Part shown: piece by piece, positions 1 to 64,000 of the stretch | Position numbering within the stretch: position 1 is the first letter of the stretch | Layout of the letters: every line of letters starts with the position of its first letter | Source: Aurantiochytrium sp. KH105 | Lineage: Eukaryota; Sar; Bigyra; Thraustochytrida; Thraustochytriidae | Length of the DNA stretch: 64,000 nucleotides | Reading direction: 5' to 3' | NCBI GenBank assembly: GCA_003116975.1 | Contig: BGKB01000020.1 | Span: forward strand, 769,126-833,125 | Notes under the pieces: generated by a model | The model's database searches: none | Told to the model about the DNA's origin: nothing | What the model saw: only the letters and a program-made list of their open reading frames with translations | Translations under genes and position numbers: made by a program

Positions 1-3000
1 CATGAAAGCGCATGCGCCTGGCTGTACGTGGCACTTTCCTGGCTCCAAATCATGGCGCTTGTCGCGCCGTGCAGCAAGGCGGTGCGCGAGATATGGGCAA
101 CACAGGAGACCTTCGCCTTTGCCTTTGCCGCCCACGACCGCACCCAGCGTATGCGCTTCGAGTCCGGCACTGAGGCCCTGCGCGTGCGCGAGCGCGCCGA
201 TGTCAGTCTCTTGCATTTTTTAGCTGCCATGGCCGGCGACAGACACGGTGCTGAGGTCCTGGCCACCAGCATGGACGGGCAGCTGGTCAAGACGCTTGCG
301 ACGCGTGCAAGCCATCTCGGTTTCGCCAAGAACCCTAGGACTATCGATGCCGCCGCAAAGGCGCTCTCAAACCTCGTCACGCGCTCGCGCTCGCTCGCCC
401 TTGATTCTATTGCCGCGCGAGAACTTGCGGAGGCGGTGCTCCGCCTCCTTACTATGCAGCTCGCCGGGCCCGTAGATGAGCTCCTGGAACGAGACGATGC
501 CGAACAGGAGCGTCACGAGAGCCTCGACAATGTGATTTCTGGACCTGGTGCACAAGGCGCAGGAGGCGCGACAGCTCGAGCGACAGCCAGGGAAGACCCA
601 ACTACAGCGCAAAACCTCTCGACCTCACGCAATGCCAGCGGCCGCAATCGGAAAATCGCTCCTGCTGCGCGAGCGCGGTCTCTTTTTCACACCCAGGCGG
701 GCCCCGGCGAAGACGGAAGGTCCCAGGAGCCCTGTGTGTCTGCGTTTCTCGACCTCCTGCGGGCCGCGCTCGCCCTGGCTCCGGAGACGCTGCTTCTCGC
801 AGGCGCTGCTCTGGCAGATGCCGACGGCAAGTCCGCCGTGCCGCAGCCCTCGAGACGGCCCGTGTCGTCCGCACGCGAAAATGCGGAAGGCGCGCTCCTC
901 TCGCGAGTCCGCGAGCTCAAGGACCAGGTGCTGCGCGATCCGGCGCTCGCAGAAAACGCCGTGGGCCACCTTTGGGCCCACCTTTTGCGGGTCGAGGAGA
1001 TCCGTCACAAGAACGCTGCTCTTCTTGACGCCGACGGCGAAGGCCGCCTCTCGCGCCCCGCGTTCTACGCTCCCTTGCTCGGCACCTGCCGCAACTTTAC
1101 GCCTTGCACACAGGCCTGCGAAATTACCCAAAAGCTGCTCGTCGACGAGGCGGCCCATTGCCGTCCTGGGGAACCGGATCAAATCCAGCTGCAGACGCTC
1201 TTGGAACTCGTCGAGCGTCTCGTGCTTCGCGATCCGCTCGCCTCGGTTCAAGAGCTTATGGAGTCTCTGCATAGATTGCTGACGCAACGAAGCGATTTCG
1301 ATGTTGAGACTCTCGAGCGGGCAGCGCTGGTGTACGAGCGTCTCGGCGCAACAATGACGACAGAGGCTCTGCGCCGTGTGGTCGCTCCTCTCATTGTCGA
1401 CCTCGTGTCGTTGCCAGGAACGCAGGTCTTTCGCTGGGTGCTCCTCACAAGTCTACAAGAGGCCCTCTTTGCAAAGACGGAGACCGAGGTGTCTTTAGGT
1501 GAGGGCCAACAGCATCGATGGGCTCGCGCGCTCCTCTCGGCAGGTCTCCTTCGCACCATAAGGTCAGACCTACAACTCGACGAGCCAGAGCATCTATCGC
1601 TGATTCAATTCCTCGTTGCTCTGACCTCTTGCTGCTGCGAGAGGCTTCTGGAGCGACCCGGTACTGAAGTCGGCAAAGGTTTCGAGATCGCCACCACACC
1701 TGACGCCGACGCTTCCGAGACTCATTTGGCGATCCAGGCGGCAGCTTCGAGCACTTGCAGAACAGTCCTCCTGCTATTGAACAAAAATCAACAAGCTTCC
1801 GATTCAATCGGGAGCGCACCGGACTATGTCAGCGATGATGGTGCAAGAAAATTACATTGTGGATCTGGGCTCGTGCAGATTGGCGAGAATCTTTTGCGTC
1901 TCGAGAGCAAGGAGCGGCGGCGCGAAATTATTATGGACGAAAGTTCACCTGCAAATCTTGGTACGCTTGCACGCGCGCTATCTATGCGCCTTCGCGTCTT
2001 TCGCGGCGAGATTCCCATCGCGCTTGACAGAGACGCGGACACAATATTTTCAAGCATCTCGGCTCTGGTTTATTGGCTGTCTGAAATGGCAGACGTGAGT
2101 GCTTTCGATCGCTGTCGCGACGAAGCCGACGCACTTCAAGGCCTTTACAGCGATGTTCTCTCAATGCTTCTCATCAATGGACTCCCGGAGACCGACCCAG
2201 AACTGCACCGCCGCATTCTATACATACTTTTTCGCTTACTACGTTGCACTCACGTGAACCACGCTGCTTCGCTGACTTTTGAAGTTAACGACCAGCGACG
2301 ATTTCTCGCGTCCATTCTCCTCGGTACACTTACGCTAGGTCTCGACAAAGCACGTTCTTCGACGGCCTTGCCGCAAGAAATGACTGCTTCTGGTGAACGT
2401 CGCGGTTTAACAGCGCTCGTTCTCTTGCACTTGACGAGGGCTTCGCAGCCCTTTTGCAGTACCTTGCTCGAGGCAAAGTCGCTCGAAACTGTGCCCAAAG
2501 CCCTTCTTCTTTCTCTGGAAACCTCTCAAGACAAGCCGGAGACAAGTGAAGTCTCACCACCAAGTGGTGAAGCCTCACCAAAAAGTAGTGGAGCCTCACT
2601 CAAAAGTAGTGAAGCAGAGATGAATTCGTTTCAGCTTTCTCTGGCAGCTGTTCTCTATTCACTTCTCGGGCACCAAGATGTTGAGAGACTGCTTTGTAAC
2701 GAAGTCTGCGTGCGCGACATTATCAAGGTAATGCAGGCGTACTGTGCTCGTACAGAGAGCCTCGGCATGGAGTCTGGTGCTCCGACTGAAAGCTTCGTGC
2801 TCTTCCTCGGCGTTATTCACAAGCTCGCCGATAATCTTGAGCTTGTGAAAAAGGGCCCAACACGAGCAGCGCATCGCGGGCAGCTTGACGAGATGCGTGG
2901 GCTCTTATCTGACCTCATCCGTCTTCAGAATACTCTCAAGCAGTCGGCTGACCTTGGAAGACATGCAGCAATCATCTCCGACCGTGGCGATCCGGAAGGC

Positions 3001-3525
3001 GCGAGACGCGTACTCGATCTAGTTGTTGCGGCGAAACAAGCCATCATGGAGATTCTTGCCATGTTGCCTGCACGCGATCCTCGTGCGTTGCGGAGAAGAC
3101 GGTATCAGCTGCTCTTGAGCGAGATTCCTCCAGGTCTTTGCACGATTGAATCGCTTCTTCGTCTTCAGCATGCGCGCTTGGCAAAGGCCGAGCACCGCGA
3201 CGTCAAGGCAAAGCCCAGTACCGAAATGGATATGTGGACACAGGCGTATCACGAACTATTACTTGCCTCGCCCGAGGTAGAGGCAAGCCTTCGGGCATGC
3301 GAGGCAGAGGCACGAGCCGAGGCATCTCTGGCAGCGAGACACATACTCAGAGATGCAAGAACCAAACTTGCACCGCCCATTCCCGAGGAACAGGAGCGAG
3401 CAAAGCCATTGCATCGAGATCTCGATATCTTTTTTCGTGAGACGATTTTCACTCGTGGAATCGTCGACATGGACGCAGAGGAGCGAGCGCGGTTTGATCT
3501 CGCAGCATTGACAAAACAAACTTAA
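1..3525 (+). CDS. Large alpha-helical repeat protein, 5'-partial
   Basis: The frame is open to the left window edge, so the N-terminus lies outside; the first in-window ATG is at 52 and the TAA stop is at 3523-3525. About 1,170 residues are visible. They are almost entirely Leu/Ala-rich amphipathic helices with no catalytic motif, signal peptide or membrane segment, which suggests an alpha-solenoid (HEAT/ARM-like) scaffold. One loop (roughly residues 155-215 of the visible part) is low-complexity, and a short tandem Ser/Gly/Glu repeat lies at 2535-2620. The general look (long helical C-terminus ending in charged residues) would be compatible with a Nup192/Nup205-type inner-ring nucleoporin, but I cannot align it convincingly and do not assign it. 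The gene ends 205 bp from the convergent gene on the other strand. Confidence 0.85.
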   Translation, partial: HESACAWLYVALSWLQIMALVAPCSKAVREIWATQETFAFAFAAHDRTQRMRFESGTEALRVRERADVSLLHFLAAMAGDRHGAEVLATSMDGQLVKTLATRASHLGFAKNPRTIDAAAKALSNLVTRSRSLALDSIAARELAEAVLRLLTMQLAGPVDELLERDDAEQERHESLDNVISGPGAQGAGGATARATAREDPTTAQNLSTSRNASGRNRKIAPAARARSLFHTQAGPGEDGRSQEPCVSAFLDLLRAALALAPETLLLAGAALADADGKSAVPQPSRRPVSSARENAEGALLSRVRELKDQVLRDPALAENAVGHLWAHLLRVEEIRHKNAALLDADGEGRLSRPAFYAPLLGTCRNFTPCTQACEITQKLLVDEAAHCRPGEPDQIQLQTLLELVERLVLRDPLASVQELMESLHRLLTQRSDFDVETLERAALVYERLGATMTTEALRRVVAPLIVDLVSLPGTQVFRWVLLTSLQEALFAKTETEVSLGEGQQHRWARALLSAGLLRTIRSDLQLDEPEHLSLIQFLVALTSCCCERLLERPGTEVGKGFEIATTPDADASETHLAIQAAASSTCRTVLLLLNKNQQASDSIGSAPDYVSDDGARKLHCGSGLVQIGENLLRLESKERRREIIMDESSPANLGTLARALSMRLRVFRGEIPIALDRDADTIFSSISALVYWLSEMADVSAFDRCRDEADALQGLYSDVLSMLLINGLPETDPELHRRILYILFRLLRCTHVNHAASLTFEVNDQRRFLASILLGTLTLGLDKARSSTALPQEMTASGERRGLTALVLLHLTRASQPFCSTLLEAKSLETVPKALLLSLETSQDKPETSEVSPPSGEASPKSSGASLKSSEAEMNSFQLSLAAVLYSLLGHQDVERLLCNEVCVRDIIKVMQAYCARTESLGMESGAPTESFVLFLGVIHKLADNLELVKKGPTRAAHRGQLDEMRGLLSDLIRLQNTLKQSADLGRHAAIISDRGDPEGARRVLDLVVAAKQAIMEILAMLPARDPRALRRRRYQLLLSEIPPGLCTIESLLRLQHARLAKAEHRDVKAKPSTEMDMWTQAYHELLLASPEVEASLRACEAEARAEASLAARHILRDARTKLAPPIPEEQERAKPLHRDLDIFFRETIFTRGIVDMDAEERARFDLAALTKQT

Positions 3526-3729
3526 TTTTTTTCGCATCTTTTGTATTAGTTTTCTCATTGTCATCATCATCGTCATCTGTCGTTTTCTTCTTGTTTAATA
3601 ATTTTCCCATTACGACGATGATCCTGCTTTTAATCCATTGCTTTCAAAGGAAATGAGTCCGAGTCACTGTTCATGCGCACATTTTATACTTAATTAGCTT
3701 CCTCTTCATCATTCTATTCCCCGTTTTGA

Positions 3730-6700
3730 TCAGTCATGACGCTGAAGACGCAGAATCTCTTCAAAGGCACCAATCCATTCTCCCCGGAGCTCGCCATCAT
3801 CTGCCTCGAGATCCAAAGTACGGTCCTTTCCATGCAGGGAAAAGCATAGGGAGCGTTTAATCTCTACACCGCTGTCCGAAGAAACCGATCCCGAACGCCG
3901 ACGAAGATGCCAAGGGCCCGTATTGGGTTTGAGCAAACGTTGCAGACGGTCTGTTTGCAAGCCATCCGTAACCTGCGTAATTTCTTGCACTGCGAGCGAA
4001 CGCGCACGGACACGGGGTCCTGATTTGGACGGTTTGCGGTCCACGGGACACCAATATACCCGCTGGAGGCGTTCGTCGCACCACACAAAGCGACGGTGTG
4101 GGTAGCCCCGCCGACCATGCTTGAGAAATACCCCACCGTGGCAAAGTAACTCATACGTCGGCTGGCTTACACGTCCCAGGAGATCGACTGAAGCCAGGGT
4201 GAGCGAGCCGTCCGCATTGTCACTGAGGTGCGGGATCTGGCTGTTCTGCGCCTCACTCGTTGATATGCCCGATGTGGGCCCTCCTGCGCTCGATTTGGCC
4301 ATGCTCCGTTTCGACCGCAACGTTGACGTGTCAGCATCGTCGCTCGAGCTGTCCATCTCTGAGTCGCAGCTGTTGTCTTTCTCCTCGCTGTCGAGACATC
4401 CCGACGGATCGTTCGGTTTTTCGACAGACCCGTCGCGGTCGCCGCCAATGGTTTTGTCTGCGGACAGTTCCGTGGCGCTCGCGCGCTTCGGGGCGTCGAT
4501 GGGCTTGAGGCCAAAGTCCCGCGGACTCTGCGTGCTCACGGAGCAGCGCGGAGATGTCTTTCCGTTCGGATCCACGTCCGCGGAGCTGTCGCGCGCCAGG
4601 AGCCCTTTGGACTCGCCCGCGCGCGCAGGCGAGTGCGCCAGAGAGCCTCCTTGCGCGAGCTTTGTGTTGCCAAGAGAGCCGTCGTGGCCGAGGGTAAAGG
4701 GAGACTGCTGTCCCCGCAGGGGGTCTTGGTCACTTCCGAAGAGTCCCTCGAGACGATGCTCGACGCCCTCGGCATCATCCTCGTCGTCGCCGTCGAGGAG
4801 CCCAAAGGCAGAGCGAGACCTCTCGCGCATGGCCTGCTGCTGCTGCTGGTCGTGAGTCGGCGAGCGGTCCTGGAGCCCGAGCAGCGCGGCGACAGCGGGT
4901 CCATTCGGGTTTCCTCCAGCCGTGCGTGCCTCTTCGGCGGCGACGAGCTGCTCGAGGACGCGGCGCCCGTCCCCAAGAAATGACGCGGCGTGGTCGCGGC
5001 GATTCGACGCAGAGCCGCCAGACCGTTTTGTCCCTGCGCTGAGGCTGCGTCGCCGGTTTGCAGGCGGCGAGGCCCAGTCGCTGGCGCGGGAAAGTGCCCC
5101 CGGGGTCAGTGGCGCGGACGCGGCGTTGCCCAAAGCCTGGTCAGGATCCGTTACCTGGTACACGGCATTGTTGTCTTCATCGTCGGAAAGATCTTCGTCG
5201 GAAAGATAATCGGGCTGGCCATCGTGTTTCCACATGTCCACGTAGCGCTTGTAGAGCATCTTGGTTCCGGAAAGTAGCCCATGCGGGTACTTGCTGACGT
5301 CTTTACGTTTCTCGACAATGTCCATGACGTATGATTTGCGAAGGCACTTGGAAAAGTGCTGCACAAGAGCCTTGACCGCCAGCTCAGGCCGCCGGCCTGT
5401 GGCCAGGTCCGGAAACGCGTACCATGCCACGCGAAGAAGCGCGCCGAGAAACTGACCAAAGCGCATGGTTGGACGTTCCCATATTGGATCGCCCGAGGCG
5501 TGCTGCAAGAGGTATCTCTGCTGCGTCATAAGGGGCTGCGACCGCTCGGGCTCATCGGCATCTTCGTAGGCGAACCCGAGTTTGGCGCCCTGAGAAGACG
5601 ACGCGCGACCTTTGAGTGGCAGGGGGATTTGGCTCGCAGCGCAAACGTAAATTTCAGCAAGCCATGGGCGGATGTTGAGTTCGGCAAACTGAAAATCGAG
5701 AGAAAAGGTCGAAAAGGTTGGCCAATAAAAACAGGCATCGGTTTCCATGTCGAGCTTGTTGGAGGGTACTGCAGGCGCGTAAAAGCCGAAGATCTCGTAA
5801 AAGGGCTTGACAAAGGGCTGCAGCGTGGCAAGGACCTCGGGTCGCTCGGCGAGGTCGGCATGCATGTCCCATTTGCGCAAGTTCCACGTAGCTGCGCGAG
5901 GAAGTATCACGTGCGTGAGCAGCTGCACAAAGCTCGCCAGGATAGTATACTCCTCCTGGGCCTTTTCTGCTGCGGTGAGATGGCGCTGACTCGGAGAAGC
6001 TGGAGGTTTACGTGCGGTCTGTTTTTGTCGAATTTTACGCGCAAGCATCATGAGAGCGTCGAGAAAGTCGGCAAAGCACATGCGGTTGCTGCGCGAACCG
6101 CTTTTGCACGTCGCGGTGAAGATGAGGTTGAGTTTGGCAGGAGTAAAGCTGTGATCGTCCACGAGATTACAGTCCTGCAAAAAACCATAGAAACCTCGCC
6201 GGTCCATGCTGAAAGGCCTGTTCGAGTCAATCTGGGCGCAGTAATACGTAAAGGCGCGCCACAGATCCGCATAACGTTCCATCACCACATTGGCAGCGGT
6301 AGTGCCACCCGCGTGTGGCGTGGAAGGTCCGTGGGCCCCTGGCGAGAGTAGAGACTCGCTACGCTCCTCGCAAGAAAGGCCATCGCGGATCGTATCCTCT
6401 GCGTGTTCCTCGCCGGTGCCACCTTCAGGTCCGTCCCCGCCATCGCCCAGAGTTTCTCTTTCGTCAAAAGCTGCGACTTGTATCTCGGTATACACGTCCT
6501 CTTCGTCATCTGTGTGGCTATTCTTGCTATTGAGACCGCCCGAGGCACCATTTTGCCCGTCGACACGCCCTGGAACGGCCTCGGTGTCACTCTCGCTGGG
6601 TTGAGAGAGCACTTCGATGACCTCTGTATCGCCGCGCAGAGGATATTGCCGTGTCTGTTGATGGTGGCGCGAAAGGGTCGACACTTCGCGTCGCTCAGGA

Positions 6701-7635
6701 TCCGTACTCAATGGCGCTGAAAACGCTCCCGCGCGCGGAGAAATGGAGGTGTCGAGAGAGAGCGCGGCCCCAGCTGCATGATGTGGAGAGCGAGGCCCGC
6801 TGCGAGATGTTCGAATGCCAGGTCCGGCTCGTGGGCTGTCCGAGTGCCGCAAGGTCTTGCGAAATTCAGGCCGCACAAGTGAGCCTTCATGATCGAGCAT
6901 GGTTCCTGGCTTGCGCACGAGCAAGATCTCGCGACGATCAAGCATTCCTGTTGCCAGAACAGCGCTGATAATCGCTGAGTCTGGCCACGCGCAGCCATCC
7001 TCGTCCATGAGCACAACTTGGTCCGAGGGAAAGCTCCAATACCGCGCGGCTTCTCGCCGGAGCTGGGCAAACGTGTATCCAGTGGTGACCCAAAGGTGAT
7101 AGGGCTCGCCAAGAAAGCTGACTGTGACCTTGCTGCTTACATAGCTTCCACTTTGGGCATGCTGATGAAGCGGACGATGAAATGGCGCTGTCAGGGTTGA
7201 CTGCCGAATCGGATCCTGCATGCTTGAGGGGCCACCTGCACCTGCACCTGTGCCTGTGCTTGTGCCTGCACCAGTGCCTGTGCCTGCGCCCGAACCTGCG
7301 CTTGCACTGGCGCCAGTAGGGGTCCGAGAACCTTGTCGGTGGTGCGCAGACTCCCGAGTGCGCAAATGAATTACCGGAAGGAACTCGCGTGCAAGGATGC
7401 AAGCCTCTTGCTTGCGCGAGATGGGGACTCCGTCGGGTAGCTGGAACTGAAAGGTGTTTGTGTCCGAGAGACCATCAACTTCGGCCACAATCTTTTGGCG
7501 AGCATCCGCCAAGTTACTCGAGGACCCGACCTCGACAAAACCGATGATGCCTTTGCCTTCTACGCTGATGCGGAGCACGTCGGTGCTTGACCAAGCGGAC
7601 GGCCCTGTCGGCGCCGCGCCGACGAGAGGCGCCAT
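3730..7635 (-). CDS. p25-alpha (TPPP)-like and PH-domain protein with two ubiquitin-like N-terminal segments
   Basis: The first ATG in frame is at 7635 (the frame upstream uses only a TTG), giving 1,301 residues. From the N-terminus there are two beta-grasp/ubiquitin-like segments (about 20-95 and 168-245), separated by a Gly/Thr/Ala/Ser repeat. Disordered acidic sequence follows, then a p25-alpha-like module (about 453-540) with the helix pattern LWRAF...FLQDC...FADFLDAL seen in tubulin polymerization-promoting proteins. A second helical block (about 555-830) contains WERPTMRFGQFLGALLRVA, which looks like a diverged second half of the same fold. A long Ser/Asp-rich linker leads to a C-terminal PH domain (about 1165-1300: GGVFLKHGRRGYPHRRFVW at its start and a Trp in the last helix). 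p25-alpha proteins bind microtubules and PH domains bind phosphoinositides or proteins, so a microtubule-membrane linker is my inference. The protein is far larger than the usual 170-220-residue TPPP. Confidence 0.75.
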   Translation of the reverse strand: MAPLVGAAPTGPSAWSSTDVLRISVEGKGIIGFVEVGSSSNLADARQKIVAEVDGLSDTNTFQFQLPDGVPISRKQEACILAREFLPVIHLRTRESAHHRQGSRTPTGASASAGSGAGTGTGAGTSTGTGAGAGGPSSMQDPIRQSTLTAPFHRPLHQHAQSGSYVSSKVTVSFLGEPYHLWVTTGYTFAQLRREAARYWSFPSDQVVLMDEDGCAWPDSAIISAVLATGMLDRREILLVRKPGTMLDHEGSLVRPEFRKTLRHSDSPRAGPGIRTSRSGPRSPHHAAGAALSLDTSISPRAGAFSAPLSTDPERREVSTLSRHHQQTRQYPLRGDTEVIEVLSQPSESDTEAVPGRVDGQNGASGGLNSKNSHTDDEEDVYTEIQVAAFDERETLGDGGDGPEGGTGEEHAEDTIRDGLSCEERSESLLSPGAHGPSTPHAGGTTAANVVMERYADLWRAFTYYCAQIDSNRPFSMDRRGFYGFLQDCNLVDDHSFTPAKLNLIFTATCKSGSRSNRMCFADFLDALMMLARKIRQKQTARKPPASPSQRHLTAAEKAQEEYTILASFVQLLTHVILPRAATWNLRKWDMHADLAERPEVLATLQPFVKPFYEIFGFYAPAVPSNKLDMETDACFYWPTFSTFSLDFQFAELNIRPWLAEIYVCAASQIPLPLKGRASSSQGAKLGFAYEDADEPERSQPLMTQQRYLLQHASGDPIWERPTMRFGQFLGALLRVAWYAFPDLATGRRPELAVKALVQHFSKCLRKSYVMDIVEKRKDVSKYPHGLLSGTKMLYKRYVDMWKHDGQPDYLSDEDLSDDEDNNAVYQVTDPDQALGNAASAPLTPGALSRASDWASPPANRRRSLSAGTKRSGGSASNRRDHAASFLGDGRRVLEQLVAAEEARTAGGNPNGPAVAALLGLQDRSPTHDQQQQQAMRERSRSAFGLLDGDDEDDAEGVEHRLEGLFGSDQDPLRGQQSPFTLGHDGSLGNTKLAQGGSLAHSPARAGESKGLLARDSSADVDPNGKTSPRCSVSTQSPRDFGLKPIDAPKRASATELSADKTIGGDRDGSVEKPNDPSGCLDSEEKDNSCDSEMDSSSDDADTSTLRSKRSMAKSSAGGPTSGISTSEAQNSQIPHLSDNADGSLTLASVDLLGRVSQPTYELLCHGGVFLKHGRRGYPHRRFVWCDERLQRVYWCPVDRKPSKSGPRVRARSLAVQEITQVTDGLQTDRLQRLLKPNTGPWHLRRRSGSVSSDSGVEIKRSLCFSLHGKDRTLDLEADDGELRGEWIGAFEEILRLQRHD

Positions 7636-8769
7636 CGTCAATGGCTTGCTGCCTCAGGTCTCGATACCAAATAGGCTTTCCTTTTTATTTGCTTGTTTAC
7701 TCTGTCTTGCGACAGCTGCACGTCGTAGGTTTCGTTGTCCGCCACGATTGCGTGTGAGCGGAGCGTGCGTGCAGAGGTAGGTGGTGGCTACTCGTGCCGA
7801 TGCAAAGCGTGACGCGTCCGTACGCGTCCGTCGAAGGTGTTTGTGCCCAAGCGCCCAAAGCGCCTTCTCGCGCGCACGGCACCTCGAGGTATTCGTGCTC
7901 GAGGCCTTCGCGCCCCGGCCGCGAAACAGGTGTGCACGCTGCTTCTGGCGAACGAACGTTGCAAGGGAGCGACGGTACTCTTGGTAGACAATCAATCACA
8001 AATAAGGTATAAGGTAAACAACCCGTTGGCTTGTACGAGTCCTGCAGTGGATTCGTGCTGCTCCCACTACTGTCTTGGCTGACTGCGAATGGACCAAAGC
8101 CTGCTCCAGCAAAAAGCACAGCACAGCACAGCACAGCACAGCACAGCACAAGCCTGGTATATGGTGGGTATAAACTATGGCATCAAAGCCGTTCAACGGA
8201 TAGCCGGGTTGCGCAGTCTCGATGAATCCGGCGAAGAAAACGGGGACACGGACTCCCCCCTTCGACTGGTTCAAGGCTTGCTGGGTGGTTGATTGGCCGA
8301 TTGACTGGAGAGCGGGATAATGTAGCGGGCGCGCACAGGGGGAGAGTGCGCTACGTTTGTTTGGAAAGATCTCTGGTGCGTCTCTAGCTGGCTGCACGTG
8401 CCGCGAAGAGCTGTTGCAAAAAAAATGGGGGAAAAAATGGATGCTCTGGTCGGATGTGCTAGTGAGATGAGATCAGAAGCAGCGGGATGTCGCACTGCGA
8501 AGACATCATGAGGATTTGCTTTGCGACGCAAGCAATGGAAGGCAGTCGAAACACAATTAAAAACGAAAGAGGCGAAGAGGATATTGATGGCCGAATATCG
8601 GAAGGCATCGCTGTCTTGCGAGCAGAGCAAGTAGGCCAAGAGTCAAGCAAACAAATAGATAGAGAGACTCATCTTGTGCTCGGACGGCCTACGTCTACGA
8701 ACAGACCAGAGATCCGCACCTCGCACGCAAGACGAGGTTCCTTCATCCATTTGCATCCGGGTCTGAGCG
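7636..8769. promoter_or_regulatory. Divergent intergenic region (p25-alpha-like / TTLL)
   Basis: 1.1 kb lies between two divergent start codons and presumably holds both promoters and 5' UTRs. No convincing coding frame is present. The only structured feature is a seven-unit GCACA array at 8116-8150. No clear TATA box could be assigned. Confidence 0.5.
8116..8150. repeat. (GCACA)7 pentanucleotide array
   Basis: Seven perfect tandem GCACA units lie in the divergent promoter region. This belongs to a set of pentanucleotide arrays seen across the window (21701, 22331, 23066, 44201). Confidence 0.95.
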
Positions 8770-10296
8770 ATGCCGCCCTACGAAAAGATGGCGTCGAGGG
8801 CAATGGAGAAGCGGCATACGAAGATGGCCATTGAAGATAAAGATCGTAGCAGCGGACTCTGCGTGTGCGTGTTTGCAGGAAACTCCGCGGTGATGCGTGA
8901 TGCATTTGACGGTCTGGTGGAGTGCGAGAATGGTGGCGAGGTACTCGCGCCGAGTGCGCGTCAGGGCGATGAGGATGAAGCCCTCCGGAAACGCATCGAG
9001 CGCGGCATGGTTGACCTCATCTGGAAACCGACCCTAGCCTATCGGAGTGAAGCTCGACCGCACGCACGCACGATCTTTGACGCTGTCGTTCCAAACTACG
9101 CGCGCATGCCGGTAATCAATCATTTCCCGCGCAACTCGAGCTTATGCACCAAGGTTGGTTTGTTCCGGAGCTTGTCGCGCTTCTACACGCAACGGCGCAT
9201 TGAGACCGACGAAGTTCTACCAGGGACATGGGTGATATCTTCCTATGCATGTGCGGCTTGGCCAGCACTGAAACGGGCCGTTACGAGTGCAGAAAAGGGC
9301 GCAGCGTGGATCTGCAAGCCTTCTGCGCTCAATTGTGGGCGAGGAATCGAGGTCTATCGTTCACTTGACGACATCAAGGCCTACGTGGAGAAGAGCGACG
9401 GGAAGCATGTTGTAGTCCAACGATACATTTCCAATCCTTTGCTCTGGCCGCATGGTAATCGCAAATTTGACATTCGAATCTGGGCATTGGTGCTGGACAC
9501 GGGTAAGATCTTCGTGGCCAAGGAAGGCTATCTGCGCACGTGCTCTGAGCCATTTTCGATGGACACGATTCACGATGCAAGTGCTCATCTGAGTAACTAC
9601 TGCCTGCAACGTAAAAGTCCCAAATTAGGCCAGTACGAAGCGGGCAACACGCTCTCCTTTGCAGATTTGCAGACCATGTTTGACGAGAACCAAGACTTGC
9701 AGGACACGGATGTATGTCGCGATCTCGTGCCTCGTTTTCAGACGCTGATTTTGGACGCAGTACGTGCTAGTTTGAAGGACATGAATCTCCCGACCCCAGG
9801 TGTACGTAAGTTTGAGTTGTTTGGATTTGATCTCATGCTCGATCAAGATCTCAAGCCGTGGCTCATCGAAGCCAACACGAACCCCTTTCTCGGGGTGCAG
9901 AACGAGTGGCACGCCACGTTGTTGCGTCGCCTTGGTGAGGATGTTACCGCCGTGATTAGGCGCGAATACTACGGACATGCAGCGCCGGACCTCACACTCT
10001 TGGAGAGGATTGACCAGCGACCGCTGCACGCACCTCGGGGCCGAGGTCGCGTCTTTGAAAAATGGCTTCGCCTCGGAACTCATTGTCGTCCCGGGACGGG
10101 TGTCTCCGAGGAAACGCGAGGCGGGGCTGCAAGAGTAGGTCTCAAGATTCGTCCTCGTCGCGCGTCTTCCTCCTCGTCAACTTCGTCGACAAGGTCGTCG
10201 GTCTCTGTCACGTCGGCGCCTCGGCGTCGCGAATCTTTCGAGGAGAAGAGCATGGAGGAAAAGGATGAGGGGATGTCCACGAGTTCTTCGTTCTGA
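8770..10296 (+). CDS. Tubulin-tyrosine ligase-like (TTLL) family ligase
   Basis: The ATG at 8770 gives 508 residues; ATGs at 8788 and 8803 are alternatives. The ATP-grasp TTL domain spans about residues 90-410. Visible family signatures are the INHFPRN...L motif near 113, the nucleotide-binding WICKPSALNCGRGI near 178, VVVQRYISNPLL near 212 with a following KFDIRIWAL, and the metal-binding/catalytic end FELFGFDLMLD...PWLIEANTNPFL near 355-385. The enzymes of this family add Tyr, Glu or Gly to tubulin tails using ATP; which amino acid is used here cannot be read from the sequence. The C-terminal ~80 residues are basic and Ser/Thr-rich and may contact microtubules. No introns. The gene converges on the RING gene with 199 bp between stops. 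Confidence 0.9.
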   Translation: MPPYEKMASRAMEKRHTKMAIEDKDRSSGLCVCVFAGNSAVMRDAFDGLVECENGGEVLAPSARQGDEDEALRKRIERGMVDLIWKPTLAYRSEARPHARTIFDAVVPNYARMPVINHFPRNSSLCTKVGLFRSLSRFYTQRRIETDEVLPGTWVISSYACAAWPALKRAVTSAEKGAAWICKPSALNCGRGIEVYRSLDDIKAYVEKSDGKHVVVQRYISNPLLWPHGNRKFDIRIWALVLDTGKIFVAKEGYLRTCSEPFSMDTIHDASAHLSNYCLQRKSPKLGQYEAGNTLSFADLQTMFDENQDLQDTDVCRDLVPRFQTLILDAVRASLKDMNLPTPGVRKFELFGFDLMLDQDLKPWLIEANTNPFLGVQNEWHATLLRRLGEDVTAVIRREYYGHAAPDLTLLERIDQRPLHAPRGRGRVFEKWLRLGTHCRPGTGVSEETRGGAARVGLKIRPRRASSSSSTSSTRSSVSVTSAPRRRESFEEKSMEEKDEGMSTSSSF

Positions 10297-10495
10297 TGCT
10301 GATGAAGAGAGAAAAAAGGGAAGGGAGAAAGGGAGGGAGGGAGGGAGGAATGGGTGTTAGGCCAATTCTGATTTAGATTTGTTAGATTGTAAAGATTGAT
10401 GCATTTGTTGAGAGAACGAGACATAGTCGAGCAAATCTAAAAGGGAAAATGCGCAGGCGCAAGAAAATTCATGTACAAGGAGCATCGCTAGCTAG

Positions 10496-11465
10496 CTAGT
10501 CGTCAAGGACAATAGGGTCCTGAGGAGTGCCAGAACCAGACATACGCACACGAGGGGCAGATTGTCCCCATAGACTTTGGGGGTCGAAATGCTCCGTGAG
10601 GCTTTGGAAAATGCGCGCGAACATGATGCGTTCTTCTCTTGCAATTGCGGAAGCCTCGGGGAAAAAAAGTTCCTCGAGAGCCTGCTGGGAGGCCATGCTG
10701 GCGTCTTGCTGTACTGCTCCATGGCGCAGTGTGGAGGGTTCCTCATATGGCGAGGCTGCAGCCTCGCTTCGTGGACGGCGACGACGCGGCCTCGAAGCGG
10801 AGTCAGCGGTCTGCGCGGAAGCCGTGCGGCGAGAAGGCAGGGACCCGTCATTGGCAAGCGCCGCTTGGTAAGGAGCCCGATCCGGATTAGGCGTGGCATC
10901 TGGAACCAGAATTGGGTCCTCGAAAGCGTCGCCGCTTGGCACGTGGAATAAGGGATGCAAACCTTCATGAACATGATCCGGGTACAAGGTGTCAAGTTCG
11001 GTGCGGTGGACATAGTTGAGACGAAGCCCCAGTGAACGGGCCACGAGTGCGATGTTGTCCATGAAGTCGTGAATGTCATCGTCGGACTCTTCGTCCTCGC
11101 GCTCGAGCGTGTCGCGGAGCTCGCGACGAGCCACGCTCTTGGTAACGCCAGTTTTGCTCGAGGTGAGACTCTTGACCACGCGTTTGCAGTGTGGGCATCT
11201 GCAACTACGCTGGAGCCATGTGTCGATGCAACCAAAGCAGAATTTGTGCTCGCACGAGCTCAGAACTCCACGCTCCTCGATGTTATCGAAACAAATGCCG
11301 CAGGCTTCAGCCTCAGCGTCGCCAGAGGCCCCTGTGGACTTGCTGGTCGAGGCTACAGGAGCAGGTTTGCTCGTGACGATAGTGTCGTTGTCAATCTTTC
11401 TCGACTGTGCGAGACGGGGCTGTTTCAGGACCCTTGCATCGGAGATATCGCATACGTAACTGCTA

Positions 11466-11512
<47 letters not shown>

Positions 11513-11516
11513 GCTG

Positions 11517-11560
<44 letters not shown>

Positions 11561-12247
11561 AGCGGTGGCAGAGGTACTGTTCCACGCGCGCTTGGCCAGT
11601 CGTGGCGCGCCAAAAGCGGTCGCACCTGACGCGCACGCGCTAGCGCAAGGCCCCGCGGCGGCCTCGGCGGCCTCGGTGGCCTCACGCAAACGCCGAGTAT
11701 CCGCGGCAGCAGTGGCCGAGGCGACTGCAGGCCGAAGTGGATGCGAGGGGGGCGACTCGCGGGCCAAGGTAGCGAATCCCTGCGCCGAGGAAGATGGGGT
11801 CTTGGAGAGCTTGCGCTTTTTATTCGCAAAACGCATCTGCGAGGCGCGCAGCTTGTCTTCGCCGGGCGCAGCCGCGCAGTATGATCTCGCGAGGTCCATG
11901 CCCATCTGATGCTGGGAATGCAGATGCTGGCGCGCGAGGCTCCGCGCCGGTGTCGACGACGCGATGCAGGAGCTCTCGCGGCTCAGGTCGTACTCGCGGA
12001 CCAAGACGGGGTCCTTGGTCTCGTTTGCGGCTGCGTTACGCTCTTCGGCGGCGCGCCTGCGTTTCCGGCGCCGCAGGCCCGCGCCGGCGCCCGGGCCGAC
12101 ACCGGCGCCGTCGTTGCCGGCGTGCGCGCGCGCAGACATGTCTTGCGCGAGGGCGAGAGCGCAGCGGTCTTGGCCGCCAAGGTGCTGGCGGCGCGAGTTC
12201 GATTGTTCCGCCAGCTGTTGCTCTTGCCGCTGCTGCTCTTGTTGTCC

Positions 12248-12293
<46 letters not shown>

Positions 12294-12445
12294 AGGCGCG
12301 GCTCGCGGCGCTTGCCCTCGCTGGCGGCGCGCACCAGCCTGCGGACGCCCCGCGCCTGCTCGCCCAGCGCGCTGTGCCGCTGCCGCTGCGCCTGCGCGCC
12401 GGCGCCCGGGGTGGGCGAGTCTTGCTGCCGTCGCGCCTGCTTCAT
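10496..12445 (-). CDS. RING-finger protein with poly-Gln and poly-Ser tracts (putative E3 ubiquitin ligase)
   Basis: The frame stays open to 12958, but the upstream part is built from GC-rich and CAGACA-repeat sequence that looks like UTR. I place the start at the ATG at 12445, giving 649 residues; an ATG at 12898 is the longer alternative. A Gln run (encoded by the CTG/CAG tract 12251-12292) and a long Ser run (11463-11563) flank a basic, disordered region. The C3HC4 RING begins at Cys382 (C-G-I-C-F-D...CEHKFCFGCIDTWL...CPHC) and ends near 422. About 225 acidic or charged residues follow. Single RING domains of this type recruit E2 enzymes, so ubiquitin ligase activity is inferred from the domain only; the substrate is unknown. 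The C-terminus ends in a short acidic tail. Confidence 0.75.
11463..11563. repeat. Interrupted (CTG/GCT)n tract encoding poly-Ser
   Basis: A trinucleotide tract of about 100 bp with a few CTA interruptions lies within the RING gene. On the minus strand it is read mainly as AGC (serine). Confidence 0.9.
12251..12292. repeat. (CTG)14 tract encoding poly-Gln
   Basis: Perfect CTG run, read as CAG (glutamine) in the RING gene on the minus strand. The same trinucleotide class therefore gives Ser and Gln runs in one protein by being used in different frames. Confidence 0.9.
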
Positions 12446-13756
12446 CCTCCGCCGCCCGCCTGCCGCGCGCCCGCCCGCCGCAGGCCGCCGCGCCGCCTCG
12501 CCGCCTCGCCTCGCGCCGCGCCGCGCCCGCCGCCCGCAGAGCGCGCTCGCCCGCTCCTTCGCGCTCTGCCGCCCCGAGTCTGCCTCGCCGAGCTCGCTCG
12601 CAAGGTCGCAGACAGAGGGAGACAGACGCAGACACAGACACAGACACAGACATAGTGCACTTGAACAAATGGAGAACAAACAACAGACAGACAAACAAAC
12701 GTACGGTCGAAGGAGGAGCGTGTGGGAGCTTGCGTTGCGCGCGAGCAGCCGGCTCGAAGAGCTGCGTGGCGGCGACAGGGGAGCAAGAGCTCCTCGCCGT
12801 GGAGAAGATGTTGCCGTGGAGCAAGACGTTGACGGGCCGACTTGGGTATGCACATCGTGATGATTGGTACACATGATCGTCAGCGGCGGGAAGTTCATGC
12901 CTAGACCTAGACTTGGTGGCTTGCTCGTTGCATCTTCAAGTTCTTGCACGTCGCACAAGCTAGCGCTGACAGCTCGCGGTCTCAGTGCGCAGAACGTACG
13001 GGGACGCCAGGGTCAACATCATCATCATTGTGTGAGAGAGAGAGAGAGAGAGAGAGCGTGGTAGGATGCGAAAAGTAACTTGTGAGGAAGTACCTATGGG
13101 GAGGGCTTATGATGAAGATGATAAAAACGTTTCGCAGAGAGCGCGTTTGAGGCTGACAGTGAGTGGCACCCGAGCGGAAGAATGTGCAACCAGCTAGCTG
13201 GCTGCTTGTCTACATCGTGCACTCTGTCTGGATCAAGGACGTACCGTTGCGAGCTTGCTGTAGATCATGTCACGCCAGACGTTGCCCGATGACTTGAAAC
13301 ATTCACAAAGGAGGAAAAGAAAGGAGAAGAAGGCGGCGAGTAATAAAAAAAAAAGGTAGAAAAATGGCAGGTTAAGCAACTTATGATGTGCTGAGGGCGG
13401 AGCGAGCCCTTGCGTGCATTCAAGGCACGAAGGGACGCAAAGGCTGACCAGATTCAGCAAGAGTTTTCAATAAACCAAAAAAAGCCTGCAGGAACAAGAA
13501 AGCAAGCTTTGCGGAGTCTGGTGTCGCCGATCAGAGCGTCATCCGCCCGTCCGCCCATCCATCCATCCGTACGAACGTACGAACATACATAGATGCATGC
13601 ATGCGGATATACATACGTATGCGTGCGTCCGCTTTGTCAGTCAGTCAATCAAACAGTAAATCAATGTCGGTATGATCATCGCAGAGCGCGAGGCGACCGT
13701 TTCCCCCGATCGCACAAAGCGCCCCGCAGGTGTGTATATTGTGTGACAGTGATCAC
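12446..13756. other. Gene-free spacer with simple repeats
   Basis: 1.3 kb lies between the RING start and the stop of the KDM6-like gene, both on the minus strand. It contains a CAGACA-type repeat (12609-12653), a GA run (13035-13056) and a degenerate 4-bp repeat zone with GTAC/ATAC/CATG steps (13548-13630). It is probably the RING promoter/5' UTR and the 3' UTR of the neighbour. No recognisable gene. Confidence 0.6.
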
Positions 13757-16700
13757 TCAGCAGATCTCCGTGAGCCATTCGGAGAAGTCAGTATTGGCCA
13801 GAGAGACGGCGACAGGGCCCACTGAAATGGCAGACTCGCCCGAAGAAGGAACGCGGTCACCATCGGCGGAAACCTGCACATCCATGAGTGGGTCCACCAC
13901 GGACATGTGCGACATGCCAAAGTCGTTCTCGTCAAAGATGGACACCGAATCAGGATCCGAACCGACGCCGACGTCTTGGGCCTCGGCAGCCGCAACAGCG
14001 GCTGCGACGGCCGCCGCGGCAGTTGCGTCGTCCGTGACCGGGTCGTCGAAAAAGCTTGCGCTCGACGAGTCCGAAATCTCTCGCTTCATGTCCAAGAGCT
14101 GCTGCACCTCCTCGTTGCTAGCAGCCGCGCTCGTGAGACTCGAAACGCTCTTGCTGTCATCATCCAGGGAAAACAGGGCGCGCTCCGTGTCGTCAGCAAG
14201 CAAAAATGAGTTCCACCCCGGCGAATCCGGAATGGAACATTGGTCGAGATCGCTCACGATGCTCGACGAAGACACTGGTCCAGTGAAGCCGCCCTTGAGA
14301 GGCGAGGCTTCGAAGGGATCCAATGGCAAAAAGGGCAACGAACTTGCGCTCGCGCTCGCGCGAATAAGGGAGGGCCCGCGCGTCGCCTTGGGGGTCGTCA
14401 AGATTGACGGATGCAGAGGCTGCAGCGGCTGCGGCTCCGGCTTCATTTGCGGAGTTCTCGGCGCGCTCACAGACGTCTCGGACCGAGGAAGGTTCGAAGC
14501 CGCCGCAGGGTTCTGCACTTGCGTGCGCGAGTTGAGCGCCTGCGGGGGGTGTTGCTGGCGAGGAGGAGGGGGGACGCCAGAAACTTTCTTGCGGCGCTTT
14601 GGGCACGCGCTGGCTTGAACGGCAGCCATCTTCTTCTTTTTGTTGTTAAGGTCCTTGGCGGATTGTACGCTGCACGAACTCGGGCCGCGCGACATGACAA
14701 CAGGACCCACCTTGGTGCGATTCGCGAGCGCGGCCGTTGTTGCTGTTGTTGTTGTTGCGGCGGCAGCTTTGGCCGCCATTTGAGCAGAAGGCGCCATGGG
14801 CGGGATGGGCGCGACGGACGGCTTGGCGTTGGCCGTGGCAGCGACTGCCGTGGCAGGCCCGCTCTTATTGCCATTCGCCAGGGCACTTTTGGCAGCCACG
14901 GGCACCACAGTGGCGTTGCTGGTCGCCGACGTTGTGGCTGCGCTCGTCGAGGCGGTCGCCGAAGAGGCAACGCTAGATGCCATCTTCTTGACACGTTGCT
15001 GTTCAGTGTGCCAGACCCTAATGCACAAATCGCGGTCCACCACGCCGGCAATGATGGGCTTCATAACAGACGTGATGGGGTGCGGCATTTGGTTCGGGGC
15101 AACGCGTCGGGGCGCGAGATCGGGGCGCGCGAGCGAAGAGCGCGCGACCGGAACGTCGCGCGCACGCGCAAGATGCACATTGCCGAGCATCTCCTCGATT
15201 GTCGTCGGGGGCTTGACCACAAGGTGCTCAATGCTGGCGGTCCGGGTCCGCAAAAGCTGCGCGACCTCTTGCACACGCATGCGCAAGTCTTCGAGGTACC
15301 AGCGCTCGAGACAGAGAGTGAGATGGCCATTGTGTTGTGCGCGATGGCGTTGCCAGCACTCGGAGCAAAAGACGGCGGGGCGCGACCGGAGGACCTTTCG
15401 CAATTCCTGAGGGACCGCAGCGGGAATTGGGCCCGGCTTGGCGGCGGCGGCAGCAACAGCAGTCGTCGCATGAGCCGAGGCCTTGCTTTTGTCGACCGCG
15501 ACGCCAGTCTTGTCCGGCGTCGAAACGTTCTGCGGCTGCTGCTGCTGCTGCACGGGCGGGCGTCCTTGGACAGGAGGTCCACCCATGGGACGCGCAGTCT
15601 GCGCCGCAGCGGCATAACCAGGGCGTGCGGCGACGGGGTAAGCGCCAGGACGCTGTTGCTGCATGTGAGGGTGGGGTTGACGCGCTTGCGTGGGTCCGCC
15701 AGCCCATTGAGGACGAGAAGGCTGCGAAGACATGCCAGGATGTGAACGTGCTTGCGGGTGCATTCCCACGTGACTCATGCCCGGACGCACCCCGGCATGA
15801 CCACCGAGGACACCAGACATGCGGCAGGGGTTTGCGACGGCATTGGCAATGGCACAGGCCGAGGATGAGGAGCGCGCCATGTGGTCGTCCTTTCCAAGAG
15901 GGCCACCAGGCTTGCCATATGCCATACCATGCATGCCAAGAGGAGGGCAAGGCGGGAGAATCTTGCCACCAGGAAAGCTGCCACCCACGAGCTCGCGCCA
16001 GGTGGCAATGGAATCCGGCGAAGTGCCAAGCATCTCAGCCTCTTGTTCGGAGCATGAAAAGACCACGTTGCTGCGGACCGCCGCGGGCGAGCTGAGTCCG
16101 TTCCGGCGCTTGAGGACTGTCTTGGTGGTGCCATCGAGCTGTACCGTATAAAAGCCATGACCACTCTTTGTGACGGTACCGATCTGGCCCGAGTCGTTGA
16201 CAATGACACGACTATCTACACGGAGCCAAGTAGGAACGGGGGATCGAGGCTTTCGCCTCGAAGCCGTCTTCTTTTCGGGTCCTGCAAGAGTATTGATCTT
16301 GCCTAGGCTCGATTTATGAGCCATGGCCCCGTTAGACATGCCCGGACGATGCATGCCCGGTGCCATCGTGCCAGTCCCCATGGGTCTATGCATGCTTGAG
16401 TTCGCCATGACAGGGCGTGCATAGGTCGAGGAGGATGCCGTGGAGGCGGTGAGAGGAGGACGCTGTCCACCAGGAAGCATGGTCTTGGACGACGCGTTCA
16501 TCGGACCCGACATACCGGGGCGCTGCTGCTGCTGCTGCGGCTGTTGTTGGCGCTGCACCTCGGCCTTGAGGGCAGGTTCGCTCTTGACCGAAGTGCTGGA
16601 GCCTCCATTGCATCCTGAAGTTGGCGCGGAGGAAGAGGAAGATACAGTGCGTACAGGTTCACCAGGCTCGCTTCTTGTCTCGAGATCACGAGCCGCAGGG

Positions 16701-19700
16701 CGCTCGGTCTTGATTGGATGCTGCATGCCGCCACGAGGATTGGAAAAGGCAGATCGGCGCTGCGCGTCAAGCTGCACATGAGTGGGGCGCATGACATTGC
16801 CGGCCGCATTTACAGCCTGTGGGTTCTTCGCATGCATGGCAGCCTGTTGCTGCGATGGCACCGGGCGGACCATGCCTCCCGGCGCCGGACGGCGACTCGC
16901 AAAGGCGGTAGGACGAGGCTTGCCGGCAAGTATGGCCGTCGCTGATGGACCGTGGGTCGAAGCAGACCCGGTAGCCAGATGCGAGGGAAGCTGCGCCTTT
17001 TTACTGGCAGCAATAATGGCCAAGGCCGCGTGGTTCAGCGTGGCCGTGGTGCCGGTGGCATTGAGATCCATGCTCTTTTCGGGTCCAAGACAGTCGCAGG
17101 TGCTGCAGTAAAAGTAGTGATGAAAGAGCTCGCGATGGCAGTCCTCGCAGTGGGTCGCATTGGAACCAACAGGTTCCGGTGCGGGCCTAAATTGGTGTTC
17201 AAGAGCCTGACGGCGAATGGACTCTTCGCGATCGAGCGCGTGCTCGAGCTGCGAGGTGAGGAGGCCAAGCAGAGGGTTGGAGAGAGTGGCCGACTTTTGT
17301 TTGGCGGCCTCGAGCTCGGTGATGGCAAGGTCGAGCGCCAAGTTGATCATGGGCCTGACCTCGGAGGCGAGACGAAACGAAGAGACGGCGCGCTCGAGAA
17401 AATTCCACGAGGAGGACACCATGTCGCCACGCGCCATGGTCCAGAAAACGGTGCCAGGGCTAATGCCCACGAGCTCCTTGCGCTGAAGAAGACCGTACAT
17501 GACGGGGATTCCGTTGCGAATCAGGTAGCCGACATTGGGAAAGATTTTGCCAAAGTCACTGCCATAGAGTTGGCGCGCGGCCTCGGCGTGCGACGCGGCG
17601 ACGGCACCCCACTCCTCTTGACCGGGCCCGTGGTTGATGCTAAAGGTACGGTATCGGTTGGTACCTTCACGAAGGGGCGAGCAGACGCCGGTCTCCTTGA
17701 TCGAGAGCTGTGGGCCAATCTTGAGCGTCGACGACTGATGAATGTGAAGAACATTGACAGGACTGGTGAAGCGGATGCACTCGGGAAGTTTCTGCAGCTC
17801 GAGGCGTTGAAGCTTCCAGTTTTCATTATTGTGGCCGAGCGATTGCCTGGCGCAGCGGACATGTGTAGACTCCTTGGACGACGCTTCGTTCTCTGCTCTC
17901 TTGCGCTTGAGTGCACGATCTGCTGCCGCAACATTGCCTGCGCTGGGTGCCACGCCGGAAGCAGGTTTTGCTGTGGTTGAAATTGCAGTGGGACTGTTTG
18001 AGGGAGCGTTGGCAGCTTCATTGTCGCCCTCCTCGTTGTCATCACCAGCAGGGGCGTCGTCAGCAGAGGCAGAGGCGGCATCGTCGATTTGCGAAGAGGT
18101 GGTGTCAGCGGCAGACTTTGCGGTCTTTGCTTCCTTTGCCGCGGCAGCTGCAGCCGCGCGCGTGGAGATGCGACGCGTGGCAGGCCGTTTCGCCTCGGCA
18201 GCGAGGGACTCCTTGGCGCGTTCCTGTGCCTCTTGCTCGGCCTGCTTGACAGCGAGCTTGTGCACTGCGTTACTCAGGGAGACCGTTCCGACGCGCTCCT
18301 CGCGGATCTTGCAGGGCCCCGAAACGGCGGAATGCTTGAAAACAGCGACGGGGACGCTCGCTTTGGGAGTGTCTGCGTCCGCGGCGGCAGCAGCAGCAGC
18401 GGGATCCGACGAAGACTTCGCTGCTGCTGTACTCGAGGAGAACGAGGAAGTGGTGTTGCTGGACGCCGTGGACTTGCGCTTGGGCATGCGACGGGCGGGC
18501 TTCGTGGGTCCAGTGACCTTTTCGAGACTGGCGAAGCTAAAGAGGTCGTTGCTGAGACCCGATGCTTCAAGGAGACCTTCGACGATGGTGATATTCTTGG
18601 CGAGAACGCTTGCGCCAAATCTCTCGGAATCAAGGTTGCCGTGATCTTCCTCCTTTACGCGCTGGCGATCAATGCGGGAAAGGAGGTTATTCCTCTTGGC
18701 TAGATTCATACATTCTTCGTGCATGGTACACCCGAGCACGCGAACGAACGAGGTGGAGTTGACCTTTGGAAAGTCAATCTTGGGCAACGCCTTGACGGCG
18801 GGAGCGTTGACGCCAGAGACAATGGGAGCCGTGCGGGCCATCTTGTTGGGGGGCTGGCCGTACGGGTGGCCGGGGCGCACACGGTAGCCAGGGCGGGCCA
18901 TGTGAGCGTTGGGCACGCCACGATGGTGTTGGTATTGGGGTGGGATACTCCGATGCATCATGTTGGGATGAGCACCAGATCCGGGAGCGCCAGGTCTCGG
19001 ACCGGCGGCGTGCATGGGGGCCATGGGCCTCGATGCCGGCACGGCATTGGTGAGTCTGTTGTTGTTGTTGTTGTTGGCACTGACAGACTGCTGTGGATGT
19101 GGATTGGGCCGCGGTGCGCCAGCCGGTGTAGACGTCAGGGTTGTGGTCGCTTTTGTTGCCGCAACAGGTGTGGATGTGGCGGCGGGAGCGGCTGTGGAGG
19201 TATTGGCAGGGACTCCTCTCGCAGCGGGAGGGACTCCCGGCTTAGACGCAGAGGTTGCGGCAGAAGAAGCGGCCGTCGAAGAAGGGACGGGCTGTCCTGG
19301 TTTGGAGGCAGCAGGGATCGCCGTGGCTGCAGGCTTGGAAGGGGTATTGATGGTGGCTGCTGCTGGCTTCGCTGCTACTGCTGTTCCCGAGGGTGTATTT
19401 TGCGCAGTTGTTGTCGACGAAGCTGGCGTGGATGCTGGTGAAGCCACTGTACCGGAGTTGGGCGCCGCCGCCGCCGCCGCCGAAGACATTTGCGTTGGTG
19501 GCGGAGGAAGATCCGGCCCGAGGCACAGACAACATCGATAGCGAATGGCGGGAGGTTTTACGATGGGAGCTGCGCTGGCAGCCTGTCTGGCCTGTTGCTG
19601 CTGTTGCGGCGCGACGCCTGCTTCGGACTTGACTTGCACGTTGGCAGCCGGCGTTTGGCCTTGTTTAGTGCTACTCGGTGCCGACGCGCCAGAAGATACG

Positions 19701-19757
19701 ACGACGCTTGATGCATGCTGTGGCTTGCGTTGCTGCGTCAGCGCCTGCTGAGGTTGC

Positions 19758-19797
<40 letters not shown>

Positions 19798-20056
19798 GCT
19801 GCTGTTGCTGCTGCTGCGGCTGCGGCTGCGCGAGCGTTTGCTTCGGAGCGGCCGCCTGTTGCTGGTGCTGGTGGTGGAGAGGCTGCTTGACGTGCGTCAT
19901 GGGCGCCTCATGCTCCCCGGCGGTAACCGCTTCGACCATGGTGTCTTTGGCTCCGCACTGCTGCTGCTGCTGCTGCTGCTGCGCGGGCAGCGCCCTGCGC
20001 ACGACGAGCGACTTGCGCGCGGCGGCGGCGTCCTCGGCCGCGCAGGGCCCAGGCAT
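13757..20056 (-). CDS. KDM6/UTX-like JmjC protein, predicted catalytically inactive, Gln-rich
   Basis: The ATG at 20056 and TGA at 13757-13759 give 2,099 residues in a single exon. The N-terminus is Gln/Ala/Pro-rich and disordered. Residues ~430-560 and ~735-905 follow the KDM6 (UTX/JMJD3) catalytic region: NITIVEGL, ENWKLQRLELQKLPECIRF, INHGPGQEEW and SPGTVFW in the expected order and spacing. In an ungapped alignment the Fe(II) ligands His, Glu and His become Arg796, Gly798 and Phe871, while the 2-oxoglutarate lysine position is Lys787. A first zinc cluster (CEDC...CSTC, ~970-990) and a second block resembling the KDM6 C-terminal zinc module (CSEC...LERWYLEDL, ~1562-1600) lie ~580 residues apart. 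The intervening sequence includes a Tudor/KOW-like segment (~1278-1320). The C-terminus is acidic. A chromatin scaffold role is inferred; active H3K27 demethylation is unlikely. No TPR array is seen. Confidence 0.85.
19746..19826. repeat. CAG/CTG tract encoding poly-Gln in the KDM6-like protein
   Basis: Interrupted TGCTGT/TGCTGC run, read as glutamine near residues 77-104 of the KDM6-like protein. Shorter Gln runs sit at 19962-19982, 16519-16534 and 15534-15551. Confidence 0.85.
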
Positions 20057-20325
20057 CCGCGCGGTTTGTTTGGCGGCTCTGCTCCGTGTCTCCCCTCCTC
20101 TATTCTATCCTGCGCGCGTTTCCGCCGCTTGAAATGGAATGAAATGTAATCGCCGAAATGGGTGATGGAGAGACAAGGGGAGAAAGGAGGCGCGAGCGAA
20201 CGGGGCCCGCGAAGGCGGAGAGGGGGAGGGAGGGAGGGGGAGAGAGGGATGGAAGAAAGACGCGGGGAGGGGGGAGAGAGGGAGAGAGGTGGAGGGCGCG
20301 GAAGGTGCGGCCGCGAAGAAAGAAA

Positions 20326-20355
20326 GGGAGGAAGGAAGGAAGGAAGGAAGGAAGA
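20326..20355. repeat. (GGAA)n array
   Basis: GGAA/AAGG tetranucleotide run immediately before a T-rich pyrimidine block, about 300 bp upstream of the KDM6-like start. Confidence 0.9.
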
Positions 20356-20720
20356 TAGGAGGAAGTGAGAGAAGAAAGAGGTTTTTTTTGGTTTTTTTTT
20401 CCTGTGTCCTCTTTCCGTCTTTCTCGCTTTTTTCCTTTTTTCCTTTTTCTTTTTTCCTTTTTACTTTTCTTTTACTTTTTCAAAACGTGCAATTGCAATC
20501 CTTCCCTTCCCTTCTCTCGCGGACGCCACGCCTCGCGTCGCGCTGCACCGCGCTCGCCGGTCGCACGCGCACGTGTGCCTCGCCCACCGGCCTGCCTGCC
20601 TGCCTGCCTGCCTGCGTTGCTGGCTCGCCGCGGGCTGCGCTGGCGCCTCCGCCTGCAGGCCGGCGCCTCGCCGGGTCCGTCAGGCTGCGGCGCGGCTCGG
20701 GCGCGCTCGTGTTGGGGGTT

Positions 20721-20810
20721 TGTTTCTTTCTTTACTTTTTCTTTCTTTCTTTCTTTCTTTCTTTCTCTCCCTTTTTCTCCTTTCTTTCTTTTCTTTCTTT
20801 TCTTTCTCTG
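20721..20810. repeat. (CTTT)n pyrimidine tract
   Basis: Near-perfect CTTT repeats interrupted by TACTTTTT and CTCCCTTTTTC, then TTTCTTTC repeats. Strongly strand-asymmetric pyrimidine sequence. Confidence 0.9.
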
Positions 20811-21119
20811 CGTGTCTGTTTGCTCCTGCGCAAGAGTAGTACTACTGGCAGATAGATGACGCCTCTGAAGGGACTATGCAGGGGCCAGTAAGTAAGTAAG
20901 CCGCCACCTCATGAATGGACAGTAGAGGCGATGTACGTCACGCTATGTTATCTTATGTTACAATGTAGAGTGGCACGTTATGGATGGACGTAGGGATGCA
21001 CGCACCGCGACGCAACGCACAAGCGAGCGCCCGAGCCCGGGCTCGCCGCCTGCGCCGCGCCCATCAGCGGCAGCGCGCAGCTCCGCCTGGCGAGGCCTTG
21101 CTTGCCCGGTCCGATGTCT

Positions 21120-21170
21120 GCCCTTGGCTTGCCTTGGCTTGGCTTGCCTTGGCTTGGCTTGGCTTGCCTG
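21120..21170. repeat. Degenerate (GGCTTG/CCTT)n array
   Basis: Alternating GGCTTG and CCTTGGCTT units, a composite 5-10-bp repeat. A related CTTGT/CTTGG array lies at 22780-22845. Confidence 0.85.
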
Positions 21171-21218
21171 TGGCTCGTGCGTCGGAAGCGAGCATCGCCT
21201 CCTCAACCCAGACGCCAC

Positions 21219-21249
<31 letters not shown>
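21219..21249. repeat. (AAGC)n tetranucleotide array
   Basis: About seven perfect AAGC units followed by a CACGCAC-type run. Confidence 0.9.
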
Positions 21250-21700
21250 CGCACCCACGCAACCGCACACGCACGCACGCAAGGCAAGCGCCCCGCACCG
21301 CGGCCTCGCCGCCGTGCACCGCGGAAGAGGGCCGCGGGCTCGCCAGGCCTCGCCCGCCGCGCCGCGAGCGCTCTCGGTGCGCCGCGAGGAGAAGTCCGCG
21401 GAGCCGTGCGCGCGCTGGCTGCCCCAAAGTCGCAGGCGCCGTGCGTGCAGTGCGGCACTCTATCTCCATCTATCTATTCAGCTACTGGCTATCTATCTAT
21501 CTCTCTCCACCATCCGCAGCCGTCGATCTGTGAAGACCCATCGCCGTGCCGCGCGCTCTTGCGCTCGCCCTTGCGCTTGCGCGCCTGCGCTCGCTCGCGG
21601 GTCTTCAGAGTCGCTCGCGGCCGGCGTCATCGGCGTCGCCGCGTCGGCGCGGGCGTCGTGCTAGGCGTCGGCGGTGTGATGCATGTCGCGGACGGTGTGA

Positions 21701-21729
21701 GCAGAGCAGAGCAGAGCAGAGCAGAGCAG
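21701..21729. repeat. (GCAGA)6 pentanucleotide array
   Basis: About six tandem GCAGA units ending in a purine-rich stretch. Confidence 0.9.
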
Positions 21730-22012
21730 GAGAGGAGAGGAGAACGAAGGGAGTCGGAGACGACGGGCGAGCAGCCCGGGCTCGCTGTGCGGTGCGGCGC
21801 GGTGCACCAGGCAGGCGCGGAGAGCACAGGCTTGTTGCCGCGGCGTCCGCTTCTGGCGACGGACGCCGGTGGAAAGCGATGGCGTGGAAGGCAGCGCAGT
21901 GCGAAGCGATGCGATGCAAAGCGAAGCGATGCGAAGCGTGCACACGCGGCCGGCCTCCTCTGTAAGCTTGTACGCATGATACCACACACCCCTAGCTTTC
22001 GCTATGGCGAGG

Positions 22013-22038
22013 CCACTCACTCACTCACTCACTCACTC
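22013..22038. repeat. (CACT)n tetranucleotide array
   Basis: About six perfect CACT units with degenerate CTCACC copies downstream to ~22060. Confidence 0.9.
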
Positions 22039-22164
22039 CACTCGCTCACCCACTCACCTCACGTGAGTCACGTCAGTCCGGGTCCTCGTCCACCGACCAC
22101 TGATTGATTGATCCCTACGCTCCTCGGCAGCGTGGGCGAAGCGAAGCGAGGCTGGCAGTTTTCG

Positions 22165-22165
<1 letters not shown>

Positions 22166-22201
<36 letters not shown>
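22166..22201. repeat. (GGCT)9 tetranucleotide array
   Basis: About nine perfect units of GGCT. Confidence 0.9.
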
Positions 22202-22330
22202 GACCGCATCCTCTCCTTCCCAGGCCGCATGGCATACGCGGCACAGCAGTTTCTTTTCTTGTTCGTCCACCCACCCATCCTCGCCGCGTTTGCCGCAGTC
22301 CAGGGCAACCTTTGCGAGGCTTCGTCACTC

Positions 22331-22373
22331 CATCGCATCGCATCGCATCGATCGCATCGCATCGCATCGCATC
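22331..22373. repeat. (CATCG)n pentanucleotide array
   Basis: Eight to nine CATCG units with one internal slip (CATCGATCG). Confidence 0.9.
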
Positions 22374-23065
22374 TATCCATGCATGCACGTAAGAAACCAA
22401 TCAGCGTGAACTCGCGTGAAGATCCGCCGCCCCTCCTTTGGCCGTCCCATTCATCGGCCGTCCATCCATCCTGCGCGTCTCTCTCTCCGGGTCAGCAGTG
22501 CGGCGCCTTCCTTCCTCCTGGCCCCGCCCTCCTTCCTGCAAGATACTTGCCGCCTTCGACCCCGAAACTACCTCGCGCCCTTCCGCTTCCTACCCCTTTC
22601 TCTCCCTCTCTCTCTGTCTGTCTCCGCAGGTGCCCTTAAAACAAATAACCAGCGAGGCCTCGCTCGCACTGCGCGGTTGGTCGCCGCGCGGTCTCCGAGC
22701 CTGCGCCGCGCTCGAGGTCCGACGGGGCGGGCTTGGTCTGACTTGGCTTGGCGCAGCGCGGCGCAGCGTGCGACGGACGGTTGTCTTGTTTTGTTTTGTC
22801 TTGGCTTGTCTTGTCTTGTCTTGGCTTGTCTTGGCTTGGCCGGGCTCGGCGCGGCGCGGCGGGAGGGGACAGAGTGCGAAGATAGCCGAGCGGAGGTAGG
22901 GAGGGAAGGAGGGAACCTTGCTCGCGCGTCCGGGCTCGGACGCAGGGAGACCGCTCGGCACGGGGTCGGTGTTTGGCTAGTGTTACTACTATCCTTTTCT
23001 CTCCTTTTCGAAAATCGTGATCTTTTCTCCTCGCTCGTGTGCATGCCGTACAGGGCAACGCAACG

Positions 23066-23165
23066 CATTGCATTGCATTGCATTGCATTGCATTGCATTG
23101 CATTGCATTGCATTGCATTGCATTGCATTGTATTGCATTGTATTGCATTGTATTGCATTGTATTG
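23066..23165. repeat. (CATTG)20 pentanucleotide array with alternating variant
   Basis: One hundred bases of exactly twenty 5-bp units. The first thirteen are all CATTG. The last seven alternate TATTG and CATTG, forming a 10-bp higher-order repeat. It is the longest pentanucleotide array in the window. Confidence 0.97.
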
Positions 23166-24597
23166 CACGGCACCGCCATGATCTCTCGGTGCAATGCCAA
23201 GTCGAAATCCTCGAAATCCGCAGCCGGGTGCAGGCAGCTTGCGCGAGCGCGCAGGCTCGCAGACGCACGCACGCACTCTCACTGTCGGCCAATAAGCAAG
23301 CAACCTACCGCCGTCCGCCTCGTAGCCTTCATTCATTCATCAGCCAGGGCGGGAAGGAGGCGCGAAACCGCGCGAGGACTCGACTCGGAAGTAAATCCAG
23401 CCAGCAGCCAGGCGAATCGTGCCGAGGCGCGCGTTGCTCGCTCGCGTGCTCTGGTCGCCGTCGCTGTCGCTTTCCCTCCTCGATGCACGTGTCAAATGGC
23501 ATGTAAAACCAGCACATCGTGACCTAAACCAAAGTTGCGCGGCGATCGTCTCGCTTGCTCGGCGACCCACGCTCGCGCCGCGCCGCGCCGCGCGGCTGGC
23601 CGGCGCTGCCTCCGAGGGAGCTAGCTAGCTAGCTAGCAGCCTTCTGCCGGCCAGCCTGGCGGGCCCCGCACGAGCGACTACGAGTCTTCCGTGCGCCGGC
23701 GCCTCCGCGTGTAACGCCTAACAAATGAATTAACGCCTGCCCTCGCGGCGAACCGGGCGAGGGCCGCCCATCGCAACAGCTTTCGAGCAACCGCAAGAGC
23801 GAAAGGCTGGCGCTGCGGCTGCAGCTTCTAGTAGAAACGCTCGCCGCCTGGCGCCACGCCGCCGGACGTCCTGCCGTCCGCAGCGTATCCCGCTCAGGAT
23901 CCTCGGGGGGAGCGCGGTGGGAGCCCGCCTTTTTGGGCGTGGCCGTATGATCGACCACTGCGAGCTGTCAGTCGCACTAGGCCTAGGCAGAGGCCATCCC
24001 ACCTGCTGAACAGCGCGCGTCATGGCGCTCACGAGTGCGCCCCTGCCTGCCACGGCCTCGGCGCCGCACAGCAAGCAACAAAGGGGTCGCCGGCCGGCGC
24101 CTTCTGGGCGCCAGCCCCTGGCCTGGGGGGCTGGCAGTGGCCAGTGGCCATGGTGGCTGGCGGGCGGGCTTGTGGCGGTCGATGCGAGCGATGAGATGAA
24201 AAGGAGGAGTTTGGAGCAAGCGGCGGCAGAGATTTGGCCAGGAGTCAGCGGTGGCTGGACCAGACTCGCCGGAGAGAGAAAAGCCAAAGCCTCCAGGCGG
24301 CGGTCAGGTCTGGCTTGTGGCAGCAGTGCAGCCAGTGTAGACTGCGGCGAGGCAGGCAGGAGAAGCCAAAGATGCAGTGATCGTCGCCGACTCTGCACGA
24401 CTTTGACTTTCTCTGTTGACTGGCCGTGGGTGGAGGAAGAACAAGAGAAAATAACTCCAGCGCAGCTCCAACTTGGCGCTGACTGTGAGGCCATTCACTG
24501 AAGCAAAATGAGCACCGACAACTGGCTGCAAGCGAGGAACGCAACTACGAGCAACGCAAGAGAAACAGGCAAAACGAAGTAAGCTTGGATAAAAGCA

Positions 24598-24627
24598 AGC
24601 AATAGCAACAGCAACAGCAACAGCAAC
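24598..24627. repeat. (CAGCAA)n hexanucleotide array
   Basis: About four to five units of a CAACAG repeat in non-coding sequence. Confidence 0.85.
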
Positions 24628-25893
24628 CAACTCATTTCACAACAAGCTTGCGAAGAAGCCAAAAGATGATCGCACAGCACAGCTAGCAAGCATATCCAGC
24701 AGACCAAGCTTCAAGTTGCTCCGAAGTTGCCTTTGTGTGTTTCTTGTTCGACGGCATCTCGCATCTGTGATGCCATCCATCCCGCGCCGGGAACCAGAGG
24801 CCATCTCATCCTGAAAATCATTAAAAGAAAAGAAAAAGCGCCCGTTGCACGCACGCATGCAACCCTCGGGGACCACCGACGACCGTTGCACGCGCGCACT
24901 CGTGCTTGCACACGCAAGGCTCCCCTCGGCGACGTCGCCCGTTCTTGTCCACGCGTAGTACGAGGGCGAACCCGCGAGGCAACGCTGGTCCTACTACTCT
25001 TTCTTTCACGTTTTTCTTCTTTTTGATCTTTTTTCTTTTTTTCCTTTTCGACTTCTTTTTCTGCCGCCACCGCCGTCCCTTCTTCCTCTTTTCTTCTTTT
25101 CCCGAATCTTTAAAGGCGCGCCGCCCCCACACCCCGCTCACACCCCGCGTGAAAACGAGCAGACACAACCACTGGACGGACCCGATCTGTCCACGGCCTC
25201 GCGTCCGCACGATTTACTAGGCCCACACTTACCGGAAACGCTACGGGTCCGCGCGGCGCCCGCGTGCCGCCCGGACCGCGCTTTGGGCCCGGCCGGGCGC
25301 GTTCTTGGACCGCGCGAAGCCGCGAGCGCGCGCGAGGCTTCCCTTACGGGCTCTTCTGCTTTCCCTTTCCGCGTCGAGCCGCGAAGCGCGACCTGGCCCG
25401 GCCTGGCTGGCTCGCTGCGTCCTGCTGGCTGGCGAGCAGGCCACCCGAGAACTCCCGGCCGGCGGGCCTCAAATCCACATCTTCTCGCATCACACACGTC
25501 CACAGAACGAGACGAGCGCATCCGCGAAAAATCCTGTGGAATTGGAAGAGAGCGGGCCGAGAGCGGGCCTCGGAAAGGAGGGGGAGATCTAAAAAAGGAA
25601 AGGAAAGGAGAGCCAAAAAGAGAAAGAAAAGAAAAGGGCGCCCGCCCTGCCACTGTGGCTCGACGAATGCGGGGACAAGGTTGACTTTTGGAGGAGGACA
25701 AATGGGCCTGTGCGGCCGTTTGCAAGTGCGCTCGGACGGGTGCATGGATTTATTGGAGTAGTGCTGGTCACCATTTCCCGCTGCGTTGCGTGCGTGACCG
25801 AGGACCGTTTGAAAGCAGATGGCGGCCGGTCCACAAGTACGATGGAAAAGCCTCGAGGACTCCGTGACTTGGGCGAGACGCTCAGTCGTGCCG

Positions 25894-25896
<3 letters not shown>

Positions 25897-25932
<36 letters not shown>
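25897..25932. repeat. (CTG)12 trinucleotide array, apparently non-coding
   Basis: Perfect trinucleotide run followed by GA-rich sequence (TGATGATGACG). It lies in the gene-free region and in no convincing coding frame. Confidence 0.9.
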
Positions 25933-26525
25933 ACGACGATGATTTTGATGATGACGAAGAGAAGGGGGATGATGATGTCATGATGGGCCGGAAAGAGACG
26001 CTGAGAGGGAGCTAGCTCTCTGCATTGCGGCGCTTTGCTTGATTTGATATGGCCACCTGCTCTCGAAATGTCAACAAGACTGCATACGCCAGACCGATCC
26101 GGGATTTGGTTTGCCGGCTGCAAGCAATGCAGAGGAGAGATACTATTTTTCTGACTCGGACTCACTCACTGGCTGTGCGAAGAGGGAATGAACAGCGTGC
26201 TGTTGCAGTTTGGACCAAGCGGGAGTTTCCTTGCACCAAAAGTAGCCAGATCGAGTGCCAGCTGCTGCTGCAGCGAGCAGCTGGGGCTCTTCTGAGGTCT
26301 TGGTATGCGGATGGCACAGTAGAAGAGTCGCGCTTCACAACGGAATGAACTGTTGGTTTTGGTTCTTTGCCTGGCCTGCCAGCTATGCGTCGCCAGACGA
26401 TCTGCATTGACAGTGTATTGACAGTGTAGAAGGAAAGCACACGCGAAGGTCAGGCGTCAGACGTTGGACCTACCCGATAGCGGACTTGAGCTTTGCAACA
26501 CGAGTCCCCCCCTCTTCTCCCCCCG

Positions 26526-27090
26526 GCTCCTGGCCTTGTTTGACGCCTGACGCCGCGTCTTCGAGAAAGTGACGTTTAGCCAGGATTGTCAAGGGGGACG
26601 GCGACAGATAGTTGTATGCCAGCTGACCTAGCGTTTGATGCATCATTATCATGAGCCTGTTGGTGCTGCTGGCCTTGTTCGTCTCCAGACGCCGCGTCTT
26701 TGGGAAAGTGACGTTGATCCAGGATTGTCAAGAGGGACGACGACAGATAGTTGTATGCCAAGCGTCTGCCAGCTGACCTAGCGTTTGATGCATCATTATC
26801 ATGAGCCTGTTGATGCTACTTGTCGTGTTTAACACCAGACGCTAGGTTTGTGGATCTGTCACGTCGAGCCAGAATTGTCAAAAGCGACAGCAGTAGATAG
26901 TTGCATGCCAAGCTTCTGCCGAATGATCCAGCATTGGATGCATTTCATAAATAGGTTTGCTGTTGCTGCTAGCCTAATTCGAATCCAAACCCTGCGTTTG
27001 TGGATCTGTGAGGGCCCCAGTGGCAACCGTCCGCTTGTCAAGCCTCTCTCCGATGATCCAGGATTAGAAGCGTTCCATGCATGCGGCCCC
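26526..27090. repeat. Diverged tandem repeat, ~140-150-bp unit, about four copies
   Basis: The anchor CAGGATTGTC (or CAGAATTGTC) recurs at 26581, 26720 and 26870. Each copy is followed by GACAG-ATAGTTG-ATGCCA and then by CTGACCTAGCG-TTGATGCAT or a diverged form. Spacing is 139 then 150 bp. A fourth, partly deleted copy runs to ~27090 (CGATGATCCAGGATTAGAAG). Copies 1 and 2 are most alike and copies 3 and 4 progressively more diverged. No reading frame is conserved across units. Confidence 0.85.
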
Positions 27091-27430
27091 AAACGTTGCG
27101 TCTCTGCAGCGAAGACGGAACAAAACGATGGACGAGAGATTTCTCTATATGAGTGGATTCTCTTTGGCAAACCTTTAAAAAGCCTTGCGACGATTCCGGT
27201 CGCTGCCTACACGTTCCATTCCTTTGGATGATCACCATTTCTACTTGGCAACTACTGTTTTCTTTTACTTTGCAACGTATTCGTTTGCAGACATGTGAGG
27301 TTGATTAGATGGTGAATTATGTTTTACTGTTGAAATCAAAGATGCGTATACAAAGAATTGCCAAACGTCAGCCGCAGGACCTAGAGTCAGGTGTATCGCA
27401 CAGACAGCTAGCTGTAAGCTCGGCCAAAAG

Positions 27431-27593
27431 CCCCTTTGCTTCACACAAGCGTGAAAGATTCTCCTTGAATCGCAAACAAAACGTAGGCCTAGTAGCAGGA
27501 CAGCCCCAACCAACACCCCTTTGTTTCACACAAACGTGAGAGATTCTCCTTGAATCACAAACAAAACGTAGTAGTAGGACAGCCCTAACCAGC
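27431..27593. repeat. Tandem duplication, 85-bp and ~78-bp copies
   Basis: Copy 1 starts at 27431 and copy 2 at 27516, both with CCCCTTTG-TTCACACAA-CGTGA followed by GATTCTCCTTGAATC and CAAACAAAACGTAG. Copy 2 is slightly shorter and ends about 5 bp before the rhomboid stop codon, so the duplication lies in the likely rhomboid 3' UTR. Confidence 0.9.
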
Positions 27594-27597
27594 CCCC

Positions 27598-28752
27598 TTA
27601 ACAGACCTCTTGACAGAGCCCAATGAGCAAGTTGTTGTTGTCTGCGAGTCCATCCGGCGCAGTAGCGTTAACCGCAGGACTTGACGGGCAGTACACCGTG
27701 ACGGTGGTGGAGTTTACAAAATAGGCCGTGACGCCCGCATCCGAACACTCGTCACAGGTCCACCAGGGCGAGTCACCCGGTGGAAAGGGAACACACGAGA
27801 GATATCGGCACCACGTGCACCACTCGTCCGCATCGACACCTAGATACAAGACCAAGAGCGAAACGACCACCAGCAGCGGCGTAATGAGCACAGACAAGCT
27901 CTGCAAGACAACCTGATACCGCTTGCGCTCCTTGAGCTCCCCCCATCGAGTGAATCGATTTGAAACCAAAACGCCAAAACCAACCAAAATGCCCGTCACG
28001 AATCCAGCAATGTGAGCAAAGTTGTCCAGAAAAGGCATGAGGCCCAGCATGAGGTTCACCGCCGTGGCCAGGACGAGCTGCGTAATGGAAATGCAGTGTT
28101 GGCCTTTGTACAGCGACCAGTTGAGAATGAGCTCGCTCCACGCGCTGCCAAAGAGCGCAAAGATTGCTCCCGAGGCACCCACGCCAACCGTGACGGGACT
28201 CAAAATTGCACTCCACACAACGCCCTGGAAACCACCCAAAAGGATGATGAGCGCGGCCGCAAGACTTCCAAACTGGTTCTCAAGCGGGAAACCAATCTGC
28301 CAGAGCGCGAACATGTTGAAAAGGTAATGCAGAATCCCCGCGTGCAGGAAAATGGGCGCAATGAGACGATACCAGTCTCCCTCCAAGATGAGATCTGCGC
28401 GCTTGGCGCCCAGCTCCAGCAAGGTGCTCACTGAGACGCCAATGGTGGGGTTTGTTGAGAACGACTCAAGTTCCCAGTTGTTCACTGCAAACTCAATCAC
28501 GAGCATTACACTGCAGCACAAAAACAGCGTCATACACACCAGTGGCCGTCCTGTCTTGAACATCGACTTGGGTTCATCTGCATGCTGGATCTGGAACGCA
28601 CCGTACGAGGACGCTGCGCGCAAAAGTCGTCGGTACGTCTTGGGAGTTGCCAGCGTCTCGCCCTCGACGCCCGTCTCCGCCGTGTCGACGGCCGGCGTCG
28701 CCACGGGCGTCGCGGGCCGCGTCTGCTCCACTCCCGCGGACGACGACGCCAT
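27598..28752 (-). CDS. Rhomboid-family intramembrane serine protease
   Basis: The ATG at 28752 gives 384 residues. A cytosolic N-terminus (about 70 residues) precedes the first membrane helix (~71-91). The rhomboid core has the HAGILHYLFNMF motif (His142, Asn146), the catalytic Ser194 in GVGASGAIF and the catalytic His247 in DNFAHIAGFVTG, so the Ser-His dyad and the oxyanion Asn are intact. About seven membrane helices are visible, the last near 285-305. The C-terminal ~80 residues are Cys-rich (eight or more Cys between 312 and 384) and probably extracytosolic and disulfide-bonded. The enzyme should cleave transmembrane substrates within the bilayer; substrate and organelle are unknown. No mitochondrial PARL-type features are obvious, so a secretory-pathway rhomboid is my inference. 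Confidence 0.93.
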   Translation of the reverse strand: MASSSAGVEQTRPATPVATPAVDTAETGVEGETLATPKTYRRLLRAASSYGAFQIQHADEPKSMFKTGRPLVCMTLFLCCSVMLVIEFAVNNWELESFSTNPTIGVSVSTLLELGAKRADLILEGDWYRLIAPIFLHAGILHYLFNMFALWQIGFPLENQFGSLAAALIILLGGFQGVVWSAILSPVTVGVGASGAIFALFGSAWSELILNWSLYKGQHCISITQLVLATAVNLMLGLMPFLDNFAHIAGFVTGILVGFGVLVSNRFTRWGELKERKRYQVVLQSLSVLITPLLVVVSLLVLYLGVDADEWCTWCRYLSCVPFPPGDSPWWTCDECSDAGVTAYFVNSTTVTVYCPSSPAVNATAPDGLADNNNLLIGLCQEVC

Positions 28753-29848
28753 GGCGCTCTTCTCCTCGCGCGCGAGGCTGCTTGCGCCTCGCGCCTTACT
28801 CGACCCGAAAAGAGAAAAGGAAACCAGACCTCGCCACCCTTGAGAGGTCAGTCAGTCAGTCAGATGGCCGACCGAGCCCGCCGGGCCCGCGCGCTCGCTC
28901 AGTTCTCCGCTCACGCACTGCGGCGCCGCGGCGCGCACGGAGCCGTCCCTCGTCGCCCCGCGCAGGTCCTCCGCGGCGGCCTCGCGTCTCTCCTCCCACG
29001 CACGCACGCACGCACGCACGCACCCGGACGCCGCACGATGAGATGCGCGCGCGCGTGTTCTCGTTCTGGGTGCTCAAAGAAAGGGAGACTGCGAAAGTGG
29101 CGCGGGCTCCTCCGACGCCTCTCTCGTATCTGGTTCGCGTCGCACACCTTGGACGTCATGCTATCAGCCGTACCAGACACGGCGCGGCATGTACCGGATA
29201 GCCCAAGTCTCTCCAACCCGTGCAAGAGGCCGGCTCTCGACGCTGAAAACGACCTCGACAACCTTCGGCTTCCAGTGCACGCACTCCAAATGCGCCAAAA
29301 ACCGTCGGGAGCGTCGTCTTCGCGCGGGTTTGGGCGCACGGTTTGCTTTTTTCGGGTGGCTCTTTCGCCGCTGCCACGCGAGCCGGCGTACACTAGCGTG
29401 CGGCTCTTCGTGGTCTCTGTGCCCCCCTCCCAGCCTTGGTCCCTTCATCGACCTCGTTACACTCGTGGCTTATCACCACCGCGGGGGGCATACTGGAAGC
29501 GTTTATCTATTCTTAAATACTCCCCTACCGGGGAACGTTTCATGCGTAGCTCGAAGACCGAAGGGGGGCACAATGGGTATTTGCGGGAACGTTGGAGAAT
29601 AGACCTCTTTCCAGGATAGACCTCATCTTCGCGGCGGCGCAGACTGACAACGACCGCTAGCGAGCTAGCTTCTTCGCTTTCCTTGCCTCGCCCGCGCGCG
29701 CGGTCGCCGACCTTGACGCACGCGGACGAACGCCAAGAGAACAGGGCTGCCTCGCGTGCGCCGCTCTCTACTCCGCTTCCGCCCTCGCCCCGCGTAGAGC
29801 CGACGTGCTCGGGTCGCGCAAAGAAAGAGTGCTTCGAGCCCAGCAACC
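28753..29848. promoter_or_regulatory. Divergent intergenic region (rhomboid / prefoldin 5)
   Basis: 1.1 kb between divergent starts. It holds a short CAGT run (28847-28862), an ACGC run (28997-29025) and an exact reuse of ATAGACCTC at 29599 and 29616. No convincing coding frame; probably two promoters. Confidence 0.5.
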
Positions 29849-30712
29849 ATGTCGACGCCCCAGACGGACCCGACCAAAATCCCGCTGCAGCAGCTGCAGC
29901 AGCAGCGCAATATCATGCAACAGGTACGTTGAAGCTCCCGCTCTTTACTCGTGCTGGACTGAAAATGCAAATGTAAACGTGTGAACGTCTGCAGACGAAC
30001 TGACATTGCAACTGCCTACACCAGGAGCTGCAAGAGATGAAGACCCGTCACAGGAGCATGATGACTGCCTCAAAGCGCTATCTTGAGTCTCTGCGCACTG
30101 TTGAGATGGTCGAAAGCGCCCAGGACGGTACGTTTCTTTTCCTTTTTCTTTTCTTCGTCTTGCATTTGCAAAAGCCATCTGTCGCGACGGTTGACGCCCT
30201 AACGCGCCTCTTTTTTCTGTTTATCTCGTGCTGTCCGCATCTTCAATCCCGGCTGATCTTGCAAACGCTCTCGTTTCTTCTCTGTTTTCTCTTTGCGCAG
30301 GTCAAAAAATGCTTGTTCCTATGAATGATTCCATCTTTGTTCCTGGAGAGCTTACCAACACTTCACATGTCACTGTTGAAATTGGCACGGGCTTCTTCGT
30401 CAAGCGCACCATCCCGGACGCCAAAGAGTACCTCGAGCGCAAGGTAAGTCTCATGCGCGGAAAGTCTTTTATCTGCTGGCATATGCCCTCGCCCCTTCTC
30501 CACTCGCCAAAAAACAATGAACTAACGTCAAGAGCTCTCGCGCGTTATTCCTTCTTTTCGCCTTGCAGGTCAAGAATGTTCAACTTTACATTGAACGCGT
30601 GGGCGTGAATATTCTTGCCCAAGAGAACAACCTTTCTCAGATTGACGAAATCTTCCGCGCAAGGGTACAGATGGTCAGAGAGCAGGCCGATGCTGCCGAG
30701 CAGCAAGCCTGA
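29849..30712 (+). CDS. PFD5: Prefoldin subunit 5 (four exons)
   Basis: Spliced gene: exons 29849-29923, 30025-30127, 30301-30443 and 30569-30712, total 465 bp and 154 residues with TGA at 30710-30712. Donors are GTACGT, GTACGT and GTAAGT and all acceptors end in AG, two after pyrimidine-rich tracts; introns are 101, 173 and 125 bp. The product is an alpha-type prefoldin with an N-terminal coiled coil, the beta-hairpin core MLVPMNDSIFVPGEL...VEIGTGFFVKRT, and a C-terminal coiled coil. This core is diagnostic for prefoldin 5. Prefoldin is a hexameric cytosolic chaperone that delivers nascent actin and tubulin to CCT, so the complex, not this gene alone, is functional. It is the only gene in the window for which introns are clear. 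Confidence 0.93.
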
Positions 30713-31198
30713 GAACAAGAGAAAAGAAAATGTCCTCGTTTGTTTTATCTGCCCTCTCGCCGAGAATCAACAAAGTAGTCAAGCTCGGGTCGGCCAAAGC
30801 CCTTTTGCCTGGGAGGGAGAGCCTTGTCGCCGCTCCTCTATGCAAGCCTATTACAAAGAAACACCCTTTTTTTCTTCTTCTTTTTTTTTTTAACCCCCTA
30901 GACTCTCTCTCGAGCCCAGGTCTCATTTGCTTTTCTTTTTTTTCTCCAGGAGTCATCTTTGATTCGATGCTGGTCATCATTGTGATCGGAAAAGGGACGA
31001 ACAATTGTCCAGTCTCTTCTCTTCCTCGTTGCTCTTGATCTTTGTCGGTCTTCCTGTCTCTCGTCGTGTGAAAAAAAAAAAATGTGGTCGGCAGAGGCAG
31101 GCCGGCCGGCCCGGACCGAGCCACTGCAACCAGCAATTCATGTACAAAGACTCGGAGTCACCAAAGGACGAAGGGCTCTGGGTGCGTGCGCTTACACG
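30713..31198. other. Intergenic region with poly-pyrimidine and poly-A runs
   Basis: The prefoldin 5 3' UTR and dioxygenase promoter must lie here. Visible features are a T-rich pyrimidine run (30867-30890) and an A run (31070-31082). The dioxygenase frame is open from the ATG at 31082, but the stretch 31082-31198 lacks family similarity. Confidence 0.5.
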
Positions 31199-32503
31199 AT
31201 GGCGTCTGCTCGCGGAGAGGCGATGGCAGACATGCCCCTCCCCTCGCCCAAAGCCACAGGCGAGGTGAGCGAGGACATGCGCGCTGACGAGCAGCTCATG
31301 GAGACTCTCGAGGACGCCGCGTACTGGCGCAAGGTCTGCCCACACCTTCACGTAGGCGAGCATGAACGCGTGCAGGAGGCCGCGCAAGCCGCCAAAGAAC
31401 GCGTCGCAAACTGGCAAACCCAGGCCGAAACGAAGCGCGGGGAGTTCGCAGAAAATGGGTTTTTCCACATGACTCCCCAAGACTTGGGCCTCGGCGAGGA
31501 CGACTACCTCGAGCGCATTCACGCGCTTGCACTTGGCGTCGTTCGTCTCATGCAGCATGGTTGGCCCGCTTCTTTTATCTTCATCTATGACGAGGCCTGG
31601 ATTCTCGTGGCCGGTGCCTCGGCGCGCCTCGAGGCGGCCACCGGCGGCTCGGGCTTCATTGGCGACATGTACGCCTGGTATGTCGAGCCAGACCACGGAC
31701 AGCGCGGCTGGGGACCCCATCGAGACCGCATGGGTTCTGGTCCCGAGTCTTTCCGGGCCGACGGCACTTCAAAGCTCAGTACAACGTGGCTCGCGCTCAC
31801 CGACGCTGGGCCCAACAATTCTTGTCTCTATGTTGTTCCGGCAACCGCGGACCCGCTCTTTCACAAGGCGGATCGCCAGGACGTCGACCCGCTCGCCGAG
31901 ATCTTCGCCAACGATCCCCAAGCCTATCAGAGCATTCGCGCGCTGCCGGCCCCAGCAGGCTGCGCTTGGCACTTTTCGCACCGCATCATTCATTGGGGGT
32001 CTCACGTGGCGCGCCGCTCCTCGCTTGGACCGGCGCGACCACCACAGCCCCGCATCGCCATGAGCTGGGTGGTCGGCGACGCCGCCTACGAGGATCCGGC
32101 CTTTCCTCGAGAGGCAAATCTGCCCTCGCCCCCCGTGCATCTGCGTGTCGCCTTTGTTGCTGGACAAATTGTGGCCTATGGCGGACAGACCAAGCTCCGC
32201 AAGGGGTTCCGGACCATGTGCTTTCGGTTCTTCAAAAAGCACAGTCAGCTCTTTACGGAATTTTACCGCGACAAGGTTGAGTTCATTCACTTTTGCCGTC
32301 CTGCGCCTGCTCCCGAAGTTCACCTCAAGGAGTCTTCGCGCAAGGCGCTGGAGACCGTCGACGTCTCCAAGCTCGAGTTTGCCACACCGCAGGACGATTC
32401 CAAGCTTGATGGCATCAAAGGTATGTTCGGGTCCGATTCCAGCAGCGAAGACGAAGACGATAACGACGACGAGGAGGAGGAGGAGGAGGAGGATAACATG
32501 TAG
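31199..32503 (+). CDS. Phytanoyl-CoA dioxygenase (PhyH)-like 2-oxoglutarate/Fe(II) oxygenase
   Basis: I choose the ATG at 31199 (434 residues); the upstream in-frame ATG at 31082 would add 39 residues of atypical sequence. The PhyH-type double-stranded beta-helix runs from about 120 to 330. Visible iron ligands are His174 and Asp176 in GPHRDRM, and a distal His265 in RIIHWGSH. The 2-oxoglutarate arginine is likely Arg285 in PRIAMSW. Family members hydroxylate small molecules or CoA esters with O2 and 2-oxoglutarate; the substrate is not readable here. The C-terminal tail (~400-434) is almost purely Asp/Glu. No signal peptide. The gene is co-oriented with prefoldin 5 and convergent with the CSC1-like gene, 371 bp between stops. 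Confidence 0.85.
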   Translation: MASARGEAMADMPLPSPKATGEVSEDMRADEQLMETLEDAAYWRKVCPHLHVGEHERVQEAAQAAKERVANWQTQAETKRGEFAENGFFHMTPQDLGLGEDDYLERIHALALGVVRLMQHGWPASFIFIYDEAWILVAGASARLEAATGGSGFIGDMYAWYVEPDHGQRGWGPHRDRMGSGPESFRADGTSKLSTTWLALTDAGPNNSCLYVVPATADPLFHKADRQDVDPLAEIFANDPQAYQSIRALPAPAGCAWHFSHRIIHWGSHVARRSSLGPARPPQPRIAMSWVVGDAAYEDPAFPREANLPSPPVHLRVAFVAGQIVAYGGQTKLRKGFRTMCFRFFKKHSQLFTEFYRDKVEFIHFCRPAPAPEVHLKESSRKALETVDVSKLEFATPQDDSKLDGIKGMFGSDSSSEDEDDNDDEEEEEEEDNM

Positions 32504-32874
32504 AGTTTTGTCGAGTGACAGACAGATGGACCCAAAAACCCCATCACTCGCCCGTAGCGCTGTACACAGATAATACAACTTCCTGAACAATCTCAACTCT
32601 TGGCGAAGCGAAACGTTCCAAGAAAGGTCGACTCCCTCCCCTCCCCCCCCCCCCAAAAAAAAAAAAATGAATGAATGACTTCAGGTTGCCTTCGTTTCTC
32701 TCAGAACATCATCATGAGGAGACACGGAAACTCAATTTTTCTTTGGATTCTTCTGCATCAGTTGCTGTTGATCTCAGGATAGCTGACCGGAACACATTGG
32801 ATGCTTGGATTTCCGCTGAACCTCACAAATCTCAAGGCTTCTTTGTTTTGAATTTGATTTTATTAGCTTTTTGT
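32504..32874. other. Convergent 3' intergenic region
   Basis: 371 bp between two stop codons. It contains a C11-12 run directly followed by an A12 run (32643-32667). No gene seen. Confidence 0.6.
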
Positions 32875-35277
32875 TTACAAGACGCGGACGGCAGCCTCCC
32901 GGTCTTCACAGTGTGGTCTGTGCGCGGGCAAGTGATATCCTTGCTGTGCGAATTGCCCTGGCTGCGGAAAAGTTTTCGCATCCAGGCCAAAATTGTAGTC
33001 GCCAAAAGATATACTCACCTCTCGAAAAGATGTTGCACCTGGATGCCCCGACAAGGTCGCGTCCGCCTTATCAAAGACGACACCTGTAGATCCGTGCAAC
33101 GCTTCAGAGGGTGATACACCTTCGTGTATATCCATTTCAGCAAGATTGGAAGGCGGTGATCGGAAAAGTGCAGGCCGGGCGGTTTCCATGTACACCCAAG
33201 CTAAAACAAAAGCCAGCGAGAGGCCGCACATGAGCATGGAAAAAAAGAGTGCTCGCCCGTCGATCGTGTCGTATGGGACAAAGGTATCTGCAGAGGCCAA
33301 GAGATGAAGCAGCGTCGGTAGCATTACCACAATGCAAGCCAACTTGGCAAGCACTCGAAGTGCAATCACAGCAACATTGGGCCCAAGCTGTGGAGCCACA
33401 TGCGACGATGCAAGTGCTGCCGCATTGTGCGTACGGGAGAGTCTGGCAATAAAGTCCTCAATGAAAAGTCGCGCAATACTTCCGAAAGCCGCCCATGCCA
33501 GCACGGTAGTGCCCCAGGGAGACGATGACGCGAGCGCCGGCAAGATCACAAGCATGCATGCTTCGGCATGCATCAGCGCCAAGGGAGGTGGGGCCAAAGT
33601 ATTTGACGCTGCCGATACTGTGCCGCTTTGTGTCCATGTGCCCATGGCTGGTGGCGCAGACTGATGCATCGCCTTGGAAAAAAGACGAGCCAAGGCGCGA
33701 GAAATGCTAACTGCCTCAAAAACCAGTGAGGCGATCACAAGTACCCTCATCCCGCTCCTCGCCTGCGCCGACAACGCCAGCGAAGTAAGAAAGCATAGCG
33801 CCATAAGAACGGATACGCGGAATCGCTCGCCATGTTCCTGTGAAAAGGTTAGCACAGGACGTTCCGGGAGCAGACCCTGATGCGGATGCGGGAGAATGAG
33901 CAGCGCGTAAAGGGCCAGCGCTGCAGCGGCACCAAGCAGGGCTTCCGCAAAACTTGTGGTTTCTTTCAAATGGAAGGGTTGCGCAGCAGCCCCAACGACG
34001 AGCCCGACCGAAACCAAGAGAGCGCAAGAAAAAATAATCACAAAGCTGCGCAGCTTGGTCTGCCGTCCGAAATCGACACCAGGGCGCATAGCCTCAAAGT
34101 TGATATCCTCTGGTGCTGGTGCAGACCGGACAAAGATGGGCTGCATGTCCTCGCCGAACTTTGAGCGGAGCTCGCGCGAAGGAGGGAACCACCAACGCTC
34201 GGCGTGGTCGCGCTGCGTGCCATGCGGCGCCCCCGCAGATCCAAGACCTGGGCGTGGCGATTGCAGCGACGCCCCTTCTCGAAGCAGAGAGCTCGGCTCA
34301 TCGTCGAAAAAGATGGCATCCTCGTCCTCTTCACCCAAGCCAGCCATGTGAATGTACTCGAGTGAGTCGCGCAGGACCGCCTTGGCGTCCACGATGCGCT
34401 CAAAGGTGACCACAGCACATCCCAAAGCTTCGACATGATGCGTCGATTCCAGACGGGCAAGCTTTTCGTCAATTTTCTCCATCCAACGCCGATACCGGTC
34501 CTGGCGGCGGTCGCCAGCTCGTCGTGCCATGCGTCGACACATCCTGCAGCACAATAAACGAGGAACAACACCATGCAAAGGCCGCCAGCGTTGTTGTTCG
34601 CGCTCCGCAGCTCTTGACATGGCTCGGAGCTCATTGCGCAGGCGTCGCAGGCGCACAATTTGCCCAATGTCTAGAAGCGTTAAAACGTTATCGACAGGGC
34701 CATACTTTTCAGCAAAAAAATCCGCCAAACGCGGGCCGTCAGGGACTAAACCCACGGAGCCTTGAAAGGCCGGGCAGCTCACCAAGACGCTGCGTGCCGC
34801 GACGCCGTCCACCTCCCAGTGCTGGCGCGTATCTCTGTAAAATATAATGGTGAGCACGATGAGCAACAGGCTCATCCACGCTGGCCGCAAAAGTGGGCCA
34901 GCCTTGGGCTCTGCGGCGTCCACGAGCCATCCTCCACATGCCGCCAGACAAAGGGTCGCTGCAGACAGCTGCAAAAAGATCACAAGCAGGGCTTGGCCGC
35001 TGCCCCAATTGGCCGCGGCCTTTCGCGCAGTGACTCCGGGCAGCTGCAAGACGTTGCTACAGCTGTGCTCCCCAGTGCCAAGATTTTTGTGTGTTCGTGA
35101 CGGCGACTGTGGCTGCGGCTGCGACTGCGGCTGCGCGTGCCCTTGCGCACGCGTCTGTTTCTGCATCTCCTCATCGTCTCTCCACGCAGCGTGCGCGTCG
35201 TGCTTGCTCGCGTGCAGGAGGCCGCACGTCTCCCCGTCGACGTCCGGGCCGCCGGCATCCACGAGATCCTCTCGCAT
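32875..35277 (-). CDS. CSC1/OSCA/TMEM63-like stress-gated cation channel
   Basis: The frame runs further upstream only from a GTG, so I use the ATG at 35277 (800 residues). Two membrane helices (~90-112 and ~127-147) precede a cytosolic RRM-like domain (~160-325) with a coiled-coil-like basic insert (RRLRNELRAMSR and following). Then comes the family motif around APAPEDINFEAMRPG (~390-410) linking to the membrane region. About six hydrophobic segments follow (SFVIIFSCALLVSVGLVVGAA onward) to near residue 735. OSCA/CSC1/TMEM63 proteins are mechanosensitive or osmosensitive, calcium-permeable channels of plasma membrane or endosomes. Only two N-terminal helices are visible where three are usual, so a diverged or shortened N-terminus, or a missed upstream exon, is possible. 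Confidence 0.82.
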   Translation of the reverse strand: MREDLVDAGGPDVDGETCGLLHASKHDAHAAWRDDEEMQKQTRAQGHAQPQSQPQPQSPSRTHKNLGTGEHSCSNVLQLPGVTARKAAANWGSGQALLVIFLQLSAATLCLAACGGWLVDAAEPKAGPLLRPAWMSLLLIVLTIIFYRDTRQHWEVDGVAARSVLVSCPAFQGSVGLVPDGPRLADFFAEKYGPVDNVLTLLDIGQIVRLRRLRNELRAMSRAAEREQQRWRPLHGVVPRLLCCRMCRRMARRAGDRRQDRYRRWMEKIDEKLARLESTHHVEALGCAVVTFERIVDAKAVLRDSLEYIHMAGLGEEDEDAIFFDDEPSSLLREGASLQSPRPGLGSAGAPHGTQRDHAERWWFPPSRELRSKFGEDMQPIFVRSAPAPEDINFEAMRPGVDFGRQTKLRSFVIIFSCALLVSVGLVVGAAAQPFHLKETTSFAEALLGAAAALALYALLILPHPHQGLLPERPVLTFSQEHGERFRVSVLMALCFLTSLALSAQARSGMRVLVIASLVFEAVSISRALARLFSKAMHQSAPPAMGTWTQSGTVSAASNTLAPPPLALMHAEACMLVILPALASSSPWGTTVLAWAAFGSIARLFIEDFIARLSRTHNAAALASSHVAPQLGPNVAVIALRVLAKLACIVVMLPTLLHLLASADTFVPYDTIDGRALFFSMLMCGLSLAFVLAWVYMETARPALFRSPPSNLAEMDIHEGVSPSEALHGSTGVVFDKADATLSGHPGATSFREVSISFGDYNFGLDAKTFPQPGQFAQQGYHLPAHRPHCEDREAAVRVL

Positions 35278-36222
35278 CCCGGCAAACGGGCCCGAGGCCC
35301 GGCCGGCCGGCTGGCTGCACGCACGTTTGTGCCCGGCGGGCTCGAGCGGCCGCGACGGCGAGCACGGCTGCGCAAGACACCGGCTGCGCGCAACGCTGTC
35401 GCGATCGCTCTGCAACGCGCGCGCACGCGCCTCTCGTTTGGTGTCTGGACAGAGACGAAGAGAAGACACTCTTGAAGATTTTTGAGGCGCCTTCCGAGTC
35501 CTTCCTCCTATGCTTCTTCTCCTTCTTCGCCTTCCCAACTCCCGCTGCACAACTTGATCCTGGTCACGACTTCTTGTGCCGGTTGGCCAGGAGACCTTTG
35601 CTGCCAGCCAGGCAGAGGCTGGCTATCCTGCCGACCAGGACTGTCGGCAAGCTGCGGACGAGGAAGGAAGGGGCTGCGCGTGGATCCGGGCTGGCAACAG
35701 ACGACTCGGGGAGCTCGTTGCCAGCGTCGACAAATAGCAACTCCTCCTCTCTCGCCTAGCGTATACGCTGGGTCGATCGATGGTCACAGTCCAGGATGGT
35801 GATGAGCATGGATAGTGATGATGAGAAATGGTGCTCTGCAATGCTCGTTTGCCCAGCCTGAGGAGATGCCAAGGCCACGGGATGACACGAAAAGTAGCCC
35901 GATCGACTTTATTTAGAAGGAAACGAGGAAAAGGCGAGAAGAAGGCGAGACACCGTTTCGGCAACAGGAAACTGCCGGCACGCGCTGCGAGGAGAAGCGG
36001 TCCGACTCGGAGCTTGGCAAGAAGCACTGATGAGAGAAAAAAAAAAAACGTCGCGTCGTGTCGCGATCCATCCATCAACAAGTACCCGGAAATGAGGAGG
36101 ACACTCGTGATTCCGAATTGATCTTGATTTTCCGCAACGAGGCGTGCAAATTAATTGGGGCGCTCGAAGGCAGCGACGATCTTCGATGAAAAGCAAACAA
36201 GCTTTCTTTTCTTTTGATTAAT
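35278..36222. other. Intergenic region upstream of CSC1-like gene
   Basis: 0.95 kb between the CSC1-like start and the stop of the repeat protein, both minus strand. It includes the CSC1-like promoter. Apart from an A12 run (36037-36048) and the dense GC-rich first 200 bp, I see no structured element and no convincing gene. Confidence 0.55.
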
Positions 36223-39200
36223 TTAGTTGAGGAGTTCGAGGATTTCGTCGTCGGGGCCGTCGTTGTCCACCTGGTCGAGAAAGGCGTCGAGATCAAGACT
36301 ACCCAAGCTACCGAGCTCACTTATGTCGTCGGCGGTGGTGGTCACAGTTTTGTCGCCCATCTTGACACGAATGACGCCACTTCCCGAGGAACCTGGACTC
36401 TTGGGCTCCGGGGTCCGGGTTCCCCGGGACGCAGGCGGCCTCAAAAGGATTGCAGGAGGAGGCGGACTATTGTCCTCCTTGTTCTTGTGAACAATGAGAC
36501 CAATTGGAGGATTCCATGTAGGCACGGCGGACGATTTAGAGGTCGCTGTGGCCGGGGACCTGGGCGCCGAGGGCGACCGGGACAACATGCTCACGCGAAG
36601 CTTCGGGCCTTTGCCCGGTAGAATGTTTGACGAGCTATGGGTGGCTGTTAGACTACTTCTCTCGAGGTCCAGCAACGGGGGAAGGTCGCCGGCATCGCTC
36701 CCGGAGTCGCTCCCCCCCGAGACTCGCTGCGCCTTGAGCACGCGACGATGAGACTCATTGCCGTGGCGAGGGTGGTCGTCTTCGTCGTCGCTTTTGCTTT
36801 CCACCACTTCGTCGGCATCGTTCGCCGTGGTCGCAGAGGCGGACGCCTTTTCTGGAACCCGGGCTGTGGGCCCAGTGTCTGTGCCCTTGGGTGCGAGCGC
36901 CTTCGCGTTGGGCTGTAGACGCACGGCCTCCGTCTTCGACTCTGTTTTGGTCTCGGCCTTGGCGTGTTCCGCCTCCTTGGAGCGCGCGATTGCTTTCTTG
37001 GGCTCTGCTCTTGCCGAGCCAGCTGGTCGAGTGAGGTCAGCAATGCGTTTGGGTGCGGGAAGGTCATCCAGTGAGGACGACGTGGAGGAGGAAGACGACG
37101 AGGAAGAAGACGAGGAGGAAGACGAAGCCGATGACGATGACGACCCTGACGATGACGAGGAGCCCGAAGATCGGGACGACCCAGACGACGACGAAGAGCC
37201 CGAGGATGAGTCCGAAGCAGAAGAGCCCGACGAGGCATCCGACGCAGAAGAACGCGAAGATGACGATGACGCCGAAGAGCTCGAAGAGCTCGAGGAACCC
37301 GAAGACGAAGATGACGCCGCAGAAGCCGCGCTCAATGCCGATCGTGGCGAGGCCACGGTGCAAACAGACTTTGCGTCAACATGCTCTTCTTCGCTGCGAA
37401 TGGTAGATGCACTGCTTGCAGAGGTGTCGACTTCCAAGGAGCGATCGGACATCGATTTCTTCGTCTGGGCCGCTCGGGCCTCCGCTCGGGCCTCTTCTTC
37501 AGCCTCACGCTGACGACGTCGCTGTCTGCGTATCTCGTCGCGGCTAGCCCGCCAAACAGAGGTGGAAGCTTCGTCGCTAAAGACGGATTCAACATCGAAA
37601 TTCGATGGAGATCCCGCACGGTTCGTCGCGGACCCAGGGTGCCAGGCTCCGAGTTTTGGTTTTTGTTCGAGCTTTGCACGAGGCGAAAGCGCCTCCAAGA
37701 GAGCCGGAGGCGAGCGTGGGGAGCGCGGTGACACCCCCTTGGCCTGGAGCATAATATCTCGCGCCTTGCGCACATCAAAGGCCGACGGACTTGCGGCCCG
37801 GGCTTGGTCAATAATATCGATGGTATCGGAAGAGAAACGCGTTTCGTTGCGGGCGCGCTCCTCGTTGTCCAGCGTGCTGCGCACGGTCTCCAGGGCGTTC
37901 TGGATGTCTTGATGGCGCTCGTGCATGGCCACAAGGTGAGTTTGTTGGTCGTCGGGCGAGCGTGGCGAAATGAGGTTTTCGGGTGAGATCGGGCCGTCCC
38001 GGCGCATCTCTTGGTCCACGGTAGTGATGTTGAGTGCACTGAAGCGAATGTTGCGCTTCTCTTGCTCTTGTACGCGCAAGTGGTGATACAATCGCTCCTT
38101 GCGCTCATCGATGCGGCGCGCGTCCTCGTAGAGACGCATTGTTTGGTCATGGTCGCTCTTGTGCTTGCGCTGTCTCTGGAGCGTCGGCGAAGTCGCATCA
38201 AAGGCAGTGGCAGCCGCCTCGTCGATACGCGCTTGATCTTCCACTTTGAGCTCGTCGAGATGGAGCTGAAGCCGGCGCGCGTCCTTGTAAAGACGAATGT
38301 GTCGCGGCGAACTTGCCGTTTCAGGATCACAGCGATGTAATAAGAGCGCGTCGAGCTTTTCCGAAACAGCGCCGACCCGAGGCGCAAAGGAGCACTCTTT
38401 GAGATCACTGAGTTCGCGTGCAATGTCGAGCGAGTGCCGAAAGTTAGGATCGCTTGCCCGCGCGCGCCGCTGAGCAAGAATTTCGGTACCCGAGGTGTAA
38501 AGGAAGTTGATGCGCTGCATGTTCCATTTGCTCAGATGTCTGTGCACTGAAGCTGCGGCGCTCTCGGCCAGGGCGCTCTCACGCAAGAGTCTGTGCTTGG
38601 CTTCGAGAAGTTTTGCGTCAGAGTACAGGCGCATGGTGAGCTTTCGAACATGCTCGGCGTCGAGCACAAGCGGCCCCGGCTTTCGCGGCGCCTCGCCAGC
38701 GCTGTGCCGCCGCACCGAACTTTGTGGGGTGAACGTGCACTCGAGCCTCTCGCGTTCCTCGAGTTGGGCGCGAAGAGCCTGTCGTCGTGCCTCGCGTTTT
38801 TCAAGAACGGCTGTTCGACGAATTTCGAGCGGAGTGATGCGGTCGGGAAGAGACCGTCGCGCGACCATGACGGGTTTGAAGGTGCATTCGCGCAGTGTGA
38901 GCGCGGTTCTTCGTTTCTCCATGGCGCGTTTGGCTTCTTGAAGTGCTTGTTTGTTCGGGCATAGTCTTGCAGGGTTCGGGGGCGGCACCGGCGGTTCAGT
39001 GGCTGTGGGCTCGCCAGACACGTTGTCGATATCTGCCTCGATGGCCCTCTCGCCGCGTCCTCGTCCTGACCCTCGTCCGCGGCCGCGGCCGCGGCCATGA
39101 CCCCGTCCGCGGCCTCGCCCACGACTTTGTCCGCGTCCTCCTTGTCCACGCCCACGACTTCGCCGAGGATTGTTGATCTTTGGCTGAAAGCTGCATTCCA

Positions 39201-40938
39201 CATCCAGAACTTTGCGTTTCGCCTCCAAACTTTGCTGCGTCCTTGCGGCTGTTGCATGAAGTCTGTCAAAAACGCCGGCCTTGCCGCCTCCGCGCCCGGT
39301 TGATTTTCGTCTTCGTGCTGCTTTCGGCGTGATGACGGGCTTGAAGGAGCATTCTGGGTCGACAACTTGCCGTTTCTCCTTGAGTTTGTCTTGTCGAACC
39401 TGTGCGCCCATGTACAGTCGATCATAGCGTTTCTCGCCCTCGTGGCTCGCAAATCGCGAAGCAAGTTTGGTGAGCTTTGGCGCGAAGGGACACTGCTCGG
39501 CCTGCAGCTGCTCCGAGACAGCTCGGATATTTATCTTGGCACGGATATGGTCCAGATAAAGCTTGTCGGCATGTTTTGGGTTGTGGCTTGTTGGCTGAGA
39601 GTGAGCAGAAGGCGCTGTTCCGCAACTGCTTTCTGACCCTGTTCGTCGGAAAGAGGCCCGAGACCGGAATGCTGAAGCACTGGAGCTCTGAGAAGAAGTC
39701 GCTGAGCGATGTCCTGAAGCTTGCGAGGATCGAAACGATGTTTTCGGACGATCATCCGAAGCTCCAGAACGTTGAGAAGACACTTCTGAGTCATGGATCG
39801 AGGTTCCGGAGCGACCGTCCAGGACATCTCCATGATCTGAGACAGGCACTTCTTGTGTCGAATATGCATTTGGCCCATTTTGCACTGGCTTTGGTGACAC
39901 ATCTGCTTTCGGCTTTGTCTCCTCTACTGGAAGGACAGTAAGCATTTCCGCTGCGTCTTCTTGCTCCACATCCTCGATTCTGTCAGCTCTCGACTCATGG
40001 TCGGAGACAGATTGCGTAGTAATAACGTCAGTCACTTGTTCGTGCTCAGAATCCGCTTGCACAATTGCAGCAGCCATTGACTTGTAATCGGAAGTAGCTT
40101 GCGTAGAAATAACGTCAGTCACCGACTCTTGCTCGGAAAGAGCTAGTACATTTACGTCAGCCATTGAATCGTGGTCAGAAACATCTTGCACATTCGCATC
40201 AGCCATTGCCTCGTGCTTAACACCAGCTTGCTTAATAACGTCAGCCGTTGGTTCGTGGCCAGAGGTAGCTTGCAAATCAGCGTCAGCCATTGGTTCGTGG
40301 CCAGAGGTAGCTTGCAAATCAGCGTCAGCCATTGGTTCGTGGCCAGAGGTAGCTTGCACATCAGCGTCGGCCATTGGTTCATGGCCAGAGGTAGCTTGCA
40401 AATCAGCGTCGGTCATTGGTTTGTGGCCAGAAATAGCTTGGATATCGTCGGATGCCAGTTTTTCGTCGGTTGTGTCACTGCCTTGGAGTTTGTCAAACAC
40501 TAACTCTGAAGCTGCCTGGTCCGTGCTTTCTGGCTCGTCAGGTATTGAGTCTTCGTTGGCCTGCAAAAGAGATGCTTCCAAGGTGTCAGAGACGTGCGCG
40601 GGCACCTCTTCATCTTCATTTAAATCCTGGGAAAGCGTCTGACTGACCACGGACATTACGTCGTCTGCCAGAGGTTCCGAGGTTTTTGAAAAGGCGTATT
40701 GTTCTGCATTAGGGACGTCGAGTGCAAGTGGCGATGTGCTCTTGATCAAGCCAAAGACGCCTGCCGCTCCTGTACTAAGTATTGCGGGAGATACTGCCCC
40801 TGATGTCATCTGTTGAGGGTCCTGGTGTGCGGGTTTGTGATCGGTTCGTTGGTGCGCATCGTCTGCAATACTAGTCTTTGTGTCGTCAAGGTCGCTTGGA
40901 CTCCACTCGGATGCATCTGAGGCATCAGAGGCGTCCAT
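36223..40938 (-). CDS. Long repeat protein with five E-C-[ST]-F-x-P motifs and acidic/Ser-rich tail
   Basis: The ATG at 40938 and TAA at 36223-36225 give 1,571 residues. The N-terminal ~400 residues contain a tandem 14-residue repeat (core DADLQATSGHEPMA, DNA repeat at 40246-40440) that degenerates outward. The middle third carries at least five units in which a basic helix (LYMGAQVRQDKLKEKRQ, LYKDARRLQ, LYEDARRIDERK types) is followed by a short motif: PECSFKPVI, VECSFQPKI, ECTFKPVM, ECTFTPQS, ECSFAPRV. A Gly/Arg-rich GRGRG stretch separates units two and three. The C-terminal third is low-complexity Ser/Asp/Glu, then a basic-acidic tail ending in LELLN. Repeats of this helix-plus-CxFxP kind occur in cytoskeletal/ciliary-type protist proteins as far as I recall, so a basal-body or cytoskeletal scaffold is only a guess. 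Confidence 0.75.
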   Translation of the reverse strand: MDASDASDASEWSPSDLDDTKTSIADDAHQRTDHKPAHQDPQQMTSGAVSPAILSTGAAGVFGLIKSTSPLALDVPNAEQYAFSKTSEPLADDVMSVVSQTLSQDLNEDEEVPAHVSDTLEASLLQANEDSIPDEPESTDQAASELVFDKLQGSDTTDEKLASDDIQAISGHKPMTDADLQATSGHEPMADADVQATSGHEPMADADLQATSGHEPMADADLQATSGHEPTADVIKQAGVKHEAMADANVQDVSDHDSMADVNVLALSEQESVTDVISTQATSDYKSMAAAIVQADSEHEQVTDVITTQSVSDHESRADRIEDVEQEDAAEMLTVLPVEETKPKADVSPKPVQNGPNAYSTQEVPVSDHGDVLDGRSGTSIHDSEVSSQRSGASDDRPKTSFRSSQASGHRSATSSQSSSASAFRSRASFRRTGSESSCGTAPSAHSQPTSHNPKHADKLYLDHIRAKINIRAVSEQLQAEQCPFAPKLTKLASRFASHEGEKRYDRLYMGAQVRQDKLKEKRQVVDPECSFKPVITPKAARRRKSTGRGGGKAGVFDRLHATAARTQQSLEAKRKVLDVECSFQPKINNPRRSRGRGQGGRGQSRGRGRGRGHGRGRGRGRGSGRGRGERAIEADIDNVSGEPTATEPPVPPPNPARLCPNKQALQEAKRAMEKRRTALTLRECTFKPVMVARRSLPDRITPLEIRRTAVLEKREARRQALRAQLEERERLECTFTPQSSVRRHSAGEAPRKPGPLVLDAEHVRKLTMRLYSDAKLLEAKHRLLRESALAESAAASVHRHLSKWNMQRINFLYTSGTEILAQRRARASDPNFRHSLDIARELSDLKECSFAPRVGAVSEKLDALLLHRCDPETASSPRHIRLYKDARRLQLHLDELKVEDQARIDEAAATAFDATSPTLQRQRKHKSDHDQTMRLYEDARRIDERKERLYHHLRVQEQEKRNIRFSALNITTVDQEMRRDGPISPENLISPRSPDDQQTHLVAMHERHQDIQNALETVRSTLDNEERARNETRFSSDTIDIIDQARAASPSAFDVRKARDIMLQAKGVSPRSPRSPPALLEALSPRAKLEQKPKLGAWHPGSATNRAGSPSNFDVESVFSDEASTSVWRASRDEIRRQRRRQREAEEEARAEARAAQTKKSMSDRSLEVDTSASSASTIRSEEEHVDAKSVCTVASPRSALSAASAASSSSSGSSSSSSSSASSSSSRSSASDASSGSSASDSSSGSSSSSGSSRSSGSSSSSGSSSSSASSSSSSSSSSSSSSTSSSLDDLPAPKRIADLTRPAGSARAEPKKAIARSKEAEHAKAETKTESKTEAVRLQPNAKALAPKGTDTGPTARVPEKASASATTANDADEVVESKSDDEDDHPRHGNESHRRVLKAQRVSGGSDSGSDAGDLPPLLDLERSSLTATHSSSNILPGKGPKLRVSMLSRSPSAPRSPATATSKSSAVPTWNPPIGLIVHKNKEDNSPPPPAILLRPPASRGTRTPEPKSPGSSGSGVIRVKMGDKTVTTTADDISELGSLGSLDLDAFLDQVDNDGPDDEILELLN
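40246..40440. repeat. 42-bp coding minisatellite, about 4.5 units
   Basis: Four near-identical 42-bp units encode ADADLQATSGHEPM. More degenerate copies continue on the low-coordinate side to ~39960. Near-identity of the central units at the DNA level suggests recent copy-number change. Confidence 0.93.
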
Positions 40939-41819
40939 GGCGCCTTGCGGCGCCTAGAGCGCGTGGAATTCTGCGCGCAAGTGCCAAAGACCGCGCACGA
41001 GGAGCTGTATTGCGAGTCGGGACGGAGGTGCGTGACCGTGCGAGTTCCGTGGCAGTCTCTGGGTATGCTCCAGCAGGCCGCACCTCGTTTCGCCGCACCA
41101 CGCCACACTGCACCACGCCACTGCGCCGTCGAGGCTCAACGCGCAACGAGCGAGAGCGTCTCGGCCAGCTTTGGTGTGCGTTGCTTGCGTTGCTCTCAAA
41201 CAGCTTTTTTAGCCAGTCAAGTTTCCTTTGCTTTTCTTTCCTCTCCCCCCCCGCGTCACAGGCCGCAAATGGTGAAGAGGTGGCGACGCAGCGTTTGGCG
41301 CGGCTGCGAATAGGACGAATCACGCGGCGGTTCTTGTTCAGGGGTCTTAACAATTAAAGAGGAGGCGGCCGATCATTGAGAAGCAGAGGTGACTTTCCCG
41401 CTGTGAAATCCGAGCCGCCACAAGTCCATTTTGCAGGAAAGTACAGCTCGCCACCAGAGGTAGCAGACTCGAGCCTTTCATGTAGGAAGTAGGCACGACA
41501 CCCGCCGCGGTCCCGAGGAGTCGGAGATCCTCGATTCACGCCGCATCGAAATCGTCAACGGATATGTCGTCAAGAATATTACGGGGTACACACCTTTCAC
41601 CAAGAGGAAGAACAAGCAAAATAAAAGGAAAGGCCTGATGGCTCCATTTCTTGGGGGTTAACAATTTCGTCGAGCTTTGAGCCATGCGGAGTCGGCATGA
41701 AACATCTTTACGAAAATTTTCTATTTCTGGGGATCTGGAATTTTCTGGGAAGAAGAAAAAAAAAAAAGAACTCGGGGATGGGATGGTGAACGTGACGATG
41801 ATATAGATTATGGGTTACT
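40939..41819. other. Intergenic region with a possible small spliced gene
   Basis: 0.88 kb between the start of the repeat protein and the stop of the dienoyl-CoA reductase. A long pyrimidine tract ending in CAG (41217-41263) looks like a 3' splice site. A plus-strand frame ending at 41637 gives a protein-like end (RRIEIVNGYVVKNITGYTPF...) with the C/G-ending codons typical of this genome. Minus-strand frames in the same place (for example one ending in LDDISVDDFDAA) also look protein-like, so I cannot settle strand or exon structure. Confidence 0.35.
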
Positions 41820-44015
41820 TTACGCTTTGATGAAGGACTGAACCTTTTCAAAGATCTTGACGAAGAGCGGCACAGGCTGGTTGAATACGTCGCCCGTGCG
41901 AGCAGTCTCGATGACGGCAGCGAGACGCGTGCCTTGGTCGATTGCGCGCTTGGCATCGAGCTCTGAGGCCTCCTGAGAGCCACCAATGAGAAAATACTTT
42001 GTATCACCACTGGTCTTGGCTTGGGCCTTGTCCCAAAGCGCACGCTGCGCGACCTGACCAGCACAAATGACAACATGATCGACGTCGAGGACCTGATCCT
42101 TGCCCTTGACCTGAATGTGGAAACCGTCATCGTCGACCTTGACGTACTTGACATTGCGAAGCATGTTAACTCCGCGATGGCGAAGCGAGGTGCGGTGAAT
42201 CCACCCTGTAGTTTTGCCCAAATTGGCGCCTACCTTGTGTTTACCCCGCTGCAAAAGAAAGATTTCGCGTGGCGAATGTGTCTGGTCGGATTCGGCCTCG
42301 TCGGAGGGAGCGAGACCTCCGCGAGTGCTATTGGAAAGATCGATTTTCCACTCGTGAGCAAAAGCCTCGAGCGCGGATGGCTTGGCAAGGCCCGGATCGG
42401 GGCCCTTCTCCGTGAGACCTTTGCCCTCTGGATCAGAGAGAAATTCGGCAACGTCAAAGCCGATGCCGCCAGCACCTACAATGGCGACCCGCTTGCCGAC
42501 CTTGACTTTGCCACAGAGGACGTCGACATAGCTGACAACCTTGGAGTGGTCGCTACCGGGAAAGCTGACCTGGCGAGGCGCGACACCAGTGGCCAAAACA
42601 ACATGTGTGTAGCCTGCAGCATCGAGATCTTCGATGGAGACTGCACGGTTGAGTTGGAGGTCGACCCCCTTGCGATGGATCTGCGTGGAAAAGTAACGCA
42701 GGGTCTCGAAGAACTCTTCTTTGCCAGGGATGCGCTTGGCCATGTTGAATTGACCGCCAATGTCAGCATCTTTTTCGAAAAGCGTAGTTTCGAAGCCGCG
42801 CTCAGCACAGCTGACCGCGCAAGCAAGGCCAGCAGGGCCCGCGCCAACGACCGCGACCTTGGAAGACTTGCGCAAGTCGTCCGAGATGGGCGCAAGTTTG
42901 AGCTCCGTTTCGTAGCCTGCAAAAGGGTTGACCAGACACGAGGCACGCTTGCCCTGGAAAGCGTGGTCAAGGCAGGCTTGGTTGCAGCCAATGCAGGTGT
43001 TAATACCCTCCTCGTCTCCCTGCTTGGCCTTTTCGATGAGATTGGGATCCGCAAGGAAGGGACGCGCCATGGACACCATGTCCGCGTAGCCCTCGCGCAG
43101 AATGTCCTCCGCGGTGCTGGGCATGTTGATACGGTTCGTTGTACACACAGGGATGTCGACCTTGCCCATGAGGTTCTTGGTGACCCAGGCAAAGCCTCCA
43201 CGCGGCACTGCAGTGGCAATTGTGGGAATGCGCGCCTGATGCCAGCCAATACCCGTGTTGATGATAGAAGCCCCAGCGGCCTCGATTTCGCGCGCCAGGA
43301 GCTCAATCTCTTCCCAGGTGGACCCTCCCTGCACGAGATCGAGCATGCTCAAACGGTAGATGACGATAAAGTCTGGCCCGAGCGCCTCGCGAATGCGACG
43401 TACAATTTCAATGGGAAAACGGATCCGGTTCTCGTAGGCACCGCCCCACTTGTCGGAGCGCTTATTGGCCTCGGCGGTGATGAACTGGTTGATGAGGTAA
43501 CCCTCGGAGCCCATGACCTCGACGCCGTCGTAGCCGGCCTCGCCAGCAAGCTCCGCAGAGCGGACGAAATCGTCAATGGTGTCTTCCACGTCGCTCGAGG
43601 ACAGCGCCTTGGGCGTGACCATGCTGATTGGCGACTTGAGCGGCGACGGTCCAACGGCCCAGTGGTGATAGGCGTAGCGGCCAGAATGCAGAATTTGCAT
43701 CGCAATGCGCCCGTCCTCAGCGTGCACAGCCTCGGTCACGGCCTTGTGTTTGTCGCGGTCGCTGGGCGTGCTCATCTTTGCCGCCATGTAGGTGACGCGG
43801 CCGGCGTTGTTGGGACTAATTCCTCCGGTCACGAGCAGCCCGACGCCGCCGCGCGCGCGCGCTCCGTAGAACTCGGCCATGGCCTCGAGACTACCATTCT
43901 TGGTCACCTCTTCGAGGCCCGTGTGCATGCTGCCCATGAGCGCCCTGTTCTTGAGCACGACGCGGCCCTTGTTGAGCTCGAGCGGCTTGAAGAGGTGCGG
44001 AAACTTGGTCGCCAT
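41820..44015 (-). CDS. NADPH-dependent 2,4-dienoyl-CoA reductase, bacterial FadH type
   Basis: The frame upstream is GC-rich UTR-like sequence; the ATG at 44015 begins MATKFPHLFKPLEL and gives 731 residues (bacterial FadH about 670). The FMN-binding TIM barrel of the old-yellow-enzyme family occupies ~1-335, with the catalytic Tyr173 (GSEGYLINQFI) and His259 (GIGWHQARIPT). The 4Fe-4S cluster ligands are Cys341, Cys344, Cys348 and Cys360 (CIGCNQACLDH...SCLVNP). An FAD/NAD(P)-binding module follows with GAGPAGLACA near 390 and a second dinucleotide motif VGAGGIGFDVAEF near 525. The enzyme reduces 2,4-dienoyl-CoA from unsaturated fatty acid beta-oxidation. All cofactor sites appear intact. No clear targeting peptide or C-terminal SKL-type signal. 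The minus-strand neighbour upstream is the NADPH oxidase, 662 bp away. Confidence 0.93.
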   Translation of the reverse strand: MATKFPHLFKPLELNKGRVVLKNRALMGSMHTGLEEVTKNGSLEAMAEFYGARARGGVGLLVTGGISPNNAGRVTYMAAKMSTPSDRDKHKAVTEAVHAEDGRIAMQILHSGRYAYHHWAVGPSPLKSPISMVTPKALSSSDVEDTIDDFVRSAELAGEAGYDGVEVMGSEGYLINQFITAEANKRSDKWGGAYENRIRFPIEIVRRIREALGPDFIVIYRLSMLDLVQGGSTWEEIELLAREIEAAGASIINTGIGWHQARIPTIATAVPRGGFAWVTKNLMGKVDIPVCTTNRINMPSTAEDILREGYADMVSMARPFLADPNLIEKAKQGDEEGINTCIGCNQACLDHAFQGKRASCLVNPFAGYETELKLAPISDDLRKSSKVAVVGAGPAGLACAVSCAERGFETTLFEKDADIGGQFNMAKRIPGKEEFFETLRYFSTQIHRKGVDLQLNRAVSIEDLDAAGYTHVVLATGVAPRQVSFPGSDHSKVVSYVDVLCGKVKVGKRVAIVGAGGIGFDVAEFLSDPEGKGLTEKGPDPGLAKPSALEAFAHEWKIDLSNSTRGGLAPSDEAESDQTHSPREIFLLQRGKHKVGANLGKTTGWIHRTSLRHRGVNMLRNVKYVKVDDDGFHIQVKGKDQVLDVDHVVICAGQVAQRALWDKAQAKTSGDTKYFLIGGSQEASELDAKRAIDQGTRLAAVIETARTGDVFNQPVPLFVKIFEKVQSFIKA

Positions 44016-44677
44016 CGTGGACGGCTGTGCAAGGACTCGTTCGCTAGGGCCTAGGTTCCCGCGCGCCTCGCGTGTGCAGCCAGTCTCCTCTGCGCCCCGC
44101 CACCCTCGCGCGGGCCTCGCGTTGCCTCGCGCCCGAGACGGGTCTGCTGCGCGCGCCGCGCGCCTCGCAGCGCGGCCCCTCGGCAAGGTGAAGTGCGAAT
44201 GCAATGCAATGCAATGCAATGCAATCGCGCACCGCACACGGTGAAACCCAATGTGCAACATGGACTCTGGACTTTCTTTCCATCTTCTTCGTTTGCAAGT
44301 CCCAGCACGCTCGTGACTAGGCTACTAGACCTAACTCGAGCAACAGCACAGAGCCGCGGCGGCAAAGGCCAGAGAAGCTGCCTCAAGCAGCAGCAAGCCT
44401 TGCTGCCAGGCCGCGGCAATGCCGAGCATTATGTCTACAACGACAAGCTCAGGCTAAGTTTGTTGCAGTCGGGCCACGCCAGGTTTAACGGAGGTTCGAA
44501 GGTTGTAGAACACGTCAGAGATTACGTTAATAGCAAAAGTCTGCGCTGACCTGGCTGACTCATTGAAGAGTCTGTCCTCGCTGAGTGACGGTGCGAAGGA
44601 GCAAGATGTGAATCTGATTTGAACAGCAAAGAGAATGACGACAGGAGTGTTTCTTTTTTGTTTTTTGTTTTTTTTTT
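44016..44677. other. Dienoyl-CoA reductase promoter / NADPH oxidase 3' region
   Basis: 0.66 kb. It contains a (GCAAT)5 array at 44201-44225, about 190 bp upstream of the reductase start, and a T-rich run near 44650-44675. No gene seen. Confidence 0.55.
44201..44225. repeat. (GCAAT)5 pentanucleotide array
   Basis: Five perfect units, the reverse complement of the ATTGC array at 23066-23165. Confidence 0.95.
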
Positions 44678-47239
44678 CTAAAAGTTTTCCTTGTGGAGCT
44701 CGAAACGACAGTTGTCCTGGAGCGAAGAGTACTTGTGACAGAACTGCTTGAGGTCTTTACCGATGATGGGCGTGCCGCAAAAGCAGACGCCGATTCGGTC
44801 GACATTTCGTTGACGATTCTGCTTCACGTAGGCAAAGATCTCGTCCCAGTTGGGACGACCGTTCCAGATCCAAATATTTTGGTATTGATTCGCAGCAGGA
44901 GACGTTTCGTGCGTGGCATCGAGCGGCGGGAGCGCGGACGGCATTTGTTTGGAGGACACGCTCGGATTAAGAAGCGCAAGCTCGAGGTCTGCGGCAGTGA
45001 AACCCAGATCAACATTCATGCCTGCCTGGCGTGTGGTGAGGCCAGCGTTTGCGCTGTCATCCGCACTCCTCGTTGCGGAACGCGGCGAAGCGCCAGAGAG
45101 ACGCACGCTCTTCTGACGTTCGACACGCTTGCCATCCCTGGGAGCACGCGTAACAAAGAGATGGATTTGGAGTCGATTGTGCGCGCGATCAAGAGCCCCC
45201 GCAGCGTAGTCGCTGGCAACATTGCCTTGAAGCTCATGAAGAAGAGCAATGAACCATCGAAAGGAAAAGATTTCCGAATGACGGACGACAAAGAAAAAGT
45301 GAATTGTGCTTGGGTTGAATCCCTTTTTCCACTTGTGCCGCAAGACGGACTGAATGATGGCCGAAGAAGGAGTGAGCCCAATGCCAGCGCCAACGAGCAT
45401 GACCTCGTCGTACTCAAAGTAATGCTGGGCCGGTGCGGCATGTGGGCCATCGACCTGGATGAGCGGCAGACCATCGGGCCCAAGATGCTTGCCGCGTTGC
45501 TGCACGCCCTGGCTGTCGAGATGCGAGAGATACAGGGAAAAGTCTTTGCTATTGCTTGCATTGGGAGACCCGGCCATGCTTCGAAAGCGCTGGCAGAGCT
45601 GATGGGTCCAACTTCCTTCTGCCTGGACGCGAATGTGCAAGGTGACCTCGCCATTCTTCTTTTCCAGGTCTTCGTAGGCAGAGGAGATTGTGAAAGGGTG
45701 CCACGCAAAGGTGGAAATCGAAGGCGCGAGAAGATGCAGATACTGGCCCTCCTTGAAGACAAAGTCTCCAGGGCGGCCCGGAAAGAAACTGATGCACATG
45801 ACGGGGTCCTTGAAGATGACCGAAGAAACGTAAAACGCCTTGCGGCCTTTGCGCTCGCGATAAAATCGCTCTGCCGTGTACGCAAGAAGAGGAATGCAAC
45901 CCCAGAGCCAGAACTTGGGCGCGTGGGCGAGCAGACAGGCGAAGAAGAGCAAAAAGGCATGATGCGTGTTCCAAAAGGTCTCGTACTGAGCGCGCTTGAC
46001 GCGGTTCTGGGCGCCAGCAAAGATGACATACATTGCAAAGGTGATGAGAAAACCGGTGATAAAGGCGCCCGGCTGGAAAATGTTAGTTGTGGCCTCGGGG
46101 GCCTTCCAGAGGTTGAGCATGTGAAAGACGATGTGGCCAATCGATCCGGCGAGGACAAAGATGGCGATGAACTTGTGGAGAACAATGTTCTTGCGGAGCG
46201 GGGGCATGTACTTTGCAATAGTGGAGGACCCATTGACGGAGAAGTTGTTGAGTCTCCGCACAAGCGTGCGCAGCACAGGCAGCAGGATGACACTGCAGTT
46301 GAAATTGAGTGTCTGTCCAAAGGCTTTGGCAAAGGGCGCATAGTCGGAGAGACAGAGGAAGGGCGATGCTGTCGAGCACGCCTTTTGCGACTCGTTGACA
46401 AGGTCGACCCACTCGGCAAGGCGTTGTACCCAGAGGACAACATTGATGAGAACGTAGATGGTGACAAAGACGACCTGGCCTGCAGCACCAATCTCGATAA
46501 GGCGACTCCAGACAGTGCTGATTCGTTCGCCAATGGACTTGGACCGCGCACGTCCTTCCTCGTCATCTTGGTGCACGGCAGCCTTGTTTTCGCACTTACA
46601 GAGGAGGAAGGATTCATGTACAACGTTTTGTGGCGTGAGCGTTTCGTTACGATGCGTAGCGGCAAGGTTGGCGGCGGCGCAAATGATCATGACGCCACCT
46701 GCCAGCATCGTTGGATAGGAAAACATTGTCCCGACCGCGAGGACGATGTATGCTGCGCCCCGAAGCCAGGACCTGCCTGCGTTTACTTGTTCGCCCGGAA
46801 GCCAAGAGCATTGTCGAAGCCCATTCGTTTTTTCCCAGGCGAGAAGAAGGATGCCGATGGCCACGCAGTAGGGACCGCAAAAGTTGGCGGCAAAGAGGAC
46901 GTCTCCTGCGGCTGGACGGTCAATGATCTCCTGCGACCAGGTCACGGCAATGAAGCCAAAGGCAATATTGGACAAGCCGGCGGCATACCCAAGATTGTGC
47001 GCCCAGAGCGTGAATGTGAGGACATCGGCGCCGGGCGGAGGAGCTGGCGGGGTTTGTTTGGCTGTGTTGACCTGCAGCGGGGTGATGACCGGGCTTTGGC
47101 AGGGTGAGTGTACCTGCTGCTGTTGTTGCAGGTTCTGTACAGGAGCTCGAGGAGGTTCACTTTCAGCAAGCTGGGTTTGGCGGTGCGTGAGGTGCGCTGG
47201 TTTGATGGGTTTGGGCGGTGGGCTCGAGGTCGGGATCAT
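44678..47239 (-). CDS. NADPH oxidase (NOX) with N-terminal p22phox-like domain
   Basis: The ATG at 47239 gives 853 residues in one exon. After a Pro/Gln-rich N-terminus, residues ~74-203 form about four hydrophobic helices resembling p22phox/CYBA: LWAHNLGYAAGL, a Glu at 136 after YCVAIGILLLAW, Arg160 at the start of RGAAYIVLAVG, and NETLTP closing the segment. The NOX core follows with the four heme histidines at the expected spacing: His355 and His369, then His426 and His439 (14 and 13 residues apart). The FAD motif HPFTISS is at 514-520, the NADPH site GAGIGLTP is near 620, and the conserved C-terminus ends CFCG...HKENF. The enzyme should move electrons from NADPH across a membrane to O2, giving superoxide. 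No EF hand is visible. The p22phox-like part is a similarity I read by eye. Confidence 0.88.
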   Translation of the reverse strand: MIPTSSPPPKPIKPAHLTHRQTQLAESEPPRAPVQNLQQQQQVHSPCQSPVITPLQVNTAKQTPPAPPPGADVLTFTLWAHNLGYAAGLSNIAFGFIAVTWSQEIIDRPAAGDVLFAANFCGPYCVAIGILLLAWEKTNGLRQCSWLPGEQVNAGRSWLRGAAYIVLAVGTMFSYPTMLAGGVMIICAAANLAATHRNETLTPQNVVHESFLLCKCENKAAVHQDDEEGRARSKSIGERISTVWSRLIEIGAAGQVVFVTIYVLINVVLWVQRLAEWVDLVNESQKACSTASPFLCLSDYAPFAKAFGQTLNFNCSVILLPVLRTLVRRLNNFSVNGSSTIAKYMPPLRKNIVLHKFIAIFVLAGSIGHIVFHMLNLWKAPEATTNIFQPGAFITGFLITFAMYVIFAGAQNRVKRAQYETFWNTHHAFLLFFACLLAHAPKFWLWGCIPLLAYTAERFYRERKGRKAFYVSSVIFKDPVMCISFFPGRPGDFVFKEGQYLHLLAPSISTFAWHPFTISSAYEDLEKKNGEVTLHIRVQAEGSWTHQLCQRFRSMAGSPNASNSKDFSLYLSHLDSQGVQQRGKHLGPDGLPLIQVDGPHAAPAQHYFEYDEVMLVGAGIGLTPSSAIIQSVLRHKWKKGFNPSTIHFFFVVRHSEIFSFRWFIALLHELQGNVASDYAAGALDRAHNRLQIHLFVTRAPRDGKRVERQKSVRLSGASPRSATRSADDSANAGLTTRQAGMNVDLGFTAADLELALLNPSVSSKQMPSALPPLDATHETSPAANQYQNIWIWNGRPNWDEIFAYVKQNRQRNVDRIGVCFCGTPIIGKDLKQFCHKYSSLQDNCRFELHKENF

Positions 47240-48383
47240 GGGTGCAGAAGACGATGGCGCGCTTTCGGTGTCTGCCCGCCTCGAATCTCGGGCGCGTGCA
47301 AGACGATGCGCAAGAAGAGCTTGCGGCGGTTCTTCCCTGACTGCGGCAGCTTGGACGGAGCGCGTGTCCGCCTTTGTGCTGTGCTAGTGCTATGCTTTGC
47401 TCGGCTGCAGACAGACTGGCTGGCTTTGTTAGGGCCAGTTCCTAGACGTTGAACCGTGCGCTCCCGGGTCGCCGCGGAACCTCCCTCCTCCGTTTCTGTG
47501 CGCAGGGCCGCGGGCTGGAGCCCCCTTTCCGGGGGGAGAAATCGCGCGAGGCCGATCTGCGCCCCGAACAATGCTAGCAATGCTCGCTGCCGCGTCGGCA
47601 GCAGCGTCAATCCTTTAACGCCTCCTGCTTTCGTTCGCCCAGCTGGGTGCAAAGTCCCCGAGACGAGATTCCAGTCGAGACCACCCAGGTGGGACCATCT
47701 ACGCAGGGCCGAGTCCGTTTCGCGCTTCAGCGAGCCTTGAACGCGCGCTCGAATGTCATTTAGGCAATGGAGTGGTAGTATAGTAGTAGGCGTAGTAGTA
47801 GGGAAAAGGGTAGGAAAAAGAAAAAGGGAAAAGCAGGCCTTGCGGCGGTGAAGACGGTGACTCTTTGACGTGCTGGCCGGGGTTGGCATTCGGAAACATG
47901 ACGGAAAGTTCTTAAGTAGGTCACACATGCAAGATTACTCTCTGACTATTATCATCACCAGCAGCAAGTAAAGTTATTGGTCGAGCACACAAATTGTTGG
48001 CGGGCTCTCTCTTTTTTTTTTTTATAATTAAAAGTTAATGAATTTCATCGGAACCAACGACTAAGCACGAGCTGCCAGTGACGGTCAGAGGGTTTTGTTT
48101 TGATTCGCAAGACGGGTTTGTCGGATGAGAAGCCGCCAAGACGAAACGTCTGAACTTGACTTGAGCGCGCGCAAAAAAAAAAAAAAAGGATTTTTTTTTG
48201 GTTGAAAAAAGGATTTTTTTTTGGTTTGCAAACGCCGCCGGGCTTGCTCAACCACGGCGAGTAGGCCGAAAGAGCGATCAGCAGATAGGAAAGCGAGCGC
48301 GGCAAAGCGAACCAACGCCAAAAGCTGCGCGCGCAGGGCGTCTCTATCACCGGCGCAAAGCCGTCGCGAAGTCGGCCGCAGCC
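47240..48383. promoter_or_regulatory. Divergent intergenic region (NADPH oxidase / dynamitin)
   Basis: 1.1 kb between divergent starts. It contains a TAG-repeat stretch (47772-47802), a T-rich run (48011-48023), and an A15 run followed by two GGATTTTTTTTTGGTT copies (48173-48227). An open minus-strand frame here is low-complexity and has no family motif. Confidence 0.5.
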
Positions 48384-49595
48384 ATGGACGGAAGCTGGGA
48401 GGTCTTTGAGACCCCGGACGTTGAAGATGCGTACGACGAGGACGTGCGCCGAAGCGAGCCAACAGCGGCGACAAGCGGAGGCGAGGACGGTGCTCGGGTA
48501 GACGCTGCGCCTGCGCCAGAGCCGGAGCGCGTGTTTGAGGTATTTGCTGGCAAACGCTTCGTGGTTGACCGGCGCAAGGCGCAGGAGAATGAGGACCAAC
48601 AGGTCCCACGAAGGAGACTTGCGCCCGAGGAAGTCGGCAGTCTCTTGGAGTCACCATTTGAGCGGTTTAACAGGCTCAAGGCGGAAGTTGCAGAGCTCAT
48701 GAACGACCTCGAAATCGATGAAGATGATGAGCTCGGGAGTGAAGGTGGTTCGCACAGCGACGCGTATGAGCAGCTTGCAAATGGCGTCAAGACGCTAAAA
48801 CAGTCGCTCATGACCCTCAAGGGCCAGCAGGGCCTTGCCACGCTCTTGAGTAATCAAGAGAGTAGCACGGAGGATCGTGCGGCGGCGCAGGCCCTCAACA
48901 AGGCCCGCGCCGACGCCTTGCGGCAACGTTTGGATCAAGGCCATAAGGAGTCAGGCAACGGCGACGAGACGTCAACGACCGTGAGTTTCGATTTACTGTA
49001 CGCGGGCGATAGTGCAGCGACATCGGTCGACACGGAGCAGCCGAGTGCCCTGGAGGCTCGCGTGCGTGCTCTGGAGGCCTTGCTTGGCGACGCTTCCTCA
49101 TCGCCTTCGGGATCGCAGCCACAACAACAGCAACAGCAGCATCAAAGACCTCTTTTGCAAACGGTGGATTATCTAGAAAAGCAGGTGCAGCTGCTGGATG
49201 AGGCCAAGTTGAGTCATCTCACTCAAAAAGCAAAGGCCTTGAACTCTGAACTGGAAGAGTCTGCGCGCTTACGGCAACGGCGACGAGCTGCTGGCGGAGA
49301 GGGCGAGCCCTCGGGTTCTCTGGCAACAAGCGAAGTGTCAGACGTTTTGCGCAAGCTCGACAACGTTGATGCTGTCGCTGGAAGTCTGCCAGGCATCGTT
49401 GACCGCCTACGTACAGCACAAGAGATTCATCAGCATAATGCTAATCTTCACACGCGCCTCGATGAGCTCGATCGTGTCCACGCTGAGCTCGATGAGGCGG
49501 CCTCGTTGGACCGCGAACTGCTCGAGACGCTCCAAAAGAGTCTTGCAGAGAATGTAGAGCGCATGCAAGCGCACATCGACGCTTTGCAGCAGTGA
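48384..49595 (+). CDS. DCTN2: Dynactin subunit 2 (dynamitin, p50)
   Basis: I use the ATG at 48384 (MDGSWEVFETPDVED), giving 403 residues; the frame is open further upstream without family similarity. Features fit dynamitin: a short N-terminal peptide with paired Glu/Asp and a VFETPDV core, an acidic linker, then several coiled coils (about 105-175, 210-235, 255-295 and 320-400). The central SxEELxS/FxRFNRLKAEV helix near 90-105 also fits. A short poly-Gln stretch lies near 246. Dynamitin forms part of the dynactin shoulder, which links cytoplasmic dynein to cargo. The C-terminus ends in a CAG tract that continues past the stop codon (see findings). Converges with PIG-P. Confidence 0.83.
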   Translation: MDGSWEVFETPDVEDAYDEDVRRSEPTAATSGGEDGARVDAAPAPEPERVFEVFAGKRFVVDRRKAQENEDQQVPRRRLAPEEVGSLLESPFERFNRLKAEVAELMNDLEIDEDDELGSEGGSHSDAYEQLANGVKTLKQSLMTLKGQQGLATLLSNQESSTEDRAAAQALNKARADALRQRLDQGHKESGNGDETSTTVSFDLLYAGDSAATSVDTEQPSALEARVRALEALLGDASSSPSGSQPQQQQQQHQRPLLQTVDYLEKQVQLLDEAKLSHLTQKAKALNSELEESARLRQRRRAAGGEGEPSGSLATSEVSDVLRKLDNVDAVAGSLPGIVDRLRTAQEIHQHNANLHTRLDELDRVHAELDEAASLDRELLETLQKSLAENVERMQAHIDALQQ

Positions 49596-49627
49596 CAGCA
49601 GCAGCAGCAGCAGCAGTAGCAGCAGTA
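49583..49627. repeat. CAG tract running through the dynamitin stop codon
   Basis: In the dynamitin frame the DNA reads CAG2-TGA-CAG7-TAG-CAG2-TAA-TAA. Each stop differs from CAG by one or two bases, so the stop region sits inside one microsatellite. Confidence 0.9.
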
Positions 49628-49812
49628 ATAATGGACCATGTGTTGTGATTTGCCCTATTTGTTGCGCACCAAAGAAAATGAGAGACGGAAGCTCATCGTA
49701 AGGGCATTACTCGGTACGGCGGCGCAACGAGCTATGAGACGACGTAAAATTCAAAGTTAAGATTACATTGAGATCTATCATGTACAGGATGCGAAGTGAG
49801 TATGATTGGACA

Positions 49813-50238
49813 TTATGATTGTACAGGTGATGCACGATGCAAGAGACGCGCGACTTGAAGCGCCGAAAGATCATTGACAAAGGGAGTATCGCGATGCGAG
49901 TCAACCCAGTTGTCTCCATAACGGCGTTTTTGACGCGCGCCTTGCGTGTCGACGATGGTTTTAAAGTCCTGAGGCTCCGGCATGGAGGCGAGACTAAAGA
50001 GCGCGTAGAGAATGATGCCGGCGAGAAGAGCAACGCTAACGAAGAGCGGCACGGCGAGCGCAAAGTAAACGTCCGGGGTCCGTTCGCGAAGTGCTGCAAG
50101 GAGATCGGTCGTTTCCCATCCGAAAAGAGTGTTCGCACGGTCGTGGAGACCCAAGAGCGGGCCGAGGGTCCATGCAAGAAAGGTGATGGCGCCAAGCGCC
50201 CCCGAGACTAGCACGGTGAAGCCGCGCTGCGCGCCCAT
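49813..50238 (-). CDS. PIGP: GPI-GlcNAc transferase subunit P (PIG-P/GPI19 family)
   Basis: The ATG at 50238 (MGAQRGFTVL) gives 141 residues, the usual length for the family; frame upstream uses only a TTG. Two membrane helices (about 4-25 and 58-83) flank a luminal loop. The pattern of PIG-P is recognisable: an aromatic before the second helix (TPDVYFALAVPLF), the D-F-KTIVDTQ block after it, and the C-terminal TPFVNDLSALQVARLL, which parallels the ISxxEVxxxxF end of the human protein. PIG-P belongs to the ER complex that transfers GlcNAc to phosphatidylinositol, the first step of GPI-anchor synthesis. Small size makes the call less certain, but the two-helix topology and the C-terminal motif agree. 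Confidence 0.75.
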   Translation of the reverse strand: MGAQRGFTVLVSGALGAITFLAWTLGPLLGLHDRANTLFGWETTDLLAALRERTPDVYFALAVPLFVSVALLAGIILYALFSLASMPEPQDFKTIVDTQGARQKRRYGDNWVDSHRDTPFVNDLSALQVARLLHRASPVQS

Positions 50239-51056
50239 GGCGCCAGTGTTGGCCCACCAAAACAAATCAAACAGAACGACGCAGCCTCGGAATGCCGAGA
50301 ATCAAGATTTTCCAACCTCCCGTTATTTCGGGGCTTTCCGTAGAGGTCTGCAAGACCCCCCCTTCCTTCAGCATAAATCCGAGTATACGCAACTCGAAAA
50401 GGGGGTATGTTGTAAGTTGTGGGATTGAGTGGTCCGGAGCACATGCGCCGCGCCGCAGCGGCAGCAAACCCGCGAGGATTTGCAGCAAACCCGAATCGGG
50501 ATGGCTGATGCAAGCTTCGGAACGAGGTACGTGTCTTGTGTATGCATAGACCAAGAGAGGGACTGGCGGAACGACTGGACAGGATGCATGGAGGAGCGGG
50601 TGGAATGGAAAGGAATGGAGTGGAATAGATAGCGCGCGAACCGGAACGGTTGGCGTGGAGGTTGCGTTGCACATCTTATCTTTGCGATGAAGACGAAATG
50701 CTTGGCACCAGTCCGATGCCCGGCGCATAGCGTCGGGAGGATGAGGATTAAGCTTTTTTTGGAATTACCGACTGAGCAAGATGAGAGGACAAAAGGATAT
50801 GTGAACCTGTTGTGCGCGTGACGGTGCGAGGGGGAAAAGAGTCGACGGAAGAGGAGCGAGATGGGGTGTCCAAAAGATGCATAAAGGAACTCAGCAAACT
50901 GACTTTGACGCCACTCGTTTCCAATCTTCAGATATTTTTTAATTAAGGCCCTAGATATGATCCGCTTGCGACAATGCAAGCTCTTGCTGTCCACAAAGGT
51001 CTTGCGGCGGCCAAGGGGAACGAGTTTTACTTTAACAACAACAATAACAAGCCGCA
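50239..51056. other. Intergenic region upstream of PIG-P
   Basis: 0.82 kb between the PIG-P start and the stop of the next minus-strand gene. A short GGAAT-type run lies at 50600-50630. No coding frame with family features. Confidence 0.55.
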
Positions 51057-53300
51057 TTATACCACGGCGGTAGAGACAGCGGCGGGTGACTGGGCTGCGT
51101 CACCAAAGTCGGAGACGTCGTCGTCATCATCACTGTCATTCTCGTTTGTGTCGTCATCATCGAGGTCGTCGTCATCGGGACTCTTGTCGATGATCTCGCT
51201 GAGCGTCTGTTCGCGATCCCCGACCCAAAGTGTTCTCTTTGACCTGCGCGCAGCAGCGCTGTCAGGCACAATGGGCTTGAGTTGAAGCCAGTTGTTGGCG
51301 TCGAGGTTGACCAGGTCGGCCGTGTGAAACTTGCCATCATAGGTTTCCCGACGCAGCTCTGGTGCAAAGTCTTCACAGACACGCCGCAGTGTCTCGATCT
51401 TTGCCGAAAGTTGCTCGGCCGAGAGGTCGTATTCCCATGCATCCTTGGCCACCTCCCAGAGCTGAAGATAGGCTTGAGAAAAGGACTTGCGCGAGACGAC
51501 GATGAGATCCTGCTTGAGCACGTAAAAGTTTGCGACCCAGGCGGGCTGATACTTTGCGCGTTTGGACCGCAACCTCCGATTTTCCATGACCTCTTCGTGA
51601 GACTGGACGACCTTGGCGTAAAAGGAGACGAGCTCGCGTTGCGCGGCCTGGCACGCATGCACTCGGGAGATGGTGTTTTGCATGACTGCGATGCACTGCT
51701 CGCGCATGAGGTCAAAGAGCACAAAGTCGCCGCCTTGACCGGCAAGCTCCCAGAGCTGAAAGCTAATGTAAAGCGCGGGCACGAGGTCCTGCATGGCGGC
51801 CAAATACTTGAGCGTGCGCTTCATGATTTCTTCGATGATGGCATCGTCCTTGAATGCCTTGCGAAAGACCTTGAGAAGAAGCTTGCGCGTGAGGGGTGGC
51901 TTTGCATGCGGATCATGCTCGGCAAGCTTTTCCTTGATGCGCGCAGCGGCAGTCTTGTAAATCTCAGGCAGCAGGCCGGACGAAACCTTGTCGTCGTCGA
52001 GCAAAAAGGTGGGCTCTTGCTGGCCATCTTCGTTGGCCGGCGCGGAGGCGTGCGGCGGCAGGCAAAATCGGTTCTGCTGAGACCAGTTGCGAATGTCCAC
52101 GAGAGAGGCCTGCACGTCGCGACTATCGTAGTTGGAGAGGAGGGCTGCGCGGACAAGGGGAACCTCGCAGAGCGAACGCAGGCAGACGTTGGCCATGTTC
52201 TCGTAGTTGACAAAGGTCTGGTTTTTCCAGGAGTTGAGAAGGTCCGTAGGCTGGAGCGATCGAGTCTTGGGGTCGCTGAGTTTGGCGTTCATGGAAAAGA
52301 ATCCGCTGACAATGCGCATTTCGTTGAGCAGAACGTCCTTGAGCAGGTTGCCAAGACGGCCAAGCTTTTCGCGCGAGGCGCGACGACAGTAGCCGCGGTA
52401 CGAATACTCGCGCGCGCGCACGAGGTCTTCGCGTGAGTTGAGCATGAGGCGAAAGAGCTTGTCGTGCGCGATGGGCCGCATACCGCTCTGCAGCGGCATG
52501 GTCGCGGCGCCCCAAACCTCTTTGCGCTGCAGCATTTCGAGATAGCGGATGCGACGCTCGACCTCGCGATAGGTGGCTGCTTCGAAGACGCTCATGACAC
52601 GCAGACGATGCGAGGCCCAGGTCTTGATTTCGTGAAGGCAGAGCGCCAGAGGGGTAATTTGTTCGCGTTTTTTGCGAAGCACCTTGCCAAGGGGCACCGA
52701 GCCGTGGCGCACGCGGAGCTCGCCGCTGGACTGCGCAGAGCAAATGTGCGCAACGATGCTTTGGGCGACCTCGGAAAGGATGCGGTCGGAGTTTTGGGAG
52801 CGAAAGTTGTCCTTCCAGTACTCGAAGTCGAGCGTGGCTTCGAATTGCTGAAAGTCGCGAAAGGGTACGGTGCGCGGCTCTTTTCCTTCGCCATTTTTAG
52901 AGCGCAGAGGCGAGTCGCCGGGTAGAAAGCCTTCTGGGTCGCGGCTAAACATGTGATCGACGCCCCGCGGGAGAGCGGCGTTCTCGCGCTCTGCTTCTGC
53001 TTCGTCTTCAGGGTCTTCCTCGGCGTCGAGCTCGGCGGAGCGTTGCTGATACGGCTGGGAGGTGGCCGACGTGGCGCGCGCGATCATGGTTGCAGAACGG
53101 ACGAGGTCGCTGCCGAGCAGGTTGGCGAATGTGTCGCTCTGCGCGAGGCGGAGCATGTCCGCCGCGGTCTCCTCGGTCTCGTCGTCGAGCGGGTCCACGA
53201 GAGCTGCCTTGTAGCACACAAGAATTTCCTTCATTTGATGCTGCTCGTTGTGTTTCCACTTGTCGGGCGGGGCGCCCATCATGGTAGACATGTCCGGCAT
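51057..53300 (-). CDS. Unrecognised alpha-helical protein with acidic tail
   Basis: The ATG at 53300 gives 747 residues (MPDMSTMMGAPPDKW...); frame upstream starts only at a TTG. The sequence is mainly helical and rich in charged residues. Visible blocks are an N-terminal helical segment (~15-75), a disordered Arg/Glu/Pro stretch (~80-140), and a well-ordered region (~150-700) with many Trp and Tyr (FEYWKDNF, WASHRLRVM, YRGYCRRASREKLGRL, FQLWELAGQGGDFVLF, LQLWEVAKDAWEYD). A poly-Asp/Glu tail (~715-747) closes it. There is no membrane helix, catalytic motif or zinc cluster. I do not recognise the family. Length, codon use and a clean single frame make it a real gene. Confidence 0.85.
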   Translation of the reverse strand: MPDMSTMMGAPPDKWKHNEQHQMKEILVCYKAALVDPLDDETEETAADMLRLAQSDTFANLLGSDLVRSATMIARATSATSQPYQQRSAELDAEEDPEDEAEAERENAALPRGVDHMFSRDPEGFLPGDSPLRSKNGEGKEPRTVPFRDFQQFEATLDFEYWKDNFRSQNSDRILSEVAQSIVAHICSAQSSGELRVRHGSVPLGKVLRKKREQITPLALCLHEIKTWASHRLRVMSVFEAATYREVERRIRYLEMLQRKEVWGAATMPLQSGMRPIAHDKLFRLMLNSREDLVRAREYSYRGYCRRASREKLGRLGNLLKDVLLNEMRIVSGFFSMNAKLSDPKTRSLQPTDLLNSWKNQTFVNYENMANVCLRSLCEVPLVRAALLSNYDSRDVQASLVDIRNWSQQNRFCLPPHASAPANEDGQQEPTFLLDDDKVSSGLLPEIYKTAAARIKEKLAEHDPHAKPPLTRKLLLKVFRKAFKDDAIIEEIMKRTLKYLAAMQDLVPALYISFQLWELAGQGGDFVLFDLMREQCIAVMQNTISRVHACQAAQRELVSFYAKVVQSHEEVMENRRLRSKRAKYQPAWVANFYVLKQDLIVVSRKSFSQAYLQLWEVAKDAWEYDLSAEQLSAKIETLRRVCEDFAPELRRETYDGKFHTADLVNLDANNWLQLKPIVPDSAAARRSKRTLWVGDREQTLSEIIDKSPDDDDLDDDDTNENDSDDDDDVSDFGDAAQSPAAVSTAVV

Positions 53301-54049
53301 TGTCGCGGCTGTCTGCGCGTTCCTCGACGACAAAACTATGCTACTACCCAAGCTCGACCTCGAACGGCTTGCCTAATTGGAGAGCCCTGGCGCGTGCGGC
53401 GGCACTGCACAAGCCGTCCGGCTACGACGTCTCCCGTTTCCTCTTTTCCCTTGCGTGTGCTCCCACTCCTCACGCGCGCGCGCGCTCTCTCGCCGCGACC
53501 GTCCGCGTGCCTCTGTCCTCGCTTCCGTGCGCGCAGGGCAGAGCGCAGCAGTAGGCCACGCACGTGCACGCGCTTCCGGGCCAAAGCGAGACTGGTTTTC
53601 GCTGCTGCTTCTTGCACGGCAAGTAGTACTTAGGAATAGCTTTCAACAAGTGGGCCAATGAAGCTTTATTGGCTGCTTCTAGTTTCTTACTTTCTTTTTC
53701 ATTTTCTTTTGGCCTGCCACTGCACGTGCACGACGGACTCGTAGAGTTTAGCGTATATAACAAAGATTGTTTTCTTCACTTATTAGTTGCATCCGCATAC
53801 GTAGGCTGCTGCTAGCAGTACTACCTACGAGGAGAGGGGACCTTGCGCACACCGGCGCCTTGCGCGCGCCCACACGCACACCTGGCTGAGGTATGGAAGG
53901 AGAAAAGCCAGCCATTTTTAGTAGTTGAATCGCGCGCGCCAGCGAACAATCGGCGGATACAAGTCAAGGCAATCAGTATAGAGCAGCAAGATAAACGTAT
54001 AATAGAACAGCAACAAAAAGGATTAGGATTAAGAGATATGATGAAGTGA
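53301..54049. other. Intergenic region
   Basis: 0.75 kb between the start of the unrecognised gene and the stop of the phosphatase, both minus strand. A GTATATAA element at 53752 is TATA-like but its orientation and distance fit neither gene well. No coding frame of note. Confidence 0.5.
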
Positions 54050-56053
54050 TCAATAGCCGGCCTCGTAGGACCCCCAAAAGTCGTCGGACTCGGCGTCCTC
54101 GTGCTCGATGACAATTTCGACAGTGGAGGCATGAGAGGCGGTCTTGCGAGATTGAACAAAGGCTCTGGCTTTGGCCACGGATGCATCCTCATTGATGCGG
54201 TCCTCGAGCCGTGAACCGAGCCAAATGTAGGCACGCTCGAAAACGAGCGGCGCGTTTGCCGAAGGCGGCGGGGCATCATCACGGTCCTTGACGAGCAAAA
54301 CAAACATGGCCTCACTGGCAAGATCGTCCGAGTCGTAATTTTCGAGCCTTGCCCAGTGATCCTCGTGATGCTCGTTCTCGTACCAGCCATAGAGCTCGAC
54401 CACGTAACGCTCGGCGGCTCGACGAATCTTGTCGGCGGACGCCACAATGCTGCGGTGGGAATCCTTGGAAACATGCCTGGGCGAGCTTGTGCGACCACCA
54501 TACTCCTCGTCATACTTGCCAAGGTCCTGGTCAACGTCTGTGTCGTCCATTTCCTCTGCGTCTGCAGCATCGACGCCCAGAGCAACCCAGAAGTTTTTGT
54601 GGATCTCTGGATCTTGGTCCTGGCAATAGGCGATGTGGTGATTCTTGAAAAAGGGCAAGAGGTCGACGGACCATCCGATCCACTTTTCTGCGGCTGAGAC
54701 AAAGTCGGCCTCGTGCTCGCAGCGCGGACCCGACCAGATGAAGCAGGTTGAGGTGCGATATTCGTGGAGCACAAAGACACCCCTTGCATCAAGTTCAGTG
54801 GGACGCGCCGTGACGGGACGAGTTGTCTCGCGCGTGTCATAGCACAGCTTGAGAACGAGCGAAGGGTCCTTGTTGGAGTGAGGCGCGATGCGGTACAGCT
54901 CAGGTTTGCGCGGCTCCTGGCGCAAGTACCGCTGGAACTCCATGAGCTGAGCCACAAAGCCGGCGTTGGGGTTACAGACGGGGCGTTTGGCCTTGACAAT
55001 GTCAAAGGCTTCTTCAAAGGTGGCCCCATCCTTCCACATCATGTAGGCGATGACAACGGTACATGACCGGCTGACGCCCATATGGCAATGAACAAAGCAG
55101 GATCCGCTCGAGGTGCGCGCCTTTTCAATGTACATGATTGCCTCGAGAAGAAAGGGTAGAATGCTCTCGTTGGCACTATCAATGACTTCGAGGGCGAGAT
55201 AGTCGAACTCGCCCGTGTCTTGGTGGTAGTTTTTACAGACGGTGTGGGCCATGTTGAGAATGTGGGTGACGCCGGCTTCGTGGAGCACCTCTTTGTTGCG
55301 GGCAACCCAGTCTCCGCTGACGGAGAGCCAGGGATAGATGACTGAGGCTTCCTTGCTGCACTTGCGTGCGTCCTCGATGGCCTTTTGCCGTACGGTATCC
55401 ATGCCGGTCTCTTGGGGCGCCGAGGCGGCGATGACGGTCGTCGAAGTCGTTGGGCCCGAAGATTTCTTAAGCGTCGCTTTAGCAAAGTCCCCGGGGTTGA
55501 AGACGGGGCGGAGCGGCATGCCGCCACCGCCGCCAGCAGCACCTGCGAAGGCCGCGGCAAGGGGGTGCGGAGGTCTACCGGAGCCGGCCCCTGGCGCGCC
55601 CGACGTGGGGCCCGAACCCGATGAAGCCGCGTTCTTTTTCAGGGCGGCCTGCATCGCGAGGGCGCCGGGACTAATCATGGGGGGTGGCCTGCGCACGCCA
55701 TCATCGCTGTCATCGTGTTCGACATCTTCCTGGGCCTTTCGCCTCGAGTTCTTTTGTTTTTGCTTTTGTGCAAGGGCATCGGCCTGCTGCGCGCCCTTGG
55801 CCGCCCTCGAGCGTTTGGTGTCCTCGCTGTGGCGGCCGGACTTGGTCTTTGAGGCCCGCGCGGGGGCCGGTCCCCTGAGCGCGTTGGACTTTCGGTCCGA
55901 GGACCGGGCGCCGCCGGTCTTGCTGCTGCTGCTGCCGAAGCCCATCTTGTACTGGCTCGTGCGTCTCGGCGTGCTGGGCACGGCGCCCACGCGCACCTCT
56001 TCGCGGTCGCTCTTGCGCACGACGCTGCCTCCCTGGCTGGACTTGTTGCCCAT
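54050..56053 (-). CDS. Dual-specificity phosphatase with gelsolin-like C-terminus (plant MKP1-like)
   Basis: The ATG at 56053 (MGNKSSQGG) gives 667 residues; the frame runs on upstream through a GC-rich stretch containing one ambiguous base at 56059. The start fits an N-myristoylation signal (Gly2, Ser6). A basic, disordered N-terminus (~1-215) leads to the DSP domain (~232-385) with general acid Asp292 and the signature His322-Cys323-HMGVS-Arg. A gelsolin-like region follows (~405-540, RGVFVLHEYRTSTCFIW...) with the aromatic pattern of plant MKP1, and a further acidic region continues to 667 with a possible second gelsolin-like repeat. MKP1-type phosphatases dephosphorylate MAP kinases in stress signalling. 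Catalytic residues look intact, so activity is expected; the partner kinase is unknown. Confidence 0.87.
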   Translation of the reverse strand: MGNKSSQGGSVVRKSDREEVRVGAVPSTPRRTSQYKMGFGSSSSKTGGARSSDRKSNALRGPAPARASKTKSGRHSEDTKRSRAAKGAQQADALAQKQKQKNSRRKAQEDVEHDDSDDGVRRPPPMISPGALAMQAALKKNAASSGSGPTSGAPGAGSGRPPHPLAAAFAGAAGGGGGMPLRPVFNPGDFAKATLKKSSGPTTSTTVIAASAPQETGMDTVRQKAIEDARKCSKEASVIYPWLSVSGDWVARNKEVLHEAGVTHILNMAHTVCKNYHQDTGEFDYLALEVIDSANESILPFLLEAIMYIEKARTSSGSCFVHCHMGVSRSCTVVIAYMMWKDGATFEEAFDIVKAKRPVCNPNAGFVAQLMEFQRYLRQEPRKPELYRIAPHSNKDPSLVLKLCYDTRETTRPVTARPTELDARGVFVLHEYRTSTCFIWSGPRCEHEADFVSAAEKWIGWSVDLLPFFKNHHIAYCQDQDPEIHKNFWVALGVDAADAEEMDDTDVDQDLGKYDEEYGGRTSSPRHVSKDSHRSIVASADKIRRAAERYVVELYGWYENEHHEDHWARLENYDSDDLASEAMFVLLVKDRDDAPPPSANAPLVFERAYIWLGSRLEDRINEDASVAKARAFVQSRKTASHASTVEIVIEHEDAESDDFWGSYEAGY

Positions 56054-57471
56054 GGACCNGGCGTGCGTGCGTGCGGGCGGGCGGGCGGGCGGGCCTGGCG
56101 CGACTGCCGGGCCGCGCGAGCTCGTCTGGAGCGCGCGAGGTGAAAGCGCCCCTCGCGGCTTTCCGCCTCTCCCTTCCCCGCTCGCGTCGCGCGCCAAGGC
56201 GGACGCGCGGGGGGGAGGCGGCGGGCGGGAGGGTCGCCGGCGGGGCGCGCGCGGGGGGAGCGAGCGAGGGCCGCGGGGGCGTCGACGCCGGTCGGCGGCG
56301 CGCGAGAGGTCGCGCTCGCTCGCTTGCGAGGCTCGATCGCAGTCTGCGCTGCACGCGGGAGAGAGCGGGCACGTAGGAGGGGCCTAGGAGGGCGTACCGC
56401 GTTCTCTTCCGTTCTCGCGCGGGTGCGCACCCGGTGGCGGGGCGCTAGGAAGGCCTATGCGCGTGCGTTCTCTTTGCGGGAGAGCGAAACGCATGCATCC
56501 TTTGTCTTTGTCTGTCCTTATCACGTTCTTCATTGTATACAACCACCTGGCCACTCCAACTCGCGCTGGAGCTGGAGCTGGAGCTGGGGTTGAAGAGGCG
56601 AGGCAGGTGCAGCTTGGCTGGCGGTCGTTCATCGTCCGCTCTGCGCGGCAGGATGGCCGCGAGTGGAACTGCAGCAAGGCACCCTTGGCGACCTCACCTC
56701 CTTGCGAACTTGAAGAACTCGAAGCACGGCCTGTATACCAAGCCATTCGTGTCAAGCCGTGCCCTGCCCTGCCACAGCCATGGCCCCGCGCTGCCCTGCG
56801 ATGCGATGCGACGCCACGCCACTCCATCCTATGCCGTGCCTCGGACAAAGCGCCATCCGCTCTCCTCTCACGGCAGCACCTCCGGCGGCCAGCGGCGCGA
56901 GCCCTCCTGGACGGAGAGATGGATGGATGTTCGGATGCACGTGCGCGCACGCAAGCCTCGCAGCAGCAGCAGCAGCAGCAACAACGACAACAACCGGCAG
57001 CAGCAGCTGCAGCAGCAGCAGCAGCAGCACAGCAGCTGCAAAGCGCCTTTCGCTCGCGCGGCCGGGCAGGGCGAGGGCGGTCGAAGGGCGCGGGCGGCGC
57101 GGCGTGCAGCGGAGGAGCGCGGGAGCAGATGGAGCGGGAGCGGGATAGCGCCTCCTCCGGGACGGACAGTCCGCGGCGCAGGAGCGAGGGAGCTGGAGAT
57201 GGCCTCGGGACGCGGCGCGGGCGAGCTCTGGGCGGCCGGCAAGGCGGCTTCGGGCTGGCGCAGCGCGGCGCAGCGGGGAAGGCGAGCGAGCGAGCGAGCG
57301 AGCCAGACAGCTAGACGGTGAGACAGTCAAGCCGCGAGTCGGCGGGCTTCGACGTGCCTTGGAGAACGAGGTGGTCTCTCTCGGTCCTCGCGGGGGCTGC
57401 ACGTCGAGGAGCAAGGAGGAAAACTCTGGGCAGGCAGGCAGGCAGGCAGGCAGGCAGACGAGGACGGCAAG
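56054..57471. promoter_or_regulatory. Divergent intergenic region (phosphatase / BAR protein)
   Basis: 1.4 kb between divergent starts. Very GC-rich near the phosphatase. It contains GAGCTG hexamers (56566-56590), CAG tracts (56962-57031), a GAGC run (57280-57304) and a GGCA run (57430-57457) just before the BAR start. Frames up to ~285 codons here are repeat-driven and without family motifs. Confidence 0.5.
56059..56059. other. Ambiguous base (N)
   Basis: The only N in the window, 6 bp upstream of the phosphatase ATG, in a CGTGCGTGCGGGCGGG-type GC-rich repeat. It marks a local assembly or read problem and does not affect the chosen CDS. Confidence 0.98.
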
Positions 57472-59172
57472 ATGAAGCAGATGAAGCGGCTCAAGCGAAA
57501 GCTCCTGGTGCAAATTCGCAGCCGAGGCGGGCCCGAGAGCGTCGCGCACGACCGGGAATTTCTACGATCGCAGGAACAGTTTTACGAATCGGAAAAGTCG
57601 CTTCGCAGGGTGCAAGCCGCAATGGTGGCGTGGGCTGGCGCGCTCGATGCCCTCAGCTCGTGCAGCCAGACGCTTGCCGAAGAGCTCGCACGCCACACCA
57701 TTCTCGTGACGCGACCCACCGAACCTGCGGATCACGGACGAGGCGACCCGGCAACCTTTTGCCGCGCGCTGCAGGCCATGATGTCCGCCACCGAATCCGT
57801 GGCGAGACCTGCGCATGCCGTCTTCGTTTCGGGCGCCCTGCGACCGCTCATGGAGACCTTTGCGAGCGACGTCAGTGCAATGCACGCGCGCCTCAACGGC
57901 CGCAAGAAAAAGCTCGAGGTCTACTCGGTCCTGCGCAAACGACATCCCCGATACGGAAGCACGCCCACCCCTCCCGATCGCGCGAACGCCTCGCCCGAAA
58001 GCAAGCACGGACACTTTGCACGCAAGGCAAGCGGAAGCAGTAGCGCGAGCGCAGAAATCTTTACGGCGACGGACGAGGAAGCTCGCACTGACGCCAAAAC
58101 GAAGCGAGAGCGCGTCGATGCTGCCGAACGTGCCCTGAGCGAGGCTACCGAAAGCTGCCTTCTTGGTCTTCGCTCGTTTCGCGAAAAGGAGATCCGGCGG
58201 CTTCCAGAATCCATTGGCATGGCCATCGGGTGCTACCACGGGTTCGCTGTGCGACTGGCGGCCCTTCTGGCACCCTATTTGCCGCAATTCCCCCGGGCTG
58301 CTTGCGCTGTTGTCGACATTACGCACGCAGCATCCATTACAAAAGACCGCGCGTTACAGCGCAAGCTCGTTCAAATCGAGGCTGCAAGTGCAGAAGTGGC
58401 AATGGCGAAAATGAACCTTGCTCCCGCAGCCTTTCCTTCCCCGAACAATTCCTCGCCCACTACTCATGCCGCAAAGTCAGCGACCACGCAGCAGCAATCA
58501 CAGCAATCACAGCAACAGCAACAACCAGAACGCAAGGGTCGCCGAAGCCGTCGGTTCCGTGGCGTCTCGGCGTCCTCATCTTCATCGTCCTCCTCATCTT
58601 CATCGCACGCCAACTCTGGTCCCGGGTCCCCGCCTCCGCACACGTTATCCGTTAGTGTACCTCAGATTCCCGCGGACCGATCGGGTCGTCTGCGCAGTCT
58701 CATTGCTGCTGCCTCGGTGCCCACGAGCCCACGACGCGCGAAGATTCGTGCTCAGCATGAAACCCATCACCGACTCTCGCAACCCATCTCCAATCCAGAG
58801 ACGAGTGATCTTGGCCATGACGAAGATGATGAGGCAGGATCTCGACGAGGAGAAAGCCCCCGACCAGTATCAGAAGCAATAGCAGCAACAACAAGAGATG
58901 GAAAAGAGGACCGCAAGGAGAAGGACGAGGACGACGAGGACGACGAAGACGACGACGAGGAGGAAGACGAAGAAGGGGACGGGGATTTGAATGCCTCTGC
59001 ATCTTGGTGCGAGCGCATCGCTCTTTTTGGAGAAGCCGTCGGCCCCGACAAGGCTTACATTCCTCAGCGAACCTGTCCATTGGCCTCGACAGGGGAGGAT
59101 CTTTCGGCGATACCACCTCCGGGGTCCACCGCGATTGGTTTCACAACCTTGCACGAAGAATTTCGAATGTAA
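57472..59172 (+). CDS. BAR-domain (amphiphysin-like) membrane-curvature protein
   Basis: The ATG at 57472 (MKQMKRLKRKLL) gives 566 residues; a second ATG lies at codon 4. The basic amphipathic N-terminus could insert in membranes. A BAR-like three-helix region spans ~25-310, with FLRSQEQFYESEKSLRRVQ, ALDALSSCSQTLAEEL and the long helix ERVDAAERALSEATESC, interrupted by a disordered Ser-rich loop (~160-200). This is followed by SIGMAIGCYHGFAVRLAALLAPYLPQ. The C-terminal ~250 residues are Gln/Ser-rich, then Arg/Pro-rich, then a run of Asp/Glu, with no SH3. BAR dimers bind and bend membranes, often with actin factors in endocytosis; a membrane-trafficking role is inferred. The helix pattern fits BAR, but I would not exclude an IMD/F-BAR relative. 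Confidence 0.65.
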   Translation: MKQMKRLKRKLLVQIRSRGGPESVAHDREFLRSQEQFYESEKSLRRVQAAMVAWAGALDALSSCSQTLAEELARHTILVTRPTEPADHGRGDPATFCRALQAMMSATESVARPAHAVFVSGALRPLMETFASDVSAMHARLNGRKKKLEVYSVLRKRHPRYGSTPTPPDRANASPESKHGHFARKASGSSSASAEIFTATDEEARTDAKTKRERVDAAERALSEATESCLLGLRSFREKEIRRLPESIGMAIGCYHGFAVRLAALLAPYLPQFPRAACAVVDITHAASITKDRALQRKLVQIEAASAEVAMAKMNLAPAAFPSPNNSSPTTHAAKSATTQQQSQQSQQQQQPERKGRRSRRFRGVSASSSSSSSSSSSHANSGPGSPPPHTLSVSVPQIPADRSGRLRSLIAAASVPTSPRRAKIRAQHETHHRLSQPISNPETSDLGHDEDDEAGSRRGESPRPVSEAIAATTRDGKEDRKEKDEDDEDDEDDDEEEDEEGDGDLNASASWCERIALFGEAVGPDKAYIPQRTCPLASTGEDLSAIPPPGSTAIGFTTLHEEFRM

Positions 59173-59475
59173 AATGTTGAGTCCTACTTTATATTTCCTT
59201 TTATCCGGATGGGCCCCCGCCTTTACAAGTGACTTGGCAGGGAACACAACATATTTGGTCAAGGCACTTCTGAAGGGAAAAAAAAAACACGTCATCCCGA
59301 TGCATTTCACTCCTTGTTCTTGTACGCACGGCCAGCGCCAACAAGTGTACTTTCATTTGTCTTTTCATCAAAGGCCTTCTTCGACTCTCAGACAATGAAC
59401 ACGGCCCTTTTCGTCGCAGGCTACAACGACATTGCCGAGACCAACTGCGACTTTCCCCCATACACCCCAGATGTG
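59173..59475. other. Convergent 3' intergenic region
   Basis: 303 bp between two stop codons. No notable structure and no gene. Confidence 0.6.
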
Positions 59476-62400
59476 TTAGTCACTTTCGATGAAGCCAAGC
59501 TCAAACAGCTTAGAACTATGAAACCCTTCCCTTCTTCTCGCTTTCACGATCGCATCGTCGACGGGAGTGGTGATTGGCTTGCGCCGCCAACCGCGACGCC
59601 GCCAACCGCAACTTCGACCTCGACCTCGACCTGCAGAGGCTGCTGAATCAGAATGGAGCGAATACAATTCGTCGTGGAGACCTCCATCTTGCCCCACACT
59701 ACGGACGATACGCAACGTGTCGCCGACAAAATCGATGTACTTGATCTTGCCCCCTTTTCCTATTTGGGGAGTGCGAAGTTGCTCTCCCGTAAGAATGTCC
59801 CAGATGCCCAACAACGAAGTGCTATCCCACCAATTGAGCTCCCTAACAAATGCGACATAAGAGTTCCCCAACAAGGGGTACCCATAAATTTGAGAGTGAA
59901 GGTTTCTCAAGTTTAGGTCTATCGCATTGACAAGGTCTCCAGTTTTGAGGTCCCACACGTAGATAAAGCCCGACCTCTCACCCGCCAGATCTCCAACGAT
60001 TGAGGTCGTGACCGCACGAGCACCAAACGTGCGAGGAATGGATTCGCCTTGTGACCGAGCTGGCTCTTTGCATGAAGACAGATCAGCAAGATTCCATTCA
60101 AGAATGCTTGCCTCTACCTTGGTATCATCGTCACGATTCGTGACTGCACATGCCAAAAGAACGTCGTCCAGAACTGCCAATGAATAAATATAAGAGTCAG
60201 ATAAAGGCATCTCGAGGTGCTGCTGACAAGTTGCTGCACCCCAAACAAGAAGTTTGCCCTTGTTTTGTAGATGCAGAAAGCAAATGATCCATTTGCTGGT
60301 GAAAAGGACGAACTCCGGAAAGCCAGACCTGCACTCGAGCTCCCGTAAAAGCTCTCCATTTTCAGCATCCCAAATGCGCACGACTGAATCTTCTGCCCCT
60401 GTGACAATGCTCGCAGGAGATGCCGCGACGGTCGTGACCGATGTGGAATGACGCAGCTCATGGAGCTGAGTTCCTGTCTCTAGATCCCAAACGCGCGCGG
60501 TCTCGTCCGAAGACGCAGTCGCGACCCGCGAAACTGAGATGGCTATGCCCTCGATAGGCTTCGTGTGACCACTCAATACGTGCATTTTCTCGCCTGTATC
60601 CACATCCCAGACCTGAGGCTCGAAAAGCGGCACTCGCCGATGTAACCAATGCTCGCAGATGACGAGACGCGACCCCTCGAGAAGAGCGAACACGTTGACA
60701 TTCTTCGCTTTGATTTCGCGCAGAACTTGCCCTGTCTCGACGTTGACAATGTACGCAGTTCTCCCCACGGCAAATACTGCACGAGACCCAGAAATATCAA
60801 TGGAGGTTGCCCATTCCTTCGCCTTCTGCGGACAAGCAAGGGGAAAGATCCAAGAGTGAAGGTGTTCGCGGGAAGTCATGTCCCACAAATGGGCCCATCC
60901 ATTTGCTTGAAGGCAAATAACGCGTGAGCCTTCGATTGTGACCCACTTGAAAGCGTCACCATCCTCGTAAGGGAGTATTTTCGAAACAAGGCGATCACGA
61001 GGCCGGTACCGGGGATGGGGCAGGCTTTGTCGAATGGGCCTGAGCCATTTGCCAGGAGGGGCTTGCATGCTGGTATACAGTGGGTCGTTTCGGTCCCTAT
61101 GCGGGTCAAAACGCGCGAGAATCTGGGGTGCCAGCTGGCGAGGGTCTCGGGCAAGCTCCAGCACCGCTTTGTGCAACAGCTGCGGCGTTAGCGTTCCAGC
61201 TGTCTCGTACAGGGCAGCCTCTTTGCAAAATTGAACCAAGGCAGTGAGGTGTTTGTACCTTTCCTCGAGCGTATCACCCTGATCAATGGCTTGCTGGACC
61301 CAGGAGAAATCATTAAGGAGCGAGACGGTTTGGTCAAATTGACCACATGCAATGAGATGAAAGAGAACGTGGCGCAACGAGTAGTCATCCTCGGCGTTTG
61401 CCAGGCAAAGGGCTGCCAGACTCTCGTGCCCCAGTTCGCAGTCCACGCTTTGGTCGCCGCTTTCGTCCTTGTTCGTGAGCCAGCACGCTACAGAGGGATG
61501 TACCAGTGAGTAGCGACCGCGCGCGTTTTGCACAATGATGCCCGATGCCTGGTCGAGGGTCTTTTCAGTCTCGGCGTGATCTTCGAGGCCCAGCAAGGCC
61601 TGTATGAACTCGATATGCAAGGGCTCGCGCGCCGCCGCAAGAGGCGCGAGCAAAGCGGTGTACCGGTCGCTTTTTTCGTCATTTAGACTTGCTTGAAGCT
61701 GGTAAAAGGCTTTCGAGCGCATGGCATTTAGACCTCGAGGAATGAGATCATGATCCTCGACGTCTGAGAGAGTCAGCATGCACTTGGATGAAGCGACTTG
61801 CGCTCTTCTCAACACACACGAAAGAAATCCTGCCCAGAGGAAGCTGCCCTGAGAAGACTCGGCCAAGACGTTTGTGCATGCGTCCAAGTGCTCGGGATCG
61901 ACCACGTTTTCCATGTCTCGGAGCAAAGACGCGACGTGACATTGCATATCAAAGAGATTGTCAGGATCCAGAGGGTTCAGGGGGTCTAGCGTCTTGTGCT
62001 CGAGCGCTTCATTGAAGATAAAATGCTGCAAATCAACTTGAACCTCAGACTCTTTTCGTGTGCTGACGAGAAAGGGGAGCCACCACGAGTCTGGGTTTCG
62101 GGACCAAGGGCCAAGGACGTGCTTGACGAATGCACTGCCATCATCGCACTCATCAATTGCGTCAATGACAATGACGAGACGTGTCTCCTCGTCGTACTGA
62201 ATATCACGGGCCGGTCGAGCTAGAAAGTGTCTGTAGAGCTCCGAGAGTGTAAGCTTGTCAAAGAGTTTCTTTGACTCACCATTGTCACAATCTACATCAA
62301 GGAGAAAGTGATGCGAAAGAACCTCTCTCACAGCCTGTGCAAAATTGTCCACGGACTCACACAGTTGCCAGATGATGTTGACCAACGCTTGCTTGGCTGA

Positions 62401-63684
62401 AGAGGCGATCTCGTCGTTTCTGCGGAAAAAATGAAAGGCTGCGACGGTGAGGCCTGTTCGAGGCACTTCGCCGTTCCGCCGCCAGAGTCTCCGGATACGA
62501 GACATGCTCTTTCGTAAAAGGCTGCGACGAACACGTACGGGCTGTGGCAATGCATCCTCGAGCCCGCAAGTGCACAGAATGGCAAGTAGCACGCTCTTGC
62601 CTGTGGCAGGACCCCCAGATAGAAGAAAAAATGGGCTCTGCACGTCTTCAAACCACGTAGCGATGCTGTTCAAGACCCAAGCCCGCGTCCCATAGGTAAA
62701 TGCTGCAGCCTTGTCCTTGACCCACGCCCTGTCGTCACTTGGGGTGAAAAGGAAATAAATGTCTTGAATGTAGGGCGACAAGGGCGCTTCTACGGAGCGC
62801 AAGGGCGCTTGGATGCGCTCTTTGACTTCGTTTGCAAGACGCGCCATGACATCCTTGGTGAGTGACGTCGCATCAATTGGAGTCAAGTGCAAGAGGCCGA
62901 ATCCAAAGCTTGCGCGCCACGCCATTTCGGAGTCAATCATGCCCACTTCAAGCGCTGCAACAATTGTGCGCGAGTACCGACGCTTGCATATTTCCAAAAA
63001 GGCATCTCGGCTAGGGTTTGGAAATCGTCTTCTGATGTTGACCGTGTGCATGTACGCTTTTGTCGCGAGGACAAGGACGGTCGTGGACACCTTGATGTTA
63101 GCGACGAGGCTTTCCGTATCTGCCATGGCTGATTTTGTGGGGAGCCTCACCGAGAGATCATGGTCCTTTTCGAGAGCACGGGCAACTGTCGTGGCCAAAT
63201 CGTGCGAGCTCAGATCATGAGCTATGAATACATCGTCTTTGCTCCGGGGCAAAGTGGACTTTGCCTTGGCCTGGATTTGACTCACAAGCCTCGCGAGGTC
63301 TGCGGAGTCTGGATCGCAATAGTCAAAGTAGGGTTCGTTGCCAAGGTATAGCCCGGTTGCGCCTTGCCAGTCATCTTGCGTGTCGCGCATGCTTTCATCC
63401 ACGACAATGGGGACGTCGCGTCTCGGTTTGTCCCTTTTCCTTCTTCTTTCATCCACGCGTGATTCGAGCATCTCCTCCAGGACGCTTGTCTCGGCGCTCA
63501 CGACAAAGAGCGCGACATGGTCTTGGATATCTTCCACCTCTTTTCTCTCGGTGATTGTGCGCACGGGCGACCCAAGGAGCGCCTCCAGCGCCTCCGCGAG
63601 CTGCGCGGCGCGCGCCGCATCGCCAGCGTCGCAGACGATCCACACGTCCAAGTCGTCCGCGCCGGCCGTCGTTGGAGACGGCAT
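59476..63684 (-). CDS. STAND ATPase: two TIR-like domains, NACHT-type NTPase and WD40 repeats
   Basis: The ATG at 63684 gives 1,402 residues; frame upstream starts only at a TTG. The N-terminus has two TIR-like alpha/beta segments (~11-140 and ~151-275). The second begins DDVFIAHDLSSHDLATTV, with Glu231 in DAFLEICKRR at the place of the usual TIR catalytic Glu; the first is more diverged. A NACHT-like NTPase follows with Walker A GGPATGKS (357-364) and Walker B LVIVIDAIDECDDG (~480-493). Helical linker sequence continues to ~900. The C-terminal ~450 residues are WD40 repeats (for example VLSGHTKPIEGIAIS, TASSDETARVWDLETG, TGAEDSVVRIWDAENG). STAND proteins with such sensor/effector parts act as innate immune or regulated-death receptors. 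That role is inferred from architecture; ligand and pathway are unknown. Confidence 0.8.
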   Translation of the reverse strand: MPSPTTAGADDLDVWIVCDAGDAARAAQLAEALEALLGSPVRTITERKEVEDIQDHVALFVVSAETSVLEEMLESRVDERRRKRDKPRRDVPIVVDESMRDTQDDWQGATGLYLGNEPYFDYCDPDSADLARLVSQIQAKAKSTLPRSKDDVFIAHDLSSHDLATTVARALEKDHDLSVRLPTKSAMADTESLVANIKVSTTVLVLATKAYMHTVNIRRRFPNPSRDAFLEICKRRYSRTIVAALEVGMIDSEMAWRASFGFGLLHLTPIDATSLTKDVMARLANEVKERIQAPLRSVEAPLSPYIQDIYFLFTPSDDRAWVKDKAAAFTYGTRAWVLNSIATWFEDVQSPFFLLSGGPATGKSVLLAILCTCGLEDALPQPVRVRRSLLRKSMSRIRRLWRRNGEVPRTGLTVAAFHFFRRNDEIASSAKQALVNIIWQLCESVDNFAQAVREVLSHHFLLDVDCDNGESKKLFDKLTLSELYRHFLARPARDIQYDEETRLVIVIDAIDECDDGSAFVKHVLGPWSRNPDSWWLPFLVSTRKESEVQVDLQHFIFNEALEHKTLDPLNPLDPDNLFDMQCHVASLLRDMENVVDPEHLDACTNVLAESSQGSFLWAGFLSCVLRRAQVASSKCMLTLSDVEDHDLIPRGLNAMRSKAFYQLQASLNDEKSDRYTALLAPLAAAREPLHIEFIQALLGLEDHAETEKTLDQASGIIVQNARGRYSLVHPSVACWLTNKDESGDQSVDCELGHESLAALCLANAEDDYSLRHVLFHLIACGQFDQTVSLLNDFSWVQQAIDQGDTLEERYKHLTALVQFCKEAALYETAGTLTPQLLHKAVLELARDPRQLAPQILARFDPHRDRNDPLYTSMQAPPGKWLRPIRQSLPHPRYRPRDRLVSKILPYEDGDAFKWVTIEGSRVICLQANGWAHLWDMTSREHLHSWIFPLACPQKAKEWATSIDISGSRAVFAVGRTAYIVNVETGQVLREIKAKNVNVFALLEGSRLVICEHWLHRRVPLFEPQVWDVDTGEKMHVLSGHTKPIEGIAISVSRVATASSDETARVWDLETGTQLHELRHSTSVTTVAASPASIVTGAEDSVVRIWDAENGELLRELECRSGFPEFVLFTSKWIICFLHLQNKGKLLVWGAATCQQHLEMPLSDSYIYSLAVLDDVLLACAVTNRDDDTKVEASILEWNLADLSSCKEPARSQGESIPRTFGARAVTTSIVGDLAGERSGFIYVWDLKTGDLVNAIDLNLRNLHSQIYGYPLLGNSYVAFVRELNWWDSTSLLGIWDILTGEQLRTPQIGKGGKIKYIDFVGDTLRIVRSVGQDGGLHDELYSLHSDSAASAGRGRGRSCGWRRRGWRRKPITTPVDDAIVKARRREGFHSSKLFELGFIESD

Positions 63685-64000
63685 CGTTGCCGACGTTCGG
63701 GCTATCTCGGCGAGGGCAGCCAACTGCCAGTGCGTGGTGGTCAGAAACGTGTGCGTAGAGTGTCTGCTGCGACGTGCACCGCGCTGGGATCGGAGGCGAG
63801 CGGGGAACCGGTGGTAGAACTGACGGTCGGATCGGTGGCGGCCAAAGAAGAGGCGAAACCCGCAAGGGCAGACCGCGAAGGAGACGACGTCTCAGCGGAC
63901 TCATGCGATCGTCTCATCGATCAAGGAGTCGATCGATCCTGGTTCATATTTTGTTGCCCCCCATGGCGAGGCGACTTTTTTTAGTAAAGGGAAAAAGAGG
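63685..64000. promoter_or_regulatory. Upstream region of the STAND gene
   Basis: 316 bp to the right window edge, likely promoter and 5' UTR. No other gene seen. Confidence 0.4.

Follow-up and report, generated by a model that had tools for sequence, protein, structure and literature searches.

The oxidase locus

In the window (the whole stretch of 64,000 nucleotides from Aurantiochytrium sp. KH105 that was analysed), the minus strand carries an open frame of 853 amino acids that starts with an ATG at 47239, ends with a TAG at 44678, and joins a p22phox-like module, a linker and the core of an NADPH oxidase (NOX). An in-frame TAG closes the frame upstream, and there is no Met between this TAG and 47239. 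The parts are as follows.

44678..47239, minus strand: whole gene, 853-aa frame (p22phox-like module, linker, NADPH oxidase core), stop included; open frame
47189..47221, minus strand: N-terminal proline-rich motif PPPKPIKPAHL, residues 7-17, of PxxPxK type; sequence
46631..47029, minus strand: p22phox-like module, residues 71-203; AlphaFold2 model, Foldseek, alignment with shuffles, hhalign
46925..47029, minus strand: module helix 1, residues 71-105; AlphaFold2 model helix 12-46
46997..46999, minus strand: H81, at the position of p22phox N11; alignment
46808..46906, minus strand: module helix 2, residues 112-144; AlphaFold2 model helix 53-85
46832..46834, minus strand: E136, at the position of p22phox E53, identical; alignment
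46730..46780, minus strand: module helix 3, residues 154-170; AlphaFold2 model helix 95-111
46760..46762, minus strand: R160, at the position of p22phox R90, identical; alignment
46748..46750, minus strand: Y164, at the position of p22phox H94; alignment
46640..46717, minus strand: module helix 4, residues 175-200; AlphaFold2 model helix 116-141
46667..46669, minus strand: N191, at the position of p22phox Y121; alignment
46499..46630, minus strand: linker, residues 204-247, without Met, presumed cytosolic; Met positions
44681..46498, minus strand: NADPH oxidase core, residues 248-853; PDB phmmer
45932..46198, minus strand: Ferric_reduct stretch, residues 348-436; PF01794, 3.9e-9
45551..45775, minus strand: FAD_binding_8 stretch including HPFTIS; PF08022, 4.9e-9
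44738..45412, minus strand: NAD_binding_6 stretch including GAGIGLTP; PF08030, 2.7e-17

The same 853-aa frame is found, with 98% identity, on a second contig (L002 on C121). The oxidase, the paralog described below and many other genome matches all come in contig pairs, which points to two haplotypes in the assembly.

The gene adjoins one for an Old-yellow-enzyme-type FMN oxidoreductase (PF00724) with Pyr_redox_2 (41823-44261, minus strand). Upstream of the oxidase lie genes for dynamitin (48384-49592, plus strand; PF04912, 6.1e-43) and PIG-P (49816-50301, minus strand; PF08510, 5.3e-12), and positions 59479-63684 (minus strand) encode a protein of 1,402 aa that combines an NPHP3_N NTPase stretch with WD40 repeats in an NLR-like layout. 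A 648-aa ATG frame runs antisense to the oxidase (45161-47107, plus strand); since the neighbouring gene (41820-44261) also has an antisense frame, of 659 aa, it is probably a by-product of GC-rich codon usage.

The catalytic core

In a phmmer search of the PDB, the core has human NOX5 as its best match (7.7e-42) and reaches NOX2 at 1.2e-37. The alignment with NOX2 covers LNFNC..ILLPV, the NOX2 histidines, HPFT and GAGIG.TP, and the C-terminus is KENF, as in human NOX2. The first-pass annotation had described the core behind the module as intact, and Ferric_reduct, FAD_binding_8 and NAD_binding_6 all score over their Pfam cut-offs. H355, H369, H426 and H439 align with NOX2 histidines, and we take them to be the four heme ligands. 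According to excerpts of PMC3591440 and PMC9421330, H119 and (T/S)G separate NOX from ferric reductases; the core has both marks, H373 being the equivalent of H119 and T395-G396 that of T178-G179. Another NOX motif, (V/I/L)xGP(F/Y)G (PMC9421330, in the part available), is absent: the window oxidase reads VDGPHA and its paralog VDGPHS. The core also lacks the loop D motif TXXT of NOX1-4, with TSST of NOX2 aligning with AGAQ. In NOX2 this loop is touched by W9 and Q13 of p22phox (excerpt of PMC9568551), so that with AGAQ in its place the putative contact between module and core must differ in detail from that between NOX2 and p22phox.

A Pfam scan found no EF hand in the oxidase, and patterns taken from the core (137 matches in genome contigs, 231 in viral contigs) revealed no relatives outside this genome. 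The genome itself has a third, ferric-reductase-like gene (L005, L006; frames of 588-589 aa, 25% identity over 168 core residues), without a match to the module.

The p22phox-like module

In animals, p22phox is the stabilising partner of NOX and a separate protein. The first-pass annotation had recognised a p22phox pattern in residues 74-203 of the oxidase, and these do map to 47020-46631 on the minus strand. The landmarks that it cited are all present, namely LWAHNLGYAAGL at residues 78-89, a Glu (E136) that closes a hydrophobic helix, an Arg (R160) that opens the next one, and the final ETLTP at residues 199-203.

The CYBA profile, to which the same annotation had looked for confirmation, did not provide it. 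A Pfam scan of the whole oxidase gives no match in residues 1-300, even at E 10, and for the module alone PF05038 reaches only E 0.95 (9.5 bits against a cut-off of 25), second behind Cg6151-P (E 0.22, likewise below cut-off); the match pairs 47 residues across helices 3-4 with 47 profile positions. When 1,910 frames are searched with p22phox by phmmer, the oxidase frame ranks 816 among the 1,453 listed (-1.6 bits) and the paralog frame 85 (0.7 bits). A phmmer search of the PDB with the module has no match at E 10. A profile search of the PDB with A2 returns 12 sequences, 11 of them GLP-1 receptor and one uncharacterised, which we take for noise of hydrophobic helices.

Direct comparison with human p22phox (residues 4-133) by Smith-Waterman gives a collinear alignment with 32 identities in 115 aligned residues and a score of 65. 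Shuffles that keep local composition have mean scores of 31-33, and 65 is reached by 0, 4 and 2 in 10,000 (block sizes 5, 10 and 20; Gumbel p 2-4e-4), while reversed sequences score 31. Among 3,749 overlapping open-frame segments from the window and 41 loci, four exceed 65, all in L012/L013, which entered this comparison set through the PF05038 search itself. Finally, hhalign aligns module and p22phox over 120 columns with p 0.001 and a probability of only 21%.

In the genome as a whole, a PF05038 profile search has no match at E 0.001, and at E 0.19 (a loose limit, at which the control set also yields one match, in E. coli) it finds L012/L013 alone, the module not being among them. This best PF05038 match of the genome is itself weak (16.7 bits, below cut-off), a single stretch within a frame of about 1,400 aa that scores 67 against p22phox by Smith-Waterman. 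An intron-blind search of the genome using only the module gave no free-standing copy: each of its four places lies in one or the other fusion gene or in the second copy of that gene.

The structural likeness to p22phox anticipated by the first-pass annotation was recovered for the module taken alone. Its AlphaFold2 model has four helices (mean pLDDT 60), and among 350,542 PDB chains compared by Foldseek the three p22phox chains rank 1 to 3, an order of magnitude ahead of the remaining matches in E. By VIA Z, p22phox is tied with unrelated bundles. The model supports a p22phox-type four-helix fold for the module.

p22phox has an internal network made of N11, E53, R90, H94 and Y121, with disease mutations at E53, R90 and H94 (PMC9711523, in the portion available). 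The corresponding residues of the paralog are H241, E300, R319, Y323 and N350. Two of the five positions (E and R) are identical with p22phox, in an alignment picked by score, a choice biased towards matching E and R; at the remaining three, H, Y and N are polar residues that do not vary between the paralogs. In all, 33 of the 99 columns aligned in all three proteins are identical between the paralogs, and the five network positions are all among these (hypergeometric p 0.0033). Restricting the identical columns to those of type NEDQHRKY (a residue class of our own choice) leaves only 10, again with all five included (p 3.5e-6). Agreement with p22phox where the paralogs agree is only suggestive (Fisher p 0.068). 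The positions by which helices 1 and 4 of p22phox contact NOX helices 3-5 are mostly hydrophobic in the module. At the level of sequence, these data suggest a polar core of the same kind as that of p22phox.

A probable single product

Met residues of the oxidase are found at positions 1, 172, 178 and 184, then at 345, and the first core helix lies near residues 253-271; since there is no Met between 184 and 345, a start of its own would not give the core its full set of helices. Between haplotypes, the module shows 4 nonsynonymous and 9 synonymous differences (pN/pS 0.15), residues 211-247 show none and 5, and the core shows 11 and 39 (pN/pS 0.08). The uninterrupted frame and the gap in Met between 184 and 345 speak against two products, as does the purifying selection seen in both module and linker.

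A diverged paralog with an SH3 domain

The genome contains a second NOX paralog with the same fusion:

L003:433-3327 and L004:448-3342, plus strand: second NOX paralog, 965-aa frame; contigs C78 and C255

Its parts are, in order, a degenerate WW (E 0.028, below cut-off), an SH3 domain (PF14604 1.9e-8 and PF00018 6e-7, both over cut-off), a PPKPAR motif, the module and the NOX core. Identity with the window oxidase is 31% in the module and 41% in the core. The PPKPARL ahead of the paralog module is similar to the PPPKPIKPAHL of the window oxidase, in which PxxPx(K/R) occurs once, at residues 8-13, ahead of the module and not behind it; we infer that this motif is a putative SH3 ligand. Module and core follow each other in one open frame on four contigs, two per paralog, and the same order of parts has been kept through the deep divergence between the paralogs. 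This diverged second gene lay beyond what the first-pass annotation could see. The presence of an SH3 domain and of PxxPxR on one chain suggests, as far as motifs can tell, that the paralog may be controlled in cis.

The paralog module has no p22phox signal of its own. Its best Pfam match is CD20 (E 0.018, below cut-off), its score against p22phox is 37, a value reached by 131-206 of 1,000 shuffles with blocks of 10 and 20 and not significant, and its poor AlphaFold2 model (mean pLDDT 46) has no p22phox among 50 Foldseek matches or 183 VIA chains.

Other phox-type domains are present in the genome, with 54 PX matches, 87 SH3_9 matches and four PB1 places in an intron-blind search. Two frames with PX and SH3 (L018, L019) were considered as p47phox and set aside, as by eye they look like the sorting-nexin type; two of the four PB1 places (L020, L021), considered as p67phox or NoxR, resemble neither by eye. 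In addition, the ends of contigs C72 and C155 carry a PfaA-like polyunsaturated fatty acid synthase (L042, L043), cut in its acyl-carrier part. The KS-AT-ACP frame of L042, cut by the contig end, scores 992.8 bits against a cut-off of 1010.1, and a PDB search with it has solely other polyketide synthases among the best 60 of 124 matches; it resembles Schizochytrium OrfA. Such a synthase points to a thraustochytrid and hence to a stramenopile.

Interpretation and alternatives

We think that the gene probably encodes a membrane NADPH oxidase with a p22phox-like four-helix subunit fused N-terminally to its catalytic chain, and that it most likely works, as a single-chain oxidase, like flavocytochrome b558. 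The module would dock on NOX helices 3-5 in the manner of p22phox and stabilise the heme domain, which we infer would give a self-contained flavocytochrome with 1:1 stoichiometry; electrons would pass from NADPH to FAD, to the two hemes, and to oxygen on the far side. The 44-residue linker would join the cytosolic end of the module to the cytosolic N-terminus of NOX, and the fusion is topologically workable because, with four helices, the module keeps its two ends in the cytosol, the side on which the N-terminus of NOX has to lie. In place of the animal contact between SH3 and p22phox, the PxxP motifs at the N-termini and the SH3 domain carried by the paralog may act in cis or between the paralogs.

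The N-terminal segment could instead be an unrelated four-helix extension that looks like p22phox by convergence or by hydrophobic composition. We consider this rather unlikely, even if PF05038 stays below cut-off, phmmer places the oxidase at rank 816 of the 1,453 listed, the profile search matches the GLP-1 receptor, the VIA Z is shared with unrelated bundles and the paralog module is silent; moreover, plant and protist ferric reductases carry two or six extra N-terminal helices (PMC3591440, excerpt). Against it stand the lead of the p22phox chains in Foldseek (ranks 1-3, an order of magnitude in E), the shuffles, which preserve composition locally and seldom reach 65, and the polar residues, invariant between the paralogs, at five polar-core positions out of five.

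That the two parts are separate proteins, produced by splicing, separate starts or cleavage and never forming a functional fusion, seems very improbable, since a self-started core would miss its first helices, one frame runs through on four contigs, and residues 211-247 are free of nonsynonymous differences between haplotypes. An assembly or frame artefact joining two genes is harder still to believe, the order being identical on four contigs, two for each paralog.

It is tempting to go further and to see here the plan of the phagocyte oxidase (NOX with p22phox, and a contact between SH3 and proline-rich motif) as one polypeptide outside opisthokonts, a possibility that we put forward tentatively. 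If true, p22phox would be older than animals and fungi, having either become separate from an ancestral fused protein or been captured here by fusion; the paralog would unite subunit, docking motif and SH3 organiser in a single polypeptide, and its regulation would act in cis or through pairing with the copy that lacks SH3. The presence of a p22phox-like module in two stramenopile NOX paralogs bears on the origin of p22phox, a single-chain flavocytochrome would fix subunit stoichiometry and offer an inseparable complex for structural work, and with the paralog a single chain would be enough to test SH3 control of NOX.

Comparison with known systems

In the excerpts available, p22phox is described as restricted to opisthokonts (PMC9421330), with an early form in a choanoflagellate (PMC2121648), and its origin is called unknown (PMC3591440); an arthropod NOX4 is active without it (PMC5372347). 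We found no natural NOX-p22phox fusion in the titles and abstract starts covered by our literature search, most subscription journals and preprints lying outside that coverage. A possible ortholog is the "Superoxide NADPH oxidase" contig in a transcriptome table of the thraustochytrid QPX (PMC3986615, in part).

The module resembles p22phox (CYBA; PDB 7u8g, 8gz3, 8kei) in its four-helix fold, by model and Foldseek, in R.E..TP behind helix 4, and in the same five polar-core residue types, in another order, with E53 and R90 conserved. It differs in being fused to NOX, whereas p22phox is a separate chain, in a longer loop between helices 1 and 2 and a shorter one between helices 2 and 3, and in having its proline-rich motif at the N-terminus and none C-terminal of the module, where p22phox has its SH3-binding one. 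Because it scores below the PF05038 cut-off and has no C-terminal proline-rich region, we do not file it in CYBA, and because TXXT is absent and the proline-rich motif is N-terminal, it is p22phox-like rather than a textbook p22phox.

With NOX2 and NOX1-4 the core shares the heme, FAD and NADPH domains, LNFNC..ILLPV, the equivalents of H119 and TG, and KENF; it departs from NOX1-4 by the absence of TXXT, VDGPHA in place of VxGP(F/Y)G, a short loop between helices 5 and 6, and the added N-terminal module. Among the NOX5 enzymes (human, cyanobacterial), human NOX5 is the best PDB match, yet the core is without an EF hand and has the p22phox-like module instead. Fungal NoxA/NoxB with NoxD and Pls1, compared here by description in an excerpt of PMC9421330, likewise combine an EF-hand-free NOX with a small membrane partner, which there is a separate protein. 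As for the paralog, its SH3 domain is on the oxidase chain, whereas in animals it belongs to a separate organiser protein; the Naegleria gruberi NOX also carries an SH3 on its chain, inside the NADPH domain (PMC3591440, in the part available), whereas that of the paralog is N-terminal, ahead of the module.
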